A DNA stretch of 64,000 bases from positions 1,240,001 through 1,304,000 of the forward strand of contig NZ_WBVQ01000001.1 in assembly GCF_008933165.1 (NCBI RefSeq), read 5' to 3'. Both the position numbers and the translations under genes were made by a program. The notes beneath the pieces were generated by a model. The model was not told the origin of the DNA, did no database searches, and was given only the letters and a program-made list of their open reading frames with translations. This document shows, piece after piece, positions 1 through 64,000 of this stretch. Origin of the DNA: Phaeocystidibacter marisrubri. GTDB lineage: Bacteria; Bacteroidota; Bacteroidia; Flavobacteriales; Schleiferiaceae. The number at the start of each line of letters is the position of its first letter. Position 1 is the first letter of the stretch.

Positions 1-410
1 TTAAGCTCAAACTCAGATTGATGAGCGTTGTAATACTCTAAAATTTGCTCCTTAGAAATAGCAGTGTCGAGATGCTCGTTCACAAAGCGCTCCTGATAGG
101 TAAACTTCAGAAGATCATTTCGGTACTGTTGAACAAGCTCTTCAAAATCCTTCTCCTTATCGGCAAGGTTGAACTCTGCTTTCTTGATGATCAACTGTTC
201 CTTGCCCCAGTTGTTGATGTACTTCTGTGCCCAAATCGCGCTGTCTTCTTTGGACAAACCCGAAGGCATCACTTCCTCCAAATCCTCTTGGTACAGTCGG
301 GTGTCATACACACGAGCAACAACATCACCCTTGTCGTCTTCTCCAACGAGAAGTGAACAAGATGATAGTCCAATTGCCAATGCAAACCCTATGATTACTG
401 CTCTCCTCAA
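1..410 (-). CDS. SurA/PpiC-type peptidyl-prolyl isomerase lipoprotein, N-terminal part (cut by window edge)
   Basis: The minus strand reads an open frame that begins with TTG at 410-408, inside the stop codon of the upstream PPIase gene, and runs off position 1. The first residues form a lipoprotein signal (about LSSCSLL), so the protein should be lipidated and exported. The visible 136 or so residues continue with a charged helical segment (around DSAIWAQKYINNW and ERFVNEHLDTAISKEQI) like the chaperone domain that precedes the rotamase domain in SurA/PpiC proteins. The overlap with the upstream gene implies translational coupling. A probable role is periplasmic folding of outer-membrane proteins. 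No ATG is available near the start, so TTG is the best choice, but the rotamase domain itself is outside the window and the family call rests on the N-terminus and the neighbour. Confidence 0.6.
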   Translation of the reverse strand, partial: MRRAVIIGFALAIGLSSCSLLVGEDDKGDVVARVYDTRLYQEDLEEVMPSGLSKEDSAIWAQKYINNWGKEQLIIKKAEFNLADKEKDFEELVQQYRNDLLKFTYQERFVNEHLDTAISKEQILEYYNAHQSEFEL

Positions 411-2356
411 AGTTCCGATTCGAGATCTTTCATTACTTCCTCGTTCACTTCAACTTCGTATTTCTCACGAAGTTCCTCTACCCATTGAGTTTCGAGGTAT
501 TTCTGATAATCACTGGTCACGATACCCTTGATTTCATTGAATTCACGTGGCCCTTCTGGAATGATATCGAAAACGCCAAAAGTGGTCCATCGAGCATCTT
601 TCTCCCAAACACCATAAGCTCCTTCTTCTCCCTCTGCTTCCTCGTGCAATTCAGCGTTTTGATCAAAGGCTATCTTCATGGTATCGACACGAACGGTCAA
701 TTCACTTGATTGATTGTACTTCTTCAATATATCTGATCCACTCATTCCATCTTCTAGATCTTCGAGAACGTCATCCGCAATATCCTCTGACGAAGCAGTG
801 ACGCGGACTGCGTGGTAACGCGGACCTACAACATAGTTATCGGTGTGGTTCGAGTAAAACTCAGCCAATCCCGCACTGTCGGCAGCCGACTTATTCCAGA
901 TTTTCTCTTGGGTGAGATCAAAGAGAAGAATTCCCTCACGGTACTCATTTACCAAATGGCGGAAGTATGGGTATTTCTCTGCGAGGTGTGCTTTTTCATA
1001 AGCGAGCAATTGGTTCTTGGCATAATCTTGCGACAGGCCGTACACGCGAGCTCGGTTGTCGTTAGAAGAACGTTTGCGCTGTTGAATTTCGTTGAGATGT
1101 TTTGCGAGCTCTCCTTGTGTAATCTCACGATCGGCGAAAGAATAAACCACTTCTTTGGAATCCAAAAATTCAGAGGCGTCCCAAGTGCCTTCATTGAACT
1201 CATCACCTACCGAGTTAATCACTTCCATCAAAGCCTCTTCGTGAACCGTAAACTCGTATTCTTTCTTTAGCTGCTGAATGAAAACGCGCTCTCCGAGGTT
1301 TGATCGTGAATCTCTTCCAATCTTTTGGATGAGTTCGTCTTTCATATTTTCGAATGGCTCCAACTCATAGCGATGAATGCGCTTTACGATGTGCCAACCA
1401 ATCTTTGTTTTGAACGGCACTGAGAGGTCGCCATCTTCTGCCAATCCAAATGAAATCTCCTCGAATTCGGGAAGCATTTCACGCATTCCAAAAGCAGGAA
1501 GTACCCCTCCTTTGGTCGCTGTAGTTTTATCATCGCTGTGTTGACGAGCCAAAGTGGCAAAATCTTCACCTGCTTCTAGTTTTGCATAGATCTCATTGAT
1601 CTTTCTTTCTGCTGCTGCCATTTCCTCTTCGGAAGCCCCTTCAGCCGCATACGCCAAGATGTGAGCGACTTCAATTTTTCCGCGAGAGTATCTGCGATCA
1701 GTAGCTTCAATAATGTGATATCCATACTCCGTTCTTACTGGCTTGCTGATTTCACCTGGCTCTAGTTCATAGGCCATTTTCTCGAATGGATACACCATGT
1801 TAAAGGCGGTGAACCATCCCAAATCTCCACCTTGACGGGCTGAGTAAGTATCTGTTGAAATGGCTTTTGCTGCACTTTCGAATGTGCGCTGACCGTCCAG
1901 AATCTGCTGGCGAATCGTCATCAGTTCATTGTATACCTTCAACGTATCTTCTGGAAGTGCATCTGGCGCGAGGTCTAACATAATGTGGCGAGCGCGAATG
2001 TCCCAATGCATATGCTGATAAGCCTCTTGAAGAACTTCTTCATTCACTTCCTTGAGCGTCATGTACGGACGAGCGAGTTGCTCTTGATAAGAATTGAATT
2101 CACGGGTGAATTTTCGGGTGGTGTCCATCCCCATCATTTCCGCTTCGTGAACTTTCAGCTTAAAATTGATATACAAATCCAAGTACTCACGCGGAGTTTT
2201 AGGATCGATATCTCTGCCAATATCCTTGTTCTTGTTGTACACGTAAGAGAACTCCTCTACAGTAACAGGCTCACCATCAACTGAAAACAGAACAGCTTCT
2301 TGAGCCGAAAGTGTAAATGAAATGCCTAGGGCAAGTGCGAGATATGTAAACTTCAT
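407..2356 (-). CDS. Periplasmic peptidyl-prolyl cis-trans isomerase with two parvulin domains (SurA-like)
   Basis: A 649-residue protein starting at the ATG at 2356; an in-frame ATG 13 codons upstream (2395) is less likely because the signal peptide begins at MKFTYLALALG and ends near LSAQ. An N-terminal helical chaperone-like region (about residues 25-115) is followed by two parvulin/rotamase domains, about 121-221 (RARHIML, GGDLGWF, GYHIIE) and 228-328 (EVAHILA, GGVLPAF, GWHIVK). The C-terminal half is helical and less recognisable. This architecture fits a SurA-like foldase acting on outer-membrane barrels and secreted proteins in the periplasm. It overlaps the next gene, a PPIase-like lipoprotein, by 4 bp, so the two are probably one transcript. 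No clear terminator lies inside the pair. Confidence 0.88.
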   Translation of the reverse strand: MKFTYLALALGISFTLSAQEAVLFSVDGEPVTVEEFSYVYNKNKDIGRDIDPKTPREYLDLYINFKLKVHEAEMMGMDTTRKFTREFNSYQEQLARPYMTLKEVNEEVLQEAYQHMHWDIRARHIMLDLAPDALPEDTLKVYNELMTIRQQILDGQRTFESAAKAISTDTYSARQGGDLGWFTAFNMVYPFEKMAYELEPGEISKPVRTEYGYHIIEATDRRYSRGKIEVAHILAYAAEGASEEEMAAAERKINEIYAKLEAGEDFATLARQHSDDKTTATKGGVLPAFGMREMLPEFEEISFGLAEDGDLSVPFKTKIGWHIVKRIHRYELEPFENMKDELIQKIGRDSRSNLGERVFIQQLKKEYEFTVHEEALMEVINSVGDEFNEGTWDASEFLDSKEVVYSFADREITQGELAKHLNEIQQRKRSSNDNRARVYGLSQDYAKNQLLAYEKAHLAEKYPYFRHLVNEYREGILLFDLTQEKIWNKSAADSAGLAEFYSNHTDNYVVGPRYHAVRVTASSEDIADDVLEDLEDGMSGSDILKKYNQSSELTVRVDTMKIAFDQNAELHEEAEGEEGAYGVWEKDARWTTFGVFDIIPEGPREFNEIKGIVTSDYQKYLETQWVEELREKYEVEVNEEVMKDLESEL

Positions 2357-2441
2357 ACAGTTGTAAATTCTAAGAAGGGTAGCAAATATAAGCAATGAGT
2401 GTTGGAGGAACTTGTGAAAAAACTGCTAATAATCAAAAGAA

Positions 2442-2467
2442 AAAGGCCCTGTTCCTACAAGACCTTT
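2442..2467 (-). terminator. Probable rho-independent terminator after the PorP/SprF gene
   Basis: Read on the minus strand, a 7-bp stem (AAAGGTC / GGCCTTT, one G-U pair) with a 12-base loop is followed by a T-rich tract (TTCTTTT). It lies downstream of the gene ending at 2516. A second small hairpin (TTCCGC-GTTGA-GCGGAA, 2486-2502) sits between the stop codon and this site. Confidence 0.5.
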
Positions 2468-2515
2468 CCTAAGTACATTCTTTCGTTCCGCTCAACGCGG
2501 AAAAATGCAATGTAT

Positions 2516-3487
2516 TTAAATCATTGGAAAACTAAACGGCGTGTTTAAGTTCCTAGTTTCTGAGCAGCCTAGACGATAGACTAATCCTATTTCATGGGCT
2601 CCATTTACGCCGCCTCCAAAGCTGTTATTGGTGAAATCGTAGCTATATGAAATGGATAGAGGAAATGTCGGAAATGAGTAGCCTATTGCGGTGATGACAG
2701 CATCGGGATTCGTACTCGAATACCTTCCTCCTATACCGAACATCCAATTAGAACGAGACACATTGACCATCAATGTGGTGTAACCTCTTCCCTCCTGTTC
2801 TTGATGAATGAAATGCGGATTGATGATGGTTCTTGCCCCAGAGAGTGACTTGTGCACCAATATGTTATAGCCAGCCTGTACGCTGTATTTGAGCGGTACG
2901 CTAAATTCTTGGGATTCCATAAAGAGGTTCTGAACAGACACGCCTAGGTAATAAAATTCACTGTAAGCAACAATACCAAGCCCCAATCCCATGGATGAGC
3001 CAATCCATTGATCATTGGTTGCTGTTGTAGGGGATTGACGAACAAATCCATAGAATTGATCAATCTGATCTGGATAAGATAATCTCCCCGTGTGTATGCG
3101 AAGATGTCTATACGAGGCTTCCATCCCAAAGGAAAAATTCAGGTACTTATTAACGGGTAACTGATAGGAGTACTTTGCGTCCAGATAGGTTATTTCGATT
3201 GCATCATTATTTTGAGAATCATAGATATACTGCAAACCCAATCCTCCGTTTAATGAGGAAACCTGAGCATCATAAGAGCCACGAAGAGTTTGATATACAC
3301 CTAAAGATGGAAATTGATTCCGATAGTTCAACGTGATATTCTGACACGTAGAAAGCCCAGAAAAGGCAGGATTGAAATAAGTTCTATTCGCATTAAGTTG
3401 ACCAAAGAAAGCATCTTGGGAGTACCCTGAAACGAACACTAACACACTTGTCAATAGAAGTATGGAACGAAGCGGTTTTAAAATCAT
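2516..3487 (-). CDS. PorP/SprF family type IX secretion system membrane protein
   Basis: A 323-residue outer-membrane protein with an N-terminal signal peptide ending near SGYSQ. The segment just after it, DAFFGQLNANRTYFNPAFSG, carries the NPAF-type signature found at the mature N-terminus of PorP/SprF proteins. Later come YRNQFPSL and repeated aromatic-rich beta strands (YSYQLPV, GMEASYRHLRI, SYSYDFTNNS) typical of a barrel. SprF-type proteins work with the type IX machinery and are dedicated to substrates with type B C-terminal domains. Its neighbours upstream are two giant proteins with exactly such domains, so it is probably their secretion or anchoring partner. A terminator separates it from the adjacent adhesin gene, so it may have its own promoter. 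Confidence 0.85.
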   Translation of the reverse strand: MILKPLRSILLLTSVLVFVSGYSQDAFFGQLNANRTYFNPAFSGLSTCQNITLNYRNQFPSLGVYQTLRGSYDAQVSSLNGGLGLQYIYDSQNNDAIEITYLDAKYSYQLPVNKYLNFSFGMEASYRHLRIHTGRLSYPDQIDQFYGFVRQSPTTATNDQWIGSSMGLGLGIVAYSEFYYLGVSVQNLFMESQEFSVPLKYSVQAGYNILVHKSLSGARTIINPHFIHQEQEGRGYTTLMVNVSRSNWMFGIGGRYSSTNPDAVITAIGYSFPTFPLSISYSYDFTNNSFGGGVNGAHEIGLVYRLGCSETRNLNTPFSFPMI

Positions 3488-3513
3488 GAGGTTGAGCGTT
3501 TAATCTCACCAAT

Positions 3514-3544
3514 TTAAAAAAAAAGAGGCTCCGAAGAGCCTCTT
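3514..3544 (-). terminator. Rho-independent terminator of the first adhesin gene
   Basis: A 9-bp perfect stem (AAGAGGCTC / GAGCCTCTT, loop TTCG, 3523-3544) is followed on the minus strand by nine T residues (3514-3522). It lies just below the stop codon at 3555, so it ends that transcript before the PorP/SprF gene. Confidence 0.9.
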
Positions 3545-3554
3545 ATATAGCGCA

Positions 3555-6500
3555 CTACCTAATTAAAGTAATTGAACCGCGCTCTTCTTTTAACTTCCCT
3601 CCTTCAGATCGATACTTCAACACAAAGAAGTAAACGCCTTCTGGAGATTCATCTCCCTTAAAGGATCCATCCCATCCTTCATCTGGAGTATTGGTATGGA
3701 ACACTCGGTTACCCCATCTGTCTACAATACTCAAATCGTATTCAGAAGCATCTTCAAACATTGTATGAGGTTTCCAAACTCTATTTTCTGGAATTGAGCT
3801 GTTCGGAGTAAATGCCGTTGGGAAGAATCCTCGTGCATCAAGATCTACGCACACCTCATTTGAGTAGCTCGTCATAGGGTTTCCACTTTCGTCGAGATAT
3901 CCCAATGGGTTGTTGGCTTCAACAGCTGCCACACGATAACAGAACACGCCTTTACCATTTCCAAACTGACGGATATTATCAGAATAACTGGTCTCGGTAA
4001 TATCATTGGCTACCAATACCCAATTCGGTGAATTGTCCGCTTTGCGGTAAACATTGTAATGATCTACAATTCCACCATAATCGCGGTAAGCATTCCAAGT
4101 CAACTGGTTGGTGAGGTTCTCGTTTGAGCTCACTTCCAGTAGAATATTGGTACCGAAGTTCGATACGGTATCAACTCCTCCACAGGAATTTGCACTTCGA
4201 ATGCGATAGATATATCGAGCTTCATCGGTATTGGCACTGAAATCTACAAACTTGATATGGAACGGAGCGGCTGTAGGCATTGGCACAACACCAACGGTCT
4301 GCCATGGCCCGAGCGTATCTTCGGCTCTTTGAACCTGATACTCCTCCACATCTGCTCTGCCGTCGATAAACGCCCATACTTCTACGGAACCATCAATCTG
4401 TACTGTTGTTCTTGCCAAGTACTGTAGCTTCGATTGAATGATCACATCACTTTGAATACAGTATTCATTTGAAGTTGAAGTCACTAGGCCAGAGGTATCC
4501 GTTGCAACAATGTAGTAGCAATACTCTGCACCTGACAAGAGGTTCTCTTGGATGAACGTCGTGTCATCACCTGGGTTGGTTCCAATTAGAACACCCGTGT
4601 TCGTGGTACCGCCAACTGTCACATCGGCCATCACTTTGTAGTTATCTACACCACCAGGCCAATTGTTGTATTGATTCCATTTCAATTCAATACTGCCTTC
4701 ACAGACATCTAGGAGTCCATCTAAGAACAAGGTTTGATGGATGAAAACTTCGCTCGTATCACTGTAGTTGTAACAACTGTCCCTACTTACTACTTTGTAC
4801 CGTTCGGAAGCAATGGTTGGATCCGAGGTCGCCAAAGTATATGGCAAGGTGATCGGCACTGGAATCACTTCCTGAACCTGCCAAGCAGTTCCATCGTGAA
4901 TCAGCACGTGGTATTCAACAACATCGCCGTACTTGGTCGGTTTGAAATCGATCACCGTTTGACCGTTATTGACCGTTACATAGTTGATATCTAACACGTC
5001 CTCGTTAATCTTATCTGCCAGTGTATCTGAAGCTAGGAATGATCCACAACTCCCTGCAATTCGAATCTGATAATCAACCGATTCTCTACACAAGTTGATG
5101 GTATCGTTGTAGTTTCTGTCGTTGGTTTGACCTAACATTTGCCAATCATTGGCTCCTGTAATTTGTCTCCAAATCTCATAGGTAAATACCATACTTGAAT
5201 CGGCACTTGGCGCATTCCAAGACAACTTAGCTACATATGGATCAATGGCTGGGAAAGGCACCATTACCGGGCTGATAGCAATCAAGGTATCTGAAGGATC
5301 ACTTTCTTGTTCACAGCCACCATAGGTTCTCATGAAGTAGTACAATTCAGCCGTATCTGGATTGAGGTCTGTATAAGCTACATCGCTGTAGTTATAAATG
5401 GTATCTAATGGTGAGAAGTTGTTGCCATCCCCTCTAAACACCACATAGAAATCGAAGTTCTGAGCGGTGTCTTCAGGAATAGGCGGAGTAAATCCGAGAG
5501 ACATTGATTTGGTGGTTGGATCGTAATCCAGACACTGCGACATGGTTGGTGGTACTGGATCTGGTGAAATCACATTAATCCTTGCTGAAATCAACTTAAA
5601 GGAAGGAGCTGGACAGTAGTTATCCTCCATTTTAAAGTAGAAGAGATAGGAACTCTTCGGCTTTCCACAGGCCACCGTAGTAGAATTCAAGTGATCACAA
5701 TCCGTCTGCCAACTGAAGTCTACGTTGTTGGTGAGCGTTGTGGTCAGTGAGTTTTGTGGAGCTGTTGGAGTGATAGTTGCACAAGGCGGATTAACGATAC
5801 AGTTATTGGGGTTGCCCAATGGTGTACCTAGGTTACCCCCTACTCCAACGAACTTAATGGTTTGAGGTGTCCAGTTCGCATCGAAATCAGAGTCTACGGA
5901 TTGCATCCTAAAGTGGATGTATTCCCCGGCGTACACCGTCATTTCGTAGAAGGTTGTGTCTCCGTTAACAACCACGGGATCCAATTGTGGCATAGGTAAT
6001 GGATCGTTGATCACCTGTAGCGTTGGAGGTACGTTAGATGGGTTGGTAGGAGATGTGACACACGGTAATAAGATGACAGGAATGTCTCTATAAACCTCGG
6101 CAACCTTCTGGTTACACTTATAGGCCGTTACCTTCATACAAGTGGCATACTTCCCGGTTAAGTTGGTATTAATAACTACCTGACCGGCATCTTGAGCAAA
6201 GCTTTGAATCCCTGGAAGAGGGTTATTGTAACTATAGCCATTGGTGAAGTTAACTGTATTGTTTAGTGAAGTATACAATGGCTGAGCCCAGTCAAAGTAG
6301 AGTGAATCTAATTCTTCATCAAAGGCAAAGTTGTTAAAGGCAAATTCATAATCGGTACAGGTTACCACTTTAGGGGCCTGAAGGAAAAGTGGTGAGTTGT
6401 CATAACAAGGGTTGGCATTCATATTACCTGAACCGTTGTTATAAGGGAACATAAATGCTCTCAGGAAGTAGTCACCACTTACGATATTGGCCATTCCACT

Positions 6501-6899
6501 AGGTCGAGCACTTTGTTGCCAGGTAAAGTACCATCCCGACGCTGGTGGAACACCGTTTAATACCACAGCAGGTGTTCTGTAAAGGTATTCTTCTATGGCT
6601 CCTGTTTGAGGGTTCCCACAGTTAATGTTATCCGAGCCTGTACAATTAGGACCGCTAGGTGATACATCATGCGGATAGCCTGTTACAAGAGTAAGGGGCA
6701 TACTTCCCGCAGGAGAGTTTGAATTCAGGTTACCTGGAGGAGGCATAGGTATACCTGTACAGTCGCGATAAATTCTCAAGAAGAAAACATATCTACCACT
6801 GGGTTGACATTCCCACCAGATTTCTCCCCCCAACAAGTGAGAAGCAGAAAGACTGAAGGAACCGAGCAAAATAGTGAGAGTAATTAATAGCCTTTTCAT
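3555..6899 (-). CDS. Giant secreted adhesin-like protein with type IX (type B, CHU_C-like) C-terminal domain, copy 1
   Basis: A 1,114-residue protein. Residues 1-20 are a signal peptide; the mature N-terminus begins HLLGGEIWWEC, shared with the paralogue at 7114-10503. Roughly residues 20-290 form a Cys-containing N-terminal domain (RIYRDCTG, YEFAFNNFAFD, KYATCMKVTAYK). The middle holds several fibronectin-type-III-like beta modules (YEIWRQI, YQIRIAGSCG, YRIRSANSCGG, YNVYRKADNSPNW, CYRVAAVEA). Residues 1025-1114 are a gliding-motility/type IX sorting domain (VDRWGNRVF, GWDGSFKG, GVYFFVLKY, ERGSITLIR). The protein should cross the outer membrane through the type IX system and be surface-bound or released; adhesion or gliding is inference. 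The usual NGDGxND motif at the domain start is absent: the sequence reads FTPNSSIPENRVWKP. Confidence 0.85.
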   Translation of the reverse strand: MKRLLITLTILLGSFSLSASHLLGGEIWWECQPSGRYVFFLRIYRDCTGIPMPPPGNLNSNSPAGSMPLTLVTGYPHDVSPSGPNCTGSDNINCGNPQTGAIEEYLYRTPAVVLNGVPPASGWYFTWQQSARPSGMANIVSGDYFLRAFMFPYNNGSGNMNANPCYDNSPLFLQAPKVVTCTDYEFAFNNFAFDEELDSLYFDWAQPLYTSLNNTVNFTNGYSYNNPLPGIQSFAQDAGQVVINTNLTGKYATCMKVTAYKCNQKVAEVYRDIPVILLPCVTSPTNPSNVPPTLQVINDPLPMPQLDPVVVNGDTTFYEMTVYAGEYIHFRMQSVDSDFDANWTPQTIKFVGVGGNLGTPLGNPNNCIVNPPCATITPTAPQNSLTTTLTNNVDFSWQTDCDHLNSTTVACGKPKSSYLFYFKMEDNYCPAPSFKLISARINVISPDPVPPTMSQCLDYDPTTKSMSLGFTPPIPEDTAQNFDFYVVFRGDGNNFSPLDTIYNYSDVAYTDLNPDTAELYYFMRTYGGCEQESDPSDTLIAISPVMVPFPAIDPYVAKLSWNAPSADSSMVFTYEIWRQITGANDWQMLGQTNDRNYNDTINLCRESVDYQIRIAGSCGSFLASDTLADKINEDVLDINYVTVNNGQTVIDFKPTKYGDVVEYHVLIHDGTAWQVQEVIPVPITLPYTLATSDPTIASERYKVVSRDSCYNYSDTSEVFIHQTLFLDGLLDVCEGSIELKWNQYNNWPGGVDNYKVMADVTVGGTTNTGVLIGTNPGDDTTFIQENLLSGAEYCYYIVATDTSGLVTSTSNEYCIQSDVIIQSKLQYLARTTVQIDGSVEVWAFIDGRADVEEYQVQRAEDTLGPWQTVGVVPMPTAAPFHIKFVDFSANTDEARYIYRIRSANSCGGVDTVSNFGTNILLEVSSNENLTNQLTWNAYRDYGGIVDHYNVYRKADNSPNWVLVANDITETSYSDNIRQFGNGKGVFCYRVAAVEANNPLGYLDESGNPMTSYSNEVCVDLDARGFFPTAFTPNSSIPENRVWKPHTMFEDASEYDLSIVDRWGNRVFHTNTPDEGWDGSFKGDESPEGVYFFVLKYRSEGGKLKEERGSITLIR

Positions 6900-7058
6900 T
6901 GCTTTTGGTACTATGATTTGTTCGAATGTATTTCGGTTTTTTATAACAAAAAAGGAAAAGCTGCATCAGTCAGTTAACGAGTATTTACGGTAGTTTTCGC
7001 TTACTCAGTGGAGTGATTACTTCACGAATTGAGAATCTCATTTGAGCTTTTCGATAAA

Positions 7059-7091
7059 TAAAAAAAGCCCCCCGATTCTCATCGGAGGGCT
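7059..7091 (-). terminator. Rho-independent terminator of the second adhesin gene
   Basis: On the minus strand an 11-bp stem (AGCCCTCCGAT / ATCGGGGGGCT, one T-G pair, loop GAGA) is followed by seven T residues (7059-7065). It sits just after the stop codon at 7114, so the two adhesin paralogues are transcribed separately. Confidence 0.9.
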
Positions 7092-7113
7092 TCTCATTTC
7101 TATACTGGATAGC

Positions 7114-10100
7114 TTATCGAAGAAGAGTAAATGTACCTCGTTCTTCTTTCAGTTTTCCTGTTTCAGCCTTGTAACGAACCAAGAACATATATGCTCCAGC
7201 TTGAGAGGCCGTTCCTTTGTACGTACCATCCCAACCTTCGTCAGGATTCGTTGTACGGAACACCTCTTCACCCCATCTGTTTTGGATGATGAGCAAGTAG
7301 TTGTCTTGATCTTCGAACAAGTTCATCGGCTTCCAAACTTGGTTCTCAACATTTGTACTTGTAGGACGGAATGCTGTTGGGAAGAACCCACGTGCATCGT
7401 GATTCAAACAAGCTTCGTTAGAGAATGAAGTAAATGGCATTCCTGTTTCATCTACAAATCCAAGTGGGTTTGCAGCTTCAACCGCGGCTACACGATAGCA
7501 GAACTGTCCTTTACCGTTACCAAACTGACGGATGTTATCGGTGTACGATGTATCCTGTACATCGTTGGCAACAAGCACCCAGTTAGGAGCTCCATCTACC
7601 TTGCGGTATACGTTGTAGTGATCTACAATGCCACCATAATCGCGGTAACGGTTCCAAGTCAACTGGTTCGTCAAGTTATCGTTCACATCTACTTCAAGTA
7701 AGATATTCGTACCGAAGTTCGAGATGGTATCCGCACCACCACATTCGTTGGTACTTCTCACACGATAGAAGTAACGTGTGTCATCTGTGTTCGCGCTGAA
7801 GTCTACAAATCTAATCTGATAAGGAGCAGCAGTAGGCTTAGGAACCACACCGATGTTCACCCATGGTCCGAGCGTATCTTCAGCACGTTGAACTTGGTAC
7901 TCAAGTACATCGGCATTTCCATCGATGAATGTCCATGTTTCAACCGAACCATCCAATTGCACAGTAGCGCGAGCCATGTACTGAACTTTTGATTGAATCA
8001 CGATACTTGAGTTGATACAGTACTGACTAGAGTAGCTCGTATCCATTCCAGTGGTATCCACCGCTCTGATGTAGTAACAGTACTGTGCACCTGACTGAAG
8101 GTTCGTGTGGATAAACGTAGTATCTGTGGCAACGTTTGTTCCAATAAGTACACCTGTTTGCTGTGTACCACCTGCTGGAGTAACGTCGGCAAGGATTTCA
8201 TACTCTGCTGCACCACCTGGCCAGCCTTCGTATTGATTCCACTTCAGCTCCATGATACCATCACACGGATTCAAGTCACCGCGGAGATACATCGTTGTAT
8301 GAGCAGGTACAATCAGGTCACTACTCTGGTTACCACAACTATCCACTGAAACTACTTTATACGTTTCGGCTTGTTGGTCAGCTGTTGAAGTTGGCACCAC
8401 ATAAACGGTAGGGTTACCCACAGGAATGTTGGCTACATTCACCCAACCAGCACCAGCCTGTCTTTCCAATACAAGGTACTCTAGCACATCACCACTGTTG
8501 GTTGGAGGCCAAGATAATTTAGCCATACCCCCTTCTACTGTAGCGTATCCTAAATCGAGTTTATCATTGTTGCTTTGATCGGCAAAGTATCCCGAGTCCG
8601 TCCGGGAGTCACAGACACCAGCCATCCGAATTTGGTATTCGAGGTTGTTACCACAGATGTTTACGGTATCACTGTAAGTTGTATCTGTAGTTGTACCAAT
8701 CATACCCCAAGTACCTGTAATCGCTACACGTCTCCATACTTCGAACGTATCAGCAGCAGCCTCGTAAGTGTACTTCGGACTGTTCCATTCCAATTGAGCC
8801 ACATAAGGGTTAGTTGGAGGGAAAGCAGTTACGCGTACAGAAACTACAGAGATTGTATCAGAAGAGAACGACTCTTGATCACATCCACCAAACGTACGTA
8901 CGTAGTAGTAGTTCGCTCCTGGAAGTGGCGCAGGGTCAGTGTAATTCGTTGTCAAGTAATTGGTTACCGTATCGTATGGAGCAAAGCTTGAACCGGATCC
9001 TCCACGGTAAATAACGTAGAAGTCAAAGTTTTCACCAGTATCCGATGGGGCTGGCTCAACATAGTCAAAGCTCAGTGTTCCATCTGTATTTGCCTGAACA
9101 CACGAGTTCGTCAAGTCCGGCGGTTCTGGAGATGGACTCACCACGGTAATCCTAGCTGTAATCAGCTTAAAGGACGGAGCTGGACACGAGTTATCTTCCA
9201 TTTTAAAGTAGAAGAGATACTGGTTCTTCCGTGTACCCCCTGCCGATGTCGAATAGGAAAGGTGATCACATGTGGTTTGCCAATCGAACTGAACGTTATT
9301 CGTACTTGGTGAACTATAACCGGTTTGCGGAGAAATCGGTGTTACAATTGCACAAGGTTGTTGGAATAAACAGTTCGTTGTACTGTTCATAGGATCTCCC
9401 AAGTTACCACCTACTCCAACGAACTTAATCGTTTGAGGCAACCATGATGGAAGGAAGTCATAATCCTGAGACTGCATATTGAAGTGAATAGCCTGACCAG
9501 CATTCACTGTCATTTCGTAGTAGATGGTATCCTGACCTTGAACTACTGGGGTCAATTGCGGAGCAGGAGCTGGATCGTTAATCACCTCCAAAGTTGGTGG
9601 TGAGTTAGTCACACCTGGACATGCAACCAATACAATTGGAATATCGCGGTAAACCGATGCTACACGCTGACCAAACTTGTATGCATCTACTCGCATACAG
9701 GTAGCATACTGACCTGTCAAGGTGGTGTTAATCGTTACCTGACCCGCATCTTGAGCAAAATTCTGAATACCTGGAAGTGGGTTGTTTGCAGTGTATCCAC
9801 CAACAAAAGCTGCTGGAGCCGTTGCTGACACTAGTGGATCATCCCAATCGAAGTAAAGTGAATCCAAATCTTGGTCGAATGCGAAGTTGTTGTACGCAAA
9901 CTCATAACCTGTACAGGTTACTACCTTTGGAATCTCAAGGAATCGAGGAGATGAGTCGAAACAAGGGTTAGCATTTCGGTTACCTGTACCATCATTAAAT
10001 GGATACATCGTAGCACGCAAAAAATACCCCGGTTGTCCCGACAAGTTGGCGGTTGCAGGTCGACAACAAGAAGACCAGCTGAACGTCCAACCCGATGCAG

Positions 10101-10503
10101 GTGGAACCCCCGACAAGGTTACCGGTGTAGAAGTTCTCCAAACGGCTTCTTCAATGGCACCTGAACCTGGAGTGGTTGCTGTAGCACAGTTGATGGTTGA
10201 ACCACCATCACATTCCGGTGATGCATCTCTTGGATACCCCCCTACAACGTAGTATGGGTCATTGATATCCGTAAGAATAGGAAGACTAATGCTTCCCAAA
10301 GGTCCACCACTAATGGTTTGGTTACCGCTTGGCATAGATGCACCACTACAATCGCGATACAATCTCAAATATAGATGGTATTTACCGGCATGAGGACCAG
10401 TCTCAATACATCTCCACCAAATTTCACCTCCGAGCAAGTGCGATCCAAAGCTCTGAGTAGTGAGCATCAAACCGAACAAGAGTAATAATATTCTTTTCAT
10501 CAT
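7114..10503 (-). CDS. Giant secreted adhesin-like protein with type IX C-terminal domain, copy 2 (paralogue)
   Basis: A 1,129-residue protein, starting at either of two adjacent ATG codons (10503 or 10500). It has the same plan as the protein at 3555-6899 and long stretches match closely: HLLGGEIWW at the mature N-terminus, YEFAYNNFAFDQDLDSLYFDW, the paired fibronectin-like modules (ILLEVDVNDNLTNQLTW, YNVYRKVDGAPNWVLVAND) and a sorting domain at about 1040-1129 (QNRWGEEVF, GWDGTYKG, ERGTFTLLR). It should be exported by Sec and then by the type IX system. The copies look like an old tandem duplication: both ends and the fibronectin-like region are best conserved, while short insertions differ in the middle. 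As in copy 1, the canonical NGDGxND signature is replaced (FRPTSTNVENQVWKP). Ligand and function are unknown. Confidence 0.85.
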   Translation of the reverse strand: MMKRILLLLFGLMLTTQSFGSHLLGGEIWWRCIETGPHAGKYHLYLRLYRDCSGASMPSGNQTISGGPLGSISLPILTDINDPYYVVGGYPRDASPECDGGSTINCATATTPGSGAIEEAVWRTSTPVTLSGVPPASGWTFSWSSCCRPATANLSGQPGYFLRATMYPFNDGTGNRNANPCFDSSPRFLEIPKVVTCTGYEFAYNNFAFDQDLDSLYFDWDDPLVSATAPAAFVGGYTANNPLPGIQNFAQDAGQVTINTTLTGQYATCMRVDAYKFGQRVASVYRDIPIVLVACPGVTNSPPTLEVINDPAPAPQLTPVVQGQDTIYYEMTVNAGQAIHFNMQSQDYDFLPSWLPQTIKFVGVGGNLGDPMNSTTNCLFQQPCAIVTPISPQTGYSSPSTNNVQFDWQTTCDHLSYSTSAGGTRKNQYLFYFKMEDNSCPAPSFKLITARITVVSPSPEPPDLTNSCVQANTDGTLSFDYVEPAPSDTGENFDFYVIYRGGSGSSFAPYDTVTNYLTTNYTDPAPLPGANYYYVRTFGGCDQESFSSDTISVVSVRVTAFPPTNPYVAQLEWNSPKYTYEAAADTFEVWRRVAITGTWGMIGTTTDTTYSDTVNICGNNLEYQIRMAGVCDSRTDSGYFADQSNNDKLDLGYATVEGGMAKLSWPPTNSGDVLEYLVLERQAGAGWVNVANIPVGNPTVYVVPTSTADQQAETYKVVSVDSCGNQSSDLIVPAHTTMYLRGDLNPCDGIMELKWNQYEGWPGGAAEYEILADVTPAGGTQQTGVLIGTNVATDTTFIHTNLQSGAQYCYYIRAVDTTGMDTSYSSQYCINSSIVIQSKVQYMARATVQLDGSVETWTFIDGNADVLEYQVQRAEDTLGPWVNIGVVPKPTAAPYQIRFVDFSANTDDTRYFYRVRSTNECGGADTISNFGTNILLEVDVNDNLTNQLTWNRYRDYGGIVDHYNVYRKVDGAPNWVLVANDVQDTSYTDNIRQFGNGKGQFCYRVAAVEAANPLGFVDETGMPFTSFSNEACLNHDARGFFPTAFRPTSTNVENQVWKPMNLFEDQDNYLLIIQNRWGEEVFRTTNPDEGWDGTYKGTASQAGAYMFLVRYKAETGKLKEERGTFTLLR

Positions 10504-10577
10504 CTGTTTACATCGATGTTTACCTGCTAAAATACCACTTCTTATTTAAGAAAAAACCTATACAACCTATATGATAC

Positions 10578-10612
10578 TAACGAGTTATTTACCGATGGAT
10601 TACACCTCGTTA
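10578..10612 (-). terminator. Possible weak terminator after the NRAMP-like gene
   Basis: A perfect 7-bp inverted repeat (TAACGAG / CTCGTTA) with a 21-base loop lies downstream of the stop codon at 10628. There is no good T-tract, so this could be a weak or non-intrinsic terminator, or chance. Confidence 0.25.
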
Positions 10613-10627
10613 AAGCATTGGGCCAAT

Positions 10628-11833
10628 CTAGCTCATCGCTAGAAATACAGCGGTAAGTAGCACAATGGCTACTAGACCAAATTGTGCCCATTTCAACATA
10701 AAAGGACCCGGACGATGAGTGAGAGGAAAGTTTTCTGAGTTAACCAACTTGTAATTGAAATAAGCTACAATAGGACTTGTCAGAAAGGAGGTGATCATCG
10801 CAATTTCAATGAGATCGGTCATCCGATCAGCGAACAAACTAACGAGGGTCCACCCTCCTAAGGCTACCACAAGAACAGCACCCCAATATCCAAGTCCCTT
10901 TGTGTTTAATAGCGATCTAGACAATTCCAAGGTGGTTCTTCCATATCCATCAAAAACACTGAGAGTGGTACTGAACATGGCCGCCGTTGCTGCAGTCACG
11001 ATCACCATTTTGAACCCAGAGCCTAGTGTATCGGTGTATATATCGATGAGTGCCCCTGTAAATCCTACAGCTCCTGATGGAAACTCGACAGCGTTGCCGT
11101 ACATCAACATCACCCCTAATCCCAAGAAGAGAAGAGCCGAGATGGCGCTGAGCCAATAACCAATATGGAAATCCAGAAGTACGCTCTTCAAACGCTTTAC
11201 ATCACCTCCTGAACCGTTCTTCTCTACCGTCCAGATGCTATTCCACACACTTAAGTCTACCGCCGTTGGCATCCATCCAATGAGCGCAATCGTAAATACG
11301 AGCGTCTCTCCCTGAGTAAAATCGGGAAGAACAAAATTACCTCCCCTTCCATGGTCTGAGAAGGCAATCACAAAAGCGACTAAAGTTGAAATCGCCAGTA
11401 TAGTTGTGATTATTTTTATACTGATATCAAGGAAGGCAAACTTACCAAAGGCCAGCCATAGAAAGCAAAGGACGAATATCGATGTGGTAATGACCTCTAT
11501 AGATACGTTGAGTCCAAGTAAATGAGAAGTGAGACCTGCCGTTACAATGGACACAGCCCCCGTCACGGTGAACATTGAGGCCAAGGTGGACAAAGCATAG
11601 ATCCATGTCACCCACTTCCCCATCTTCGTATAACCCGAAATAAGAGATTCACCTGTTCCTTCTGCGTAACGTGTACCAAACTCGAAGAAGGGAAACTTGA
11701 TGATATTGGCAAATAAAATGATGATGGCAAAGCTCCAGCCGTACTCTGCACCTGCGCGAGTGGACTGAACCAAATGACTCACGCCAATCGCCGTAGCGGC
11801 AAACAAAAGACCTGGACCAAATACTTTACGCAT
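10628..11833 (-). CDS. NRAMP-fold (SLC11-related) membrane transporter lacking the canonical metal-site motifs
   Basis: A 401-residue integral membrane protein with about 11 hydrophobic helices. The opening FGPGLLFAATAIGVSHLVQS and the following RAGAEYGW align with the first helix of NRAMP transporters, where the canonical family has DPGN; here the position reads GVSH. The helix 6 motif, MPH in metal-transporting members, reads MPT (ALIGWMPTAVDLSVW). It is therefore an NRAMP homologue of a divergent branch, and its substrate may not be Mn or Fe. It lies in the same direction as the acyl-CoA dehydrogenase upstream, with a terminator between them. The fold call is secure; the substrate is open. 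Confidence 0.8.
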   Translation of the reverse strand: MRKVFGPGLLFAATAIGVSHLVQSTRAGAEYGWSFAIIILFANIIKFPFFEFGTRYAEGTGESLISGYTKMGKWVTWIYALSTLASMFTVTGAVSIVTAGLTSHLLGLNVSIEVITTSIFVLCFLWLAFGKFAFLDISIKIITTILAISTLVAFVIAFSDHGRGGNFVLPDFTQGETLVFTIALIGWMPTAVDLSVWNSIWTVEKNGSGGDVKRLKSVLLDFHIGYWLSAISALLFLGLGVMLMYGNAVEFPSGAVGFTGALIDIYTDTLGSGFKMVIVTAATAAMFSTTLSVFDGYGRTTLELSRSLLNTKGLGYWGAVLVVALGGWTLVSLFADRMTDLIEIAMITSFLTSPIVAYFNYKLVNSENFPLTHRPGPFMLKWAQFGLVAIVLLTAVFLAMS

Positions 11834-11866
11834 GCCAAAAGATAAGATTCAGAATGAGGATAAATG

Positions 11867-11895
11867 AAAAACCCCCGCACTTTCGCACGAGGGTT
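11867..11895 (-). terminator. Rho-independent terminator of the acyl-CoA dehydrogenase gene
   Basis: On the minus strand an 8-bp stem (AACCCTCG / CGGGGGTT, one T-G pair) with a GAAA-containing loop is followed by TTTT. It lies 21 bp past the stop codon at 11916. Confidence 0.75.
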
Positions 11896-11915
11896 TCACT
11901 AATATAAAACGTTGT

Positions 11916-13070
11916 TTAGTCTTTCAAGATATTTCTTGAAATCACCAACTTTTGAATTTCCGTGGTTCCTTCTCCAATGGTACAGAGTTTAGAATCACGG
12001 TAGTATTTTTCTGCTGGATAATCCTTGGTGTAACCGTAGCCACCGTGGATTTGAATGCCATCTGTACTCACTTCAACAGAAATTTCTGAAGCGTAATACT
12101 TGGCCATTGCAGATTCTGTAGTGACAGGCTTACCGGCATCTTTCAACTGCCCAGCGTGTTGAATCATCAATTCAGCACCGTGAATTTTCGTAGCCATCTC
12201 TGCCAACTTAAAACCAATAGCTTGGAACTTTGAAATCGATTGTCCGAACTGGTGACGCTCCTTACTGTAAGCCTTTGCCGCAGTGTATGCTCCTTTGGCA
12301 ATTCCCAATGAAAGGGCAGCAATGGAGATGCGACCTCCATCCAATATCTTCATGGCTTGAATAAATCCTTCACCAACATTTCCAAGAACATTCTCTTTTG
12401 GAACTCGGCAGTTGTCGAAGAATAAGCACGCAGTTTCCGAGGCGCGCATTCCAAGTTTATTTTCTTTTTTACCTCCAGAAAAGCCAGGGGTACCTTTTTC
12501 TACTACAAAGGCAGTCATTCCGTGAGAATCGCCTTTCTCGCCTGTACGGGCAATCACTACGGCCACTTCACCAGAAATAGCGTGTGTGATGAAGTTCTTT
12601 GAACCATTAAGCACCCAATCGTCACCGTCTTGCACTGCTGTAGTAGCCATACCTCCGGCATCAGAACCTGTACCTGTTTCTGTCAAACCCCATGCGCCAA
12701 TCCATTCAGCGGTAGCCAATTTGGGAATCCAACGCTTCTTCTGCTCTTCGTTACCGAAAGTCAAAATGTGGTTGGTACAAAGACTGTTGTGAGCGGCTAC
12801 CGACAAACCGATAGATCCACAAACTTGTGAGATTTCATCAATAACTGCGATGTATTCAGCATAACCCATTCCCGCTCCATTGTATTCTTCGGGAACCAAA
12901 ACGCCCATGAATCCTTGTTGACCCATTTGACGGAATAATTCTACTGGAAAGGTTTGAGCTTCGTCCCACTCCATTACATGTGGACGAATATGTGTTTCGG
13001 CAAACGAACGAGCACTCTCGCGAACGAACTTAATCGCTTCTTCGCGCTCAGGGCTTAGGATAGTGTGCAT
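11916..13070 (-). CDS. Acyl-CoA dehydrogenase
   Basis: A 384-residue flavoenzyme of the usual family length. It should oxidise an acyl-CoA to the 2-enoyl-CoA, passing electrons to ETF, in the cytoplasm. The sequence shows the N-terminal helical domain, the middle beta domain with the flavin/substrate segment ([17 protein letters not shown]), the FAD motif [12 protein letters not shown], the [21 protein letters not shown] block and the catalytic glutamate E367 in GEGTTEIQ. A glutamate at this late position fits short/medium-chain and butyryl- or branched-chain-type enzymes; chain length cannot be settled by eye. It is a single-gene transcript ending in a good terminator; a near-match -7 box (TATTTTCG) occurs on the minus strand at 13098-13105. 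No other fatty-acid genes adjoin. Confidence 0.93.
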
Positions 13071-13192
13071 GTTGAATTCTATTTAACTCAGGGATTGCGA
13101 AAATAACTAATGAAAATTGATTTTGTTCGAAGTTTCACGTTTACCTCGCCACATTTAGCAGAATTTTCAGAACCTAAACGCTTAAAAAAAGA

Positions 13193-13216
13193 AAAGGCGC
13201 CCCATCGGACGCCTTT
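13193..13216 (-). terminator. Rho-independent terminator of the YceI-porin pair
   Basis: A 7-bp perfect stem (AAAGGCG / CGCCTTT) with a 10-base loop, followed on the minus strand by a T-rich stretch (TTCTTTTTTT). It lies 20 bp beyond the stop codon at 13236. Confidence 0.85.
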
Positions 13217-13235
13217 CCCCTCGTTTAAATAAGAA

Positions 13236-14504
13236 CTAGAAACCAATAACTGCTTCGAGCATGAATCCGTCGAACTTACCCTCTTGAAGAACAGATCCGT
13301 TGAATCCGTCTCCAGAGTATTGTTGGTTCACATATTCAACTTTAACCATCACGTTGTCGGTCATAAACCAACCACCGCCAAAGTTCATTCTGCTAATTTC
13401 TTGATCGGCAGCATTCTCGCTAGCGTTACCAGTTACAAGGTTGTAACGGCCGCCTAGGTAAAATCTTTCCTCAGCTCCAAAGCGATAGAGAAGTTCACCT
13501 GCCAATTGGGTATAAGAACCACCGGTTACAGTTTCGTTCACATCTCCCATCACCATTTCGTAGATACCGAAGAACTCAAGTCCTTTCCATTTTACAAATG
13601 GGTTGATTTGGATACTGCTGAACTTAGTAAAGCTCGGAGCGAAACGACCACTTCTGAAGTTGTCAGATCCTCCTTCTGGAGTCATCACCCAGTAGTAACG
13701 TGCACCTGTACGGTCGCCTTTGTAGAGGTAAGTACCGTTGCCAAAGGTTGGACTGTTCAAGAATGATCCAGTCAAACGCACACGGAGATCGTCGTTCAAT
13801 TGGCTATCGTAACCCAACTTACCGTAGATAGATGGACCTAGGTCTTTGTCGCCACTGTTTACAGTTTGATTCAAGTTACCATTAGATACACCCACTACAC
13901 CAATGAAACCATTGGTTTGGATGTTCACTTCACCAAATGCTTCCGTAGTAAAGGCATCCATGATGTAATTACCTACAAAAGGGTTGTAGATGGCTCTCGC
14001 GTTGTCAGAACGTCTGAAGTGTGCATCACCGTAGTTGATTTCATCCAAACCAATTTTAATGGTTGCGATATCCATGAATCCACTGAGGAATCCCTCTTGG
14101 ATGAAATCGAGTTTGTCCATTTGGATGTATCCACCTTTCACCCATGCTTCATTATGGTGACGAGAAGATAGATAAGTAACCAAGTTCATTCGAACCCCAT
14201 CTGCCAATTGAACATCAATATTCAAGTTCGCAGTAGGTAGGTTGAAGTTTGATGCCATATCAATCAAGGTGTCCCCTGATCCTGTTTTATGACTCAATCC
14301 TTGGAATTGTAGGGCAAAATCGCCCCCTACTCTCACTTTTAGTCCAGTGAAAGGAACGTTATTTTGCTTAGGAGTTTCAAAGACATTTAGTCCTTCTAAG
14401 CCAGCAGGACGGAAGTACTGCATTTCAGGTTGTTGAGCAAGCGCAGGTACGGCAGTTAGAGCAGTTAGCGCAATTACCCAAGTACGCATTCTTGAAAGTT
14501 TCAT
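13236..14504 (-). CDS. Outer-membrane beta-barrel protein (porin-like), function unknown
   Basis: A 422-residue protein with a signal peptide (MKLSRMRTWVIALTALTAVPALAQQ; the second Met is an alternative start). The mature part alternates aromatic and polar residues in barrel-like strands and ends with a terminal strand closing in GF (MLEAVIGF), which suits BAM-inserted barrels. Segments such as RVGGDFALQFQGL, LNIDVQLADGVRMNL and VKVEYVNQQYSGDGF recall Bacteroidota proteins often called porin or hypothetical outer-membrane protein. It follows the YceI-family gene by 29 bp on the same strand, so the two are probably co-transcribed. A substrate cannot be inferred. Confidence 0.7.
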   Translation of the reverse strand: MKLSRMRTWVIALTALTAVPALAQQPEMQYFRPAGLEGLNVFETPKQNNVPFTGLKVRVGGDFALQFQGLSHKTGSGDTLIDMASNFNLPTANLNIDVQLADGVRMNLVTYLSSRHHNEAWVKGGYIQMDKLDFIQEGFLSGFMDIATIKIGLDEINYGDAHFRRSDNARAIYNPFVGNYIMDAFTTEAFGEVNIQTNGFIGVVGVSNGNLNQTVNSGDKDLGPSIYGKLGYDSQLNDDLRVRLTGSFLNSPTFGNGTYLYKGDRTGARYYWVMTPEGGSDNFRSGRFAPSFTKFSSIQINPFVKWKGLEFFGIYEMVMGDVNETVTGGSYTQLAGELLYRFGAEERFYLGGRYNLVTGNASENAADQEISRMNFGGGWFMTDNVMVKVEYVNQQYSGDGFNGSVLQEGKFDGFMLEAVIGF

Positions 14505-14533
14505 GATCGCGGTAGTTAAGGAATTGTTACAGT

Positions 14534-15076
14534 TTATCGTTTTAAGATGAGCGCAAAGTTGATGTTGACCTCATCGGCCACCTTCATGGCTCCGAACATA
14601 AAGCTTGGAGCGCTCATGCCATGTTGAGAAAATTTTACGCTGTGGGTTCCAGAAAGCTTGATGCTTCCATCACTCAGCTTCGTAAAGTTCGCTTGTACAT
14701 TGATGTTTCTTTTTACACCGTGAATGGTCAAATCGCCATTCACCGTAGCACGACTTCCATTTAATTGATAGGTTTTCATGACAAACACGATATCTGGATA
14801 ATCTTCAGCTTCCAGAGATGCATGCATTCTCTTGTTCATCAATCGGTCGCCACTATCCATAGATTCAACCTTGAATACCAGGCGTAAGGATTGAAGTTCA
14901 TCGTTGGCCACAGTAGATGCCGCTGTAACCTCAGTTACTTTAGCAGACCAATCATGTACATTGGAGGTCCCTTCCACTGTGAATTCAGAGTTGGGACTCA
15001 TTTGGTAGCTCTGTCCGAATGCAGATAAACCCATTGCGAAGGCCACCGCTGTAGTAAGGAATTTTAGACTTTTCAT
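14534..15076 (-). CDS. YceI family periplasmic lipid-binding-fold protein
   Basis: A 180-residue protein. The start is placed at 15076 (MKSLKFLTTAVAFAMGLSAFGQ, a good signal peptide) rather than an in-frame ATG at 15133 that would put 19 extra residues before it. The mature protein has the YceI pattern: NSEFTVEGTSNVHDW near the start, MDSGDRLMNKRMHASLEAEDYPDIVF (the conserved block of this family, here with a fully intact core), then NGDLTIHGVKRNI and SFMFGAMKVADEVNINF. YceI proteins form a lipocalin-like barrel that binds isoprenoid-type lipids in the periplasm. The porin-like gene downstream makes a probable two-gene unit. It is divergent from the S1/P1 nuclease gene; the 130 bp between them must hold both promoters. 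Confidence 0.88.
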   Translation of the reverse strand: MKSLKFLTTAVAFAMGLSAFGQSYQMSPNSEFTVEGTSNVHDWSAKVTEVTAASTVANDELQSLRLVFKVESMDSGDRLMNKRMHASLEAEDYPDIVFVMKTYQLNGSRATVNGDLTIHGVKRNINVQANFTKLSDGSIKLSGTHSVKFSQHGMSAPSFMFGAMKVADEVNINFALILKR

Positions 15077-15206
15077 TTGAGCACGTTTTACAGGTATGAA
15101 AGTACTGTGAGTAAATACTTCCGTTACTGCCATTCATCATGTACAAGCATGACTTTTATCATATCATATAATTCGTCAACTTTGCGAAGCAAAATCAGTA
15201 AACACC

Positions 15207-15968
15207 ATGAAAAGCAAGCTATTCGTCGCTTTACTCCTACTCCCACTTCTATCTTTAGGGTGGGGACAGACCGGTCACCGTGTTGTTGGAGAGATCGCAG
15301 ATCGTCATATGTCACCAGAAGCACGAGCAAAAGTGCTCGAGATTCTCGCAGGAGAATCACCTGCTATGGCGAGTAATTGGATGGACTTCATCAAGTCGAA
15401 TCACGACTACGATCACATGAAGAAGTGGCATTATGTTACCATTCCCGACAGCATTGACTACCACGAAGCTGACACCCCACATGGTGGCGATGCTTACTTG
15501 ACAATACTCCGTATTATAGAAGAGATAGAAAGTGGAGAGTTTCACGGTTGGACGGAAGCAGAAGCATTGAAGAGCCTCATACACTTAGTGGGTGATCTCC
15601 ATCAGCCTCTACACGTTGGAAATGGTGAAGACCGCGGCGGAAATGATGTCCGTGTAAAATGGTTTGGTGAGCCTTCTAACCTTCACAGAGTGTGGGATTC
15701 GGAAATGATCGATGGTCAGCAGTTGAGCTATACTGAATACACCAATTGGGTAGACGTTGCGACGCAAGACCAAATCTCAAAATGGCAATCTGACGACATT
15801 CAAATATGGATGGAAGAGTCTAAAGCAATGCGGGAATCGGTTTACGACATTGAAGATCCCGAACGCTTGGGTTATCAATACAACTACGATCACATTGCAG
15901 AATTGAATGATCGATTACTCCGAGCGGGAATCCGACTGGCAGGAATCCTCAACGAATTATATGGATAA
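15207..15968 (+). CDS. Secreted S1/P1-type nuclease
   Basis: A 253-residue zinc-dependent nuclease that degrades single-stranded DNA/RNA and releases 5' nucleotides, probably in the periplasm or outside the cell for phosphate or nucleoside scavenging. The signal peptide should be cut before Trp19 (LSLG-WGQTGHR), as in P1 nuclease, where the new N-terminal Trp binds zinc. All nine expected zinc ligands are recognisable with near-P1 spacing: W19, H24, D60, H75, H126, D130, H136 (HLVGDLHQPLH), H160 and D164 (NLHRVWD). It stands alone, divergent from the YceI operon, and ends at a very stable hairpin. A near-match -7 box (CAACTTTG, 15177-15184) precedes it. Confidence 0.93.
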   Translation: MKSKLFVALLLLPLLSLGWGQTGHRVVGEIADRHMSPEARAKVLEILAGESPAMASNWMDFIKSNHDYDHMKKWHYVTIPDSIDYHEADTPHGGDAYLTILRIIEEIESGEFHGWTEAEALKSLIHLVGDLHQPLHVGNGEDRGGNDVRVKWFGEPSNLHRVWDSEMIDGQQLSYTEYTNWVDVATQDQISKWQSDDIQIWMEESKAMRESVYDIEDPERLGYQYNYDHIAELNDRLLRAGIRLAGILNELYG

Positions 15969-15973
15969 AGAGA

Positions 15974-16001
15974 AAGCGCGCCGCAAAATTGCGGCGCGCT
16001 T
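15974..16001 (+). terminator. Strong hairpin terminator after the S1/P1 nuclease
   Basis: A perfect 13-bp inverted repeat (AAGCGCGCCGCAA / TTGCGGCGCGCTT) only five bases past the stop codon at 15968. The T-tract is short (CGTTT), so termination strength is inferred mostly from the GC-rich stem. Confidence 0.75.
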
Positions 16002-16247
16002 CGTTTAAATCCCCCCTGTTTTATCGCGATATCATTAGTATCTGCCTCATCTTGTCAGGCTGTATTGAATATTCCATATTCACGCGCCGCAAGAGAGATC
16101 TAATATCCTGTTTCTAAGTCTCATATAAAAGACCCTTAGGTTAAATCTTACGCACTTCACCGTTAAGAAGATTCCTACAATTTGTGTCATTTGGTAAGTA
16201 TTTACTCTTGCAAGACAGTCTTTGATGTTCTTACTTTGCTGTTGACC

Positions 16248-16940
16248 ATGAAACGAGAGACAAACGCAAACCACGACGCGCATTGGACGGCCATGATGGG
16301 ATTCGACTGGATGTTGGAGACCCCTAGTTTGCTATTCAATGAACTTGACGAGAGTGAATCCGTTGAGTTTAGAGATGGTTTTGAGCGGTTGCAAAAGATT
16401 GATGGTGCTCTCTGCTTACACTCTTTCCTAAAGCAGAATCACTTTATCACTTCATACCCAAGCATTTGCCCTTCGCATCCTCTTAAATGTGACTTGAGAG
16501 AAGTCACTACATGGAACGACAAGAAGATTGAACACACTATTCACCTAGACATTCCAAATTTTGGTGAACTCTCTGCCTTCTGTCCAGATTACTGGTGGAG
16601 ATCCAACGAGTACAAGAAGCACGTTGTGGAGTTGGGGTTGGCAGGGATGGTATACCAGGTTAAGCCTGAACAGAAAACATGTAGAGTAGCTCGTTTACGT
16701 GAAAAGAATGATGATGGTACCAGCTACATCTTTACAGGGGCTACCTTAGATAATATAGAGCCAGCTGAAAGCTTCTACCACAAGGGATGGCTTGCTACCA
16801 TGGAACTTCACCCAGAAGACACATCGCCATTAATCGTGCGCGTTTGGATTCACAAGAAGAACATCCCTACACCTCCCGAAACAGGGATACTATACTCTGG
16901 GGAAATTTGGCTTCACGCCTCTCTGCTCGACAAGAGCTGA
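16248..16940 (+). CDS. Hypothetical protein, 230 aa, no recognised family
   Basis: The start is placed at the ATG at 16248 (MKRETNANHD); an in-frame ATG at 16182 would add a stretch with no counterpart in composition. I do not recognise the family. The protein is soluble, with no signal or membrane segment, rich in Trp and His (HWTAMMGFDWM, CPDYWWRSNEY, IWLHASLLDKS), and contains several Cys residues. A plausible promoter lies just upstream (TTG at 16208-16210, 20 bp, then TTACTTTG at 16231-16238), which would give a very short leader. Its 3' end overlaps the convergent response-regulator gene by 28 bp. Its position next to a signalling operon may be accidental. Confidence 0.6.
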   Translation: MKRETNANHDAHWTAMMGFDWMLETPSLLFNELDESESVEFRDGFERLQKIDGALCLHSFLKQNHFITSYPSICPSHPLKCDLREVTTWNDKKIEHTIHLDIPNFGELSAFCPDYWWRSNEYKKHVVELGLAGMVYQVKPEQKTCRVARLREKNDDGTSYIFTGATLDNIEPAESFYHKGWLATMELHPEDTSPLIVRVWIHKKNIPTPPETGILYSGEIWLHASLLDKS

Positions 16941-17344
16941 ATGGTATCCTCTAAAACGGATTTGAGAACACCTTCATTCAGTGGTTTGCTGATGAATTTG
17001 ACGATGACTTCACGCTTCTTCACGTTCTCCATATCACCAGCATCGATGCTAGAGGACAACATGAATACCGTAAAGCGTTTCACAATTTCTGGGTCCAATT
17101 GACTAAAGTTATCCGCAAAGGCGAACCCGTTCATTTCTGGCATGTAAATATCGAGCAAGACCAAACAATGTGACTTTTCAGGAAGCACCTCATTGGCTTC
17201 GATAGCAGCCAAGGCTTCCTTACCACTGGAATAGGCGACAAAAGAAATTTCGGGATAGAACAGTTCCATGTTCTTGCGTACAATCATCCTATCGATGAAA
17301 CTATCATCAATGAGAACAATACCTATGTTTTCCTTCTTAATCAA
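16913..17344 (-). CDS. Stand-alone receiver-domain response regulator
   Basis: A 143-residue CheY-like receiver. Acidic residues near the N-terminus (LIDDS), the phospho-acceptor Asp65 in VLLDIYMPEMNG, the Ser switch (MLSSS) and the Lys in FISKPLN are all present. There is no output domain, so it acts as a phosphorelay partner or by protein contact. It is the last gene of a five-gene minus-strand operon: its ATG overlaps the stop codon of the receiver-kinase gene by 4 bp (17341-17344). A natural partner is that kinase or the 7TMR-DISM kinase further upstream. Its 3' end overlaps the convergent hypothetical gene ending at 16940. Confidence 0.88.
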   Translation of the reverse strand: MIKKENIGIVLIDDSFIDRMIVRKNMELFYPEISFVAYSSGKEALAAIEANEVLPEKSHCLVLLDIYMPEMNGFAFADNFSQLDPEIVKRFTVFMLSSSIDAGDMENVKKREVIVKFISKPLNEGVLKSVLEDTIQLLSSREA

Positions 17345-18444
17345 AGAGCTGATTCTTCAAAGTTAGGTAGAGAAACGGTCATGGTGGTACCCTCTCCTTT
17401 TGCCGAGTTTACGGTAATGGTCCCCCCTAATCGCTTCACAGCTTCCTTGACAAGATACAAACCTAATCCGGAACCTGAGTTCCCCTTGGCATCGCGGTAG
17501 AACATTTGAAAGACTTTTTCTTGATTGTCTTCCGAGATACCCACACCGTTATCTACAACTTGAATCTCTATGCCAGAATGACCTCCTGTGATGCGAACAG
17601 CTACATGATGCTGACTTTTCACCTCATCACGGTATTTAATGGCATTGGAAATGAGGTTGTTCAAAATGATTCTGAGTTTCACCTCATTGGTCGTAAACAT
17701 TGATACACCCTCTACTTGGTACTCAAGCGTGGTTTGCTCCATCGCGGGGTGATAGCGGTATTCATCGCTGATATCTTTGAGCATCTTATTCAAATCAACC
17801 TCTACAGTCATGTTACCCTCGTGGGTCGATTTGTAGTAATCGATGATGTTGTGAATGAATTCATCCAACTTATCCACCATCTCTTTGGTCATGTTGAAGT
17901 ACTCGATGGCCTTTTCATCCTTTACCTCTTGATTGGCGAGGTAAATCACGCCTTGAATGCTCACAAGCGGTGCGCGAAGGTCGTGCGAAACGCTGTAAAC
18001 AAATCGATCTAGCTCATCGTATGCCTTCTGCAAAGAGATGTTTTTCTCCTTCAGTTCTCTTCGTGCATCATAAATATCCTTGGCGTTATTGATCGCCACG
18101 CGTAGCGTATCTTCATTCCAAGGCTTAGAAATGAATTTGTAGATCTGGCCTTTGTTGATGGCATTGATGACTGCCTCAATATCCGCATATCCCGTCAGGA
18201 GAATTCGAATGCAATCTGGATAATCATCTACTACGTTCTCAAAAAACTCCACACCCGTCATTCCAGGCATACGTTGATCGGCAACAATGATCTCAATGGG
18301 TTCTTTCGCAAGAACCTCTATTCCTTCTTGTGCAGATATGGCGGTATAGACATCGTACTCTCTTCGGAAGTTCGCCCGAAAAGAGTTCAAGTTATTTTGT
18401 TCGTCGTCTACGTAAAGTACACGTGGTTTGTTCGTTGTTGCCAT
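17341..18444 (-). CDS. Receiver-histidine kinase hybrid (REC-HisKA-HATPase)
   Basis: A 367-residue soluble protein with an N-terminal receiver (residues 8-125; Asp56 in VADQRMPGMTG, LLTGYAD, Lys107 in ISKPW), a coiled linker, a HisKA domain (His154 in YSVSHDLRAPL) and a HATPase domain (NNLISNAIKY, DNGVGI, GSGLGLYLVKEA). It would take a phosphate or signal on its receiver and control its own kinase output, a common relay design in Bacteroidota. The receiver is strikingly similar to the separate regulator encoded divergently at 22545-23018 (shared YVDDE-NNL, TAIS, ADQRMP/TDQRMP, MTG and KPWNED). It starts 5 bp after the 7TMR-DISM kinase and overlaps the lone receiver downstream, so the three are co-expressed. 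Confidence 0.92.
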   Translation of the reverse strand: MATTNKPRVLYVDDEQNNLNSFRANFRREYDVYTAISAQEGIEVLAKEPIEIIVADQRMPGMTGVEFFENVVDDYPDCIRILLTGYADIEAVINAINKGQIYKFISKPWNEDTLRVAINNAKDIYDARRELKEKNISLQKAYDELDRFVYSVSHDLRAPLVSIQGVIYLANQEVKDEKAIEYFNMTKEMVDKLDEFIHNIIDYYKSTHEGNMTVEVDLNKMLKDISDEYRYHPAMEQTTLEYQVEGVSMFTTNEVKLRIILNNLISNAIKYRDEVKSQHHVAVRITGGHSGIEIQVVDNGVGISEDNQEKVFQMFYRDAKGNSGSGLGLYLVKEAVKRLGGTITVNSAKGEGTTMTVSLPNFEESAL

Positions 18445-18449
18445 GCTCT

Positions 18450-20570
18450 TTACTCTTGAATGTGTTGCACAGGAAGCGTGATTATGAAGGTTGTTCCCTC
18501 ATTGGCTACCGATTCAACATCAATTGTTCCTTGATGATTCTTGATGATATTGTAAACAATGGATAGACCGAGCCCCGTTCCTTCGCCCACAGGCTTGGTG
18601 GTGAAGAAAGGTTCGAATATTTTCTTGCGAATGTCTTCTGGCATCCCTGGACCATTGTCTTTAAATCGCACTTCCACACGGTCGTTCGGAAGTGGTCGGG
18701 TTGAGATTAGTATCTCCCCTTTCTCCTTTTGATCTGGATTACTCTTAATGGCTTGTGCTGCATTGGTAAGAATGTTCATGAAGACCTGATTCAATTTGCC
18801 CGCATAACACTCAATCTTCGGCAGCTCTCCATAATCCTTCTTCAATTCGATGATATCCTTAATACTGTTGTTGAGTAGAATCAAGGTGCTATCCAGACCT
18901 TCGTGAAGGTTTACAAACTTAATGTCTTGCTCGTCTACCCTAGAGAATACTTTTAATCCCTTGATAATTTCCACCGTTCGGTCTGTACCGTCTTGCATTC
19001 CTTGAAGCAAGTCGTCTATTTCTTCGATGATGTATTCAAACTCAATTTCCTTCTTGAACTTCTCTAGCTCTTCTATGGTTGCTAGATTCTTGCTTTCTAC
19101 AATCTTGTTCTCCAACCACTCAAGAAGCTCGCGAAGATCGTCCATGTCTCTTCTTAGCGGACCGATATTCGCCGAGATAAAGTTTACAGGGTTGTTGATT
19201 TCGTGGGCGATGCCGGCTGTTAGCTGACCCAATGAGGCCATTTTCTCTGCATCTACCAATTGACTTTGAGCTTCCTTCAGATTGGAAAGTGTTCTCTCCA
19301 ACTCTTTGGTTCGCTCTTTCACCATAGATTCCAACATCTCGTTCTGTTCACGAACGATTTTCTCATTCTCCTTGGAAACTCTAAGGGCTTCTTCTTGAGA
19401 GGCTTCTTTCTCTTTTTTCAAGGTATTGATGCGGTCTGCCAAGGCAATGGAAAGCAAGATAGCTTCCAGTCCCGAACCAATTTCAATGATGCTTTTGGTA
19501 AGGAAGGTGTATTCAATCACTCCAAAATTTCGAAGGGCGAAAACGAAAATCCCTGCTAAGAATACGGTCCATGCAATCAAGAAAAACTTAGCCGGTCTAT
19601 ACCCTTTCTTGGCAATAATGCTGATGAACACTAAAGCGTACAAACTCACGGTAAGCGCTCCTGTATCTACCAAGGTGTAACTCAATGCTACGAAGTCGAA
19701 GACATACGTAACCATGGCCAAGGCATAGAGCAATTGAAAGAACACGAGTCCCTTGTACAACTTGGGCGTAAATCGCTTAGGTTGAACAAATATCTTCGCA
19801 AATTCAATGGCCGTAAATCCGGTGAATGCCGAGAAGAAAACAACGCTTCCGTTATACCATGCCGGTGAATTCGGGAACATGTAATGAAAGGTCCATCCCT
19901 CTAAAGATCCTTGCGTTAATCCGATTGAAAGAATATACAAGATGTACCACAAGTAGCTCTTATCCTTTGTGGTGATATAGATAAACAAGTTGTAGAAGAA
20001 CATCACGAAGATCACACCGAAGTACAATCCAAGAAAAACTTGTTTGTTGCCGTTGTCTAGCGAAACTGATTGAATATCCCCTATTCTGAGCGGTAAAAAG
20101 AGCTGATCTTTACTTCTCACTCGCATGTAGATGACCTTACTTTCCCCCTTTTCTAGGGTGATGGGAAATAAGAAAGTAGGATGATCTACGGGCCGCTCAG
20201 AATACTTGTATCGATCACCTGCTACATAGGTTGGCAGACCAGTTGAATCCATGTAAACTTCAATGGAATCAATCATTGGGAATTCGAGCTGCAAGTAGAA
20301 ATGGTCGTGGTAGCTCTCATTCTTAAGAGGAATACGAATCCAATATGCCGCTTCATCGCGGTTAAAATTCAGGACTTTCTCATTGCCCAATTCATAGGGC
20401 GCATTCAGTGCTTCCTTAAATCCAGCCTTGGAAGTAGAGTCTCTCCAAACCCCTGCAGATTCGCCCAAATAAGCTAAATCTCCTGATTGAATGATCCATT
20501 GAGATTCTGTGGATTGGGAAATCCCCAACACAGAACAAAGGGAGAGAAAGAGTAGTACAAGAGTCCTCAT
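18450..20570 (-). CDS. 7TMR-DISM sensor histidine kinase
   Basis: A 706-residue inner-membrane sensor. Residues 1-20 are a signal peptide; about 25-170 form the extracytoplasmic 7TMR-DISM beta domain ([31 protein letters not shown]), a jelly-roll often thought to bind carbohydrates or other small ligands. About 178-378 hold seven membrane helices. A coiled coil (380-440) joins the kinase: His456 in [14 protein letters not shown], the N box ([15 protein letters not shown]), DNGPGMPE and GTGLGLSIV. The kinase core resembles the NtrB-like HPK4 group. It begins 10 bp after the acyltransferase-like gene and ends 5 bp before the receiver-kinase gene. The order implies that it senses a signal linked to the two upstream enzymes, which is inference. 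Confidence 0.92.
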
Positions 20571-20579
20571 TATGCGTGG

Positions 20580-21356
20580 CTAGCTAGCCGAGATTTGAGA
20601 AAATGGATCCTTGAATTCATTAGGTTTGATATTGGGAAGAAGTAAGTCGTACTCCACTTCCACTTCAATTCTTCTACCTGGTGAAACTTCGGTGGTAACT
20701 TGTTGTAGGTTTTGGCGGAGTTCTTGGATTTTCCGCTGTTCAGAACCGCGAGCGTGTTCCAGTGTGCTGGTATCTTCCAAGAGAACAGCGGTTGCCAAGA
20801 GGTCTAGTTTGGGATAATAGAAGGTTCCTTGATTTCCAACTTCGGTGAGAATTTTACAACCCACTCGTTCTGCCCATCGTACCGTATACGGTGCACACAA
20901 AGCGAAAAGCGATTTAATTCCGAGCTGCTCGGTTATCACGGCACCTGCTCGTGTAGCAAAAAAGCTACCCACGCCCAATCCCGCTACTTCAATACTGTTC
21001 CACAATCCGCACAATTCTCCAGTACCATCAATGGAAAGCTTCTTAACGAGATCGTAGATCTTATTGTCCATGAACCCCGTAGCTTCTTCTATGGGAAGCT
21101 GTTGAGTACCGCCAGCAGCGTGAACCCGAGCTCCGCCGTAGACTTTTTTTCCGTCTAACGACTCAACAATGATTACAAATACGGCTGGATTATAGGCCCA
21201 TGCATGATTCGCCGAGGTCACCTTTTTCACACCGTGAACCTCCAATACCTTTCGGTGGCCATCAATGAATTTTTGTGAACTCTCGGGATCGTCTACAGCT
21301 CTAAATGCACGGATTCTTACCTCCGGCTGTTTATCCAGCTCAATCATTTGTTCCAA
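20580..21356 (-). CDS. GNAT/autoinducer-synthase-like acyltransferase, function unknown
   Basis: A 258-residue soluble protein. I read it as a GNAT-fold protein of the N-acyl-amino-acid/acyl-homoserine-lactone synthase type: an N-terminal RIRAFRAVDDPE, a substrate strand (AVFVIIVES), GGARVHA at residues 74-80 in the place of the G-x-RL strand of LuxI-like enzymes, an acidic-aromatic stretch (ELCGLWNSIEVAG, 114-126), and a GNAT-like helix-strand (TRAGAVITEQLGIKSLFALCAP, then RVGCKI). A C-terminal extension (about 198-258) adds a charged helix. The assignment is by pattern only and the substrate is unknown. Its start overlaps the E1-like gene by 17 bp, so translation is coupled, and a sensor kinase follows 10 bp later. 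It might acylate or modify a product activated by the E1-like partner. Confidence 0.55.
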   Translation of the reverse strand: MEQMIELDKQPEVRIRAFRAVDDPESSQKFIDGHRKVLEVHGVKKVTSANHAWAYNPAVFVIIVESLDGKKVYGGARVHAAGGTQQLPIEEATGFMDNKIYDLVKKLSIDGTGELCGLWNSIEVAGLGVGSFFATRAGAVITEQLGIKSLFALCAPYTVRWAERVGCKILTEVGNQGTFYYPKLDLLATAVLLEDTSTLEHARGSEQRKIQELRQNLQQVTTEVSPGRRIEVEVEYDLLLPNIKPNEFKDPFSQISAS

Positions 21357-22431
21357 TCAACTGTTCCAAATCTACATAGTACCTTCCTGATGCCAAAGTA
21401 TTCCCAAGTAATATCCTTCGAGCACTATCCGTCATCATGGCACCTCCCAAGGTCACAGCTGAAGCCAGTTGAGGCCAAGTGGTGATGGTTTTGCCTATCT
21501 CAGCGAATGAGCTCTTTGCCCTATCCGACGCCATGGGATAGTCGACCAAAGTAAAGAGCAAATTGCGTTTATCTTCAGGAGTAAAAGTGGCTGGATCTTT
21601 ACCTTCAAATGCAGCTAACTTTCCATGAAAGATAGGTCTATCACTTTCTAAATCAAAGCGCTCCACATCCACCATGCCGCGATCACTCGTATCCATGATC
21701 ACAGGCAATTTCATCTTTTTAGCAATGTGGCGAACGGCAATTTTAATGGGTAGTGAATCACATTCTTCTACCAACAAATCCAGACCTGACATGAAGGAAA
21801 CCGCATTCTCAGGGGTTACACCTTCGTCGTAGATTTCCACATGTAAATAAGGATTGATTTGTGCTATTTCTCGTGCGGCAATCACTGTTTTGGGCATCCC
21901 AAGCTGATGGACGCCTGCACGCAAGCGATTCAGATTGCTCAAGTCCAAGGTGTCAAAATCTGCAATGCGAATCGTACCTCCAACGTTCTCCATGGCTAAG
22001 GTCACTGCCGCGGCTTGCCCCACAGAGAGTCCAATGACACCAATGGTCTTTCCTGAGAGAATCTTCTGCTCTTCTGGAGTAATCTTAAACTGATTCCGAG
22101 AAGTCACGACCTCTCTATACATCTCCTCATTGAGAACTCGAACTACGGTATCCAACCATGGATAGTAAACCCAGTTGCCCATAGCGTTAGAGGAATCCGA
22201 AATAAATGCTTCAATCGCATCCTTCAACTCATCCTCTGTATAAGGCTGCGTTGGACGTTTTATCTTCAACCACTCTCCAATCTGAGTGTGATACTGATCC
22301 AAAACGTTTGTAGGACCTTCATCCATTATGGCCTCTGGTAGTGCCGCTGAATCTGTTACAGGTTGAATAACAGGACGTACGGCGAAGCCACGAATATCGG
22401 AAGATGCTAATTCCGTAAACGTATCATTCAT
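21340..22431 (-). CDS. E1-like (ThiF/MoeB family) adenylyltransferase
   Basis: A 363-residue protein. After an N-terminal helical region (1-125) comes an E1/ThiF Rossmann domain: GVIGLSVGQAAAV (131-143), the nucleotide-binding IADFDTLDLSNLNRLRAG (156-173) and LLVEECDS (219-226). It ends with VTLGGAMMTDSARRILLG and SGRYYVDLEQL. E1-like enzymes adenylate a carboxyl group, on a small protein or a small molecule. The form recalls the Rv1355c/MoeY-type proteins in which such a domain is fused to a nitroreductase-like domain; that second domain is missing here. There are no zinc-binding CxxC pairs as in MoeB/ThiF. It leads a five-gene operon with an acyltransferase-like protein and three signalling proteins, and no molybdopterin or thiamine genes are near, so a biosynthetic role in those pathways is unlikely. 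Confidence 0.75.
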   Translation of the reverse strand: MNDTFTELASSDIRGFAVRPVIQPVTDSAALPEAIMDEGPTNVLDQYHTQIGEWLKIKRPTQPYTEDELKDAIEAFISDSSNAMGNWVYYPWLDTVVRVLNEEMYREVVTSRNQFKITPEEQKILSGKTIGVIGLSVGQAAAVTLAMENVGGTIRIADFDTLDLSNLNRLRAGVHQLGMPKTVIAAREIAQINPYLHVEIYDEGVTPENAVSFMSGLDLLVEECDSLPIKIAVRHIAKKMKLPVIMDTSDRGMVDVERFDLESDRPIFHGKLAAFEGKDPATFTPEDKRNLLFTLVDYPMASDRAKSSFAEIGKTITTWPQLASAVTLGGAMMTDSARRILLGNTLASGRYYVDLEQLIGTND

Positions 22432-22544
22432 TGGTGTTGTTCTAGTAGGTTTGAGAGTAAAGTTGAGAACTTTTCAAACTCAATGCTGCCGAATTTACAA
22501 GAATTTGAATTGTTTCAATAATTTTATGCTCCAGAGGATAACAC

Positions 22545-23018
22545 ATGAACGAAGAAATAAAAACCAAGATCTCAATCTTATACGTTGACGACGAAGAGAA
22601 TAACTTGAGGTCATTCAAAGCTACATTTCGCAGAATTTACGACGTTCACACGGCGATTTCTGGAGATGAAGGCTTAAAAATCCTTTCGGAGAATCCTATT
22701 CAAGTCATTATTACCGACCAAAGAATGCCGGAAATGACAGGAATCGAATTTCTCTCCAAGGTGCTTGAAAAGGATAGAGAGCCGATGCGAATGCTACTTA
22801 CGGGATATTCCGATATCAACGCGGTAATTGACTCTATCAACAAAGGACAGGTATATCGATACCTCACCAAACCGTGGAATGAAGATGAACTTCGCAGCGC
22901 TATTGAATCGGCCTATGAAGTTTACTCTCTCCGAAAAGAAAACAAGGAGCTTCTGAAGAAATTGGAAATCGCCAACGACCAGCTTGAATTCTTGCTTAGA
23001 CAGCGGTTGTTATCTTAA
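22545..23018 (+). CDS. Receiver-domain response regulator, paralogue of the hybrid kinase receiver
   Basis: A 157-residue protein: receiver (8-125; Asp58 in IITDQRMPEMTG, MLLTGYSD, YLTKPWNED) followed by a short coiled tail (KENKELLKKLEIANDQLEFLLRQR) with no DNA-binding or catalytic output. Its receiver matches that of the hybrid kinase at 17341-18444 at most positions, and it is transcribed divergently from the operon that contains that kinase, 113 bp from the E1-like gene. It probably shares the same phosphodonor and may act by dimerisation. It is followed after 8 bp by the Rrf2-type regulator. Confidence 0.88.
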   Translation: MNEEIKTKISILYVDDEENNLRSFKATFRRIYDVHTAISGDEGLKILSENPIQVIITDQRMPEMTGIEFLSKVLEKDREPMRMLLTGYSDINAVIDSINKGQVYRYLTKPWNEDELRSAIESAYEVYSLRKENKELLKKLEIANDQLEFLLRQRLLS

Positions 23019-23026
23019 TCACTTAG

Positions 23027-23497
23027 ATGCTTTCAAAAAAATCAAAATACGCCATCAATGCCCTTGTCTATCTCGCTAAACAGGAAGACAATCGCATGGT
23101 GGTTATCCAAGAGATTGCGGAAGAGGAAAAAATCCCCCGTAAATTTCTAGAGGCCATTCTCCTCGATTTGAAGAGAAATGGAATTTTGGGATCCAAGCAA
23201 GGAAAAGGCGGAGGGTATTACCTCTTGCAGCGTCCCAACGAAATCAATCTCGCCGATGTAATGCGCTTGTTTGATGGCCCCATCGCTCTTCTCCCCTGTG
23301 CGACGTACAAGTTTTTTGAGCGCTGTGAAGAATGTGTAGATGTGGAAACCTGTGGTATTAGAGATGCCATGGTGGAGCTTCGAAATCAAACCGTTAACTT
23401 CCTGAAGGCCACCTCTCTAGAGGATATACTCCTACGTGAGGGTCAGCTGACTGAAGGTTCCAGAGAGACACGTCAACCGCACAAATCACAAGCTTAA
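23027..23497 (+). CDS. Rrf2 family transcriptional regulator with a four-cysteine cluster
   Basis: A 156-residue protein. The N-terminal winged helix (YAINALVYLAKQ, IQEIAEEEKIPRKFLEAILLDLKRNGIL, GKGGGYYLL) is the standard Rrf2 signature. Cys91, Cys100, Cys103 and Cys109 (LLPCATYKFFERCEECVDVETCG) lie where IscR and NsrR hold an iron-sulfur cluster, so redox, NO or cysteine sensing is likely. It follows the receiver gene by 8 bp. A lipoprotein gene and cystathionine beta-synthase come after, so control of sulfur amino-acid metabolism is a reasonable guess, though not shown. Confidence 0.9.
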   Translation: MLSKKSKYAINALVYLAKQEDNRMVVIQEIAEEEKIPRKFLEAILLDLKRNGILGSKQGKGGGYYLLQRPNEINLADVMRLFDGPIALLPCATYKFFERCEECVDVETCGIRDAMVELRNQTVNFLKATSLEDILLREGQLTEGSRETRQPHKSQA

Positions 23498-23581
23498 CCT
23501 TTCCGTAAAGGCATCCGTAGGACCATTCCTATGGAGTACCCAACCTTTCATTGTAAATTGCCGGTTCTAAATGAATCAGAC

Positions 23582-24022
23582 ATGAACTTGAAAAGAGTTG
23601 TTCTCCCCGTTGTTGCTATGAGCGCACTGATGTTCAGTTGCAGTTCATCCCCAAAACTCGACACTCCCGTTCACTCCGAATGGAAAGTGTCTCATATTGA
23701 AGGGTTTTCTAACGACATTCCTGCTGAAAACACTCCTACACTTCGAATGGTCATGACACATGCGTCAGGCAGTTCTGCTTGCAATCAGTACACGGGAACA
23801 TTCTCGTTGTCTGGTAATGAACTTGTGTTCAATGATATGGTGAGCACGCGTAAAATGTGCACCCCTGAACTGATGGAAGTTGAAGTGGCCTATTTAGACG
23901 CCCTCCGCTCTGTGAAGAAATGGGAAATTATTGACCAACAGCTCCATCTGAAGAACAATGACAATTCTACTCTGTTGACTTTTGCATTCTCGCAGCCAAT
24001 CAACGAAGAAGAAGAATACTAA
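23582..24022 (+). CDS. META domain lipoprotein
   Basis: A 146-residue protein from the ATG at 23582 (MNLKRVVLPVVAMSALMFSC); an ORF start 17 codons upstream gives an unconvincing leader. The lipobox LMFSC predicts a lipoprotein. The rest has the META/HslJ pattern: a strand with W (SEWKVSHIEG), TLRMVMTHASGSSACNQYTGTFSLSGNELVF (the characteristic G-x-ACNxYxG core) and a MVSTRKMCTPELMEVE-like block (the MACxxxxMxxE motif). META-domain proteins are envelope proteins linked to stress or antibiotic tolerance. The stop codon lies 25 bp before the cystathionine beta-synthase start. Confidence 0.85.
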   Translation: MNLKRVVLPVVAMSALMFSCSSSPKLDTPVHSEWKVSHIEGFSNDIPAENTPTLRMVMTHASGSSACNQYTGTFSLSGNELVFNDMVSTRKMCTPELMEVEVAYLDALRSVKKWEIIDQQLHLKNNDNSTLLTFAFSQPINEEEEY

Positions 24023-24047
24023 GCATACAGCCTCAGAGCTGAACGAT

Positions 24048-25421
24048 ATGAAGGAAAACGTGAAGATTTACGATAACATTTTGGAAACCATTGGCAACAC
24101 TCCAATGGTGCGTTTGAATAAAATTGCTGAAGACATTCCAGGGACGGTTCTAGCCAAAGTGGAATACTTCAATCCAGGGCATTCTGTGAAGGATAGAATG
24201 GCTTTGAAAATGATTGAAGATGCTGAGGCTAGAGGGGAATTGAAGCCTGGAGGAACCATCATTGAATGTACTTCTGGAAACACTGGAATGGGCCTTGCCC
24301 TTGCCGCGGTTGTGAAAGGTTACAAGTTGATTTGTACCATGAGCGACAAGCAGAGCAAGGAGAAGATGGACATCCTTCGCGCTATGGGAGCAGAAATTTA
24401 CGTTTGTCCGACGAACGTAGCTCCAGAACACCCTGAGAGTTATTACTCCGTTGCCACTCGTTTGGCTTCAGAAATACCCAACAGTTTCTATCCTTATCAG
24501 TACGATAACCTCTCCAACCGAGAGGCACATTACGAATCTACGGGACCTGAGATCTGGGATCAGACCGATGGCAAAATCACCCACTTTGTTGTAGGTGTAG
24601 GTACGGGAGGCACCATCTCTGGTGTAGCAAAGTACTTGAAAGAACAAAATCCGAATGTGAAGATTTGGGGAGTAGATAGCTACGGCTCAGTCTTTAAGAA
24701 GTACCACGAAACGGGTGAATTTGACGAGAAAGAAATCTACTCGTACATCACAGAAGGTATTGGTGAAGACATCCTTCCCAAGAATGTGGATTTCGATTTG
24801 ATTGATCACTTTGAGAAAGTAACCGACCGGGACGGTGCATTGACCACCCGCGAATTGGCGAAGAAAGAGGGTCTGCTTCTTGGATGGTCGGCAGGATCTG
24901 CCTTCCAAGCCATTCGTCAGATGAAGCACGAACTCGACGAGAACAGTGTAGTGGTGGTTCTCTTCCACGATCACGGTTCGCGTTACGTAGGAAAGATTTT
25001 CAACGATGACTGGATGGAAGAACGCGGCTTCTTGAACCACAAAAACAAGATGGCGAAGGATTTGGTTGATAAGCACCGCCACCTTCCCCTACTTACCGTG
25101 AATTCCTTTGAACCATTGGATCACGCCATTCAACTAATGCGAAAACATCAAGTGTCTCAACTTCCAGTAAAAGAAGGAGGACAATTTGTTGGATCCTTGA
25201 ACGACACCAAAGTTCTTCAGGCCATTCTGGACAATCCTGAGAACAAAGACAAGCCAATTAGTGCTGTAATGGATGCTCCATTCCCTATCGTACAACCGAC
25301 AGATGAGATTCGTTCCGTTGCAGCCAAACTCGATAAAAACACTGGAGCAGCCCTCGTGAAATTTGGAGAAGATGAATACCACATCCTCTCTCGCCACGAT
25401 TTGGTTGCTGCATTGAGCTAA
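24048..25421 (+). CDS. Cystathionine beta-synthase (PLP enzyme with C-terminal CBS domains)
   Basis: A 457-residue protein; the start at 24048 (MKENVKIYDNILETIGNTPM) puts the conserved N-terminus first, whereas an upstream ATG would overlap the META gene. It should condense serine (or O-acetylserine) with homocysteine or sulfide using PLP. Lys48 in GHSVKDRMA is the expected PLP lysine; TSGNTGMGLA binds the substrate carboxylate and VGVGTGGTISG the PLP phosphate. Residues about 335-457 form a pair of CBS domains (SQLPVKEGGQFVGSL, ISAVMDAPFPIV, HDLVAALS), which regulate the enzyme. There is no heme-binding N-terminal extension. Cystathionine synthesis versus cysteine synthesis cannot be decided from sequence alone; the CBS domains favour the former. 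Confidence 0.9.
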   Translation: MKENVKIYDNILETIGNTPMVRLNKIAEDIPGTVLAKVEYFNPGHSVKDRMALKMIEDAEARGELKPGGTIIECTSGNTGMGLALAAVVKGYKLICTMSDKQSKEKMDILRAMGAEIYVCPTNVAPEHPESYYSVATRLASEIPNSFYPYQYDNLSNREAHYESTGPEIWDQTDGKITHFVVGVGTGGTISGVAKYLKEQNPNVKIWGVDSYGSVFKKYHETGEFDEKEIYSYITEGIGEDILPKNVDFDLIDHFEKVTDRDGALTTRELAKKEGLLLGWSAGSAFQAIRQMKHELDENSVVVVLFHDHGSRYVGKIFNDDWMEERGFLNHKNKMAKDLVDKHRHLPLLTVNSFEPLDHAIQLMRKHQVSQLPVKEGGQFVGSLNDTKVLQAILDNPENKDKPISAVMDAPFPIVQPTDEIRSVAAKLDKNTGAALVKFGEDEYHILSRHDLVAALS

Positions 25422-25424
25422 TCC

Positions 25425-26210
25425 ATGAATCTCACAGATCAATTCGGAAGAAATGTGGAGGTACCAAAGGATCCTCAGAGGATTATCAGTTTGGTACCTT
25501 CACAAACCGAATTACTTGCTGATTTACACCTCGACTCACGAGTAGTAGGAATCACGCGATTTTGTGAGCGCCCCCGTGAGTGGTTCTATCGAAAAGCTCG
25601 AGTGGGAGGCACCAAAGACGTGGATATTGAACGTATCAATGCGCTCAAACCCGATTTGATAATCGGGAATGCCGAGGAGAACACCAAGCCCATTATTTCC
25701 AAACTGGAACAACTCTATCCCGTTTGGATGAGTGATGTTAAAACACTCGAACAGGCCTACGAGATGATGGAACAAATTGGCTTCATCACAACTAGAGCCG
25801 ACTCTGCCACAGATTGGGTACATCGTATTCGCGAACAATTTGAAATCTTCAAGACGCCCAAAACTGGAGATAGAATTCTCTATCTCATTTGGCAAGACCC
25901 GTGGATGGCAGTAGGCAGAGACACCTTCATTCACGATATGATCGAAAAAGCAGGCTTTGAAAACTGTATTACGGAACCCGATTCACGCTACCCTACCCTA
26001 ACCGAAGTAGAGATTGCAAACTATAATCCGGATTGGGTGTTCTTGAGTTCAGAACCTTATCCTTTTAACGAAAAGCACCTGGGAGAATTTGAACAAAACC
26101 TTCACTTGCAAGCTAAACTCGTGGATGGAGGAATGTTCAGTTGGTATGGGACTCGACTCTATCACTCACCCAATTACTTTGCTCAACTGAGGAGAGAGTT
26201 GAAATTGTAA
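25425..26210 (+). CDS. BtuF-like helical-backbone metal receptor without a signal peptide
   Basis: A 261-residue protein starting 3 bp after cystathionine beta-synthase. The BtuF/FhuD-like pattern is clear: RIISLVPSQTELLADLHLDSRVVGITRFC, then DVDIERINALKPDLIIGNAEEN, the linker-helix region, and LIWQDPWMAVGRDTFIHDMIEKAGFEN, typical of class III (vitamin B12, heme or siderophore) binding proteins. Unlike the usual periplasmic receptor it starts directly in the mature domain with no signal peptide or lipobox, so it seems cytoplasmic. No permease or ATPase adjoins. A cobalamin-related role is a guess from the family. Confidence 0.78.
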   Translation: MNLTDQFGRNVEVPKDPQRIISLVPSQTELLADLHLDSRVVGITRFCERPREWFYRKARVGGTKDVDIERINALKPDLIIGNAEENTKPIISKLEQLYPVWMSDVKTLEQAYEMMEQIGFITTRADSATDWVHRIREQFEIFKTPKTGDRILYLIWQDPWMAVGRDTFIHDMIEKAGFENCITEPDSRYPTLTEVEIANYNPDWVFLSSEPYPFNEKHLGEFEQNLHLQAKLVDGGMFSWYGTRLYHSPNYFAQLRRELKL

Positions 26211-26236
26211 TGCGGAATACCTGACTATCCGTATCC

Positions 26237-26244
26237 TATATTTG
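26237..26244 (+). promoter_or_regulatory. Promoter -7 box of the RND exporter gene
   Basis: TATATTTG is an exact match to the Bacteroidota -7 consensus TAnnTTTG, 27 bp before the GTG start at 26272. No clear -33 TTG is seen at the usual spacing. It supports the GTG start and a separate transcript. Confidence 0.5.
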
Positions 26245-26271
26245 AAGTATTAACTCGATCTCTATCCTGAC

Positions 26272-28530
26272 GTGCGCATATTCGAGAAAATTGCCATCTC
26301 CACTTGGACCAGTCCCACAAAATGGATTGTGACCATCACACTCCTATCCCTGTTTTTCCTCAGTGGAATTCCCTTTTTGCAATTTGAGTTCGACTTAATG
26401 CGCTTCAATAGCGAAGAGCTCGAAGTCACTTCAACCTATCACCTTTTTGAAAGTGAGTTCGGCCCTACCGAACGACGCGTATTTCTCATCCCCAAAACCG
26501 AACATCACGCTTTTCACAGAGAAACACTGCGCGAGTTAAGCACACTGAGTGACACTCTAAAAAACATACCCGGGATTGTAGAGATCTCATCCCTTGAAAA
26601 TCTCGTTCTGCCCATTTACATGGGTTTTGGCTACGTACCAGAAAACAAAGTAATCCATGGTGAAATCTCGGAATCCGATTCGGCAGTAATTCGAAATCTC
26701 CCCATTGCCGAGTATTCGCTATTTACAAAAAATGCGCGCTACCCTGTTTTAACGATTACCATTGACCAACGCGTCACCATAGAGCGGATGAACGAAATTC
26801 TCGAGTCTGTTCATAGCCTGAGTAGTGATCGATTCTCAGAACATCACCTCATGGGACGCCATTGGGCCGAATATCAATACAACCAAATGCTAACCACAGA
26901 GACTTTCAAAGGATTGGCCAGTGCTGTTTTGATTGTAATTGTGATGCTTTGGATCCTTTTTAAGAGAATCGGAAGTATTCTACTCCCTGCGCTTGCTATC
27001 CTAACAGGAATGTTCTCCTTTTTTGGACTAAAAGGTTGGGCGGGATGGCCCATGGACATACTCGGTACGCTCTTCCCTCCGCTCCTTCTCATTGTAGGTT
27101 TGAGCGATGTGGTTCACCTCTATGCAAAGGTTCAATGGCGATTGACCCAGGGCAACGAGTTGAAGACAGCAATTCGCGAGGCTTGGAAAGAAACGGGAGC
27201 TGCTACCTTTCTCACTTCCCTCACTACTGCCATCGGATTCATGAGTCTGCTCACCACGGATGTACTTCCCATTCGAAACTTTGGCGTAGAAGCCGGTTGG
27301 AGTGTATTAATCATGTTCATTTCTTGCCTGGTCGTGATGCCGCTCTTCTTCCGTTTGGCAGTCAACCGACCTGCCTTGCTTCCGGCACCTGCCACCAACA
27401 AAAACTGGAATGAACTCTCCGATAGGGTCACGCAACTCTCCAAAAGAAATTGGCCTGTTCCCATTCTCTTTACTCTTGCCGCAATGTTCTCCATTTATCA
27501 AGCCAGCAAAGTTGAGTCTGGAGTGGTGAACTACTGGCAAATTGAACCGAGTTCCACACTTGGGAAGGATATTCAATTCTTTGAAGAGGAAGACGGAGGC
27601 CTTAGAAATCTAGATATTGGAGTTGTCCATGCCGACACATCACTTCGAATGGATACACCAGAAGATATGCGCCTCGTTGCACAGTTCACCGAGCGGTTGC
27701 GATCTAATCCGGCCATTGGCGCGGTGATCAGCTCAAGCGACGTACCAAGTCTACTCAACATGACGCGCATGGGTGGTCAGCTTCAACAGTTTAAGATGGG
27801 TGAAAGTGATCGTCAAGTGGAAAGCGACTTAGATTGGTGGGCTTCAAATGATCCAGAATCGAATTACGCCCTGATCAGCAAGAACAGCAATATCGCTCGT
27901 GTCATTCTTCGATTGCAGAATGTAAAAACAGACAGTGCCCGTGCCATTCAGGATTGGATTTCAGATGAATTGCACGCTCTATCTAGCGAACACAAAGTCA
28001 TCTTTACCGGAAACAGTCTCATCATGGATACCATGAATGATCGATTGGTTGAAAACATGATGACGAGTTTGCTGCTGGCCTTTTTAGTCATCGCTGTTCT
28101 CATGAGCTTCATGTTCAAGTCACTTCGCATGCTCATCCTCTCACTCATTCCCAACACTTTTCCTTTGGTCATTGCCATTGGGGTGATTGGAGGAATGGCC
28201 ATTCCTATGGGGACCAGCATTGCGATGGTCCTTACTATTGCCTTTGTGATTGCTGTAGACGACACCATTCACTACTTGATGAAGTTTAGAAATGAAATAC
28301 AAAAGACAAACCGTATTGAAGAAGCGGTTAAAAATACCACTGCCCAAGTAGGACGAGCCATGATTTTGAGCTCTACGGTGATGCTGGCAGCTTTCATTCC
28401 ACTCTTCTTTTCCAGCTTCTTGGAAGAAAAATACTTCGCTGCGGTATTGAGCATCGTGGTCATTTCAGCACTATTAGCCGATTTAATTGTGCTTCCTTGG
28501 CTACTCCTTCGGTTTTACAAGCGCAAGTAG
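26272..28530 (+). CDS. RND superfamily (MMPL/SSD-type) exporter
   Basis: A 752-residue membrane protein with the RND layout: helix 1, a large periplasmic loop (about 40-215), helices 2-6 (GLASAVLIVIVMLWILF, ILLPALAILTGMFSFFGL, LFPPLLLIVGLSDVVHLY, FLTSLTTAIGFMSLL), a second loop (about 410-600) and helices 8-12 (SLLLAFLVIAVLMSFMF, FVIAVDDTIHYLMKF, MILSSTVMLAAFIPLFF). The Asp-containing helices (LIVGLSDVVH and AVDDTIHY) match the proton-relay pattern of the MMPL branch, which moves lipids or hydrophobic compounds. The start is GTG at 26272, well placed after an exact -7 box. No membrane-fusion or outer-membrane partner is adjacent, so it may work alone; the substrate is unknown. Confidence 0.87.
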   Translation: MRIFEKIAISTWTSPTKWIVTITLLSLFFLSGIPFLQFEFDLMRFNSEELEVTSTYHLFESEFGPTERRVFLIPKTEHHAFHRETLRELSTLSDTLKNIPGIVEISSLENLVLPIYMGFGYVPENKVIHGEISESDSAVIRNLPIAEYSLFTKNARYPVLTITIDQRVTIERMNEILESVHSLSSDRFSEHHLMGRHWAEYQYNQMLTTETFKGLASAVLIVIVMLWILFKRIGSILLPALAILTGMFSFFGLKGWAGWPMDILGTLFPPLLLIVGLSDVVHLYAKVQWRLTQGNELKTAIREAWKETGAATFLTSLTTAIGFMSLLTTDVLPIRNFGVEAGWSVLIMFISCLVVMPLFFRLAVNRPALLPAPATNKNWNELSDRVTQLSKRNWPVPILFTLAAMFSIYQASKVESGVVNYWQIEPSSTLGKDIQFFEEEDGGLRNLDIGVVHADTSLRMDTPEDMRLVAQFTERLRSNPAIGAVISSSDVPSLLNMTRMGGQLQQFKMGESDRQVESDLDWWASNDPESNYALISKNSNIARVILRLQNVKTDSARAIQDWISDELHALSSEHKVIFTGNSLIMDTMNDRLVENMMTSLLLAFLVIAVLMSFMFKSLRMLILSLIPNTFPLVIAIGVIGGMAIPMGTSIAMVLTIAFVIAVDDTIHYLMKFRNEIQKTNRIEEAVKNTTAQVGRAMILSSTVMLAAFIPLFFSSFLEEKYFAAVLSIVVISALLADLIVLPWLLLRFYKRK

Positions 28531-28649
28531 ATGGGGTTATTAACTGACAATCACCTCCGTGAATGCTCAAACATTTTATTTCAGGATGCCAAGAGATTGG
28601 AAAAGAATGTCGATATTTGCGCCCTTAAAATCATTATTTATTAATCAAC

Positions 28650-28664
28650 AGGGTTTCGGACCCT
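28650..28664 (+). other. Small hairpin in the rpsP leader
   Basis: A 5-bp stem (AGGGT / ACCCT, loop TTCGG) lies 13 bp before the rpsP start, within about 147 bp of leader that also has a near-match -7 box (GATATTTG, 28612-28619). It may tune translation of the ribosomal protein; the stem is short, so chance is possible. Confidence 0.3.
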
Positions 28665-28677
28665 TAACCGATTAAAC

Positions 28678-29256
28678 ATGGCAACAAGAATTCGTTTGCA
28701 GCGTCACGGTCGTAAGCGCCGCGCAATTTTCACCATCGTAGTAGCTGATCAACGTGCTAAGCGTGACGGTCGTTACATCGAGAAAATTGGTCAGTACAAT
28801 CCTAACACCAATCCAGCAACAATCGATCTTAACTTCGATAAGGCTGTTGAGTGGGTTATGAGTGGTGCTCAACCATCAGACACTGTACGTGCCATCTTGT
28901 CTTACAAGGGCGTTATGATGAAGAAGCACCTTCTTGAAGGTGTGAAGAAAGGCGCCTTGACTGAGGATCAAGTGGAAGAAAAGTTCAACGCATGGTTGGA
29001 AGCGAAAGAAAACCGCATCCAGGCTAAGCGTGAAGGCTTGGTGAACGCAACTGAATCACAGAAAAAGGCTCGCTTGGAAGCTGAGGCTGAAGTGAACAAG
29101 AAGCGTGCTGAAGCTATCGCCGCAAAGAATGCCCCTGAAGCTCCGGCTGAAGAAGAAGTAGCTGAAGAAGCTACTGCTGAGGCAACTGAAGAAGCTCCAG
29201 AAGCAACCACAGAGGAAGCTCCTGCTGCTGAAGGTGAAGAAAAAGCTGCTGAGTAA
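28678..29256 (+). CDS. rpsP: 30S ribosomal protein S16 with a long Ala/Glu-rich tail
   Basis: The first 80 or so residues are a normal S16 ([59 protein letters not shown]). The protein is 192 residues long, about twice the usual bacterial length, because of a charged helix (about 100-145) and an Ala/Glu-rich acidic tail (about 150-192). Long S16 tails of this sort are seen in Bacteroidota. It is followed by rimM, its common partner; RimM helps 30S maturation. The rpsP-rimM order is conserved widely, often with trmD and rplS next, but here those are replaced by a membrane protein and trmN6. Confidence 0.95.
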
Positions 29257-29275
29257 TCTAATTAATTGACGTACC

Positions 29276-29797
29276 ATGCGTACCGAAGACTGTTTCGTAC
29301 TCGGAACCATTATACGTCAACACGGTTACAAAGGCGATGTAGTTGCGAAGATCGATACTGATCGACCAGAGCACTATGACAAGTTGGGATCAGTTCTCTT
29401 GGAAAGCCAAGGGGGACTGATCCCTTTCTTTTTGGATCATTCTCAGCTCTTGAAGAAAGATCAACTCCTCCTCAGATTTGAAGGGGTTAAAAGCGCTAAG
29501 GAGGCAGATGCTTTTATGGGAAAGGAACTTTTCCTCCCACTAAACATGCTTCCAAAACTAACCGGGAAATCGTTCTACTATCACGAAATCATTGGCTTTA
29601 AAGCATATGATGGCGAATCACTAATTGGTGAAGTGGCCGAAGTGATAGAAAGACCTGGACAACCCGTATTGCTCATTAAAGACGGTGTGAGTGAAATTCT
29701 CATTCCCGCAGTAGACGACTTTATCGATTCCATTGACCGTTCATCATCTAGTTTGTACCTTCAACTTCCCGAAGGATTGATTGACGTCTATCGATAA
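29276..29797 (+). CDS. rimM: Ribosome maturation factor RimM
   Basis: A 173-residue protein, 19 bp after rpsP. The N-terminal RimM domain (VLGTIIRQHGYKGDVVAKIDTD) and C-terminal PRC-barrel-like domain (YYHEIIGFKAYD, IGEVAEVIERPGQPVLLIK, EILIPAVDDFI) are both present and of normal length. RimM assists assembly of the 30S head near S19 and is usually encoded next to S16, as here. The protein begins MRTEDCFVLG; the start spacing to rpsP is normal. Confidence 0.95.
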   Translation: MRTEDCFVLGTIIRQHGYKGDVVAKIDTDRPEHYDKLGSVLLESQGGLIPFFLDHSQLLKKDQLLLRFEGVKSAKEADAFMGKELFLPLNMLPKLTGKSFYYHEIIGFKAYDGESLIGEVAEVIERPGQPVLLIKDGVSEILIPAVDDFIDSIDRSSSSLYLQLPEGLIDVYR

Positions 29798-29805
29798 AAT
29801 CTCGA

Positions 29806-30231
29806 ATGAGACAACCTCCATTAGAACCGCGCGTACTGCAAAATATTTTCATGTTGCTCCTGTTCGCTCAATTGGCGTTTCTGGGGATTGTACTTATGTT
29901 CTTACGGGAACCCAACCATTTCATCTTCAATTTCACAAACCTCGCACATTGGGCCATGCCCATTGGTGTTGTGGCGCTCGATTGGGTCTCATGGAATACC
30001 TTCAAGCAGAAAGTTGGAGACATGACGGAGGAACAAGATATCATCGAAAGAGTGAATGTCCTCCAAGGTGCGTATATCATTCTTTGGGTGATGGTTCAAG
30101 CGGGGACTTTCCTGCTTCTCACCTTTTCCATCGTTGAAGAAAACGACTACTTTATCCTCTTGGCCGTAGCACAGATTCTCTTCTATATCACACTCCGACC
30201 TCGCCTTTTTAACTTTTCTGAACAACTGTAG
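29806..30231 (+). CDS. Small integral membrane protein (four helices), function unknown
   Basis: A 141-residue protein 8 bp after rimM and 2 bp before trmN6, so probably in the same operon. Four hydrophobic segments can be seen: LQNIFMLLLFAQLAFLGIVL, LAHWAMPIGVVALDW, GAYIILWVMVQAGTFLLLTF and DYFILLAVAQILFYITL. No motif I know is present. Proteins of this type are annotated as hypothetical membrane proteins in related genomes (recalled, not checked). Confidence 0.75.
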   Translation: MRQPPLEPRVLQNIFMLLLFAQLAFLGIVLMFLREPNHFIFNFTNLAHWAMPIGVVALDWVSWNTFKQKVGDMTEEQDIIERVNVLQGAYIILWVMVQAGTFLLLTFSIVEENDYFILLAVAQILFYITLRPRLFNFSEQL

Positions 30232-30233
30232 AA

Positions 30234-30950
30234 ATGGGCAACCCCTATTTTAAGTTCAAGCAATTTACCGTCCATCACGACCGATGTGCAATGAAAGTAG
30301 GAATGGACGGTTCACTGCTCGGCGCTTGGGCGGGAGCAGAACTTCATCCTTCACGGATTCTGGATATCGGAACAGGAACAGGATTGATCGCACTGATGTG
30401 TGCACAACGATATCCTGATGCTGAGATTACTGGCATTGACATTCAATCTACTTGTGTAAATCAAGCCAAAGAAAATGTTGCAAATTCCCCCTTCTCTAGC
30501 CGAATAACGATTGAGGTCACACCCGTTCAATACTTCAATAGTTCAGTACGATTCGACCTCATTGTTTGCAATCCTCCATTCTTTAATCGCAGCAGTCAAT
30601 CTGGACAAAGCAACCGGGATACCGCTCGCCATGATGATAACCTCTCCTTTCCCGATTTGGCCAAACACGCCGTTCGACTGTTGAACAAGGACGGCATTTT
30701 TTCATTGATCATTCCAGAGGATAGAGCTTCTGAATTTATGGCCATTGCAGAGAGTGAAGGACTGCATTTGGTGCGAAGTGTCAAAGTTCGAGGTCGAATC
30801 GGTGGCGTTGTAAAGCGAAGATTACTCGAATTTTCTCCAAGCTATCCAATTGAGGCCCCACATCTGGACGAACTAGCGGTAGAGGCCGACATTAAAATAT
30901 GGACTGAGGAGTACAAGTCATTGTTGCGGGATTTCTATGTGGTGTTGTGA
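30234..30950 (+). CDS. trmN6: tRNA1(Val) (adenine37-N6)-methyltransferase
   Basis: A 238-residue SAM-dependent methyltransferase of the TrmN6/YfiC family, expected to methylate N6 of A37 in tRNA-Val. The start FKFKQFTVHHDRCAMKVGMDGSLLGAW is the family signature; SAM motif I is LDIGTGTGLIALM, and the N6-adenine catalytic motif is NPPFF (IVCNPPFFNRSS). Length is normal. It is the last gene of the rpsP-rimM run. Its 3' end overlaps the convergent minus-strand gene ending at 30918 by 33 bp. Confidence 0.9.
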   Translation: MGNPYFKFKQFTVHHDRCAMKVGMDGSLLGAWAGAELHPSRILDIGTGTGLIALMCAQRYPDAEITGIDIQSTCVNQAKENVANSPFSSRITIEVTPVQYFNSSVRFDLIVCNPPFFNRSSQSGQSNRDTARHDDNLSFPDLAKHAVRLLNKDGIFSLIIPEDRASEFMAIAESEGLHLVRSVKVRGRIGGVVKRRLLEFSPSYPIEAPHLDELAVEADIKIWTEEYKSLLRDFYVVL

Positions 30951-31214
30951 AGGTATGCGCTGGGTCACACCTCGTTTCACAAAGTGCAGTAACACACCAC
31001 AACAAATAGCCGCGAATGCAGGAAAAACAGAGATAAAGAGCATACCATTCAACCTTGCATTATTGAAAACACGTTGTGTATTCTCTTCCAGCTTATACGC
31101 TAGTTCGCGACTGTCCATATCTGACTCAGGAGAACAAGAGAGAACAGTGGCAACGAATGCAAATAGAATGATTCTTGGAATTAAAGCGGCGTAGGTGAGA
31201 GTGATAGAACGCAT
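30918..31214 (-). CDS. Small putative lipoprotein/membrane protein
   Basis: A minus-strand frame of 98 residues from the ATG at 31214 (an ATG 4 codons earlier is also possible). It has a hydrophobic leader ending in a lipobox-like TVLSC, a charged stretch (SPESDMDSRELAYKLEENTQRVFNNARL) and a hydrophobic segment (LFISVFPAFAAICCGVLLHF). The leader and helix are better than expected for a chance frame. It overlaps the trmN6 3' end by 33 bp on the other strand. No family is recognised, so it is an uncertain small gene. Confidence 0.45.
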   Translation of the reverse strand: MRSITLTYAALIPRIILFAFVATVLSCSPESDMDSRELAYKLEENTQRVFNNARLNGMLFISVFPAFAAICCGVLLHFVKRGVTQRIPSQHHIEIPQQ

Positions 31215-31227
31215 ACTTGTCTGCAAT

Positions 31228-31649
31228 TAAATGGAGGTCTTAGATACCCTATTCATCTGTAATGTACAGAATGTTATATCATCAATATTTGAACGATAGC
31301 ATGTATGACGTGTACTTAGGCTTAAGAATAGAAGAATTAAGAAGGAAGAGTGTTGTGAATTGGCAGTACTGGCTGGGTATGTTGCTGGGGACTTCGTCCC
31401 TCCCCTCCCCATGTTCAATTTCGGAATAGTCTTTTGAAAAGGCGGAAATCTCAAACTAGAAAATTAAAACTTTCAAAATGAATCGTTTGTATGCGTTTAT
31501 CATACGACTACACACATTCACTATTCCTACTTTGAAAGCGGGGATGCGGGTAGCATCCCCGGGCAGAAACAAAAAAAGCACCGCTGTTATGGCGGTGCTT
31601 CTCTATTACATTCCGTAGATAAATCGCAAGGAAGTATCCACGAACTATT
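31228..31649. other. Intergenic region with two hairpins and a terminator
   Basis: About 420 bp with no convincing gene; the minus-strand frame at 31227-31454 has no recognisable features. It holds a 5-bp GGGAC / GTCCC hairpin (31388-31400), a 9-bp stem CGGGGATGC / GCATCCCCG (31539-31561) and the intrinsic terminator of the minus-strand gene (31571-31600). A small RNA or regulatory element is possible but not demonstrated. Confidence 0.4.
31571..31600 (-). terminator. Rho-independent terminator of the saccharopine-dehydrogenase gene
   Basis: A 9-bp stem (AAGCACCGC / GCGGTGCTT) followed on the minus strand by a run of T residues (31571-31577). It lies about 50 bp beyond the stop codon at 31650. 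Confidence 0.85.
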
Positions 31650-32996
31650 CTAATATCCTTGGTACTCCACTTCTTTTTCGTGAAATACGATACCGTTTGC
31701 GGCCAATTCCTCTAGCATTGGTAGGTAAATCTCTTTCGAAATGGGTAAGTGAACTCCCGGTGTGCTAATCTTTCCTTCCAAAATGAATCGAGTGGCAATT
31801 CCCACAGGTAAACCCACGGTTTTGGCCATAGAAGTTGCCTCTGCATTCTCTCCTTTGGCTATCATATGACTCTCAATCATCTTGCGCTCTCCGTCCAAAA
31901 TGTATCCGAACTTGTGCCACATCACTATCATATCCTTGTCATCTGGCTTCATGGTCCACTTCTTCTCAAGAATCTGCTGCAATGCTTGCGCTGGAGTCGC
32001 TTTGTCTAGCCCGATTGGTGTGTCTTTGAAGATATCTAGCCACTCGAGTTTTTCCATCAATTCTGAATCTTGTGGAATCTGCAAATAGTGCATCAGCTTG
32101 AGCTCTACCGAATCATTGGGGTTGTATCCCAAGAACGTATTCAAGAACGAACGGTGAGTCATTTCACTCACACCCTCTAATTCATAGCTGTCATCTGTCA
32201 TTCCCAGTTTCACAAACACGTCCCAAGCTCTACAAAAACCTGGTCGGCGAAGTGTTCCTCTGTAGATCGTTGGGATGTTCTCCAAGCCATATACACTGCG
32301 GTAGCGAAGGGAATCGCGATTTGCATATCCTTCAAAACGACCGTATTCAGGGATGTCAATAAACTCCGTTCTTCTGAAGAGCTGGTGATATGGAATGTAT
32401 TTATACAGTCCCTCTTGCTTGAATTTCACAGCTCCGCCAGCGCCAGCGAGCACCACGTTTCTCGGGTTCCATGAGAACTTGTATCCCCATGGGTTATCAT
32501 CTGATTCTGGAGCCACAAGACCACCCGTAAACGATTCGAAAATGGTCATTTCACCACCTTTTGATCGAATCTCATCTAAAACCTTCATGGCCGACAAGTG
32601 ATCAATTCCAGGGTCAACGCCTATTTCATTCATCAAAACCACTCCTGCTTCTACAGCTTTGTCATGGAGTGCATTCATTTGATCACTCACATAACTGGCC
32701 GTTACCATGTGTTTCTTAAATCGAACACAATCTTCAGCAACGGGTACGTGCATGTGGGCAGGTAGCATAGAAATAACGAGGTCTACTTTCTGGATAGCCT
32801 CACTCCGCTCTGCATCATTGGTAATATCTAAAGAAACGGCACTCAATCGCTCGTTTGATCCCGCTCTCTTCTGGGCGAGCTTTATGTCTCTATCACAAAT
32901 CGTTATGTGCCAATCGGAATCTACAGCATGTGAGCTCAAGTAATCAACAAGACTCTGTGTCGATCTTCCGGCACCAATCAATAGTATGTTTTTCAT
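31650..32996 (-). CDS. Saccharopine dehydrogenase family protein
   Basis: A 448-residue enzyme with an N-terminal NAD(P) Rossmann domain (ILLIGAGRSTQSLVDYL), then VISMLPAHMHVPVAEDCV, YVSDQMNAL, the substrate segment NEIGVDPGIDHLSAMK, and FTGGLVAPESDDNPWGYKFSWNPRNVVLAG. This resembles saccharopine reductase or dehydrogenase, which interconverts saccharopine with lysine or aminoadipate semialdehyde. No lysine-ketoglutarate reductase partner adjoins, so the exact direction and substrate are unknown. It is divergent from the DUF4476 gene and ends at a good terminator. Confidence 0.88.
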   Translation of the reverse strand: MKNILLIGAGRSTQSLVDYLSSHAVDSDWHITICDRDIKLAQKRAGSNERLSAVSLDITNDAERSEAIQKVDLVISMLPAHMHVPVAEDCVRFKKHMVTASYVSDQMNALHDKAVEAGVVLMNEIGVDPGIDHLSAMKVLDEIRSKGGEMTIFESFTGGLVAPESDDNPWGYKFSWNPRNVVLAGAGGAVKFKQEGLYKYIPYHQLFRRTEFIDIPEYGRFEGYANRDSLRYRSVYGLENIPTIYRGTLRRPGFCRAWDVFVKLGMTDDSYELEGVSEMTHRSFLNTFLGYNPNDSVELKLMHYLQIPQDSELMEKLEWLDIFKDTPIGLDKATPAQALQQILEKKWTMKPDDKDMIVMWHKFGYILDGERKMIESHMIAKGENAEATSMAKTVGLPVGIATRFILEGKISTPGVHLPISKEIYLPMLEELAANGIVFHEKEVEYQGY

Positions 32997-33099
32997 CGTA
33001 ATGTCATACGTTCAACGGTTCACAATCATGGGGACGTAAAGTTAGAAATCGAACAGCGTCTACCATGAGAAAGCGACGATTTTTCTTAGCTTTCGGCCC

Positions 33100-33861
33100 A
33101 TGTTCGGAAGAAGATTTGCTCTGCCATTAGCTATGTTGCTGTTAGTCTGTAAAGTGTACGGACAAACTCTGCAAATAAAAGCACCGTTTGATGTCTCGGT
33201 TAGCGTGAATGGCTTCGTATCCCCCGAGGCTCAGCGTGAATTTTCCTTTCAAATTGTAGATACCAATCGTGTAAAATTGATCATTCGATCAGGAGATAGT
33301 CTCGTTTTGAACCGAATGATTGTGTTCCAGAGCAAAAATCAACGCCAATATGTGATTGAGAAGAACGCCATAAATCAATGGAAGCTGTTCTATCGATCCA
33401 ATGAACGGATAACGGCGGCCACTTCCAATTTCACTGCATGGGAACGAGATACCACAGAGATGGTAATCGTAAAGAGTACACTCGCTCCCATTCAACAACA
33501 CCTTCCCGACTCCGTAGTCAACCACCTCACAGTTAACGATTCGCTTCGCCCTTCCATCAAGATAGAACCTCCCATTCGAGAATTTGAAATCGTCAAATCC
33601 CGATTTGCAGAGATTGCCTTCGAATTTGAGAGGACGCGTAAGATTATTGAATGGGGAGAAGAGGCGCATCCGACTTCAGGTCAGATTGGGGAATTGCTTG
33701 AACTCACATCCTACGACCCTTCAAAGCTGATGATTCTCAAATCGCTCTATGAATACTGCAGCGATCCAGAAAACTACATGCAATTGAGAGATCATTTGCA
33801 ACACGAATCGAATAAAGTTCAATTTGACGCATTAATCAACACATGGAACGAACTGGAATGA
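33100..33861 (+). CDS. Secreted DUF4476 domain protein
   Basis: A 253-residue protein with a signal peptide (MFGRRFALPLAMLLLVCKVYGQ) and a beta-rich N-terminal part (ISVSVNGF-like strands, VKLIIRSGDSLVL). The C-terminal 90 residues (FEFERTRKIIEWGEEAHPTSGQIGELLELTSYDPSKLMILKSLYEYCSDPENYMQLRDHL) have the DUF4476 helical pattern, with conserved SYD-K-L and DPENY. The function of this domain is not known. The upstream ATG at 33066 is in another frame. It overlaps the DUF423 gene by 4 bp. Confidence 0.78.
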   Translation: MFGRRFALPLAMLLLVCKVYGQTLQIKAPFDVSVSVNGFVSPEAQREFSFQIVDTNRVKLIIRSGDSLVLNRMIVFQSKNQRQYVIEKNAINQWKLFYRSNERITAATSNFTAWERDTTEMVIVKSTLAPIQQHLPDSVVNHLTVNDSLRPSIKIEPPIREFEIVKSRFAEIAFEFERTRKIIEWGEEAHPTSGQIGELLELTSYDPSKLMILKSLYEYCSDPENYMQLRDHLQHESNKVQFDALINTWNELE

Positions 33862-34223
33862 CGACGGGCTCTATTATGATGGTATTGGCCATTGTACTCG
33901 GAGCGATGGGCGCACATGCCCTAAAAGCTGTTCTTTCGATAGAGGAATTAGCCAGCTATGAAACGGCTGTAAAATACCAAGTTTATCACGCATTGGCCTT
34001 CTTGATTCTATCCAACAAAAAAGGCTTTACAAAAGGAGTATACGCTTTTATGATTTCGGGTGTTATTCTATTCTCTGGATCCATCTACCTACTTGTGCTT
34101 GACCGTTCTATGGGTATGGATTTCAGTTCAATTGGATTTACAACTCCTGTTGGAGGAGTGCTTTTAATCATCGGTTGGAGCTTATTAGTTATCAACATAT
34201 TACGCGAAAAATCAACAAAATGA
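33858..34223 (+). CDS. DUF423 family membrane protein
   Basis: A 121-residue protein with four membrane helices and the DUF423 signature: LGAMGAHALK, YQVYHALAFLIL, GVILFSGSIYLLVL and TPVGGVLLIIGWSLLVINIL. Its role is unknown; family members are small inner-membrane proteins. The start is the ATG at 33858, whose ATGA overlaps the stop of the DUF4476 gene; an in-frame ATG at 33843 would add five residues. Translational coupling with the DUF4476 gene is likely. Confidence 0.83.
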   Translation: MTTGSIMMVLAIVLGAMGAHALKAVLSIEELASYETAVKYQVYHALAFLILSNKKGFTKGVYAFMISGVILFSGSIYLLVLDRSMGMDFSSIGFTTPVGGVLLIIGWSLLVINILREKSTK

Positions 34224-34247
34224 ACCTGTATTAGAGCATAAGTGCCT

Positions 34248-34255
34248 AATTTTGC
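34248..34255 (+). promoter_or_regulatory. Promoter -7 box for pckA
   Basis: TAATTTTG exactly fits the TAnnTTTG consensus of Bacteroidota and lies 29 bp before the ATG at 34285. This makes an upstream ATG at 34252, inside the box, an unlikely start. No clear -33 TTG is seen. Confidence 0.55.
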
Positions 34256-34284
34256 AGGATAACCCACAAGTCGAATTCTGTCTC

Positions 34285-35895
34285 ATGAGTAATGAAGCCA
34301 TCAAACCGACCCATTCCGATCTCAGCGGATTAGGTATACGGGATGCGCAAGTGCATTGGAATCTGAGCCCAGAGAACCTCGCCAACATCAGTGTTGAGAA
34401 CAACATGGCCGTACGTGCCGATTCTGGCGCCATTTCAGTAAATACCGGTGAGTTTACCGGACGTTCACCGAAAGACCGCTTTATCGTACGTGACAGCATC
34501 ACTGAAGATCATGTATGGTGGGGGGACATCAACATCGGATTTGATCCCGAAGCTTTTGATCGTTTACAAGCTAAAGTATGTGCGTACCTTTCTGGTAAAG
34601 AAATCTACGCGCGTGACGTACAAGCGTGTGCCGACGAGCGCTACAAAATCAATATCCGCGCTATCAACGAACTCCCTTGGAGCAACTTGTTCGTGAACAA
34701 CATGTTCATCCGTCCAAGTGCAGAGGAGCTCGCAAACTTTGACCCTGAATGGACCATCATCAACGCTCCTGGCTTTAAAGCCGATCCAGCAGTTGATGGT
34801 ACGCGTCAGCATAACTTCGCTATCCTCAGCTTCACCAAAAAGACTATCCTCATTGGAGGTACAGGTTATACAGGTGAAATGAAGAAGGGAATTTTCTCGG
34901 CGTTGAACTTTATTCTTCCTCATCAACAGAACACGCTTTCTATGCACTGTTCTGCAAACGTAGGTGAAGATGGAGACACCGCTGTATTCTTCGGTCTTTC
35001 TGGTACTGGAAAAACGACGCTTTCCGCGGATCCAAATCGCAAACTCATCGGTGACGACGAGCACGGCTGGACTGCTGACAATGCCATCTTCAATTTTGAA
35101 GGAGGATGTTATGCCAAGGTGATTGACCTAAGTGCAGAGAAAGAACCAGATATCTTCAACGCCATCAAGCCAGGTGCGTTGCTAGAGAATGTTACGTTTG
35201 TGAATGGTAATGAGGTAGACTTCCACGATAAGTCGATTACCGAGAATACTCGCGTGAGCTACCCGCTCGAGCACATTCGCAACATCCAAACTCCATCTGT
35301 TGGTCACAATCCGAAGAATATTTTCTTCTTAACAGCTGATGCAACGGGAGTTTTGCCTCCAATCTCTAAGTTGACACCAGGTCAGGCTGCTTACCACTTC
35401 ATCTCTGGATACACAGCTAAAGTGGCTGGTACAGAAGCGGGGATCACTGAACCTGTTGCAGCATTTAGTGCGTGTTTTGGAGCTCCATTCATGCCTCTTC
35501 ACCCAACCGTATATGCTGAGATGCTTTCTAACAAAATGCAGGAAGCTGGTGTAAACGTTTGGTTGATTAACACAGGCTGGTCGGGCGGTGCTTACGGTAC
35601 GGGTTCACGTATCAAATTGAAGTACACACGCGCCATGATTACTGCAGCCCTAGCAGGAGAATTGGACAACTCAGATTACATCGAACATCCAGTGTTTGGT
35701 CTATTTATGCCAACCTCTTGCCCGAATGTTCCAGACGAAATCCTCGATCCTAAGAGCACATGGGCAGATGCAGAAGCATACGATGAAGCGGCAATGACAC
35801 TCGCTGCTAAGTTTGAGAAAAACTTCAGCAAATTCGCTTCAGACGCGAATGAAGAGATCTTGAACGGCGGTCCTAAAGTGTCTGCACGAGTATAA
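34285..35895 (+). CDS. pckA: Phosphoenolpyruvate carboxykinase (ATP)
   Basis: A 536-residue enzyme (start at 34285, MSNEAIKP) that turns oxaloacetate plus ATP into phosphoenolpyruvate, CO2 and ADP, the entry to gluconeogenesis. Visible motifs are EFTGRSPKDRF near the N-terminus, SANVGEDGDTAVFFGLSGTGKTTLS (P-loop), GDDEHGW and NFEGGCYAK, and the late block GWSGGAYGTGSRIKL. The length is normal for the ATP-dependent family. It carries its own promoter and ends at a terminator, so it is not in the acetate operon next door, but growth on acetate or amino acids needs it, which makes the neighbourhood coherent. Confidence 0.97.
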   Translation: MSNEAIKPTHSDLSGLGIRDAQVHWNLSPENLANISVENNMAVRADSGAISVNTGEFTGRSPKDRFIVRDSITEDHVWWGDINIGFDPEAFDRLQAKVCAYLSGKEIYARDVQACADERYKINIRAINELPWSNLFVNNMFIRPSAEELANFDPEWTIINAPGFKADPAVDGTRQHNFAILSFTKKTILIGGTGYTGEMKKGIFSALNFILPHQQNTLSMHCSANVGEDGDTAVFFGLSGTGKTTLSADPNRKLIGDDEHGWTADNAIFNFEGGCYAKVIDLSAEKEPDIFNAIKPGALLENVTFVNGNEVDFHDKSITENTRVSYPLEHIRNIQTPSVGHNPKNIFFLTADATGVLPPISKLTPGQAAYHFISGYTAKVAGTEAGITEPVAAFSACFGAPFMPLHPTVYAEMLSNKMQEAGVNVWLINTGWSGGAYGTGSRIKLKYTRAMITAALAGELDNSDYIEHPVFGLFMPTSCPNVPDEILDPKSTWADAEAYDEAAMTLAAKFEKNFSKFASDANEEILNGGPKVSARV

Positions 35896-35915
35896 TTCTC
35901 GATATATTCTATTTG

Positions 35916-35947
35916 AAAGAGCTCCCACATGGGGGCTCTTTTTTTAT
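35916..35947 (+). terminator. Rho-independent terminator of pckA
   Basis: A 9-bp stem (AGAGCTCCC / GGGGGCTCT, one mismatch or wobble) with an ACAT loop is followed by a run of T residues. It lies 20 bp after the stop codon. Confidence 0.85.
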
Positions 35948-35961
35948 GCCTACTCTATACA

Positions 35962-35989
35962 TTGCTAAATTGATATATTTTTGCTAAAT
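35962..35989 (+). promoter_or_regulatory. Promoter with a duplicated TTGCTAAAT motif upstream of the transposase-derived regulator
   Basis: Two exact copies of TTGCTAAAT occur at 35962-35970 and 35981-35989, 19 bp apart, close to two helical turns. Between them an exact -7 box TATTTTTG (35976-35983) overlaps the second copy. This looks like an operator-promoter arrangement for the gene starting at 36016. Whether the two copies bind the adjacent protein is inference. Confidence 0.4.
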
Positions 35990-36015
35990 ATGTATATATA
36001 TTCATCTAAGTAGCT

Positions 36016-36438
36016 ATGGATTCGACAATTGTATGTCCTAAGTGTGGATCAGAATCCCACGTAAAAAGCGGAGTTGTGAACAATCGACAACGTTACAAAT
36101 GTAAGCAATGTGGGTACCACTACACCGTACAGAAGCTGGGCAAGAAAATTGACGATTACTATGTAACCAAGGCTATACAGCTTTACGTTGAAGGCGTGTC
36201 ATACCGCGAAATAGAACGAATTCTGGGCATTAGTCATGTCAGTATTATGAACTGGATTAAGGCCTACAAAATCAAGCGACCAGAAAAATTGCACTATCGA
36301 CCTACTTACAAGATTCTGACGCATTCTGAATTAACCAAGCACATCTCTGAAAGAGATAACCTACATGGTGCGGGACTAATGATTACCGAACTTGGTGACA
36401 AATTCATGATGATTAAATGGGAGCGCTTTAGAGAGTAG
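36016..36438 (+). CDS. IS1/InsA-type zinc-finger and HTH protein, probable domesticated DNA-binding regulator
   Basis: A 140-residue protein. Residues 7-35 form the InsA/IS1-type zinc ribbon (CPKCGS, then YKCKQCGYHYTV), followed by a helix-turn-helix (IQLYVEGVSYREIERILGISHVSIMNWIKAYK). The DDE transposase catalytic region is absent and no inverted repeats or second ORF were seen, so it is not a complete insertion sequence. It stands alone between terminators and directly ahead of the porin-symporter-CoA-ligase locus, which suggests it was co-opted as a regulator. The C-terminal 45 residues (about 95-140) do not look like transposase. Confidence 0.75.
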   Translation: MDSTIVCPKCGSESHVKSGVVNNRQRYKCKQCGYHYTVQKLGKKIDDYYVTKAIQLYVEGVSYREIERILGISHVSIMNWIKAYKIKRPEKLHYRPTYKILTHSELTKHISERDNLHGAGLMITELGDKFMMIKWERFRE

Positions 36439-36446
36439 TAACTATA

Positions 36447-36454
36447 TACATTTG
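36447..36454 (+). promoter_or_regulatory. Promoter -7 box for the porin gene
   Basis: TACATTTG exactly matches TAnnTTTG, 109 bp before the porin start. The leader between it and 36563 has a possible small stem (CCGA / TCGG around 36510-36530). Confidence 0.45.
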
Positions 36455-36562
36455 CAAAAAACTATATCACTTTTTCATTTGAGGTAGCAATTGCGAAGCT
36501 TTGGTAAGCCGAGTTCCCCGAGTCGGTTTGAACAAAGAACGTTAACCTAACACCCGCTACAC

Positions 36563-37819
36563 ATGAAAAAGTCGCTACTCCTAGCCACGTTTCTTTCAGC
36601 ATTTATGGGCTTTGAGGCAATCTCTCAACAAACTCCTCCCGCAGAATACGGTGGAGGATTGAAAGTAGACCTCAACGAATCGGGCTCAAAGTATTTCCGA
36701 CTCATTACTTGGCATCAGTTCTGGCTGGATGTAAATGAAACCACCAACGCGAACAACGAAACCGAGTACAATGCTACTCCCATGTTAAGACGATCTAGAT
36801 TCTTGCTTTATGCACAGTTGACAGATCGTTTTTTGATTTTGACTCATTTTGGATTGAATTCACTCACTCCGTCTGGACTACATCCTACCGGACAATCTTC
36901 ACAGACACAGTTGTTCATGCACGATGCATGGGTTGAGTACAAAGTGATGGATGAGTTATACGTAGGTGGTGGTCTTCATTACTGGAATGGTATTTCTCGA
37001 TTGAACAATCAAAGTACTTTGAACTTCCTCCCCCTAGACAATCCGCGCTTTGCATGGGCATCTCTCGGAACGACCGACCAATTTGCACGTCATCTCGGCA
37101 TCTACGCCAAGGGAAAAGTGGGTAAACTCGATTATCGCTTTGCATGGAATGGTGCCATGGTATATTCGGTTGACGCAGGCGCAGGCCTCACTCCTACCAC
37201 TACTCAAGCCGTATACACAGGTAGAGCAACGCTAGGACTAGAGGCCTCGAATGTTTACGCAGGCTATGTGAACTATCAATTCTGGGATCAAGAGAGCAAC
37301 AAACTTCCCTACTTTGTGGGTTCTTACTTGGGAGCGAAAAAAGTTCTCTCTGTAGGTGCTGGATTCTATGCTCACCCGAACGGTTCCGTCCTTCTAGATT
37401 CTAATGACCCTACTCAAGTGGTAGGTGAAGACGTACTCATCTTTGCAGCAGATGCGTTCATGGAATTGCCTATCGGCGATAACAACCAATCTCTTACGGC
37501 TTACGCCAGCTTCCAGTCGAACGATTACGGCACCAATTACCAAATGGGCGGTGGAAGTCTAGATATCTTCACCGGAAGTGTCCTCTACGCACAAGCAGGA
37601 TATGTCCTTCCGAACAGTGGCGCATGGGCATGGCAGCCGTATTTCACTTTCGCCCAAAAGAACATCACCAATGGCGGTGAATCTCTTTCCGATATCGGAA
37701 TAGGTATCAATAGTCTGATCACCGGCCACAACGCAAAATTATCTCTAGAATACCGAAACGTTGGTAACCTCACCGGTTCTACCAATCGCTTCATTCTACA
37801 GGCTGTAGTCTTCCTATAA
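36563..37819 (+). CDS. Outer-membrane porin-like protein of the acetate/propionate locus
   Basis: A 418-residue protein with a signal peptide (MKKSLLLATFLSAFMGFEAISQ) and an all-beta mature part: RLITWHQFWLDVNE, MLRRSRFLLYAQLTDRFLILTHF, YVGGGLHYWNG, LSLEYRNVGN and a C-terminal FILQAVVFL strand. It reads as a monomeric or trimeric barrel porin. It is first in the run porin, DUF4212, symporter (18 bp gaps), so it probably lets a short-chain acid cross the outer membrane for the symporter. Substrate specificity is inference from position. Confidence 0.72.
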   Translation: MKKSLLLATFLSAFMGFEAISQQTPPAEYGGGLKVDLNESGSKYFRLITWHQFWLDVNETTNANNETEYNATPMLRRSRFLLYAQLTDRFLILTHFGLNSLTPSGLHPTGQSSQTQLFMHDAWVEYKVMDELYVGGGLHYWNGISRLNNQSTLNFLPLDNPRFAWASLGTTDQFARHLGIYAKGKVGKLDYRFAWNGAMVYSVDAGAGLTPTTTQAVYTGRATLGLEASNVYAGYVNYQFWDQESNKLPYFVGSYLGAKKVLSVGAGFYAHPNGSVLLDSNDPTQVVGEDVLIFAADAFMELPIGDNNQSLTAYASFQSNDYGTNYQMGGGSLDIFTGSVLYAQAGYVLPNSGAWAWQPYFTFAQKNITNGGESLSDIGIGINSLITGHNAKLSLEYRNVGNLTGSTNRFILQAVVFL

Positions 37820-37837
37820 CACTTAAACCCTCGCCTT

Positions 37838-38092
37838 ATGTCTAAAGAAAAAATGAAGGAATACTGGAAGAAGAACATCTCTAAGATGATTCTCCTCCTG
37901 TCCATCTGGTTCATCGTATCCTTCGTGTTTGGGATACTCTTGGTTGAGCCGCTCAATACCATTCAGCTCGCTGGTTTCCCACTGGGGTTCTGGTTTGCTC
38001 AACAGGGCTCAATCTATGTCTTTGTGATTCTCATTTTCGTCTATGTACGAATGATGAACAAGCTCGACAAAGAATACGACGTACACGAATAA
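37838..38092 (+). CDS. DUF4212 small subunit of the Na+/solute symporter
   Basis: An 84-residue protein with two membrane helices (MILLLSIWFIVSFVFGILL and QGSIYVFVILIFVYVRMMN) and the DUF4212 pattern (YWKKNISKM, PLGFWFAQQGSIYVFV). Such proteins are the small companion of a sodium:solute symporter and are almost always encoded just upstream of it, as here (18 bp apart). Confidence 0.92.
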   Translation: MSKEKMKEYWKKNISKMILLLSIWFIVSFVFGILLVEPLNTIQLAGFPLGFWFAQQGSIYVFVILIFVYVRMMNKLDKEYDVHE

Positions 38093-38110
38093 TACTAAAA
38101 CACGAAAAAG

Positions 38111-39847
38111 ATGGATATTCAAGATTGGACCTACATCCTTGTAGGTATATCATTCGCCCTCTACATCGGTATTGCCATCTGGAGTAGAGCGGGATCAACA
38201 AAAGATTTCTACGTGGCAGGCGGAGGCGTTCCTCCAATTGCAAACGGTTTAGCTACTGCGGCCGACTGGATGAGTGCGGCTTCGTTTATCTCCATGGCAG
38301 GTATCATTTCCTTCTCGGGTTATGATGGATCTGTATACCTGATGGGATGGACAGGCGGATATGTACTCCTGGCCCTGCTGCTGGCGCCGTATCTCCGAAA
38401 ATTCGGAAAGTTCACCGTTCCTGACTTCATCGGTGATCGTTACTATTCGAATGTTGCACGTACCGTAGCGGTAATCGCCGCACTATTCGTGAGCTTCACC
38501 TATGTTGCGGGTCAGATGCGCGGCGTGGGGATTGTATTCTCACGCTTCTTGGACGTAGACATCAATACTGGTGTTTATATCGGGATGGCGATCGTATTCT
38601 TCTATGCCGTTCTAGGCGGGATGAAAGGAATCACATATACGCAAGTGGCTCAGTACTGTGTATTGATCTTCGCCTTTATGGTTCCTGCAATCTTCATTTC
38701 ATTGCAAATGACGGGCAATCCCATCCCACAACTTGGTTTTGGCGGAACCGATCAAAATGGAGTTTATCTCCTAGACAAACTGAATGGACTTTCCACTCAA
38801 TTGGGTTTTGCCGAATACACCAGTGGCAACAAGAGCATGATCGACGTGTTCTTCATCACGGCAGCATTGATGATTGGAACGTCCGGACTCCCTCACGTAA
38901 TTGTGCGCTTCTTCACCGTTCCAAAAGTGAGCGATGCGCGCCGTTCTGCAGGTTACGCCCTTCTTTTCATCGCGATTCTTTACACCGCTGCTCCTGCTGT
39001 GTCTGTATTCGCTAGAACCAACCTCATCGAAACGGTTTCTAATCAACCGCATGATGAACTTCCTCAATGGGTAGAGAGTTGGGAGCGCACCAAGTTGATT
39101 ACTTGGGAAGACAAAAACGGTGATGGTCTAGTTCAGTACTATAACGACGCCAACCCTGAATTCGCGGCTACCGCTGAAGCCAATGGATGGGAGGGCAATG
39201 AATTTACCGTGGATAGAGACATCATGGTATTGGCCAACCCTGAAATTGCCAACCTACCTAACTGGGTTATTGCGCTCGTTGCAGCCGGTGGTTTGGCAGC
39301 TGCACTCTCCACAGCAGCAGGCCTATTGCTCGTAATCTCAACGTCTGTTTCACACGACCTGATCAAGAAGCAAATTGCGCCAAATATCAGTGAAAAAGGT
39401 GAGCTACTTTATGCACGTCTTGCTGCGGTAGTAGCAGTAGTTGTTGCTGGTTACTTTGGCATTAATCCTCCTGGATTCGTGGCGTCGGTAGTGGCACTCG
39501 CCTTCGGTTTAGCGGCGGCCTCCTTCTTCCCAGCCATTGTGATGGGTATCTTCTCAAAGAGAATGAACAAAGAAGGCGCCATCTCAGGTTTGGTGGTAGG
39601 TTTAGGTATCACCCTATTCTACATCGCCAAATACAAATTGGGATGGATTGGTAGTCCTGAAACCGCAACTCCAGAACACTGGTGGTTTGGAATTTCTCCT
39701 GAAGGATTTGGTACAGTAGGTATGATCATCAACTTCGTGGTGTCTATTACTGTATCTCGATTCACTCCTCCTCCACCTGCTGATGTGCAAGAGCTTGTAG
39801 AAGACATCCGCATTCCAAGCGGTGCTGGAGAAGCTCATGACCATTAA
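38111..39847 (+). CDS. Sodium/solute symporter (acetate/short-chain acid type)
   Basis: A 578-residue SSS-family transporter with about 13 helices. The N-terminal segment (FYVAGGGVPPIANGLATAADWMSAASFISMAG) is the SSS signature with the sodium-site region, and LPHVIVRFFTV and ALSTAAGLLLVISTSVSHDL are family blocks. The partner DUF4212 and the CoA ligases downstream suggest that it takes up acetate or a related acid. The last helix is followed by a His/Glu-rich tail. A strong terminator follows 13 bp after the stop codon. Confidence 0.92.
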   Translation: MDIQDWTYILVGISFALYIGIAIWSRAGSTKDFYVAGGGVPPIANGLATAADWMSAASFISMAGIISFSGYDGSVYLMGWTGGYVLLALLLAPYLRKFGKFTVPDFIGDRYYSNVARTVAVIAALFVSFTYVAGQMRGVGIVFSRFLDVDINTGVYIGMAIVFFYAVLGGMKGITYTQVAQYCVLIFAFMVPAIFISLQMTGNPIPQLGFGGTDQNGVYLLDKLNGLSTQLGFAEYTSGNKSMIDVFFITAALMIGTSGLPHVIVRFFTVPKVSDARRSAGYALLFIAILYTAAPAVSVFARTNLIETVSNQPHDELPQWVESWERTKLITWEDKNGDGLVQYYNDANPEFAATAEANGWEGNEFTVDRDIMVLANPEIANLPNWVIALVAAGGLAAALSTAAGLLLVISTSVSHDLIKKQIAPNISEKGELLYARLAAVVAVVVAGYFGINPPGFVASVVALAFGLAAASFFPAIVMGIFSKRMNKEGAISGLVVGLGITLFYIAKYKLGWIGSPETATPEHWWFGISPEGFGTVGMIINFVVSITVSRFTPPPPADVQELVEDIRIPSGAGEAHDH

Positions 39848-39860
39848 TTGATTATCTTTT

Positions 39861-39901
39861 GGATGTCGGCGGTGAGTTGATACACGGCCGACATCCTTTT
39901 T
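39861..39901 (+). terminator. Strong terminator between the symporter and the kinase genes
   Basis: A perfect 10-bp stem (GGATGTCGGC / GCCGACATCC) with a 16-base loop, followed by TTTTT. It lies 13 bp after the symporter stop codon, splitting the locus into at least two transcripts or allowing partial read-through. Confidence 0.88.
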
Positions 39902-39922
39902 ACACGCTACAACCCCCGAGTC

Positions 39923-40114
39923 TTGACCAGAAAATCGATTTCCATAGGAATTACGGTTTCGGTATTGTTCTTCCTTTTGGTGAACAAACCGTTGATCAAT
40001 CTTTTTGCGAATTTTCCGAATCCGGAAACTTCCTCTGGCATTACATTCTACCTCTTTGGCTCGTGGGTGATCTTGATTTTTATCTATATCAGATTATCTA
40101 AATCGAGAAATTGA
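39923..40114 (+). CDS. Small membrane protein ahead of the symporter-kinase
   Basis: A 63-residue frame starting at TTG 39923 (MTRKSISIG) with two hydrophobic segments (SIGITVSVLFFLLVNKPLINLF and SGITFYLFGSWVILIFIYIRL). Its stop codon lies just before the kinase start (ATG at 40117), so it is probably translated with it. The overlapping 80-residue frame at 39859-40101 begins inside a terminator and is rejected. Similar small membrane proteins occur beside such kinases in Bacteroidota (recalled, not checked). Confidence 0.6.
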   Translation: MTRKSISIGITVSVLFFLLVNKPLINLFANFPNPETSSGITFYLFGSWVILIFIYIRLSKSRN

Positions 40115-40116
40115 GA

Positions 40117-42804
40117 ATGAACTCCGGATTACTCTTCTTCCTAAGCTTACTCTATCTATCTGTTCTCTTCATCGTTGCTCGATGGGGAGAAAACAGCAAG
40201 CGTCTGTTTGAAGGGAAATCAGCTGGTTTTGCCTATGCCCTATCCTTGGCTGTCTATTGCAGTGCATGGACGTATTACGGTTCTATTGGGCGAGCATCAA
40301 CCAACGGACTCGACTTTCTCGCCATCTACTTAGGCCCCGTCGTCTTCATGCCGATCTGGTGGGTTTTAGTAAAGCGCATGATCCGAATTGTTCGCACACA
40401 GCACATCACTTCCCTATCGGACTTATTGGCTTCTCGTTATGGGAAGAATCAGTCCATTGGTACGTGGGTGGCTGTGATGATCATTATTGCGATAACGCCA
40501 TACATCTCGCTTCAAATTAAGGCCATTGGTGATAGCTTTTATCAACTCGGGGGATCGGACCTTCCTATTTGGATGAGTCCGGTATTGTTTACCACCATTG
40601 TACTTTGCTTGTTTGCGTTGGTGTATGGCATGCGCTTTCTATCGGGAAATCAACCCAAAACTGGAATGATAACCGTGGTTGCTTTTGAAAGCCTCATCAA
40701 ACTGCTTGCTTTCGTTTTTGTCGCAGCATTGGTCATCTATTACGGGTTCGGAGGTATCTCCAATATTTATCATCAAGCGGAGAGTATAGGTACCTTGCAA
40801 CCCCATCTAAACATGGACGAAGACCAACAGTCCAATTGGTTTTGGATGCTCATCGTATCGGGAATTGCATTCACGCTCTTACCGCGACAGTTTCAAATGG
40901 GCGTGCTTGAGAATAAAAATGAAAAGCACCTCAATACAGCCCTTTGGTTTCTCCCCCTCTATATGCTGCTGATCACCGTTTTTGTTCTTCCGATTGCATT
41001 TGGAGGAATTGTGCTATTCGGCGAAAAAGTAGATTCCGATTTTTACCTCCTTCACCTCGGTACACACTTCGGTGGAAAATTCATGGGAATGCTGGTTTAC
41101 TTCGGCGGTTTTGCTGCAGCCACATCCATGATTATCGTATCTGCCCTGTCACTTGGAAATATGTTGAATACAAACGTTCTGCTTCCTGCCTTACTGCGCG
41201 TAGAACGCAATGTGGACATGAGTAAACGAATTACCATCACACGTAGAATCAGTGTGATACTCATCTTCGTGTTGGCGTATTATTACTACTATTTCTTCGC
41301 CTACAACAAACCACTGGTGAGCACAGGCCTCACTAGTTTTACAGGAATTGCTCAAATTGCACCCGCTATTTTTGGCGGACTCTTTTGGAAAGAGGCAACG
41401 CGGAAAGGCGCACTTGCAGGAATCCTATCGGGCTTTGCTGTGTGGTTCTATATGCTGATTGTCCCAACCCTTCTTACCACTCAACATTTGGGTGAAGAAT
41501 TCCTGGCCAACGGAGCTTATGGCCTCACCATTCTAAGTCCAACTCGCTTGGCTGAAGTCATGGGCATGACTCCCCTGTCTGCTGCAATTTTCATCAGCCT
41601 TTCGCTAAATACAGCAGTGTTCGTTCTCGTTTCTGTTCTCACGACCCCTGATCGCTTAGAAGTCAATCAGGCCGAGATCTTTACACGAATCAATCGAATC
41701 TCTAGAAGAACGTACGATCAAGCGGAAATGTGGAAGGCCGAGGTTCCTTTTGCCGATATCAAATCACTCTTAATCAACTTCTTGGGAGACCGAAGAACGG
41801 AAGAGGTACTGGATCGTTACGCTCGAATCAACAGAATAAATTTTGAATACGAGAAGAATGCCGATCCTCGAATGATCTCATACGCCGAAAGGTTGCTCAC
41901 CGAAGCGATTGGTCCCGCTTCTGCTCGAATCGTGATTCAATCAGTGGCTCAAGGGGAAGAACTGAGTGTTTTAGAGGTGATCGACATCCTTCAAGAGAGC
42001 AAGGCCATCTTCCAACTCAACCGCGATTTGAAAGCAAAGACTTCAGAACTGGAAGAAGCTACCGAGAAACTCATCCGCGCCAATGCGCGCCTTCAAGAGT
42101 ATTCAGACATCAAAGATGAATTTCTCTACACCGTTACCCACGAGCTGAGAACACCGCTTACCGCCATCCGGTCACAGGCCGAATTGGTGCACGAAGATTC
42201 AGACATGCCGCTAGAAGATAGACAGATGTTCATGGAGGCCATGGTGAAAGAATGTGAACGCCTTAGTACGCTAATCACGAATGTTCTTGATCTCGAGAAA
42301 TTTGAAAGCGGAAGCCAAAAGCTCACCTTGGTAAAGGGTCACATTCAAGATGTAATCGACAATTCCATTCGAGCTGTTAAGCAGTTGATACAAGATAAGC
42401 GCATCGAGCTTTCCGCCGATATCAATCCTTCCATCCCTGCCTGCTTCATGGATGTCGATCGCATTCAGCAGGTGCTGATTAATCTGTTGAGCAATGCACT
42501 GAAGTTTGTAAACGACGATGGAGGACAAATTAAAATCACGGCCTATGTACTGGATAACAGTATTAAAATCAACGTATCCGACAATGGCCCTGGCGTTCCT
42601 CAAGAGGATAGAAAACTCATCTTCGATAAGTTCTATCAGGCTAAAAATCAAACCAAAAGAAAACCGAAAGGAACAGGATTAGGTCTGGCTATTTGCAAGA
42701 ATATCATCCAAATGCACAAGGGGAAAATTTGGATTGAAGAATCATCACTTGGAGGAACACGAGTGAGCTTTACCCTTCCCCTTTACATTCAAAAATCAAT
42801 TTAG
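40117..42804 (+). CDS. Symporter-fused sensor histidine kinase (SSS-HK, CbrA-like)
   Basis: An 895-residue protein (ATG at 40117; a TTG two codons earlier overlaps the previous stop). Residues about 1-520 are an SSS-type transporter domain (AYALSLAVYCSAWTYYGSIGR, ITSLSDLLASRYGK, TGLTSFTGIAQIAPAIFGGLFWK), then a linker and a coiled-coil (about 630-660), then the kinase: H675 in YTVTHELRTPLTAI, NLLSNALKFVND, DNGPGVPQED and GTGLGLAICKNI. It would couple transport or binding of a substrate to phosphorylation, as CbrA does for histidine. The receiver gene follows by 7 bp, and the CoA ligases after that. Confidence 0.93.
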   Translation: MNSGLLFFLSLLYLSVLFIVARWGENSKRLFEGKSAGFAYALSLAVYCSAWTYYGSIGRASTNGLDFLAIYLGPVVFMPIWWVLVKRMIRIVRTQHITSLSDLLASRYGKNQSIGTWVAVMIIIAITPYISLQIKAIGDSFYQLGGSDLPIWMSPVLFTTIVLCLFALVYGMRFLSGNQPKTGMITVVAFESLIKLLAFVFVAALVIYYGFGGISNIYHQAESIGTLQPHLNMDEDQQSNWFWMLIVSGIAFTLLPRQFQMGVLENKNEKHLNTALWFLPLYMLLITVFVLPIAFGGIVLFGEKVDSDFYLLHLGTHFGGKFMGMLVYFGGFAAATSMIIVSALSLGNMLNTNVLLPALLRVERNVDMSKRITITRRISVILIFVLAYYYYYFFAYNKPLVSTGLTSFTGIAQIAPAIFGGLFWKEATRKGALAGILSGFAVWFYMLIVPTLLTTQHLGEEFLANGAYGLTILSPTRLAEVMGMTPLSAAIFISLSLNTAVFVLVSVLTTPDRLEVNQAEIFTRINRISRRTYDQAEMWKAEVPFADIKSLLINFLGDRRTEEVLDRYARINRINFEYEKNADPRMISYAERLLTEAIGPASARIVIQSVAQGEELSVLEVIDILQESKAIFQLNRDLKAKTSELEEATEKLIRANARLQEYSDIKDEFLYTVTHELRTPLTAIRSQAELVHEDSDMPLEDRQMFMEAMVKECERLSTLITNVLDLEKFESGSQKLTLVKGHIQDVIDNSIRAVKQLIQDKRIELSADINPSIPACFMDVDRIQQVLINLLSNALKFVNDDGGQIKITAYVLDNSIKINVSDNGPGVPQEDRKLIFDKFYQAKNQTKRKPKGTGLGLAICKNIIQMHKGKIWIEESSLGGTRVSFTLPLYIQKSI

Positions 42805-42811
42805 AACGGAT

Positions 42812-43174
42812 ATGCACAAGATCTTAATTGTAGACGACGAACCGAACATCGTAATGAGTTTGGACTACCTATTAAGACGGAAAAATTACAACGTTTTTGT
42901 AGCTCGGAATGGCTCGGAAGCGTTGAGCGCCATTGAAGAACACAAACCAGATCTCATTCTGCTGGACATCATGATGCCTGATGTAGACGGATATGAAATC
43001 TGTGAGCGAGTGAAAGCCGACCCAGAAACACATCAAATCAAAATCATCTTTATCTCCGCGAAGAGCAAGAAGAGTGATATCGAAAAAGGCTATGAACTGG
43101 GTGCTGACATGTACATGGTTAAACCATTTTCCAATAAGGATTTATTAGATCAAATCACCAAACAACTCTCATGA
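42812..43174 (+). CDS. Response regulator, partner of the symporter-kinase
   Basis: A 120-residue receiver: acidic pair in IVDDEPNIV, phospho-acceptor Asp51 in LILLDIMMPDVDGYE, the switch Ser in FISAKSKK, and Lys in YMVKPFSNKD. No output domain, so it acts by contact or in a relay. It starts 7 bp after the kinase gene and overlaps the CoA ligase by 4 bp (ATGA at 43171), which places it in one operon. Confidence 0.92.
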   Translation: MHKILIVDDEPNIVMSLDYLLRRKNYNVFVARNGSEALSAIEEHKPDLILLDIMMPDVDGYEICERVKADPETHQIKIIFISAKSKKSDIEKGYELGADMYMVKPFSNKDLLDQITKQLS

Positions 43175-45111
43175 GCTCCTTACAATACCCCATGGCTTTT
43201 CGCCGATCTATCGAATCTCCAGATGAGTTTTGGATGGAACAGGCTGAAAAAATCCACTGGTTTGAGAAACCCAAAGCAGCCCGCACAATAGATGAAAACG
43301 GACTCGACCTTTGGTTCAGTGGAGGTAAAATGAATACGTGTTACTTGGCCATCGACCACCACATTGCAAAAGGTCGAGGAGAAGAACATGCCCTCATCTA
43401 CGACAGTCCAGTTACCCAAACCACACGGAAGTACACTTACAACGAAATGTTGGATGAGGTGAGTAGACTGGCTAAAGGACTAGACACCTTAGGCGTTACC
43501 AAAGGTGATACGGTGGTCATCTACATGCCGATGATTCCAGAGGCTGTATTTGCCATGTTGGCCTGTGCTAGAATTGGCGCCATTCATTCTGTTGTTTTTG
43601 GTGGTTTTGCTCCTCACGAATTGGCGCTTCGTATCGACGATGCCAAACCAAAGGCCATTATCACTGCAACTTCAGGAATTGAGATAGATCGTATCATCCC
43701 ATACAAGCCCATGGTAGATGATGCGATTTCTAAATCCATCCATAAACCCGAACACGTGGTTGTGTTTAATCGCCGCTTGGGTGCCGTTCGTCCCGATGCC
43801 GAATACGACATTGATTACAAAACACTTGTTAAGGCAAGTGGACACATCGCCCCGGTTCCTGTAGATGCCACTGATCCGTTGTACATCCTCTACACATCGG
43901 GAACTACCGGCAAACCAAAGGGTATCATTAGGGATAACGGCGGACATGCAGTAGCGCTTAACTATTCCATGAGCGCTGTATATGGAGTAAATCCAGGCGA
44001 GGTGTTTTGGGCCGCTAGTGATGTAGGTTGGGTAGTTGGACACAGTTACATCGTTTATGGTTCTTTGATTCACGGAAACACCACCGTAATTTTTGAAGGA
44101 AAACCCATCCGAACTCCAGATGCATCAACTTTTTGGAGGGTGATTTCAGAACACAACGTACGCGTGATGTTCACCGCTCCTACCGCAATTAGGGCCATTA
44201 AGAAAGAAGATCCCAATGGAGATCTGATGAAACAATTTGACCTTTCGGGTTTGCGCTATCAGTTCTTAGCTGGCGAGCGTTGCGATTCTGCAACCCTTCA
44301 CTGGTTAGAAGAGAAGCTCGGAATTCCGGTCATCGATCACTGGTGGCAAACCGAAAGTGGTTGGCCAATGGTCGCCAATATGATGGGCTATGCTCCTCAC
44401 CCAGTAAAAGCAGGATCAGCCACTAAACCCGTTTGTGGTTACGATTTGAAGATTCTACGTGAAGATGGCACAGAAGCCGATCCAAATGAAGAGGGTTATG
44501 TAGTGGTGCAACGCCCACTGCCTCCGGGAACACTGCCTAATTTATGGGGTGATACCGAGCGTTTCATCAAAGGATATCTAACTCGTTTCCCAGGTTTTTA
44601 CTTCAGCGGTGATGGTGGATACATCGATGAAGACGGCTATGTATATATCACAGGTCGTGTAGATGATGTTATCAACGTGGCTGGTCACCGACTTTCCACT
44701 GCAGAAATGGAAGAAGTCGTTTCTTCTACCCTCAATGTAGCGGAATGTGCGGTTATTGGGGTAAACGATGAATTAAAAGGCCAAATTCCACTAGCTATTG
44801 TGGTAGTTCGAAGCGGTACCAACGTCCAGAATCACGAATTATCAGCCAACATCATCAATGCAGTTCGCGTGGAAATTGGGCCAGTAGCCTCACTTAAAAA
44901 AGTGTGTATCGTAGACCGACTCCCTAAAACGAGGTCGGGTAAAATCTTGCGCAAAACCCTCCGTGCCATTGCAGACGGAGCAGAATATACCCTCCCTTCT
45001 ACCATCGATGACCCTGCCATCATCGACGAAATTATCGCACGTTTCAAAGAAGAAGGAATTATATCATCGGCAGCAAACGGAAATAAAATCGACACAATTT
45101 CGCAATCATGA
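43171..45111 (+). CDS. prpE: Propionyl-CoA synthetase-like AMP-forming acyl-CoA ligase
   Basis: A 646-residue ligase of the acetyl/propionyl-CoA synthetase family. Visible motifs: YTSGTTGKPKGIIRDNGGHA (the RDxGG form is typical of PrpE), SDVGWVVGHSYIVYG, FYFSGDGGYIDEDGY, GRVDDVINVAGHRLSTAEME and PKTRSGKILRKTLR with the catalytic Lys that is often acetylated. It turns propionate, or another short acid, ATP and CoA into the acyl-CoA plus AMP. Propionyl rather than acetyl preference is inferred from the RDNGG motif and from the next gene being the acetyl-type enzyme. It overlaps both neighbours by 4 bp. Confidence 0.85.
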   Translation: MSSLQYPMAFRRSIESPDEFWMEQAEKIHWFEKPKAARTIDENGLDLWFSGGKMNTCYLAIDHHIAKGRGEEHALIYDSPVTQTTRKYTYNEMLDEVSRLAKGLDTLGVTKGDTVVIYMPMIPEAVFAMLACARIGAIHSVVFGGFAPHELALRIDDAKPKAIITATSGIEIDRIIPYKPMVDDAISKSIHKPEHVVVFNRRLGAVRPDAEYDIDYKTLVKASGHIAPVPVDATDPLYILYTSGTTGKPKGIIRDNGGHAVALNYSMSAVYGVNPGEVFWAASDVGWVVGHSYIVYGSLIHGNTTVIFEGKPIRTPDASTFWRVISEHNVRVMFTAPTAIRAIKKEDPNGDLMKQFDLSGLRYQFLAGERCDSATLHWLEEKLGIPVIDHWWQTESGWPMVANMMGYAPHPVKAGSATKPVCGYDLKILREDGTEADPNEEGYVVVQRPLPPGTLPNLWGDTERFIKGYLTRFPGFYFSGDGGYIDEDGYVYITGRVDDVINVAGHRLSTAEMEEVVSSTLNVAECAVIGVNDELKGQIPLAIVVVRSGTNVQNHELSANIINAVRVEIGPVASLKKVCIVDRLPKTRSGKILRKTLRAIADGAEYTLPSTIDDPAIIDEIIARFKEEGIISSAANGNKIDTISQS

Positions 45112-47009
45112 GTCATTATCAAATCACTTCGTTAGAACACTATCACGAAGCTTATGCAGAAAGCGTATCGAACCCTGATAAGTTCTGGGGAGATATCGCA
45201 GAAGAGAACTTCAAATGGATGAAGAAATGGGACAACGTATGCGATTGGAACTTTTCCGAACCCAAGGTGGAATGGTTCAAAGGAGCCCAACTCAACATCA
45301 CAGAGAACTGTCTCGATCGACACCTCGAAGAGCGCGGGAACAAACTCGCGCTGATATGGGAACCGAATGATCCGAAAGAGCGCTTCATTCGATACACTTA
45401 CCGCGAGCTCTACGAGAAGGTTTGTCAAATGGCCAATGTGTTGAAAAAACATGGCATTAAGAAGGGAGATCGAGTGGCCATCTACATGCCAATGATCCCT
45501 GAACTTACCATCTCTGTACTCGCTTGTGCCCGAATTGGCGCTATTCACTCAGTGGTGTTTGCAGGTTTCTCAGCGCATTCTTTGGCCGATAGAATCAATG
45601 ATGCTGAAGCCAAAATGGTGCTCACCAGTGATGGTCTATACAGAGGCGCAAAAGAAATCCCGGTGAAACGCGTAGTAGATGAAGCGCTTCAAACGTGCCC
45701 ATCGGTTAAAACGGTCCTCGTAGCAGAACGTACGCGTTGGGCAGTGAATATGGTGGAAGGCCGAGACTTTTGGCTTCACGATGAACTCGACACTGTTAAC
45801 AAAGAGTGCCCGGCAGAACCTATGAATAGTGAAGATATGCTCTTTATCCTCTACACATCTGGTTCAACAGGTAAACCTAAAGGTGTAGTACACACCTGTG
45901 GAGGGTACATGGTTTACGCAGGCTACAGTTTTAAAAATGTGTTCCAGTATGAAGAAAGTGATATCTACTGGTGTACAGCCGATATCGGATGGATTACTGG
46001 ACATACGTATATCGTCTACGGTCCACTGATCAACGGAGCCACAACCGTTATGTTTGAAGGTGTTCCAACCTTCCCTGATGCTGGACGATTCTGGCAAGTT
46101 TGTGATAAGTACGGAGTAAACCAATTCTATACTGCGCCAACGGCTATTCGTGCATTGATGGCTAAAGGTGAAGATCATGTGTTATCGTATAGCTTGGATT
46201 CTCTTCGCGTTATCGGAACTGTTGGAGAGCCCATCAATGAGGAAGCATGGCAATGGTACTACATTCACGTGGGCAAAGAGAAGTGTCCCGTGGTTGATAC
46301 ATGGTGGCAAACCGAAACAGGTGGTATCATGATTTCTGGATTGGGTAAGCACAGTCCGATGAAACCTGCCCACGCAGGATATCCTCTCCCAGGTATTCAG
46401 CCCGTACTCTTAGACCAAGAAGGAAACGAGATTGAAGGCAACGAAGAAGAGGGCTACCTGTGTGTTAAACACCCTTGGCCGAGTATTCTTCGCACTACCT
46501 ATGGAGATCACGAGCGCTGTAGAGTGACCTATTTTAGTCACTACAAGGGATATTACTTCACAGGTGATGGGGCTCGTCGTGACGAAAACGGCATGTACCG
46601 CATTATTGGCCGTGTAGATGATGTAATCAATGTTTCAGGTCACCGCTTTGGAACGGCAGAGATTGAAAATGCCATCAATGCAAACGATTTAGTGGCAGAA
46701 AGTGCAGTTGTGGGATATCCTCACGACATCAAAGGTCAGGGTATCTATGCCTATGTGATTACCAAGAACCCCGTTCAGAATGAGGATATCTTGAGAGCCG
46801 AGATTGTAGAAACCGTGGTAGAAGAGATTGGTAAGATTGCCAAACCGGATAAAATTCAATTCGTGAGTGGCCTACCTAAAACACGCTCTGGTAAAATTAT
46901 GCGTCGTATCTTGAGGAAAGTGGCGGAAGGAGACACCAGCTCTTTGGGGGACACTTCCACTCTACTCGACCCTGATGTGGTTGACGAAATCAAGAATGGA
47001 GCGCTATAA
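45108..47009 (+). CDS. acs: Acetyl-CoA synthetase (acetate-CoA ligase)
   Basis: A 633-residue enzyme that converts acetate, ATP and CoA to acetyl-CoA, AMP and PPi. The family blocks are all present: YTSGSTGKPKGVVHTCGGY, ADIGWITGHTYIVYGPL, TWWQTETGGIMIS, YYFTGDGARRDENGMY, GRVDDVINVSGHRFGTAEIE and LPKTRSGKIMRRILRKVA. A tryptophan of the acetate pocket may be the one in TWWQTE. Start ATGA overlaps the propionyl-type ligase, and a cNMP/CBS protein follows 9 bp later. Confidence 0.93.
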   Translation: MSHYQITSLEHYHEAYAESVSNPDKFWGDIAEENFKWMKKWDNVCDWNFSEPKVEWFKGAQLNITENCLDRHLEERGNKLALIWEPNDPKERFIRYTYRELYEKVCQMANVLKKHGIKKGDRVAIYMPMIPELTISVLACARIGAIHSVVFAGFSAHSLADRINDAEAKMVLTSDGLYRGAKEIPVKRVVDEALQTCPSVKTVLVAERTRWAVNMVEGRDFWLHDELDTVNKECPAEPMNSEDMLFILYTSGSTGKPKGVVHTCGGYMVYAGYSFKNVFQYEESDIYWCTADIGWITGHTYIVYGPLINGATTVMFEGVPTFPDAGRFWQVCDKYGVNQFYTAPTAIRALMAKGEDHVLSYSLDSLRVIGTVGEPINEEAWQWYYIHVGKEKCPVVDTWWQTETGGIMISGLGKHSPMKPAHAGYPLPGIQPVLLDQEGNEIEGNEEEGYLCVKHPWPSILRTTYGDHERCRVTYFSHYKGYYFTGDGARRDENGMYRIIGRVDDVINVSGHRFGTAEIENAINANDLVAESAVVGYPHDIKGQGIYAYVITKNPVQNEDILRAEIVETVVEEIGKIAKPDKIQFVSGLPKTRSGKIMRRILRKVAEGDTSSLGDTSTLLDPDVVDEIKNGAL

Positions 47010-47018
47010 GTACGAGTA

Positions 47019-48911
47019 ATGGCCAATAGCATTCAACACCGGATCGCCGAGTTCATCAAACTCTATCCACCATTCGACAGAATGACGGAAACCGAGTTAG
47101 AGCGGGTTGCACTGGATGCAAATGTTGAATACTATGGACCTACTGAGCGGATCTTTGAAGAAGGAAGTGATACCACTTCCTTCTTCTATATTGTACGGAA
47201 GGGTTCCGTTCGTATTCATCACAATGACACTGAAGAAACCCTTGTAGACCTTTGTGATGAGGGAGATGTTTTTGGCGTGCGCCCTTTACTCGCCAATGAA
47301 CCGTATTTAGCCAGTGCCAGTTCGGTAGAAGAAACCCTACTCTATGCCATTCCTGTAGAAACAGGATTGCAAATACTCAAGAACAATCCAGAAGTTGGAA
47401 TCTACCTCGCTCGAGGTTACGCCTCTGGAATGCCTATGTCGAGAGAACAGCGACGCACAGGGGTTCAAAACTTAAAATCCACTTCCGATGTACCGGATGA
47501 AATTCCCGCATCGAGTAGCAAGCGAATTGTGAGTTGTTCTCCACAAACAAGCATCCACGAGGCTTCGCAAATCATGACGACAGAGAATGTCGCCTCAATT
47601 GTGGTACTAAACGAAGAGGGGCATCCCATTGGAATCATGACCGATTCGGATTTGCGGAGGAAAGTAGTGAGTCAGGCTTTGGACATTGCTGCGCCTGTGA
47701 AGCATATTATGACGCAACCTGTGGTAACCGTAGCTCCTTCCATCTCTCACAGTGAAGCGCTAATTCACATGATGAATTATGGAGTACATCACCTGTGCAT
47801 AACCGAAGATGGCAAAGCGCTATCTAAGGCCATTGGCGTTATCGCCGAGCGTGATTTAATGCTCGATCAAGGTCTTCATCCAGCAGTAATTGTCAAGTTC
47901 ATCCGACAGGCCAGCAGTTCTTCCGAACTCGTGAACTATCGACTAAAACTCGATGCCCTCCTCCAAAAATACGCGCAGCGCGACACCTCTGTGGAACATG
48001 TTGCACGTATTTCTGCCTCCATCACCGATGCGGTCGTAAATCGCTTGATCCAATGGTTTGCCCAACAACACGGAGAAGCACCCTGCCATTTCAGTTGGAT
48101 CGCTCTTGGAAGTATGGGGAGGATGGAGCAAATACTAAAAACAGATCAAGACCACGCCCTCATTTTCAGTAGGGAACTATCAGATGAAGAAACCATCTAC
48201 TTTGATAAGATGGCAAATGAAGTGACACGTGGATTAGAAAAGTGGGGACTATCCATTGATATTGCCGGAATTTCCGCGACCAATAGAAGTCATGCTTTGA
48301 GTTTGAAAGCATGGAAGATCAAGTTCACCGATTGGTTGAAAAACCCTGAGCCAGAGAACATCTTGAACTCATCCATTTTTTTTGATTTCCGACATGTTTC
48401 AGGTGACCCAACCTTGGTGGAAGATCTAGTACACTATCTCAAAGAAGTGGTTACGCCTACTTCATTGTTCTTCCCCTTAATGGCCGCCGATGCCCTTAAC
48501 GTGGCTCCACCTTTGAGCTTCTTCCGACAATTTGTGGTGGAGAAGAACGGCGAGCACAAGGATGAATTTGATCTAAAGAGAAGAGTTCTTCTACCCTTCT
48601 GTGATATTGCCCGACTTCTTTGTTTGCACAGCTCCCACTACGAATCGAGCAGTACGATAGATCGATATACAGCACTTGCAATGGGAGATGATGCCAACTC
48701 CACCCTATTTGAAGAAGCAGCTCGCTCCTATGCCTGGCTCCTCAAGTTGAGATGGACAAAAGGAACGGAGAATGGAAATGACGGGCGTTTTGTCAAACCT
48801 TCGCACCTTTCCAAAAGGGAACGTCAAACCATGCGAGAGATCTTTAGCCTACTTTCCGATTTAGAGCAAGTGGTACGTGTACGCTTTCGCACTGATTTTA
48901 TAAGTGGATGA
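47019..48911 (+). CDS. cNMP-binding / CBS / DUF294 putative nucleotidyltransferase
   Basis: A 630-residue soluble protein in four parts: a cyclic-nucleotide-binding-type domain (about 1-130; GPTERIFEEGSDTTSFFYIVRKGSVRI), a pair of CBS domains (about 165-290; MTDSDLRRKVVS, VKHIMTQPVVTV), a GlnD-like DUF294 nucleotidyltransferase domain (WIALGSMGRMEQILKTDQDHALIF, about 355-378) and a helical DUF294 C-terminal domain (about 470-625). The GS..R.E....D.D pattern of a nucleotidyltransferase is recognisable. It probably modifies or senses a partner, perhaps in response to nucleotides. The same protein with a DnaQ-like exonuclease sits beside the DUF4212-symporter in many bacteria (recalled), which supports a link to short-acid uptake. 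Confidence 0.88.
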   Translation: MANSIQHRIAEFIKLYPPFDRMTETELERVALDANVEYYGPTERIFEEGSDTTSFFYIVRKGSVRIHHNDTEETLVDLCDEGDVFGVRPLLANEPYLASASSVEETLLYAIPVETGLQILKNNPEVGIYLARGYASGMPMSREQRRTGVQNLKSTSDVPDEIPASSSKRIVSCSPQTSIHEASQIMTTENVASIVVLNEEGHPIGIMTDSDLRRKVVSQALDIAAPVKHIMTQPVVTVAPSISHSEALIHMMNYGVHHLCITEDGKALSKAIGVIAERDLMLDQGLHPAVIVKFIRQASSSSELVNYRLKLDALLQKYAQRDTSVEHVARISASITDAVVNRLIQWFAQQHGEAPCHFSWIALGSMGRMEQILKTDQDHALIFSRELSDEETIYFDKMANEVTRGLEKWGLSIDIAGISATNRSHALSLKAWKIKFTDWLKNPEPENILNSSIFFDFRHVSGDPTLVEDLVHYLKEVVTPTSLFFPLMAADALNVAPPLSFFRQFVVEKNGEHKDEFDLKRRVLLPFCDIARLLCLHSSHYESSSTIDRYTALAMGDDANSTLFEEAARSYAWLLKLRWTKGTENGNDGRFVKPSHLSKRERQTMREIFSLLSDLEQVVRVRFRTDFISG

Positions 48912-49576
48912 GTTGGTTCAAATCCAAACCTGAGGTTCCAGAGGCATACCGTGAGTATGCAGAATCAATCCGTGGGCTTAAACGTTCAACAACTCCAATC
49001 AGAAATCAAAAATTTCTGGTGGTAGACACCGAAACCACGGGTTTAAATGTAAATACCGATTCCATTGTTAGCATAGGTATTGTACCCATTCGAGGTTATG
49101 TGATTCACTCGGAAGATACGCGGGAGTGGATCATTCAAAGCGATCAACCTTCCGGTGGTGGAGCTTCAATTCACGGCGTGATGCCTCACGATCAACGAAG
49201 TGGAATCCCTGCAAAAGAAGCTGCAGAGGAATTTCTTATGGCCGCAGATGGAGCGATTGTAGTGGGCCATCACATTGGATTTGATGCAGCCATGCTCGAC
49301 GCGTTTCTTCGTCATCAACTGCGTGTTCCATTCCTCAACCCCACCTACGACACAGGCCATATGTTCCGCAGATTAAAGGGCACGCCCTATAGATTATTTG
49401 ATATGGAGCCCGCTGTTGAAGCCTTAGATAAGATATGTGAAGATCTGGGAATTCCCATCGATGACAGGCATACCGCTCTGGGAGATGCCGCGGCTACTGC
49501 CATCTTATTCATGCGATTACTCAAGGATTTGGAGAAGCGTGGAGTGAATACCACCGCCAAACTTTTGGCCAGATAA
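48908..49576 (+). CDS. DnaQ-like 3'-5' exonuclease domain protein
   Basis: A 222-residue DEDDh exonuclease: FLVVDTETTGLN (Asp and Glu of Exo I), GHHIGFDAAMLD (Exo II), and DDRHTALGDAAATAILF (His and Asp of Exo III). The order is that of DNA polymerase III epsilon proofreading subunits, but the context (after the DUF294 gene, start overlapping by 4 bp) suggests a small-molecule or RNA-related role in the acetate locus. It is the last gene before a shared terminator. Confidence 0.88.
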   Translation: MSWFKSKPEVPEAYREYAESIRGLKRSTTPIRNQKFLVVDTETTGLNVNTDSIVSIGIVPIRGYVIHSEDTREWIIQSDQPSGGGASIHGVMPHDQRSGIPAKEAAEEFLMAADGAIVVGHHIGFDAAMLDAFLRHQLRVPFLNPTYDTGHMFRRLKGTPYRLFDMEPAVEALDKICEDLGIPIDDRHTALGDAAATAILFMRLLKDLEKRGVNTTAKLLAR

Positions 49577-49590
49577 ATGGGATTGAAGGA
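49575..49590 (+). repeat. Short direct repeat, copy 1
   Basis: AAATGGGATTGAAGGA occurs here and again at 50413-50428. In both places AATAAAACCGC follows (49602-49612 and 50451-50461). The copies bracket the small barrel gene at 49662-50228. Confidence 0.6.
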
Positions 49591-49605
49591 GGTCATATTC
49601 TAATA

Positions 49606-49637
49606 AAACCGCCTCCTTGTTTCCAAAGAGGCGGTTT
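49606..49637. terminator. Bidirectional hairpin terminator between convergent genes
   Basis: A perfect 10-bp stem (AAACCGCCTC / GAGGCGGTTT) with a 12-base loop, 29 bp past the plus-strand exonuclease gene and 24 bp past the minus-strand barrel gene. A T-tract exists only on the minus side (TTTTATTA). Confidence 0.8.
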
Positions 49638-49661
49638 CTGCAATCAAGAACACTAATTGCG

Positions 49662-50228
49662 TTAAAACTTTGCTGTCAATCCGAGATTAACTGCAGATAC
49701 ACCATAGCCAATCTCAAGGAAGGCTCCGAGATTCTTCGTGAAGTGGTATCGACCTCCTGCGTGAAATCCATACATAATCCCACTTAAATCGAGGCTGGGA
49801 CTCATACCATTAAAATCATCTTTGTCATAATCAACGGTAACCTTGTTATATCCCACCATCAAACCCGCGTAGGTATCCAATCCCTTCAGCAGTTTGAAAT
49901 GGTAAGAACCTCTTGCGGCAAACATGCCATATGTGTATTGAATTTCAGGCGCGCCCGTAACCCCAAAGGAAGCCCCAAAATCAAAAGAAGAAGCCGTATA
50001 TGCAGCAAAGAGTCCCACACCAATGTTATCAGAAATGCCGTATTCGTATGAAATACTCACAGGAGGAACCGTAACGTCCCCTTTAAGACCAAAAGTGACG
50101 AAGCCAATACCTAAGTTCAAATCAGACTGACCTTCTGCAAAACCTCGTCGCTTTTGAGCATTCACTAAATTCGATGTCAATAGCATGATGACTAAAACAA
50201 GAAAAGAGAATAATCTTAATTTCTTCAT
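49662..50228 (-). CDS. Small outer-membrane beta-barrel protein
   Basis: A 188-residue protein with a signal peptide (MKKLRLFSFLVLVIMLLTSNLVNAQ) and alternating strands typical of a small barrel: LNLGIGFVTFGLKGDVTVPPVSISYEYGI, NIGVGLFAAYTASSF, AARGSYHFKLLKGLDTYAGLMVGYNKV, AGGRYHFTKNLGAFLEIGYGVSAVNLGLTAKF with a C-terminal Phe. It resembles OmpA- or porin-type eight-strand barrels of Bacteroidota. No partner can be named from context. Confidence 0.75.
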   Translation of the reverse strand: MKKLRLFSFLVLVIMLLTSNLVNAQKRRGFAEGQSDLNLGIGFVTFGLKGDVTVPPVSISYEYGISDNIGVGLFAAYTASSFDFGASFGVTGAPEIQYTYGMFAARGSYHFKLLKGLDTYAGLMVGYNKVTVDYDKDDFNGMSPSLDLSGIMYGFHAGGRYHFTKNLGAFLEIGYGVSAVNLGLTAKF

Positions 50229-50412
50229 GAAGTAAGAGTTTAGAGAGAGCCTACTCTGTGTTCTCCGCTTTTCGGCTACCGCGGTTGATGAGCAATTGCA
50301 TCACCTCCCCAATACTCTTAAATGATTTGTCACTAATTAATGACCATACTTCTTGTTGATACTGCTTTTGATCAAACCTCACGAGGTGAGGCACTTTGGT
50401 ATGAAGTCAACC

Positions 50413-50428
50413 AAATGGGATTGAAGGA
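50413..50428 (+). repeat. Short direct repeat, copy 2
   Basis: The second exact copy of AAATGGGATTGAAGGA, followed 22 bases later by AATAAAACCGC (50451-50461). See copy 1 at 49575-49590. Confidence 0.6.
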
Positions 50429-50476
50429 TACTCCTCTTTCTTTGAAGTCCAATAAAACCGCATTTTCTTCAATAAA

Positions 50477-50503
50477 AAAAGCTCGGAGAATCTCCGAGCT
50501 TTT
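50477..50503. terminator. Bidirectional hairpin in the intergenic region
   Basis: A perfect inverted repeat (AAAAGCTCGGAG / CTCCGAGCTTTT, loop AAT) with an A-run on the left and a T-run on the right. It has the form of an intrinsic terminator in both directions, although no gene clearly ends here. It may mark the end of an unrecognised small RNA or a decayed gene. Confidence 0.7.
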
Positions 50504-50731
50504 CTGGTTTTGGTTGGGTGTGAGACCTATTCGTTTCTCGATCTCTGTCGGCAACTCATATTGGTTTGGTGTGAGTCGTTTATATCGACTTTAAGTGGTT
50601 GCCTCTTTGTTTGGTACATGACAAACCTAGGTACAATTCGCAGGCTGGCATAATGGAAATACCATAGTGCCTAGTCGAACATTTGTGAGAATCCGTAAAA
50701 TCTGAGGGATAAATTGTATTTTCCTTGACAA

Positions 50732-50750
50732 ATTTGCGAAATACGCAAAT
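50732..50750. promoter_or_regulatory. Palindromic operator upstream of the HTH gene
   Basis: A perfect 7-bp inverted repeat ATTTGCG / CGCAAAT with a 5-base spacer. It overlaps the -33 region of a likely promoter whose -7 box is CATTTTTG (50759-50766). A weaker related pattern lies at 50681-50700 (ATTTGTG ... CGTAAAA). This is the expected place for autoregulation by the adjacent HTH protein, which is inference. Confidence 0.5.
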
Positions 50751-50803
50751 GACAATCTCATTTTTGCGGGATTTCCCAAACTCTCTTCCTCAATTATCAC
50801 CCC

Positions 50804-51802
50804 ATGCAAAAAATAGATGCATCTTCCATTCAGAATTCATTTCTCGATCGCGTGAAGTCTATACTTCCGCCCAACACTTCGCTTGCACAAGCACTTTCTG
50901 AAAAGCTAGGCATCAGTTTGGATTCTGCCTACCGCAGAATTCGCGGCGAAACGCCCATCAGTTTGTCCGAGGCATACATCCTTGCAGAAGCGTTGCATAT
51001 TACCTTCAACGGACTAACGGAAGAATCGGCTGGAATTGTACAGTTTGGATATACTCCACTCTATCCCAGAAAGGAGAGCATGGAAGGCTATTTAACTCGA
51101 CTGCTTCACAATTTGAGGATGATTTCGAAGCAGCCAACGGCTAAAGTGGTCTACTGTAGCCAGGATATTCCCATCTTCCACAACATTCGCTTGGAAGAGC
51201 TCGGCAAATTCAAGCTGTTCTACTGGATGCGTTCCATTATCAATGTGGAGGAATTTCTATCTCAAAAGTTTTCGAAAGACGTCATCCCTGAGCACCTCAT
51301 GCAATTGTGTGCGGAGATCTATTCGGAATACGAAAAGATTGCTAGTGTAGAATTATGGTCAGAATCTACCGTGAACAGTACACTTCGACAAGTTCAGTAC
51401 TACTGGGAATCTGGGTTATTTGAAACGGACGACGACTTCTTTTCTGTTATTCAAAACCTGCGCACGTTGATTCAGCAAATTGAAGAGTCGGCTAGTTTGG
51501 GTAAAAAGACATCCTCAGAAAACAGCGCCAGCTATGAACTGTACATCAGTGAAATTGAGCTCACTACAAATTGTGCACTCGTTGAACTGGAGAACCAAAA
51601 TGCAGTATTCTTAGGACATCACACGTTTAACATGCTTGAAACCACACACGGTGTTTACACGGAGCAAACGCAACAATGGTTCAAAAACATGGTAGGTAAA
51701 GCGACGCTTGTAAGCTCTGTAGGAGAAAAGTATCGCTATCAATTCTTCCATGGTGTACATCGCAAAATAGATGAGCTAGAGCGCTTGGCCCTTCGTCGAT
51801 AG
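50804..51802 (+). CDS. HTH-domain protein, possible autoregulated transcription factor
   Basis: A 332-residue soluble protein. Residues about 25-72 (SLAQALSEKLGISLDSAYRRIRGETPISLSEAYILAEALHIT) have a XRE-like helix-turn-helix with recognition helix SAYRRIRG. The remainder (75-332) is a long helical region (LTRLLHNLRMISK, QVQYYWESGLF, RTLIQQIEESASL, YISEIELTTNCALVEL) with no known motif; it may be an effector or dimerisation domain. A palindromic operator overlaps its promoter. It ends 36 bp before a convergent lipoprotein gene, with a weak shared hairpin (GCGCTT / AAGCGC, 51810-51831). Confidence 0.7.
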   Translation: MQKIDASSIQNSFLDRVKSILPPNTSLAQALSEKLGISLDSAYRRIRGETPISLSEAYILAEALHITFNGLTEESAGIVQFGYTPLYPRKESMEGYLTRLLHNLRMISKQPTAKVVYCSQDIPIFHNIRLEELGKFKLFYWMRSIINVEEFLSQKFSKDVIPEHLMQLCAEIYSEYEKIASVELWSESTVNSTLRQVQYYWESGLFETDDDFFSVIQNLRTLIQQIEESASLGKKTSSENSASYELYISEIELTTNCALVELENQNAVFLGHHTFNMLETTHGVYTEQTQQWFKNMVGKATLVSSVGEKYRYQFFHGVHRKIDELERLALRR

Positions 51803-51838
51803 AAACCAAGCGCTTTACCAAACGCAAGCGCCCCTTGC

Positions 51839-52246
51839 CTATTCTCTCCGAATGAAGTGATTCACCACACCCTCTACATATCCACCCGCGTACAATTTTT
51901 CCCTCTTCCAAACCATCACATCTTCGGTCATCTCTTCGAGTACCCATGTGGTATTGTTCGAATTGAAATTGGTTTCGAGAAGTCTAAATGACCTTACATA
52001 AGGCGTATTGGAAAGTATGTTGGCGTTACTGATGTAATCCACTGTATTGTCGGTCTTGAAATCGAGAGATAACCCTACTAAAGACGAGGTATTTGACTGA
52101 AGAATTTGAGAATCACGGATCAAATACGTCTCCTTATAATCACCATCCCACATTCCAATATGCGTGGGTGCCAATTCTTCTGGCTCAACGGATTTCTTAC
52201 ATGAAACAAAAGCGAATGCAACGAGAACGAGTGAGAGATAGCGCAT
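51839..52246 (-). CDS. Small lipoprotein of unknown function
   Basis: A 135-residue protein; the start at 52246 (MRYLSLVLVAFAFVSCKKS) is chosen because it gives a good lipoprotein signal with lipobox FVSC, whereas the longer frame from 52345 starts inside the guaB terminator. The mature part is beta-rich (HIGMWDGDYKETYLI, SFRLLETNFNSNNTTWVLEEM) and loosely lipocalin-like (GMWDGDYK near the N-terminus). Function unknown. Confidence 0.65.
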   Translation of the reverse strand: MRYLSLVLVAFAFVSCKKSVEPEELAPTHIGMWDGDYKETYLIRDSQILQSNTSSLVGLSLDFKTDNTVDYISNANILSNTPYVRSFRLLETNFNSNNTTWVLEEMTEDVMVWKREKLYAGGYVEGVVNHFIRRE

Positions 52247-52316
52247 GAGTATGTATTGATAGCTAGTTAAGGTTCGCAAATTAATCAAGTTTCTGAATTC
52301 TCGTGAATTGACCTTC

Positions 52317-52352
52317 AAAAAAAAGCCCTTGCCAACATGTGACAAGGGCTTT
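52317..52352 (-). terminator. Rho-independent terminator of guaB
   Basis: A 10-bp stem (AAAGCCCTTG / CAAGGGCTTT) with an 11-base loop followed on the minus strand by an eight-T tract (52317-52324). It lies 23 bp below the guaB stop codon. Confidence 0.9.
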
Positions 52353-52374
52353 ATATCTAAATATAAACAAGCGT

Positions 52375-53850
52375 TTACGAGCGACTATAGTTTGGAGCTT
52401 CTCTAGTGATTGTCACGTCGTGTGGATGGCTTTCAGCTACACCTGCCGCAGTAATGCGAACAAACTGTGCTTTATCCTTTAGGATTTCGATGTTTGCCGA
52501 TCCACAATACCCCATACCTGCACGAAGTCCACCGATGAACTGATACATCATCTCAGCTACCTCGCCCTTGTAAGCAACTCGACCCACAATCCCTTCTGGA
52601 ACGAGCTTTTTGATATCATCTTCAACATCTTGGAAGTAGCGGTCTTTCGAACCTTGCTGCATTGCTTCAACAGAACCCATGCCTCGGTACGACTTGAATC
52701 GACGTCCTTCATAGATAATGGTTTCCCCCGGAGACTCCTTAGTTCCGGCAAGAAGTGAACCTAGCATCACACAATCAGCACCACCTGCTATCGCTTTAAC
52801 AATGTCACCGGTATAACGAATACCCCCGTCGGCGATAACCGGAACTCCCGTTCCTTTAAGTGCTTGAGCAACTTCCATTACAGCGGTAAGTTGAGGCACT
52901 CCTACACCAGCAACCACGCGAGTGGTACAGATGGAACCTGGACCAATACCCACTTTAACGGCATCCGCTCCTGCTTCAGCCAAATACTTCGCAGCTTCAG
53001 CTGTGGCCACGTTTCCTACAACGACGTCGAGTTCAGGGAATTTCTCTTTTACCACCTTAAGGGCGTCTACCACACCTTTAGTATGACCATGAGCCGTATC
53101 AATGATGACAGCATCTACATTCGATTCAACCAATGCAGATACACGCTCTAGTACATCTCCCGTAACTCCAACAGCTGCAGCAACGCGAAGACGACCAAAC
53201 TCATCTTTGCAAGCATTCGGTTTAATCTTCATTTTAGAGATGTCACGATATGTGATCAACCCCACCAATGTGCCGTCATCCTTAATTACAGGAAGCTTTT
53301 CAATTTTATGTTCTTGTAGAATTTCTTCTGCTTCTTCCATAGAAGTATTCTCGGTTGTAGTAACCAAGTTCGAAGAAGTCATCACCTCACCGATCGAACG
53401 GTTGTCATCACGCTCAAAACGCAAGTCACGATTCGTGATGATACCTACCAATTTGCGGTTGTCATCCACTACTGGAATCCCACCGATCTTATACTCGGCC
53501 ATCATTTCCTTAGCGTTGCCAACGGTAGCCGAAGGACGCAAGGTTACCGGGTCCAGAATCATACCCGATTCCGCCCTTTTTACTTTGCGTACTTCCATCG
53601 CCTGTTGCTCGATGGTCATGTTCTTATGAAGCACACCAATTCCTCCATCCTGCGCGATAGCAATGGCCATGGCAGATTCGGTAACGGTATCCATCGCTGC
53701 GGATACAATTGGGGTTTTCAATGAAATGTTGCGCGTGAACTTAGTGCTGATGTCCACATTGCGTGGTAGCACTTCAGAGTATGCTGGGACGAGTAGAACG
53801 TCGTCGTAAGTGAGGTACTCACCTATTACTTTTCCGTTTGGGATGGACAT
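52375..53850 (-). CDS. guaB: IMP dehydrogenase
   Basis: A 491-residue enzyme (start at 53850; an ATG four codons upstream at 53862 is also possible) that oxidises IMP to XMP, the committed step of GMP synthesis. The barrel opens [17 protein letters not shown]; the two CBS domains lie at about 95-210 ([46 protein letters not shown]); the catalytic loop is [11 protein letters not shown] with the active-site Cys; and later SYRGMGS and the flap. The length is typical of bacterial IMPDH. An exact -7 box TATTTTTG reads on the minus strand at 53883-53890. Confidence 0.97.
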
Positions 53851-53882
53851 AGAACGCTGCAATTTTGGTATGAAATTGCATG

Positions 53883-53890
53883 CAAAAATA
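53883..53890 (-). promoter_or_regulatory. Promoter -7 box of guaB
   Basis: On the minus strand, TATTTTTG matches the TAnnTTTG consensus, 33-40 bp before the guaB ATG at 53850. Confidence 0.45.
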
Positions 53891-53898
53891 AGTTATTT

Positions 53899-54087
53899 CT
53901 ACAACATGGCATGATATTCGAACGAAAGAAGACGTCGAAAAACAGAATATATCTCCTCCAAACACAAAACAGAAATGTTCAAATTCTCATCCACTTCTTC
54001 AAAATTAATGTTAAAACGACGATCATCCACACTCCATCTTAACGATGAGTAAGGCGAAACAGAGGTAATTCGCTTCTTTTTCTCCAT
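53899..54087 (-). CDS. Possible small protein, 62 aa
   Basis: A minus-strand frame upstream of guaB beginning MEKKKRITSVSP and ending RRLLSFEYHAML. The composition is normal for a short protein, with a middle acidic stretch (NFEEVDENLNISVLC), but no motif or family is recognised and it lies in 385 bp between guaB and a divergent gene. It may be a chance frame; the guaB promoter box lies just below its stop codon. Confidence 0.3.
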   Translation of the reverse strand: MEKKKRITSVSPYSSLRWSVDDRRFNINFEEVDENLNISVLCLEEIYSVFRRLLSFEYHAML

Positions 54088-54212
54088 CGGAAAATAACGA
54101 AGTTTCCTACAAAGCTTTCCTAAATATATTGATTATCAGGGTTCAACTTTTTCGAAAACTCACTCGTAATGCTAGATGTATAGGATTGGTCTCTCAAATC
54201 GCTCCAACACCG

Positions 54213-54220
54213 TAAATTTG
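54213..54220 (+). promoter_or_regulatory. Promoter -7 box of the small dimeric alpha-beta protein
   Basis: TAAATTTG exactly matches TAnnTTTG, 28 bp before the ATG at 54248. A TTG at 54186-54188 is slightly too far upstream for an ideal -33 element. Confidence 0.5.
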
Positions 54221-54247
54221 TCTAAGCTCTCTTAACTACTACTACAC

Positions 54248-54589
54248 ATGATTGCTTACATCAGTAAGAATGAATTTAGAAATCCAATGTTGGGTTTCAA
54301 ATTGAATCAACAAAAGGCTCAACTCCTGAAAATCGCAAAGCGAACAAAAGGATTTAGAGGTCTTCAGACCAAATGGTCGGTCAATGGAGTTTACTTCATG
54401 ACGCTATGGAAATCTGAAGAACAACTGGATGCTTTTCTTGCCCGAACCGACGTTAAGGAGATTTTTGAAAGCCGAATCAAACAAATTGATGTTCACACCT
54501 ACCGCATCTCCGCCATTAACTTCATCCCTTGGAGAGAAGTGATTGCGATGATGTCAAGACATTCGAACCGATTGTCTGCAGTGAACTAA
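54248..54589 (+). CDS. Small cytoplasmic protein, ABM-like (dimeric alpha-beta barrel) fold suspected
   Basis: A 113-residue protein. The order strand (MIAYISKNEF), helix, strand (GFRGLQTKWSVNGVYFMTLWKSEEQLDAFLARTDVKEIF), strand (HTYRISAINFIPW) resembles antibiotic-biosynthesis-monooxygenase-like or DUF3291-like domains, with a conserved W/K pair in TLWKSEEQLDAF. No catalytic residues are certain. It has its own promoter and terminator, so it is a single-gene transcript. Confidence 0.55.
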   Translation: MIAYISKNEFRNPMLGFKLNQQKAQLLKIAKRTKGFRGLQTKWSVNGVYFMTLWKSEEQLDAFLARTDVKEIFESRIKQIDVHTYRISAINFIPWREVIAMMSRHSNRLSAVN

Positions 54590-54599
54590 AAACCCTTCA

Positions 54600-54626
54600 A
54601 GCGATACTTAGGTATCGCTTTTTTTA
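54600..54626 (+). terminator. Rho-independent terminator
   Basis: A perfect 8-bp stem (AGCGATAC / GTATCGCT, loop TTAG) followed by about seven T residues, 10 bp past the stop codon at 54589. Confidence 0.9.
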
Positions 54627-54639
54627 TGGACAAAAAGAA

Positions 54640-54673
54640 AAGGCACACTGGTTTCCCTGTGTGCCTTTTTTAT
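54640..54673. terminator. Bidirectional terminator serving ettA
   Basis: A perfect 9-bp stem (AAGGCACAC / GTGTGCCTT) with a 10-base loop and both an A-run and a T-run. It lies 24 bp below the ettA stop codon on the minus strand and also backs up the plus-strand terminator. Confidence 0.85.
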
Positions 54674-54690
54674 AGATTATATAGTGCGAC

Positions 54691-56388
54691 TTATTGATCC
54701 TTGAGAAGCTTCTTGTACTTAAACTTCTTAGGTTCCAATCCACCACCAAGGCGCTTCTTCTTGTTCTCCTCGTAATCCGAGAATGAACCTTCAAAGAAAT
54801 ACACTTGCGAATCCCCTTCAAAGGCCAGAATGTGCGTACATACACGGTCTAAGAACCAACGGTCGTGCGAAATAATAACGGCACATCCCGCAAAGTTTTC
54901 CAAACCTTCTTCCAACGCACGGAGTGTATTCACGTCCAAGTCGTTGGTCGGCTCATCCAGCAACAATACGTTACCACCTTCTTTCAAGGCCATGGCTAAA
55001 TGAAGTCGGTTGCGCTCACCACCCGACAATACGCCAACTTTCTTACTTTGGTCACCTCCAGCAAAGTTGAAACGGCTTAAGTAGGCACGAGCATTCACGA
55101 CCTGACCACCCAATTCAAATTGCTCCTGACCGTCTGCTACGGTTTCAAAAATGGTGTTCTCTGGGTTGATCTTTTCATGTGTTTGATCCACATAGGAGAT
55201 CTTAACGGTATCGCCCGTTTCAAACTTACCTTCATCCGGTTGAAGCTGATCCATGATCATCTTGAATATGGTGGTTTTACCCGCACCATTCGGACCAATG
55301 ATACCCACAATACCTGCCGGTGGCAGACTAAAGTTCAAGTCTTCGTAGAGGAGTTTATCACCAAAGGCCTTCTTCACGTGTACGGCATCAATTACGTTGT
55401 TACCTAAACGTGGACCAGCGGGAATGAAGATTTCGAGCTTGTTCTCTTTCTCCTTCTGCTCTTCTCCTAAAAGCTTCTCGTAATTACTCAAACGAGCTTT
55501 GCTCTTAGCTTGACGACCTTTCGGGTTCATCTTCACCCACTCCAACTCTCGCTCAAGTGTCTTTCTTCGCTTGCTCTCTTGCTTCTCTTCCTGAGCTAAG
55601 CGCTTGGTCTTTTGATCCAACCAGCTAGAGTAATTTCCCTTCCATGGAATACCCTCACCGCGGTCGAGTTCAAGAATCCAACCAGCCACGTTGTCCAAGA
55701 AGTAACGGTCGTGCGTCACCGCGATTACCGTTCCTTTATATTGCTGCAAGTGATGCTCCAACCACAAAATAGACTCTGCATCCAAGTGGTTCGTCGGTTC
55801 ATCCAAAAGCAAGACATCTGGATTTTGAAGAAGCAAGCGACAAAGAGCCACTCGTCTTCTCTCCCCTCCTGAAAGCACAGAAATCGGAGTTTGTTCATCC
55901 GGACAATTCAAGGCGTCCATTGCACGCTTCAAAACAGTGTCGATCTCCCAAGCATTGGTCGCATCAATTCTATCTTGAAGCTCAGCCTGACGAGCCATGA
56001 GTTTCTCCATCTTATCGGGATTCTCATAAACTTCAGGAAGGCCAAATTGATCGTTAATGCCGTTGTATTCACTCAACAATTCCATCGTTTCACCAGCACC
56101 CTCACGAACGATATCAATCACTGTCTTCGACTCGTCGAGCTCTGGCTCTTGTTCGAGGTATCCCACGGAATACCCCTGCGCAAACACAACATCACCGCGG
56201 TAGTTTTTCTCTACTCCAGCAATGATTTTTAGTAGGGTTGATTTACCTGAACCGTTCAAACCAATGATACCAATCTTGGCTCCGTAGAAGAAGCTTAAGT
56301 AGATATCCTTGATAATGGTCTTATTGTTATGAGGGAGGATCTTACTCACTCCCGACATTGAAAAGATAATCTTCTTATCGTCTGACAT
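54691..56388 (-). CDS. ettA: Energy-dependent translational throttle protein EttA (ABC-F)
   Basis: A 565-residue ABC-F ATPase with two nucleotide-binding domains: Walker A GLNGSGKST and GPNGAGKTT, signature motifs LSGGERRRVALCRLL and LSGGERNRLHLAMAL, Walker B VLLLDEPTNHLD and VLLLDEPTNDLD. Between them lies the arm and linker (SRRKTLERELEWVKMNPKGRQAKSKARL), the PtIM region typical of EttA. It binds the ribosomal E site and gates translation in response to the ATP/ADP ratio. Length and order match the EttA type; another ABC-F subfamily would be the only alternative. Confidence 0.92.
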   Translation of the reverse strand: MSDDKKIIFSMSGVSKILPHNNKTIIKDIYLSFFYGAKIGIIGLNGSGKSTLLKIIAGVEKNYRGDVVFAQGYSVGYLEQEPELDESKTVIDIVREGAGETMELLSEYNGINDQFGLPEVYENPDKMEKLMARQAELQDRIDATNAWEIDTVLKRAMDALNCPDEQTPISVLSGGERRRVALCRLLLQNPDVLLLDEPTNHLDAESILWLEHHLQQYKGTVIAVTHDRYFLDNVAGWILELDRGEGIPWKGNYSSWLDQKTKRLAQEEKQESKRRKTLERELEWVKMNPKGRQAKSKARLSNYEKLLGEEQKEKENKLEIFIPAGPRLGNNVIDAVHVKKAFGDKLLYEDLNFSLPPAGIVGIIGPNGAGKTTIFKMIMDQLQPDEGKFETGDTVKISYVDQTHEKINPENTIFETVADGQEQFELGGQVVNARAYLSRFNFAGGDQSKKVGVLSGGERNRLHLAMALKEGGNVLLLDEPTNDLDVNTLRALEEGLENFAGCAVIISHDRWFLDRVCTHILAFEGDSQVYFFEGSFSDYEENKKKRLGGGLEPKKFKYKKLLKDQ

Positions 56389-56499
56389 ATCTGTGTTGTA
56401 TTCGAAATGGAAGTGCGAATATCGGGAATGTATATCGATGTTCCGCCAGAATGTACCAAGGCAGATGCTTTTTCGTTCTTTTGCTGTATCTTAAATGAG

Positions 56500-57252
56500 A
56501 TGATGAAATACGCCTTACTCTTTTTATTGTCCACACTTACCCTCGGCACAAGTGCCCAAACTACACTGGAAGGTTTTGTGAGAGCCGCAGACAATGGCGA
56601 GCCCGTACCCAGTGCCTACGTGGTCAACAAATCCTCCTTTAAAAATGTAATTACCAACGGCTTAGGATTCTTTAGTATTGAAGTTGAAGCAGGTGATTCC
56701 ATCGTTTTAAGTCAGATTTCTTATAATTATACCTACTACGTCGTTCCAGATAGCTTGGGCAAGAAACACGTGGAAATCATTGTCATGGAGCCACGCAATT
56801 ATTTGATTGATGAAGTGGAAGTTTACGCGTATAACTTAACAACCAATCAACCTCGCGCCATGAAATTGGAGGAGCCCAACGTTCCATTGGAAGGCACCTA
56901 CAACACCCCAACTCAATTGGAGCCATCCATCTCTGCACCAGTTGATTTACTCTACTGGTATTTCGGCTCGCGACCCCGTCAACTGAGAGAGTTACAACGT
57001 CTTCAAAAGGAAGATGCCTACCGCGAACAACTCAGAACCGGTAGCAATAGAGAGATTTTGATGGAGATTACAGGTTTAAGCACTCAAGAACTGGAGGCCT
57101 TCGCCTGGAGTTGTAAATACACAGGCAATACCATTAGCACCATTAACGACTACGAATTACTGGTCAGTTTACTAAACTGTTATCAAGATTATGTTGAGCG
57201 TATTAAACAACAGAGTGTTTTAGAAGATGCCGAAAACGGATGGGGCGAATAA
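56500..57252 (+). CDS. Secreted protein with a carboxypeptidase-like regulatory (CarbopepD_reg) domain
   Basis: A 250-residue protein (start ATG at 56500, or 56503, MMKYALLFLLSTLTLGTSAQ, a signal peptide; the longer frame from 56407 is rejected). After the signal, TLEGFVRAADNGEPVPSAYVVNKSSFKNVITNGLGFFSIEV is a CarboxypepD_reg-like beta sandwich as found in TonB-linked and surface proteins of Bacteroidota. The rest (YLIDEVEVYAYN onward) contains a QLRELQRLQKEDAYREQL helix and no known catalytic motif. Function unknown; the domain suggests an envelope or surface role. Confidence 0.7.
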   Translation: MMKYALLFLLSTLTLGTSAQTTLEGFVRAADNGEPVPSAYVVNKSSFKNVITNGLGFFSIEVEAGDSIVLSQISYNYTYYVVPDSLGKKHVEIIVMEPRNYLIDEVEVYAYNLTTNQPRAMKLEEPNVPLEGTYNTPTQLEPSISAPVDLLYWYFGSRPRQLRELQRLQKEDAYREQLRTGSNREILMEITGLSTQELEAFAWSCKYTGNTISTINDYELLVSLLNCYQDYVERIKQQSVLEDAENGWGE

Positions 57253-57350
57253 ACTGCTCTATTCCCGGATCTTATCTATTGGGCATTTCGGGACAAATCA
57301 CTATACTTGTAGGTGAATTCTTACGCATTTGAGACCAAAACCAAACTGTG

Positions 57351-57668
57351 ATGCTAACCGTTCATCCTAACCTGAACAAGCTGCGCAACGACGTCTTTAA
57401 GACGATTATCGGCGGCTTGCATTCCTCTAAGCCATTAGATAAACTCGCCAACCAAATTGTAGATGAACTTTCTTCCTCTATGATCTTAATCGACAATCCC
57501 ACCGATCGCAGCCGATTTATCCGCGACGTGTACGGAAGATTGGAAGGTGTACACAAACTCAGACGATTCAATTTGGGATATGAAAGTCCCGAGAACAATA
57601 AAAATGTAGCGCATGTAGTCAATGAAGTGCTGTACCGCTTCAGGACGAGATACTCTCGCTACTTTTAA
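57351..57668 (+). CDS. Small soluble protein, 105 aa, unknown
   Basis: From the ATG at 57351 (a GTG at 57348 is an alternative) a 105-residue protein with a helical, basic-rich composition: NKLRNDVFKTIIGGLHSSKPLDKLANQIVDELSSSMILID, FIRDVYGRLEGVHKLRRFNLGYE and VVNEVLYRFRTRYSRYF. No family recognised. It has a downstream terminator at 57698-57734. Confidence 0.6.
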   Translation: MLTVHPNLNKLRNDVFKTIIGGLHSSKPLDKLANQIVDELSSSMILIDNPTDRSRFIRDVYGRLEGVHKLRRFNLGYESPENNKNVAHVVNEVLYRFRTRYSRYF

Positions 57669-57697
57669 TGATTATTGGTGTTTCATTGTTCCTCTGG

Positions 57698-57734
57698 AGG
57701 CCTTCTCGATGCTAGCGAAGGCCTTCTTTTTTTT
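57698..57734 (+). terminator. Rho-independent terminator
   Basis: A perfect 8-bp stem (AGGCCTTC / GAAGGCCT) with an 11-base loop followed by a long T-tract, 30 bp past the stop codon at 57668. Confidence 0.9.
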
Positions 57735-57769
57735 CGCGCTATCTCATGGGTGTTTCCTATATTCGTTAC

Positions 57770-58273
57770 ATGCCTAAACCTGTGACTCGTCTCCTATTCA
57801 TTTGCCTGCTATTGCCTACTTTGACACAGGCACAGAAGCTGCGAGATTTATACGACATCTCTAACGGGTTGATGACCACCCTCACTTCGGCTGTAGACGT
57901 GAGTGACTCGCTCTTCATCTCTATCGAAGAGTATCACAGATTGATCGATCGCCAACCACTCAATGCCGCAGAACGTTCTCAATACAAATCGGAGGTAAAC
58001 GATTTCTACCCCGATCAACAAGCGGAATTTTTACAATCGATCAAGGAACTTCAAAAGATCTATGTCAGCGAAATCAACAGAGGTGTTTCCATTGAAATGG
58101 ACACCGTTCGATTTAAAGAAGTTCGAGGAACAGCAAATATCTTTGAAGTTCAAATTGAAGTGGTGTTTAAAGATGATGAAGGAAACCGTTCCTACCTCTA
58201 CATCGATACCATGGCAGCCAGTGTGCGTCGCCGTTGGTCATTTATTTCACCTATCGAAGAAGAATACGAGTAA
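57770..58273 (+). CDS. Secreted hypothetical protein, 167 aa
   Basis: The start is set at the ATG at 57770 (MPKPVTRLLFICLLLPTLTQAQ, a signal peptide); the ATG at 57746 would precede it. The mature part is a helix-beta protein (YDISNGLMTTLTSAVDVSD, SEVNDFYPDQQAEFLQSIKELQKIYVSEI) ending in beta strands (IFEVQIEVVFKDDEGNRSYLYIDTM). No family recognised. It starts a run of three closely packed genes. Confidence 0.6.
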   Translation: MPKPVTRLLFICLLLPTLTQAQKLRDLYDISNGLMTTLTSAVDVSDSLFISIEEYHRLIDRQPLNAAERSQYKSEVNDFYPDQQAEFLQSIKELQKIYVSEINRGVSIEMDTVRFKEVRGTANIFEVQIEVVFKDDEGNRSYLYIDTMAASVRRRWSFISPIEEEYE

Positions 58274-58275
58274 GC

Positions 58276-58596
58276 ATGATTTTCTTTTTTAGTATTGGAG
58301 ATCGCCGGCATAACGACCATGGACCACTCGACGAAGAACTTTGTCCCTTTTGCAACGAAAGTCACTTTCGTGTGCTGAGCTTGGTTCGCTATTGGGTCAC
58401 TGTCTTTTTCATTCCCATCCTTCCCTATCGAACAATTTGGGTTTCTAGATGTACTTACTGTAGCGGAGAAACCGAAATTGAAGAAGGTGAACTTCCCCAC
58501 TTAAAATCACGTTCGGACATCCTACAAAAAGCTGTTGATGAAGACTGGTCTGAAGAACAGCTAGAAGATGCACTGAATCAAAGTCGTCACTTATGA
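58276..58596 (+). CDS. Small zinc-ribbon protein
   Basis: A 106-residue protein from the ATG at 58276, 2 bp after the previous stop; the longer frame from 58234 overlaps it and is rejected. Two Cys pairs (CPFCNES and CTYCSGE) are placed about 34 residues apart around a hydrophobic stretch (YWVTVFFIPILPYRTIWV), forming a zinc-ribbon-like site on a membrane-associated segment. This matches zinc_ribbon_15-type proteins, whose function is unknown. It overlaps the DinB-fold gene by 4 bp. Confidence 0.7.
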   Translation: MIFFFSIGDRRHNDHGPLDEELCPFCNESHFRVLSLVRYWVTVFFIPILPYRTIWVSRCTYCSGETEIEEGELPHLKSRSDILQKAVDEDWSEEQLEDALNQSRHL

Positions 58597-59120
58597 ATGA
58601 CAGACCGCAAAAAGGCGAATTTGACGAGTACTACGAAGGATACATCAACCTTGTGCCTGAAGCAGATTTGCGCTCGGCCTTAATTGATAGCGGCACCGAA
58701 TTGGTGAGAATGTTTGGTCACCACGAAACCAACTTGTCCCTTTCTGATCACCGTTACGAACCGTCCAAATGGACAGTTTCTCAAGTATTACTCCATCTCA
58801 TTGATGCGGAGAATGTCTTTCTCAATCGAGCACTATGGGCGGCAAGACAAGAAAATTCACCTCTTCCTGGCTACAACCACAACGCCTGGGTAGAGAGTTT
58901 TGGAGATCGAGTGTTATCTGTGAGTTCGATGATTCAGTGGTTTCGCATTCAGCGACAAAATACTGTGATGTTTTTTGAACATCTAGAGGACAGTGACTAT
59001 GATCTTTCTTGTGAGGCCAACCACGCCCGTGTTACCGTTCGCGCATTGGGCTATATCATTGCAGGCCATACGCGGCATCATGCCACTATTTTAAAGGAAC
59101 GCTATCTGCAAATGCAATAA
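58593..59120 (+). CDS. DinB/YfiT-like metal-binding protein
   Basis: A 175-residue four-helix-bundle protein. The metal-site histidines of the DinB fold are visible in LLHLIDAENVFLNRAL (first His) and GHTRHHATILKERYL (the HTRHH pair near the C-terminus), with WTVSQVLLHL typical of the family. Members are thiol-dependent or metal-dependent enzymes or stress proteins; the specific reaction is unknown. Start ATGA overlaps the zinc-ribbon gene; the NDH-2 gene follows 3 bp after the stop codon. Confidence 0.8.
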   Translation: MNDRPQKGEFDEYYEGYINLVPEADLRSALIDSGTELVRMFGHHETNLSLSDHRYEPSKWTVSQVLLHLIDAENVFLNRALWAARQENSPLPGYNHNAWVESFGDRVLSVSSMIQWFRIQRQNTVMFFEHLEDSDYDLSCEANHARVTVRALGYIIAGHTRHHATILKERYLQMQ

Positions 59121-59123
59121 AAC

Positions 59124-60446
59124 ATGCAAAATCTCAACATTCCCGAGTCCAAGAAAGAACGAGTAGTAATCATCGGTGGAGGATTTGGGGGATTGACAAT
59201 CGCTAAGAAATTGTCAACGGAGGAGTTTCAAGTGGTATTGATCGACAAACACAACTACCACACTTTTCAACCTTTACTGTATCAAGTAGCAACGGCAGGA
59301 TTGGAGCCAGATTCCATTGCCTACCCGCTTCGAAAGATCTTCCAAAAAAAGAAAGAATTTTACTTCCGCGTGGCATGTGCAGAAGAGATTGATGAAGAAG
59401 GTGGAATACTCAGAACCGACAGAGGGAATGTTCGATTTGATCACTTGATTATTGCCACGGGTAGTACGACGAACTACTTTGGCAATGTGAAGATTCAATC
59501 GCATTCTATGCCGATGAAAAGCCTCCCTGAAGCCTTGGACTTGCGCAGTTTGATTCTTCAGAACTTTGAAGCATCTCTCCTCACTTCCAATTTACACGAG
59601 AGAGAGCGCTTGATGAATTACGTGATTGTAGGCGGTGGCCCCACCGGTGTGGAACTCGCTGGATCCTTAGGCGAACTCAAACTTCACGTACTACCGCAAG
59701 ATTATCCAGATCTCGACTTCAGAAGAATGTCGATTCACTTACTGGAAGCTTCACCTCGCTTACTCAATGGAATGAGCGATAGAGCTAGTGAACTTGCCAA
59801 AAAAGGTTTGGAGAAACTACACGTTCAAGTGTGGACGGATACCATGGTGAAGGACTACGACGGGGAAAAGGTAAGTACTGTCAACAAAGAACTGCCCGCC
59901 AGTACCCTGATCTGGGCTGCTGGGGTAACTGGTGTCATTTTTAAGGGAATTCCTGACTCTTCTATCGAAAGAGGACGCATTAAAGTGGATGAATTCAACC
60001 GTGTAAACGGAATGAAAAACGTTTATGCCGTAGGTGACGTCGCTGTTATGCTAACCGATAAAACGCCTAAGGGTCACCCTATGGTTGCGCCCGTAGCCGT
60101 TCAACAGGGAAAATTACTTACTAAAAACCTGATCCGTCAAAGAAAGGGACAAGCGCTCAAACCTTTCTCCTATTTCAACAAAGGCAGCATGGCTACTATC
60201 GGCAGGAACAAAGCTGTAGTCGATTTTGCAGGAATGCACATTGGAGGCTTTGCAGCTTGGTTAATTTGGATGTTTATCCACTTGATGGAGCTCGTTGGAT
60301 TTAGAAATCGACTCGTAGCCCTAGTCAATTGGTCTACGTCCTATTTCTCGTACGATCGCGGTATTCGCCTAATCGTCCGACCTTTCAACAGAACAACCAA
60401 AAAGGTAGAAGAAGATGTGCACACTAACGTACCTACCGACGAATAA
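59124..60446 (+). CDS. ndh: Type II NADH:quinone oxidoreductase (NDH-2 type)
   Basis: A 440-residue flavoprotein that passes electrons from NADH to the quinone pool without pumping protons. FAD site: VVIIGGGFGGLTIAKKL; NADH site: YVIVGGGPTGVELAGSLGE; then NVYAVGDVAV and HPMVAPVAVQQGKLL, the family's late block. A C-terminal amphipathic or hydrophobic region (IGGFAAWLIWMFIHLMELVGF) anchors it to the membrane. Length is normal. The 3' end overlaps the next gene by 32 nt. Confidence 0.92.
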   Translation: MQNLNIPESKKERVVIIGGGFGGLTIAKKLSTEEFQVVLIDKHNYHTFQPLLYQVATAGLEPDSIAYPLRKIFQKKKEFYFRVACAEEIDEEGGILRTDRGNVRFDHLIIATGSTTNYFGNVKIQSHSMPMKSLPEALDLRSLILQNFEASLLTSNLHERERLMNYVIVGGGPTGVELAGSLGELKLHVLPQDYPDLDFRRMSIHLLEASPRLLNGMSDRASELAKKGLEKLHVQVWTDTMVKDYDGEKVSTVNKELPASTLIWAAGVTGVIFKGIPDSSIERGRIKVDEFNRVNGMKNVYAVGDVAVMLTDKTPKGHPMVAPVAVQQGKLLTKNLIRQRKGQALKPFSYFNKGSMATIGRNKAVVDFAGMHIGGFAAWLIWMFIHLMELVGFRNRLVALVNWSTSYFSYDRGIRLIVRPFNRTTKKVEEDVHTNVPTDE

Positions 60447-61098
60447 TGGGTTCATAGTCACGCAAAACAGGGACGAGTCGCCTTTGCGCGGTAAGCCCAT
60501 CTTTCCGTATAAAAGTGAATCTCCCCTTGCTCACTATCCCAAAGATCCAGATGGCGACGGAACTTGGATGGCGGCCACCAAGGATACCGTTGTATGCGTA
60601 CTCAACGGCGCTTTCGAACCCCACGAAAGACATTTACCCTATAAACACAGCAGAGGGTTACTACCTCTTCTTATCCTCAACCGTCCCGACCACGAGTTAA
60701 AACTCTCCGATGCCGAAGAACTTGAGCCCTTCTCGGTATTCATCTTTAATTCTAAATACGTAAGGCGTTACACTTGGGACGCTCAAGACCTTTACTTGGA
60801 GGAATTCTCTCCTTCAGATCGCCACATCTTTCAAAGTGCTCCCCTCTACTCTCCAGCTATGCAATCCCTACGAAGCGACTGGTTCTTTAATTGGTCTATT
60901 ATCCATCCTACTCCCCATCCGAAGGATATCCTTGAATTCCATCTCTTAGGCGGTGAGGGAAATGGTGAAACCGACATCTGCATGTATCGTCCGGGTGTTC
61001 AAACCACAGCCATCACACAGGTAGTGTGTACTCCTCTTTCTACCACCTATTCCTACCGAAACCTCCTTTCCGACGAAGAAGGAGAAATTTCTTTTTAA
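60415..61098 (+). CDS. NRDE (TANGO2) family protein
   Basis: A 227-residue protein that begins MCTLTYLPTNNGFIVTQNRDE, the family's N-terminal Cys and NRDE motif, with GTWMAATKDTVVCVLNG following. The N-terminal Cys may be the catalytic nucleophile of an Ntn-like fold, as has been suggested for these proteins; the cellular role (heme or lipid handling in eukaryotes) is not settled. It overlaps ndh by 32 nt in a different frame. The start is firm because the Cys must follow the initiator Met. Confidence 0.88.
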   Translation: MCTLTYLPTNNGFIVTQNRDESPLRGKPIFPYKSESPLAHYPKDPDGDGTWMAATKDTVVCVLNGAFEPHERHLPYKHSRGLLPLLILNRPDHELKLSDAEELEPFSVFIFNSKYVRRYTWDAQDLYLEEFSPSDRHIFQSAPLYSPAMQSLRSDWFFNWSIIHPTPHPKDILEFHLLGGEGNGETDICMYRPGVQTTAITQVVCTPLSTTYSYRNLLSDEEGEISF

Positions 61099-61173
61099 AA
61101 TTTTTCATCGGCGGAAAGCCTTGTAAATACTGGCATATAATACTTTACACTGTCACAGTACTATCTTTTTTAC

Positions 61174-61196
61174 AGTACTTTGTATTGCATAGTACT
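61174..61196. promoter_or_regulatory. PadR-type operator overlapping the PadR-PspC operon promoter
   Basis: A 23-bp imperfect palindrome bounded by AGTACT arms at 61174-61179 and 61191-61196. A third AGTACT lies at 61157-61162. The -33 TTG (61185-61187) falls inside it and is exactly 19 bp from the -7 box TATATTTG (61207-61214). The arrangement predicts repression by the adjacent PadR protein, which is inference from position. Confidence 0.65.
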
Positions 61197-61206
61197 GTAT
61201 TCTTTA

Positions 61207-61214
61207 TATATTTG
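61207..61214 (+). promoter_or_regulatory. Promoter -7 box of the PadR-PspC operon
   Basis: TATATTTG exactly matches TAnnTTTG, with a TTG 19 bp upstream (61185-61187), giving a well-formed promoter. The transcript should begin near 61220 and the first gene at 61239. Confidence 0.7.
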
Positions 61215-61238
61215 ACCTATCAACACAAACTAAAACAC

Positions 61239-61685
61239 ATGAAAACGAAACTAACCGCCGTCTTTATTATCGTCCTTTCTTGGGTCGGTATGGCCCAAAC
61301 TCCAAGTGTAGATCTTCACAAATACCTCGATAGACAAGAAGGAGTATTCAGCATGAGTTTGAATACTTCCATTGAAGACTTCTTTGATGGTCAATTGGAT
61401 ATTGATGAGAGAGATTTCCAAATTGAAGGAGATGCTTCTAAGATTCAGTTAAGCATCATATCAGATGATGCCGATACAGAATCCATCTATCACCATGTAA
61501 CCTCTTCACTCCGATCAGCAAATCTCGAGAGGATCAGTATAGAAGAAGACGGTGAAAAAGTGACCCTTTGGATGGTTCGAAATGGCGATATCGTCACTGA
61601 AATCCACGCCATAATCATAGACAAAGATGATCCTAAAGGACTGATTATTGCCACCTTACTAGGAGAATTCGTTGTAGAAGAATAG
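61239..61685 (+). CDS. Secreted protein, DUF4252-like, ahead of PadR
   Basis: A 148-residue protein from the ATG at 61239 (MKTKLTAVFIIVLSWVGMAQ, a signal peptide; the long frame from 61026 runs through the promoter and is rejected). The mature part (SVDLHKYLDRQEGVFSMSLNTSIEDFFDGQLDIDERDF, SKIQLSIISDDADTESIYHHVTSSLRSAN) ends in beta strands (KVTLWMVRNGDIVTEIHAIII, LIIATLLGEFVVEE) and resembles DUF4252 proteins. It is the first gene after the operator, so it is co-regulated with padR and pspC. Confidence 0.55.
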   Translation: MKTKLTAVFIIVLSWVGMAQTPSVDLHKYLDRQEGVFSMSLNTSIEDFFDGQLDIDERDFQIEGDASKIQLSIISDDADTESIYHHVTSSLRSANLERISIEEDGEKVTLWMVRNGDIVTEIHAIIIDKDDPKGLIIATLLGEFVVEE

Positions 61686-61690
61686 AGCTC

Positions 61691-62023
61691 ATGAATATTG
61701 ACAACACAAAAGCACAAATGCGGAAAGGGGTACTTGAAATGTGCATCCTATCCGCCCTCCAAAACACCGATGCCTACGCATCCGATATCATCGACATGCT
61801 CAAAGAAGGGAAGATGATTGTGGTGGAAGGAACGCTCTACCCCCTACTCACGCGTCTCAAAAATGCCGGCCTACTCGCCTATCGATGGGAAGAGAGTAAA
61901 AGTGGACCACCTCGCAAATACTACAGTATCACAAGCGATGGGGTGAAATTTCTAAAAGAATTACAAGTAACTTGGGATGAGTTAGTTAAGGCCGTAGCTG
62001 TTACTACCTCAAAGAAAGCATAA
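61691..62023 (+). CDS. PadR family transcriptional regulator
   Basis: A 110-residue winged-helix protein (AQMRKGVLEMCILSALQNTDAYASDIIDML, VVEGTLYPLLTRLKNAGLLAYRWEES, GPPRKYYSITSDGVKFL), the short PadR type. It follows the secreted protein by 5 bp and precedes the PspC gene by 3 bp, so the regulator, target and partner form one operon. The AGTACT palindrome at 61174-61196 is its likely binding site. Confidence 0.93.
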   Translation: MNIDNTKAQMRKGVLEMCILSALQNTDAYASDIIDMLKEGKMIVVEGTLYPLLTRLKNAGLLAYRWEESKSGPPRKYYSITSDGVKFLKELQVTWDELVKAVAVTTSKKA

Positions 62024-62026
62024 GCC

Positions 62027-63832
62027 ATGAATAAGACAATCAACATTAACCTTGCTGGAATCATCTTTCACGTTGATGAGGAAGCCTATGCAGTCTTGAC
62101 CGACTACCTCAGAAAACTGAAAGCACAATTCAACCGTCAAGAAGGCGGAGATGAAATCATGATGGACATTGAAGCGCGTCTCGCCGAATTGTTCACAGAG
62201 AGAATGGGCGAAACTCGTCAGGTGATTAGTCTCGCCGATGTGGAAGCAACCATTGAAATAATGGGACAGCCGGAAGACTATGCCGATCCAGATGCCGAAG
62301 AAGAAATGAACGGTTCTTCCTCTGGTCAGTCCACTTCTAGCGATTACCGCACGTACCGTGCTCCTCGTCGCTTGTACCGCGATCCAGATGACAACATTTT
62401 GGGTGGTGTGTGTTCTGGCCTAGCAGCGTATATGAACACCGACCCTATTTGGATTCGCCTTGCCTTTGTGGCTCTCGTGATTGGTGCAGGAACCGGATTC
62501 TGGTTGTACATCATTCTGTGGATCGTTATTCCTGAAGCGAAGACCACAGCTCAAAAGTTGCAGATGCGCGGTGAAAAAATCAACATCTCCAACATTGAGA
62601 AATCGGTTCGAGAGGAGTTGAAAAACGTTGGAGAATCACTCAACAAACTCGGCAAGGATGGTCGAATTAAAAAAGGTGGCAACCGCATTGCCAATGCCGT
62701 TGAAGAATTGGTGGAGACCCTCTTGAAAATCATCGGAGCCATTCTGAAGTTTGTCTTCAAACTGATTGGAATTGCCTTTCTGATTATTGCCGTTGTAGTT
62801 CTTGTAGTACTATTCAGTGCAGCAGTTGGACATGGAATAAACATCCAAGGTTCCAACGTTGGACTAACAGAAATCTACAGCTACATCACAGCATTCTTGC
62901 CTACGGGTTATTCCGAAACTTTTGTATGGACTGCCTTTGTTCTACTGTTGATCGCTCCAATTGTCGGACTGATTACAGCGAGTTCTAAGATTCTATTCAA
63001 CTACAAACTGAGCAATAAACCATTGATCACTTTAGCTGGATTGATGTCCCTAAGTGGAATTGTGATGTTCCTCATCTTAGGATTCGCCAGTGCAAGAGAG
63101 TTTGAAGGAAGAGAAACGGATACCTCGCAGTTCGCGGTACAGAATGCCACGGTGGAAAACGCCATTCAACTGAAGCTTTCTGAGGCTGTCTATGACGTTC
63201 CTTACGACAGCGAAGTGTACATCGACAATGATAAACACATCATTATTAGTGAAGTAGACCTAGATGTTCGCCGAACAAGAGAAAGTACTCCATACGTTGA
63301 AGTAACGCGCAAAAGTCATGGTAGAAGTAGAAACCACGCATCAGAATTGGCTAGCCGAATTGAATTCGACATCATGCAAGAGGGCAATACCATTTTCATG
63401 GATGAGTTTCTACGTGTGGACCTAGACGATCGTTTCCGTGGACAAGAAGTGGACGTTGTTCTCTACCTACCTGAAGGTTACAGTGTATATCTCGACTACA
63501 GTGTGCGTAAAATCATCAACGACATAGACAACGTAACAGACACCTACGATCCCTACATGGTGGAACACGTTTGGATGATGACCAGCAAAGGACTGGCGTG
63601 TGCGGACTGTGACGACTACTCTAAGGATAAACCTAGAGAGGATCTGGAGAATGATGAATGGGAAAAAGAGTGGATCAATGAAGCCGAACAGATGGAAAAG
63701 GAGTTAGAAAAGGCTCCACCCGCTCCGATTCCTGCCATCAATGAAGTTCGTGAGGAACTCCCACAACGTTCCGCGAGCAACATCACCACAGAGGTGCTTC
63801 GCGAAACTCCGTTCACCGAATCACTGATCTAA
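62027..63832 (+). CDS. PspC domain membrane protein, large
   Basis: A 601-residue protein. Residues 1-90 form an N-terminal cytoplasmic domain (INLAGIIFHVDEEAYAVLTDYLRKL, DIEARLAELF) common to Bacteroidota PspC proteins; a PspC domain follows at about 112-172 (LYRDPDDNILGGVCSGLAAYMNTDPIWIRLAFV), with a helix and membrane segments (GFWLYIILWIVIP, LKFVFKLIGIAFLIIAVVVLVVLF, FVWTAFVLLLIAPIVGL, LITLAGLMSLSGIVMFLIL). The long C-terminal part (about 365-545) is a beta-rich domain, then an acidic tail. PspC proteins take part in envelope-stress responses. A terminator follows at 63857. Confidence 0.88.
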   Translation: MNKTININLAGIIFHVDEEAYAVLTDYLRKLKAQFNRQEGGDEIMMDIEARLAELFTERMGETRQVISLADVEATIEIMGQPEDYADPDAEEEMNGSSSGQSTSSDYRTYRAPRRLYRDPDDNILGGVCSGLAAYMNTDPIWIRLAFVALVIGAGTGFWLYIILWIVIPEAKTTAQKLQMRGEKINISNIEKSVREELKNVGESLNKLGKDGRIKKGGNRIANAVEELVETLLKIIGAILKFVFKLIGIAFLIIAVVVLVVLFSAAVGHGINIQGSNVGLTEIYSYITAFLPTGYSETFVWTAFVLLLIAPIVGLITASSKILFNYKLSNKPLITLAGLMSLSGIVMFLILGFASAREFEGRETDTSQFAVQNATVENAIQLKLSEAVYDVPYDSEVYIDNDKHIIISEVDLDVRRTRESTPYVEVTRKSHGRSRNHASELASRIEFDIMQEGNTIFMDEFLRVDLDDRFRGQEVDVVLYLPEGYSVYLDYSVRKIINDIDNVTDTYDPYMVEHVWMMTSKGLACADCDDYSKDKPREDLENDEWEKEWINEAEQMEKELEKAPPAPIPAINEVREELPQRSASNITTEVLRETPFTESLI

Positions 63833-63856
63833 TAACTCACCACCTACCTAACCAAA

Positions 63857-63885
63857 AAATGCCACCCCAGGGTGGCATTTTCTCT
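63857..63885. terminator. Bidirectional terminator between the PspC and TerC-like genes
   Basis: A perfect 10-bp stem (AAATGCCACC / GGTGGCATTT, loop CCAG) with flanking A- and T-runs. It ends both the plus-strand PspC gene (stop at 63832) and the minus-strand gene whose stop codon is at 63901-63903. Confidence 0.85.
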
Positions 63886-63900
63886 TTTAGTACTATTCCA

Positions 63901-64000
63901 TTATTCCTGAGATTCTAATGCTTTCTTGCGGGCTTTCTTCTTGTCAGCTCTCATGTTCAAAAGCTCTACAATCAATGAGTAAGCCACTGCGAAGTAGATA
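63901..64000 (-). CDS. TerC family membrane protein, C-terminal end (cut by window edge)
   Basis: On the minus strand a frame enters at 64000 and stops at the TAA at 63903-63901. It reads IYFAVAYSLIVELLNMRADKKKARKK and ends ALESQE. A hydrophobic helix followed by VELLNMR and a basic tail is the usual C-terminus of TerC/YkoY-type integral membrane proteins. With only 33 residues visible the call is tentative. Confidence 0.5.
   Translation of the reverse strand, partial: IYFAVAYSLIVELLNMRADKKKARKKALESQE

Follow-up and report, generated by a model that had tools for sequence, protein, structure and literature searches.

Known pathways related to the locus

The closest described systems are the TrzAS, TyzACB and OxzAB pathways. 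In these, a FeeM-like N-acyltransferase adjoins a ThiF-like cyclase belonging to the Rv1355c family, and the characterised relatives of this enzyme pair make N-acyl oxazolones (PMC12856293, PMC10404671). At low oxygen, or with its oxidase disabled, TrzS accumulates the cyclised saturated compound, and oxazolone levels were higher in the cells than in the medium (PMC12856293). Oxazolones are destroyed by acid and by methanol (PMC12856293). A similar arrangement, in which a ThiF protein is encoded close to a synthase of N-acyl amino acids, is described for the stieleriacine, kyonggic acid and thalassotalic acid clusters, which differ in that a nitroreductase is also present and that no kinase is mentioned in the passages on them (PMC12479983).

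The locus described here lies in a window from Phaeocystidibacter marisrubri, the window being the whole stretch of 64,000 nucleotides that was analysed. It joins an enzyme pair of the oxazolone type to a two-component relay, which sets it apart from TrzAS, TyzACB and OxzAB, and this tie is its novelty. In the LuxM/LuxN system, the synthase gene lies with a membrane histidine kinase gene, as in the window operon. The operon differs from LuxI and LuxM/LuxN in that the head group would be finished by an E1-like protein and the sensor is a 7TMR-DISM kinase. A search of the open literature, conducted mostly at listing level, found no report linking an acyltransferase–E1 pair to a histidine kinase.

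Organisation of the locus

Five minus-strand open reading frames are packed tightly between positions 16913 and 22431 (Table 1), separated, from the E1-like gene to the lone receiver gene, by a 17-bp overlap, a 9-bp gap, a 5-bp gap and a 4-bp overlap. The sequence-only reading had described these five packed genes correctly, apart from giving the gap between the GNAT and kinase genes as 10 bp rather than 9, and its assignments of ThiF, 7TMR-DISM kinase, receiver-kinase hybrid and receiver domains are upheld by Pfam.

Table 1. Features of the locus, in window coordinates.
Feature	Position	Strand	Length	Basis or remark
E1/ThiF-like adenylyltransferase	21340-22431	-	363 aa	Pfam ThiF 3.3e-23; NCBIfam NF005901 1.3e-125
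FeeM/LuxI-like N-acyltransferase, GNAT fold; predicted N-acyl amino acid synthase	20580-21356	-	258 aa	AlphaFold2 model and Foldseek
7TMR-DISM sensor histidine kinase, candidate receptor	18450-20570	-	706 aa	Pfam, sensor model, co-occurrence with acyltransferase
Receiver-histidine kinase hybrid, soluble	17341-18444	-	367 aa	Pfam receiver 3.7e-18, HisKA 2.9e-7, HATPase 1.8e-28
Lone receiver without output domain	16913-17344	-	143 aa	Pfam receiver 2.1e-10
Divergent receiver protein without known output domain	22545-23018	+		Pfam receiver 1.8e-20
Intergenic region between E1 and divergent receiver	22432-22544	.		Both promoters presumed to lie here

The divergent receiver gene had been overlooked in the sequence-only reading; it belongs to the gene set with the five. 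A block of about 45 bases in the intergenic region is conserved among the window and loci L032 and L033, and more weakly in L083. A consensus promoter scan of the region gave 8 sites, fewer than in shuffled sequences (11.9).

The enzyme pair

By its sequence, the E1-like protein corresponds to the cyclase half of Rv1355c/TrzS proteins and lacks their flavin oxidase half. The match to NF005901 (the Rv1355c family) spans profile positions 22-341 of 722, the N-terminal half only, and its 420 bits fall below the cut-off of 476 for the full-length family. Residues D158, D160, N166, N168, R169, K181, D225, K230 and D250 are invariant in all 84 aligned rows, and the adenylation residues expected of a ThiF-like cyclase of this family appear intact. 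In TrzS, Asp217 is a residue that has been mutated. Thiamine, molybdopterin, tRNA and ubiquitin-like E1 pathways were considered and rejected, as none of their NCBIfam profiles scores above 68 bits, whereas the Rv1355c family profile scores 420.

Neither Pfam nor NCBIfam recognises the GNAT-like protein above a cut-off, and phmmer against the PDB gave no match at E<=1, so no sequence similarity to the solved acyl-homoserine lactone synthases was detected. Its AlphaFold2 model (mean pLDDT 91.6) finds FeeM (2g0b) as its best PDB match (Foldseek E 2.5e-7; VIA-align Z 15.7 over 175 residues). The modelled fold also resembles those of the LuxI-type synthases TofI, LasI and BjaI, with FeeM and BjaI among the best structural matches; the available part of the TyzA report likens that enzyme to the same two structures (PMC10404671). 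The FeeM/LuxI-like identity that had been proposed from the letters is therefore borne out by fold, and an unrelated fold did not emerge. Fold and adjacency to the E1-like gene together point to a FeeM-like amino acid N-acyltransferase.

The class of the two enzymes, a FeeM/LuxI-like N-acyltransferase and a TrzS-type cyclase half, is thus well supported. The earlier claim that the E1-like protein had no known pathway is not supported: an acyltransferase with a ThiF-like cyclase constitutes the published N-acyl oxazolone pathway (PMC12856293, PMC10404671), here without the desaturase. A search of the genome at E<=1e-10 found no flavin oxidase, whether fused or adjacent to the cyclase or elsewhere, and the locus is for this reason classed as a variant of the oxazolone pathway and not as a member. 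Two of the five nitroreductases in the genome match the desaturase profile weakly (19.7 and 21.0 bits) and were rejected as a desaturase encoded elsewhere.

The missing desaturase partner also favours an E1 that does not cyclise, and instead hands the activated N-acyl amino acid to an amine, a thiol or a protein, giving an amide, a thioester or a protein mark rather than an oxazolone. The stieleriacine work can be cited on the same side, as it calls the role of the ThiF proteins enigmatic because acyl-oxazolone was not seen there (PMC12479983). However, the E1-like protein has its catalytic residues and about 46% identity in common with TrzS-type fusions, and among the named relatives, the best 80 of 113 found with E1, 15 keep the fusion to the desaturase. 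A non-cyclising E1 is improbable.

Weak similarity was detected between the GNAT-like protein and the product of a gene adjoining a Rhodococcus TrzS homologue; an acyltransferase search of plasmids gave no match. The TrzS-type gene on a Rhodococcus plasmid lies near a GGDEF gene instead of a two-component relay, and c-di-GMP genes adjoin trzAS in M. tuberculosis (PMC12856293).

The sensor kinase and its relay

The kinase combines a 7TMR-DISM_7TM domain (1.3e-49) and DISMED2 (6.8e-25) with a HisKA and HATPase core, which makes it a 7TMR-DISM histidine kinase built like the RetS-like kinases. It is the only 7TMR-DISM_7TM protein above the Pfam cut-off in the genome, a second match lying just below. 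The sensor model (pLDDT 92.9) has a RetS-like periplasmic domain and a 7TM bundle, and the modelled periplasmic domain also resembles carbohydrate-binding modules. A Foldseek match between the sensor and Wntless (E 5e-4) was too weak for use.

Pfam recognises a DNA-binding output in none of the genes of the set, which suggests that the final target lies elsewhere. Variants of the hybrid resemble, by eye, receiver-PAS-kinase proteins (Pfam agrees for L131, the one tested), and no output domain appeared among those looked at. No exporter gene was identified.

Conservation across Bacteroidota

Named Bacteroidota loci were chosen by E1 (the best 80 of 113 E1 relatives). Among these 80, the acyltransferase is found in 79 and the same 7TMR-DISM kinase in 78, and the loci lacking either break off at contig ends. 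The hybrid is recognised in 65 of the 80, the lone receiver in 50, and the divergent receiver beside E1 in 36. The cluster was found again in Chitinophagales, Flavobacteriales, Cytophagales and Sphingobacteriales, and because of this recurrence it is more than chance. Phaeocystidibacter luteus and Chitinophaga eiseniae have orthologues of the window genes.

In a sample of 296 genomes from the order, E1 occurs in 24, all of which have the acyltransferase and the kinase. The kinase lies away from E1 in four of the 24, yet is still kept; the pair stays with the kinases across Bacteroidota, in support of the sequence-only reading, and E1 is not usually apart from them. In a phylum sample of 395 genomes, 13 have a full-length kinase, and in all 13 the acyltransferase lies in the same cluster. 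Fisher tests of E1 against the full-length kinase, which ignore kinship, gave 2e-32 (order) and 1e-17 (phylum). The kinase forms a distinct group of 7TMR-DISM kinases that co-occurs with the acyltransferase.

Neighbours without a common function might be held together by descent, and the weight of Chitinophaga among the named loci (37 of the best 80 of 113) is consistent with this, as is the separation of the enzyme and relay halves in some lineages (G082, G218, G248 and G253). However, both halves are retained where they are separated. In the order sample, 27 genomes carry the full-length kinase and 26 of these also the acyltransferase; the one without it (G283) is 88% complete. Descent alone is very improbable.

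In five genomes without E1, the acyltransferase and kinase remain together and another enzyme occupies the E1 position: a VAO-like flavoenzyme in L116-L118 and an ICMT-like methyltransferase in L132 and L133. The divergent receiver adjoins the acyltransferase in all five. The acyltransferase and the kinase form the conserved core, and the enzyme completing the head group differs by lineage.

Co-divergence was examined by a distance test on 43 dereplicated loci of 66 complete ones, with permutations that ignore kinship. The sensor part of the kinase diverges faster than the kinase part. Given the kinase part and the hybrid, E1 correlates with the 7TM part at 0.53 and GNAT at 0.45; values for the periplasmic part are 0.42 and 0.25. 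GNAT against the hybrid, given the kinase part, gave 0.015. Given the sensor parts, GNAT still correlates with the kinase part at 0.54, so the correlation is not sensor-specific.

The same co-occurrence would also be expected if the relay controls the pathway upon another cue. The N-acyl amino acids or oxazolones might then have a redox, envelope or antimicrobial role, with the DISM relay sensing something outside the cell. The RetS-like, carbohydrate-module-like periplasmic domain fits such a cue, and oxazolones have been linked to stress in other bacteria (PMC12856293). Against this, the set has no recognised DNA-binding output, the relay lies away from the enzymes in some genomes, and the kinase clade persists when the head-group enzyme is swapped. 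A regulated lipid pathway of this kind seems unlikely, though less so than the other alternatives.

A proposed signal and its receptor

The preferred reading, to which a probability of roughly 0.55 is given, is that the FeeM-like synthase produces an N-acyl amino acid with a capped carboxylate, a signal that the dedicated membrane kinase would read. The operon would yield a small lipid-like compound and encode its own receptor. GNAT would acylate an amino acid, which is probably aromatic; E1 would adenylate the free carboxylate using ATP, and then close the ring to a 2-alkyl-oxazolone (azlactone) or cap the carboxylate otherwise. As the TrzS desaturase half is absent, the ring would remain saturated. 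A saturated azlactone would be short-lived in water. With the desaturase half missing and none found in the genome, a carboxylate-capped N-acyl amino acid is the likely product. Capping would take away the charge, like the lactone ring of acyl-homoserine lactones.

The 7TMR-DISM kinase would sense the product at the membrane. Phosphate may then pass from the kinase to the hybrid kinase and on to the receivers, a path suggested by domains that are present in these proteins, and would reach a target outside the gene set.

Several observations weigh against this reading. The distance correlation is not sensor-specific, the periplasmic domain resembles RetS and carbohydrate-binding modules, and no exporter gene was identified. 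The published oxazolones were richer in the cells than in the medium, a saturated azlactone would not last in water, and the similarity of GNAT to the product of the gene adjoining the Rhodococcus TrzS homologue is weak. The co-occurrence also fits a relay that answers another cue.

A broader scheme, offered tentatively and at somewhat less than even odds, is an undescribed form of signalling throughout Bacteroidota. An acyltransferase-receptor core would be combined with an exchangeable head-group enzyme: an E1 cyclase, an E1-desaturase fusion, a VAO-like oxidase or an ICMT-like methyltransferase. The products would be N-acyl amino acid pheromones particular to each lineage, read by the dedicated 7TM histidine kinase.

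Significance

The physiological role of the oxazolones is, according to the authors of PMC12856293, a major unresolved question. In harmless, culturable bacteria such as Chitinophaga and Phaeocystidibacter, a candidate receptor accompanies the two biosynthetic genes, which makes this role directly testable. The gene set may represent an overlooked chemical signalling system in many Bacteroidota, in which the probable synthesis of a small fatty-acyl amino acid compound is coupled to a sensor relay. If this is true, a synthase-receptor signalling system would be added to Bacteroidota, and lipids of the oxazolone type would gain a function.

Gene set

All five minus-strand genes that the sequence-only reading had joined into an operon are present in the window (table). 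Three of the spacings described there, a 17-bp overlap, a 5-bp gap and a 4-bp overlap, were reproduced, while the second spacing is a gap of 9 bp rather than 10. Pfam supports the domain calls: a ThiF protein (E1), a DISMED2-7TM-HisKA-HATPase kinase (the DISM kinase), a receiver-HisKA-HATPase hybrid and a lone receiver. The GNAT-like protein (the acyltransferase) has no family match above cut-off in Pfam or NCBIfam. A divergent receiver gene is also part of the set. In the region between this gene and E1, a block of ~45 bases is shared with L032 and L033, which belong to the 80 named loci picked by E1 match. The closest named genome is that of Phaeocystidibacter luteus, whose E1 is 73% identical to that of the window.

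Positions of the genes and regions discussed
Feature	Sequence	Positions	Strand	Basis
Lone receiver	window	16913-17344	-	
Receiver-kinase hybrid	window	17341-18444	-	
DISM kinase	window	18450-20570	-	
Acyltransferase	window	20580-21356	-	
E1	window	21340-22431	-	
E1/receiver intergenic region	window	22432-22544		
Divergent receiver	window	22545-23018	+	Pfam receiver; neighbours in named loci
ThiF, GNAT and Mrr_cat genes	L113	7830-11296	+	
ThiF and synthase III genes	L115	7131-10045	+	
GGDEF and TrzS-type genes	L112	5629-9953		
Acyltransferase-endonuclease fusion	L123	6394-7563	+	

Enzyme class and expected product

E1 matches the NCBIfam Rv1355c family at 1.3e-125, a match confined to profile positions 22-341 of 722, and its score of 420 bits lies below the family cut-off of 476. 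Nine plasmid proteins from Rhodococcus, Mycolicibacterium and Nocardia align with some three quarters of E1 at 45-46% identity, the majority annotated 'Rv1355c family protein'. An alignment of 84 rows, made up of the window protein, four plasmid proteins and E1 from 79 named loci (L062, where E1 runs off the contig, was omitted), shows D158, D160, N166, N168, R169, K181, D225, K230 and D250 unchanged in 84/84. From knowledge of the family, these nine residues presumably line the nucleotide site. TrzS, a member that combines a ThiF-like cyclase half with a flavin oxidase half, forms N-acyl tryptazolones together with the N-acyltransferase TrzA (PMC12856293). The operon probably encodes enzymes of this oxazolone type, an acyltransferase and a ThiF-like cyclase.

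The window E1 is without the oxidase half, and a profile built from 15 oxidase halves found no oxidase in the window's genome at E<=1e-10; five other nitroreductases are encoded there. Among the 24 genomes with E1 in the order sample (296 Flavobacteriales genomes), the oxidase is present in 14 and absent from 10, and five further genomes show an oxidase match but no E1. E1 and oxidase are fused in 15/80 named loci and unfused in 65/80, including L062, which a contig end cuts short; the flanks retrieved for the 80 contained no separate oxidase gene. On a quick E1 tree, with several long branches and the four plasmid rows included, fusion state requires six changes, at least four of them backed by well-supported branches. 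When oxygen is limited or the oxidase is disabled, TrzS accumulates the cyclised saturated compound (PMC12856293); because the oxidase is absent, such a compound would be the expected product of the window enzymes.

Several plasmid loci show other arrangements. On one Streptomyces plasmid (L113), an unfused ThiF gene precedes a GNAT gene, and a gene for an Mrr_cat protein comes ~0.9 kb later; on another (L115), the ThiF gene and a gene for beta-ketoacyl-ACP synthase III overlap. The GGDEF gene near the TrzS-type gene of a Rhodococcus qingshengii plasmid (L112) resembles the situation in M. tuberculosis, where c-di-GMP genes adjoin trzAS (PMC12856293).

The acyltransferase

The AlphaFold2 model of the acyltransferase, from 43 alignment rows, has a mean pLDDT of 91.6. 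Foldseek ranked FeeM first, followed by BjaI and other AHL synthases. The VIA-align comparison with FeeM reached a Z of 15.7 over 175 residues at an rmsd of 2.7; TofI (15.2) and a general GNAT (14.8) come within 1 of it and count as ties. FeeM and BjaI are likewise the closest structures to TyzA in its published description (PMC10404671). The sequence itself matched no chain in the PDB. It relates weakly to the protein adjoining a Rhodococcus TrzS-type gene (hhalign probability 40%; 12.8 bits in a search set of three sequences), and no relation to the L113 GNAT was detectable. L123 encodes a relative of the acyltransferase (170 bits) joined in one protein to an Mrr-type restriction endonuclease domain (Pfam Mrr_cat, 5.2e-27), and E1 is absent from its neighbourhood.

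Azlactones racemise and hydrolyse, giving enantiomeric mixtures. Such mixtures were reported for two N-acyl tyrosines and one N-acyl phenylalanine of Olivibacter sp. FHG000416, another member of Bacteroidota, with D/L ratios of 1:16, 1:1.7 and 1.6:1, and the sections consulted give no cause (PMC8433624). These ratios may hint at an azlactone intermediate, with which they are compatible.

Linkage of enzymes and kinase

The collection yielded 113 E1 relatives, of which the best 80 are the named loci; these are rich in Chitinophaga (37/80); by order, 40 are Chitinophagales, 15 Flavobacteriales, nine Cytophagales, four Sphingobacteriales and 12 unassigned. A script placed the acyltransferase next to E1 in 78/80, and inspection added L110, L062 stopping inside E1; in some Chitinophaga and others the acyltransferase lies upstream. 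The DISM kinase occurs in 78/80, and L051 and L062 stop before reaching it. The hybrid was recognised in 65/80, the lone receiver in 50/80 and the divergent receiver in 36/80. In L064, L072, L089, L100, L101 and L131 a longer receiver-PAS-kinase-like protein replaces the hybrid, a make-up borne out by Pfam for L131, the one searched.

In the order sample, 24 genomes have E1, 27 the acyltransferase and 28 the DISM kinase (including G291, matched by kinase domain only); every one of the 24 with E1 has the other two as well. E1 adjoins the acyltransferase in 23/24, the remaining genome, G033, having each gene at a contig end. G082, G218, G248 and G253 carry the kinase on a different contig or ~100 kb off; in three of these, where the stretch is long enough, it keeps its hybrid partner. 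The kinase occurs with neither E1 nor acyltransferase in G283, a genome that is 88% complete. Among the 395 Bacteroidota genomes of the phylum sample, E1 occurs in 10 and the kinase in 19, six by kinase domain only. The 13 full-length-kinase genomes include all 10 with E1, and the acyltransferase clusters with the kinase in 13/13.

Replacement of E1

Three genomes from a single family (G015, G027 and G054; loci L118, L116 and L117) lack E1 at the threshold used, and in them a FAD_binding_4 protein of 500-526 aa sits between acyltransferase and kinase, the G015 kinase being a fragment at a contig end. PDB matches of the L117 flavoprotein, the one searched, include p-cresol methylhydroxylase (3.5e-53) and eugenol and vanillyl-alcohol oxidases, chiefly over residues 15-275; matches of the FAD_binding_4 protein to NCBIfam glycolate oxidase are below cut-off. 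In G408 (L132) and G630 (L133), a 213-aa ICMT-like methyltransferase takes the place of E1 (Pfam ICMT, 1.5e-19 and 3.5e-18; NCBIfam below cut-off). A receiver gene divergent from the acyltransferase accompanies the swapped enzyme in 5/5 loci. Since VAO-type enzymes oxidise 4-hydroxyphenyl compounds and ICMTs methylate carboxylates on lipid-like amino acids, both replacements would be compatible with a putative N-acyl amino acid substrate.

Possible sensing of the product

In a model of the first 400 residues of the DISM kinase (pLDDT 92.9), the periplasmic domain resembles RetS (Z 15.3) and is accompanied by a 7TM bundle. The kinase is the sole 7TMR-DISM_7TM protein above the Pfam cut-off in the window's genome, a second match reaching 27 against 29 bits. 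Across 43 dereplicated loci, its mean pairwise distance is 2.58 in the periplasmic part, 1.18 in the 7TM part and 0.66 in the kinase part. Enzyme distances track those of the sensor beyond the kinase part and the hybrid. The GNAT distances also follow the kinase part once the sensor is accounted for, so this correlation lends weak support to product sensing.

The literature searched gave no description of oxazolone-type enzymes placed in a synthase-receptor arrangement, and we rate this placement as what is new here. The model as a whole, close to the signal proposed by the sequence-only reading, is slightly favoured, at a probability of roughly 0.55: the operon enzymes would make a product that the DISM kinase reads.
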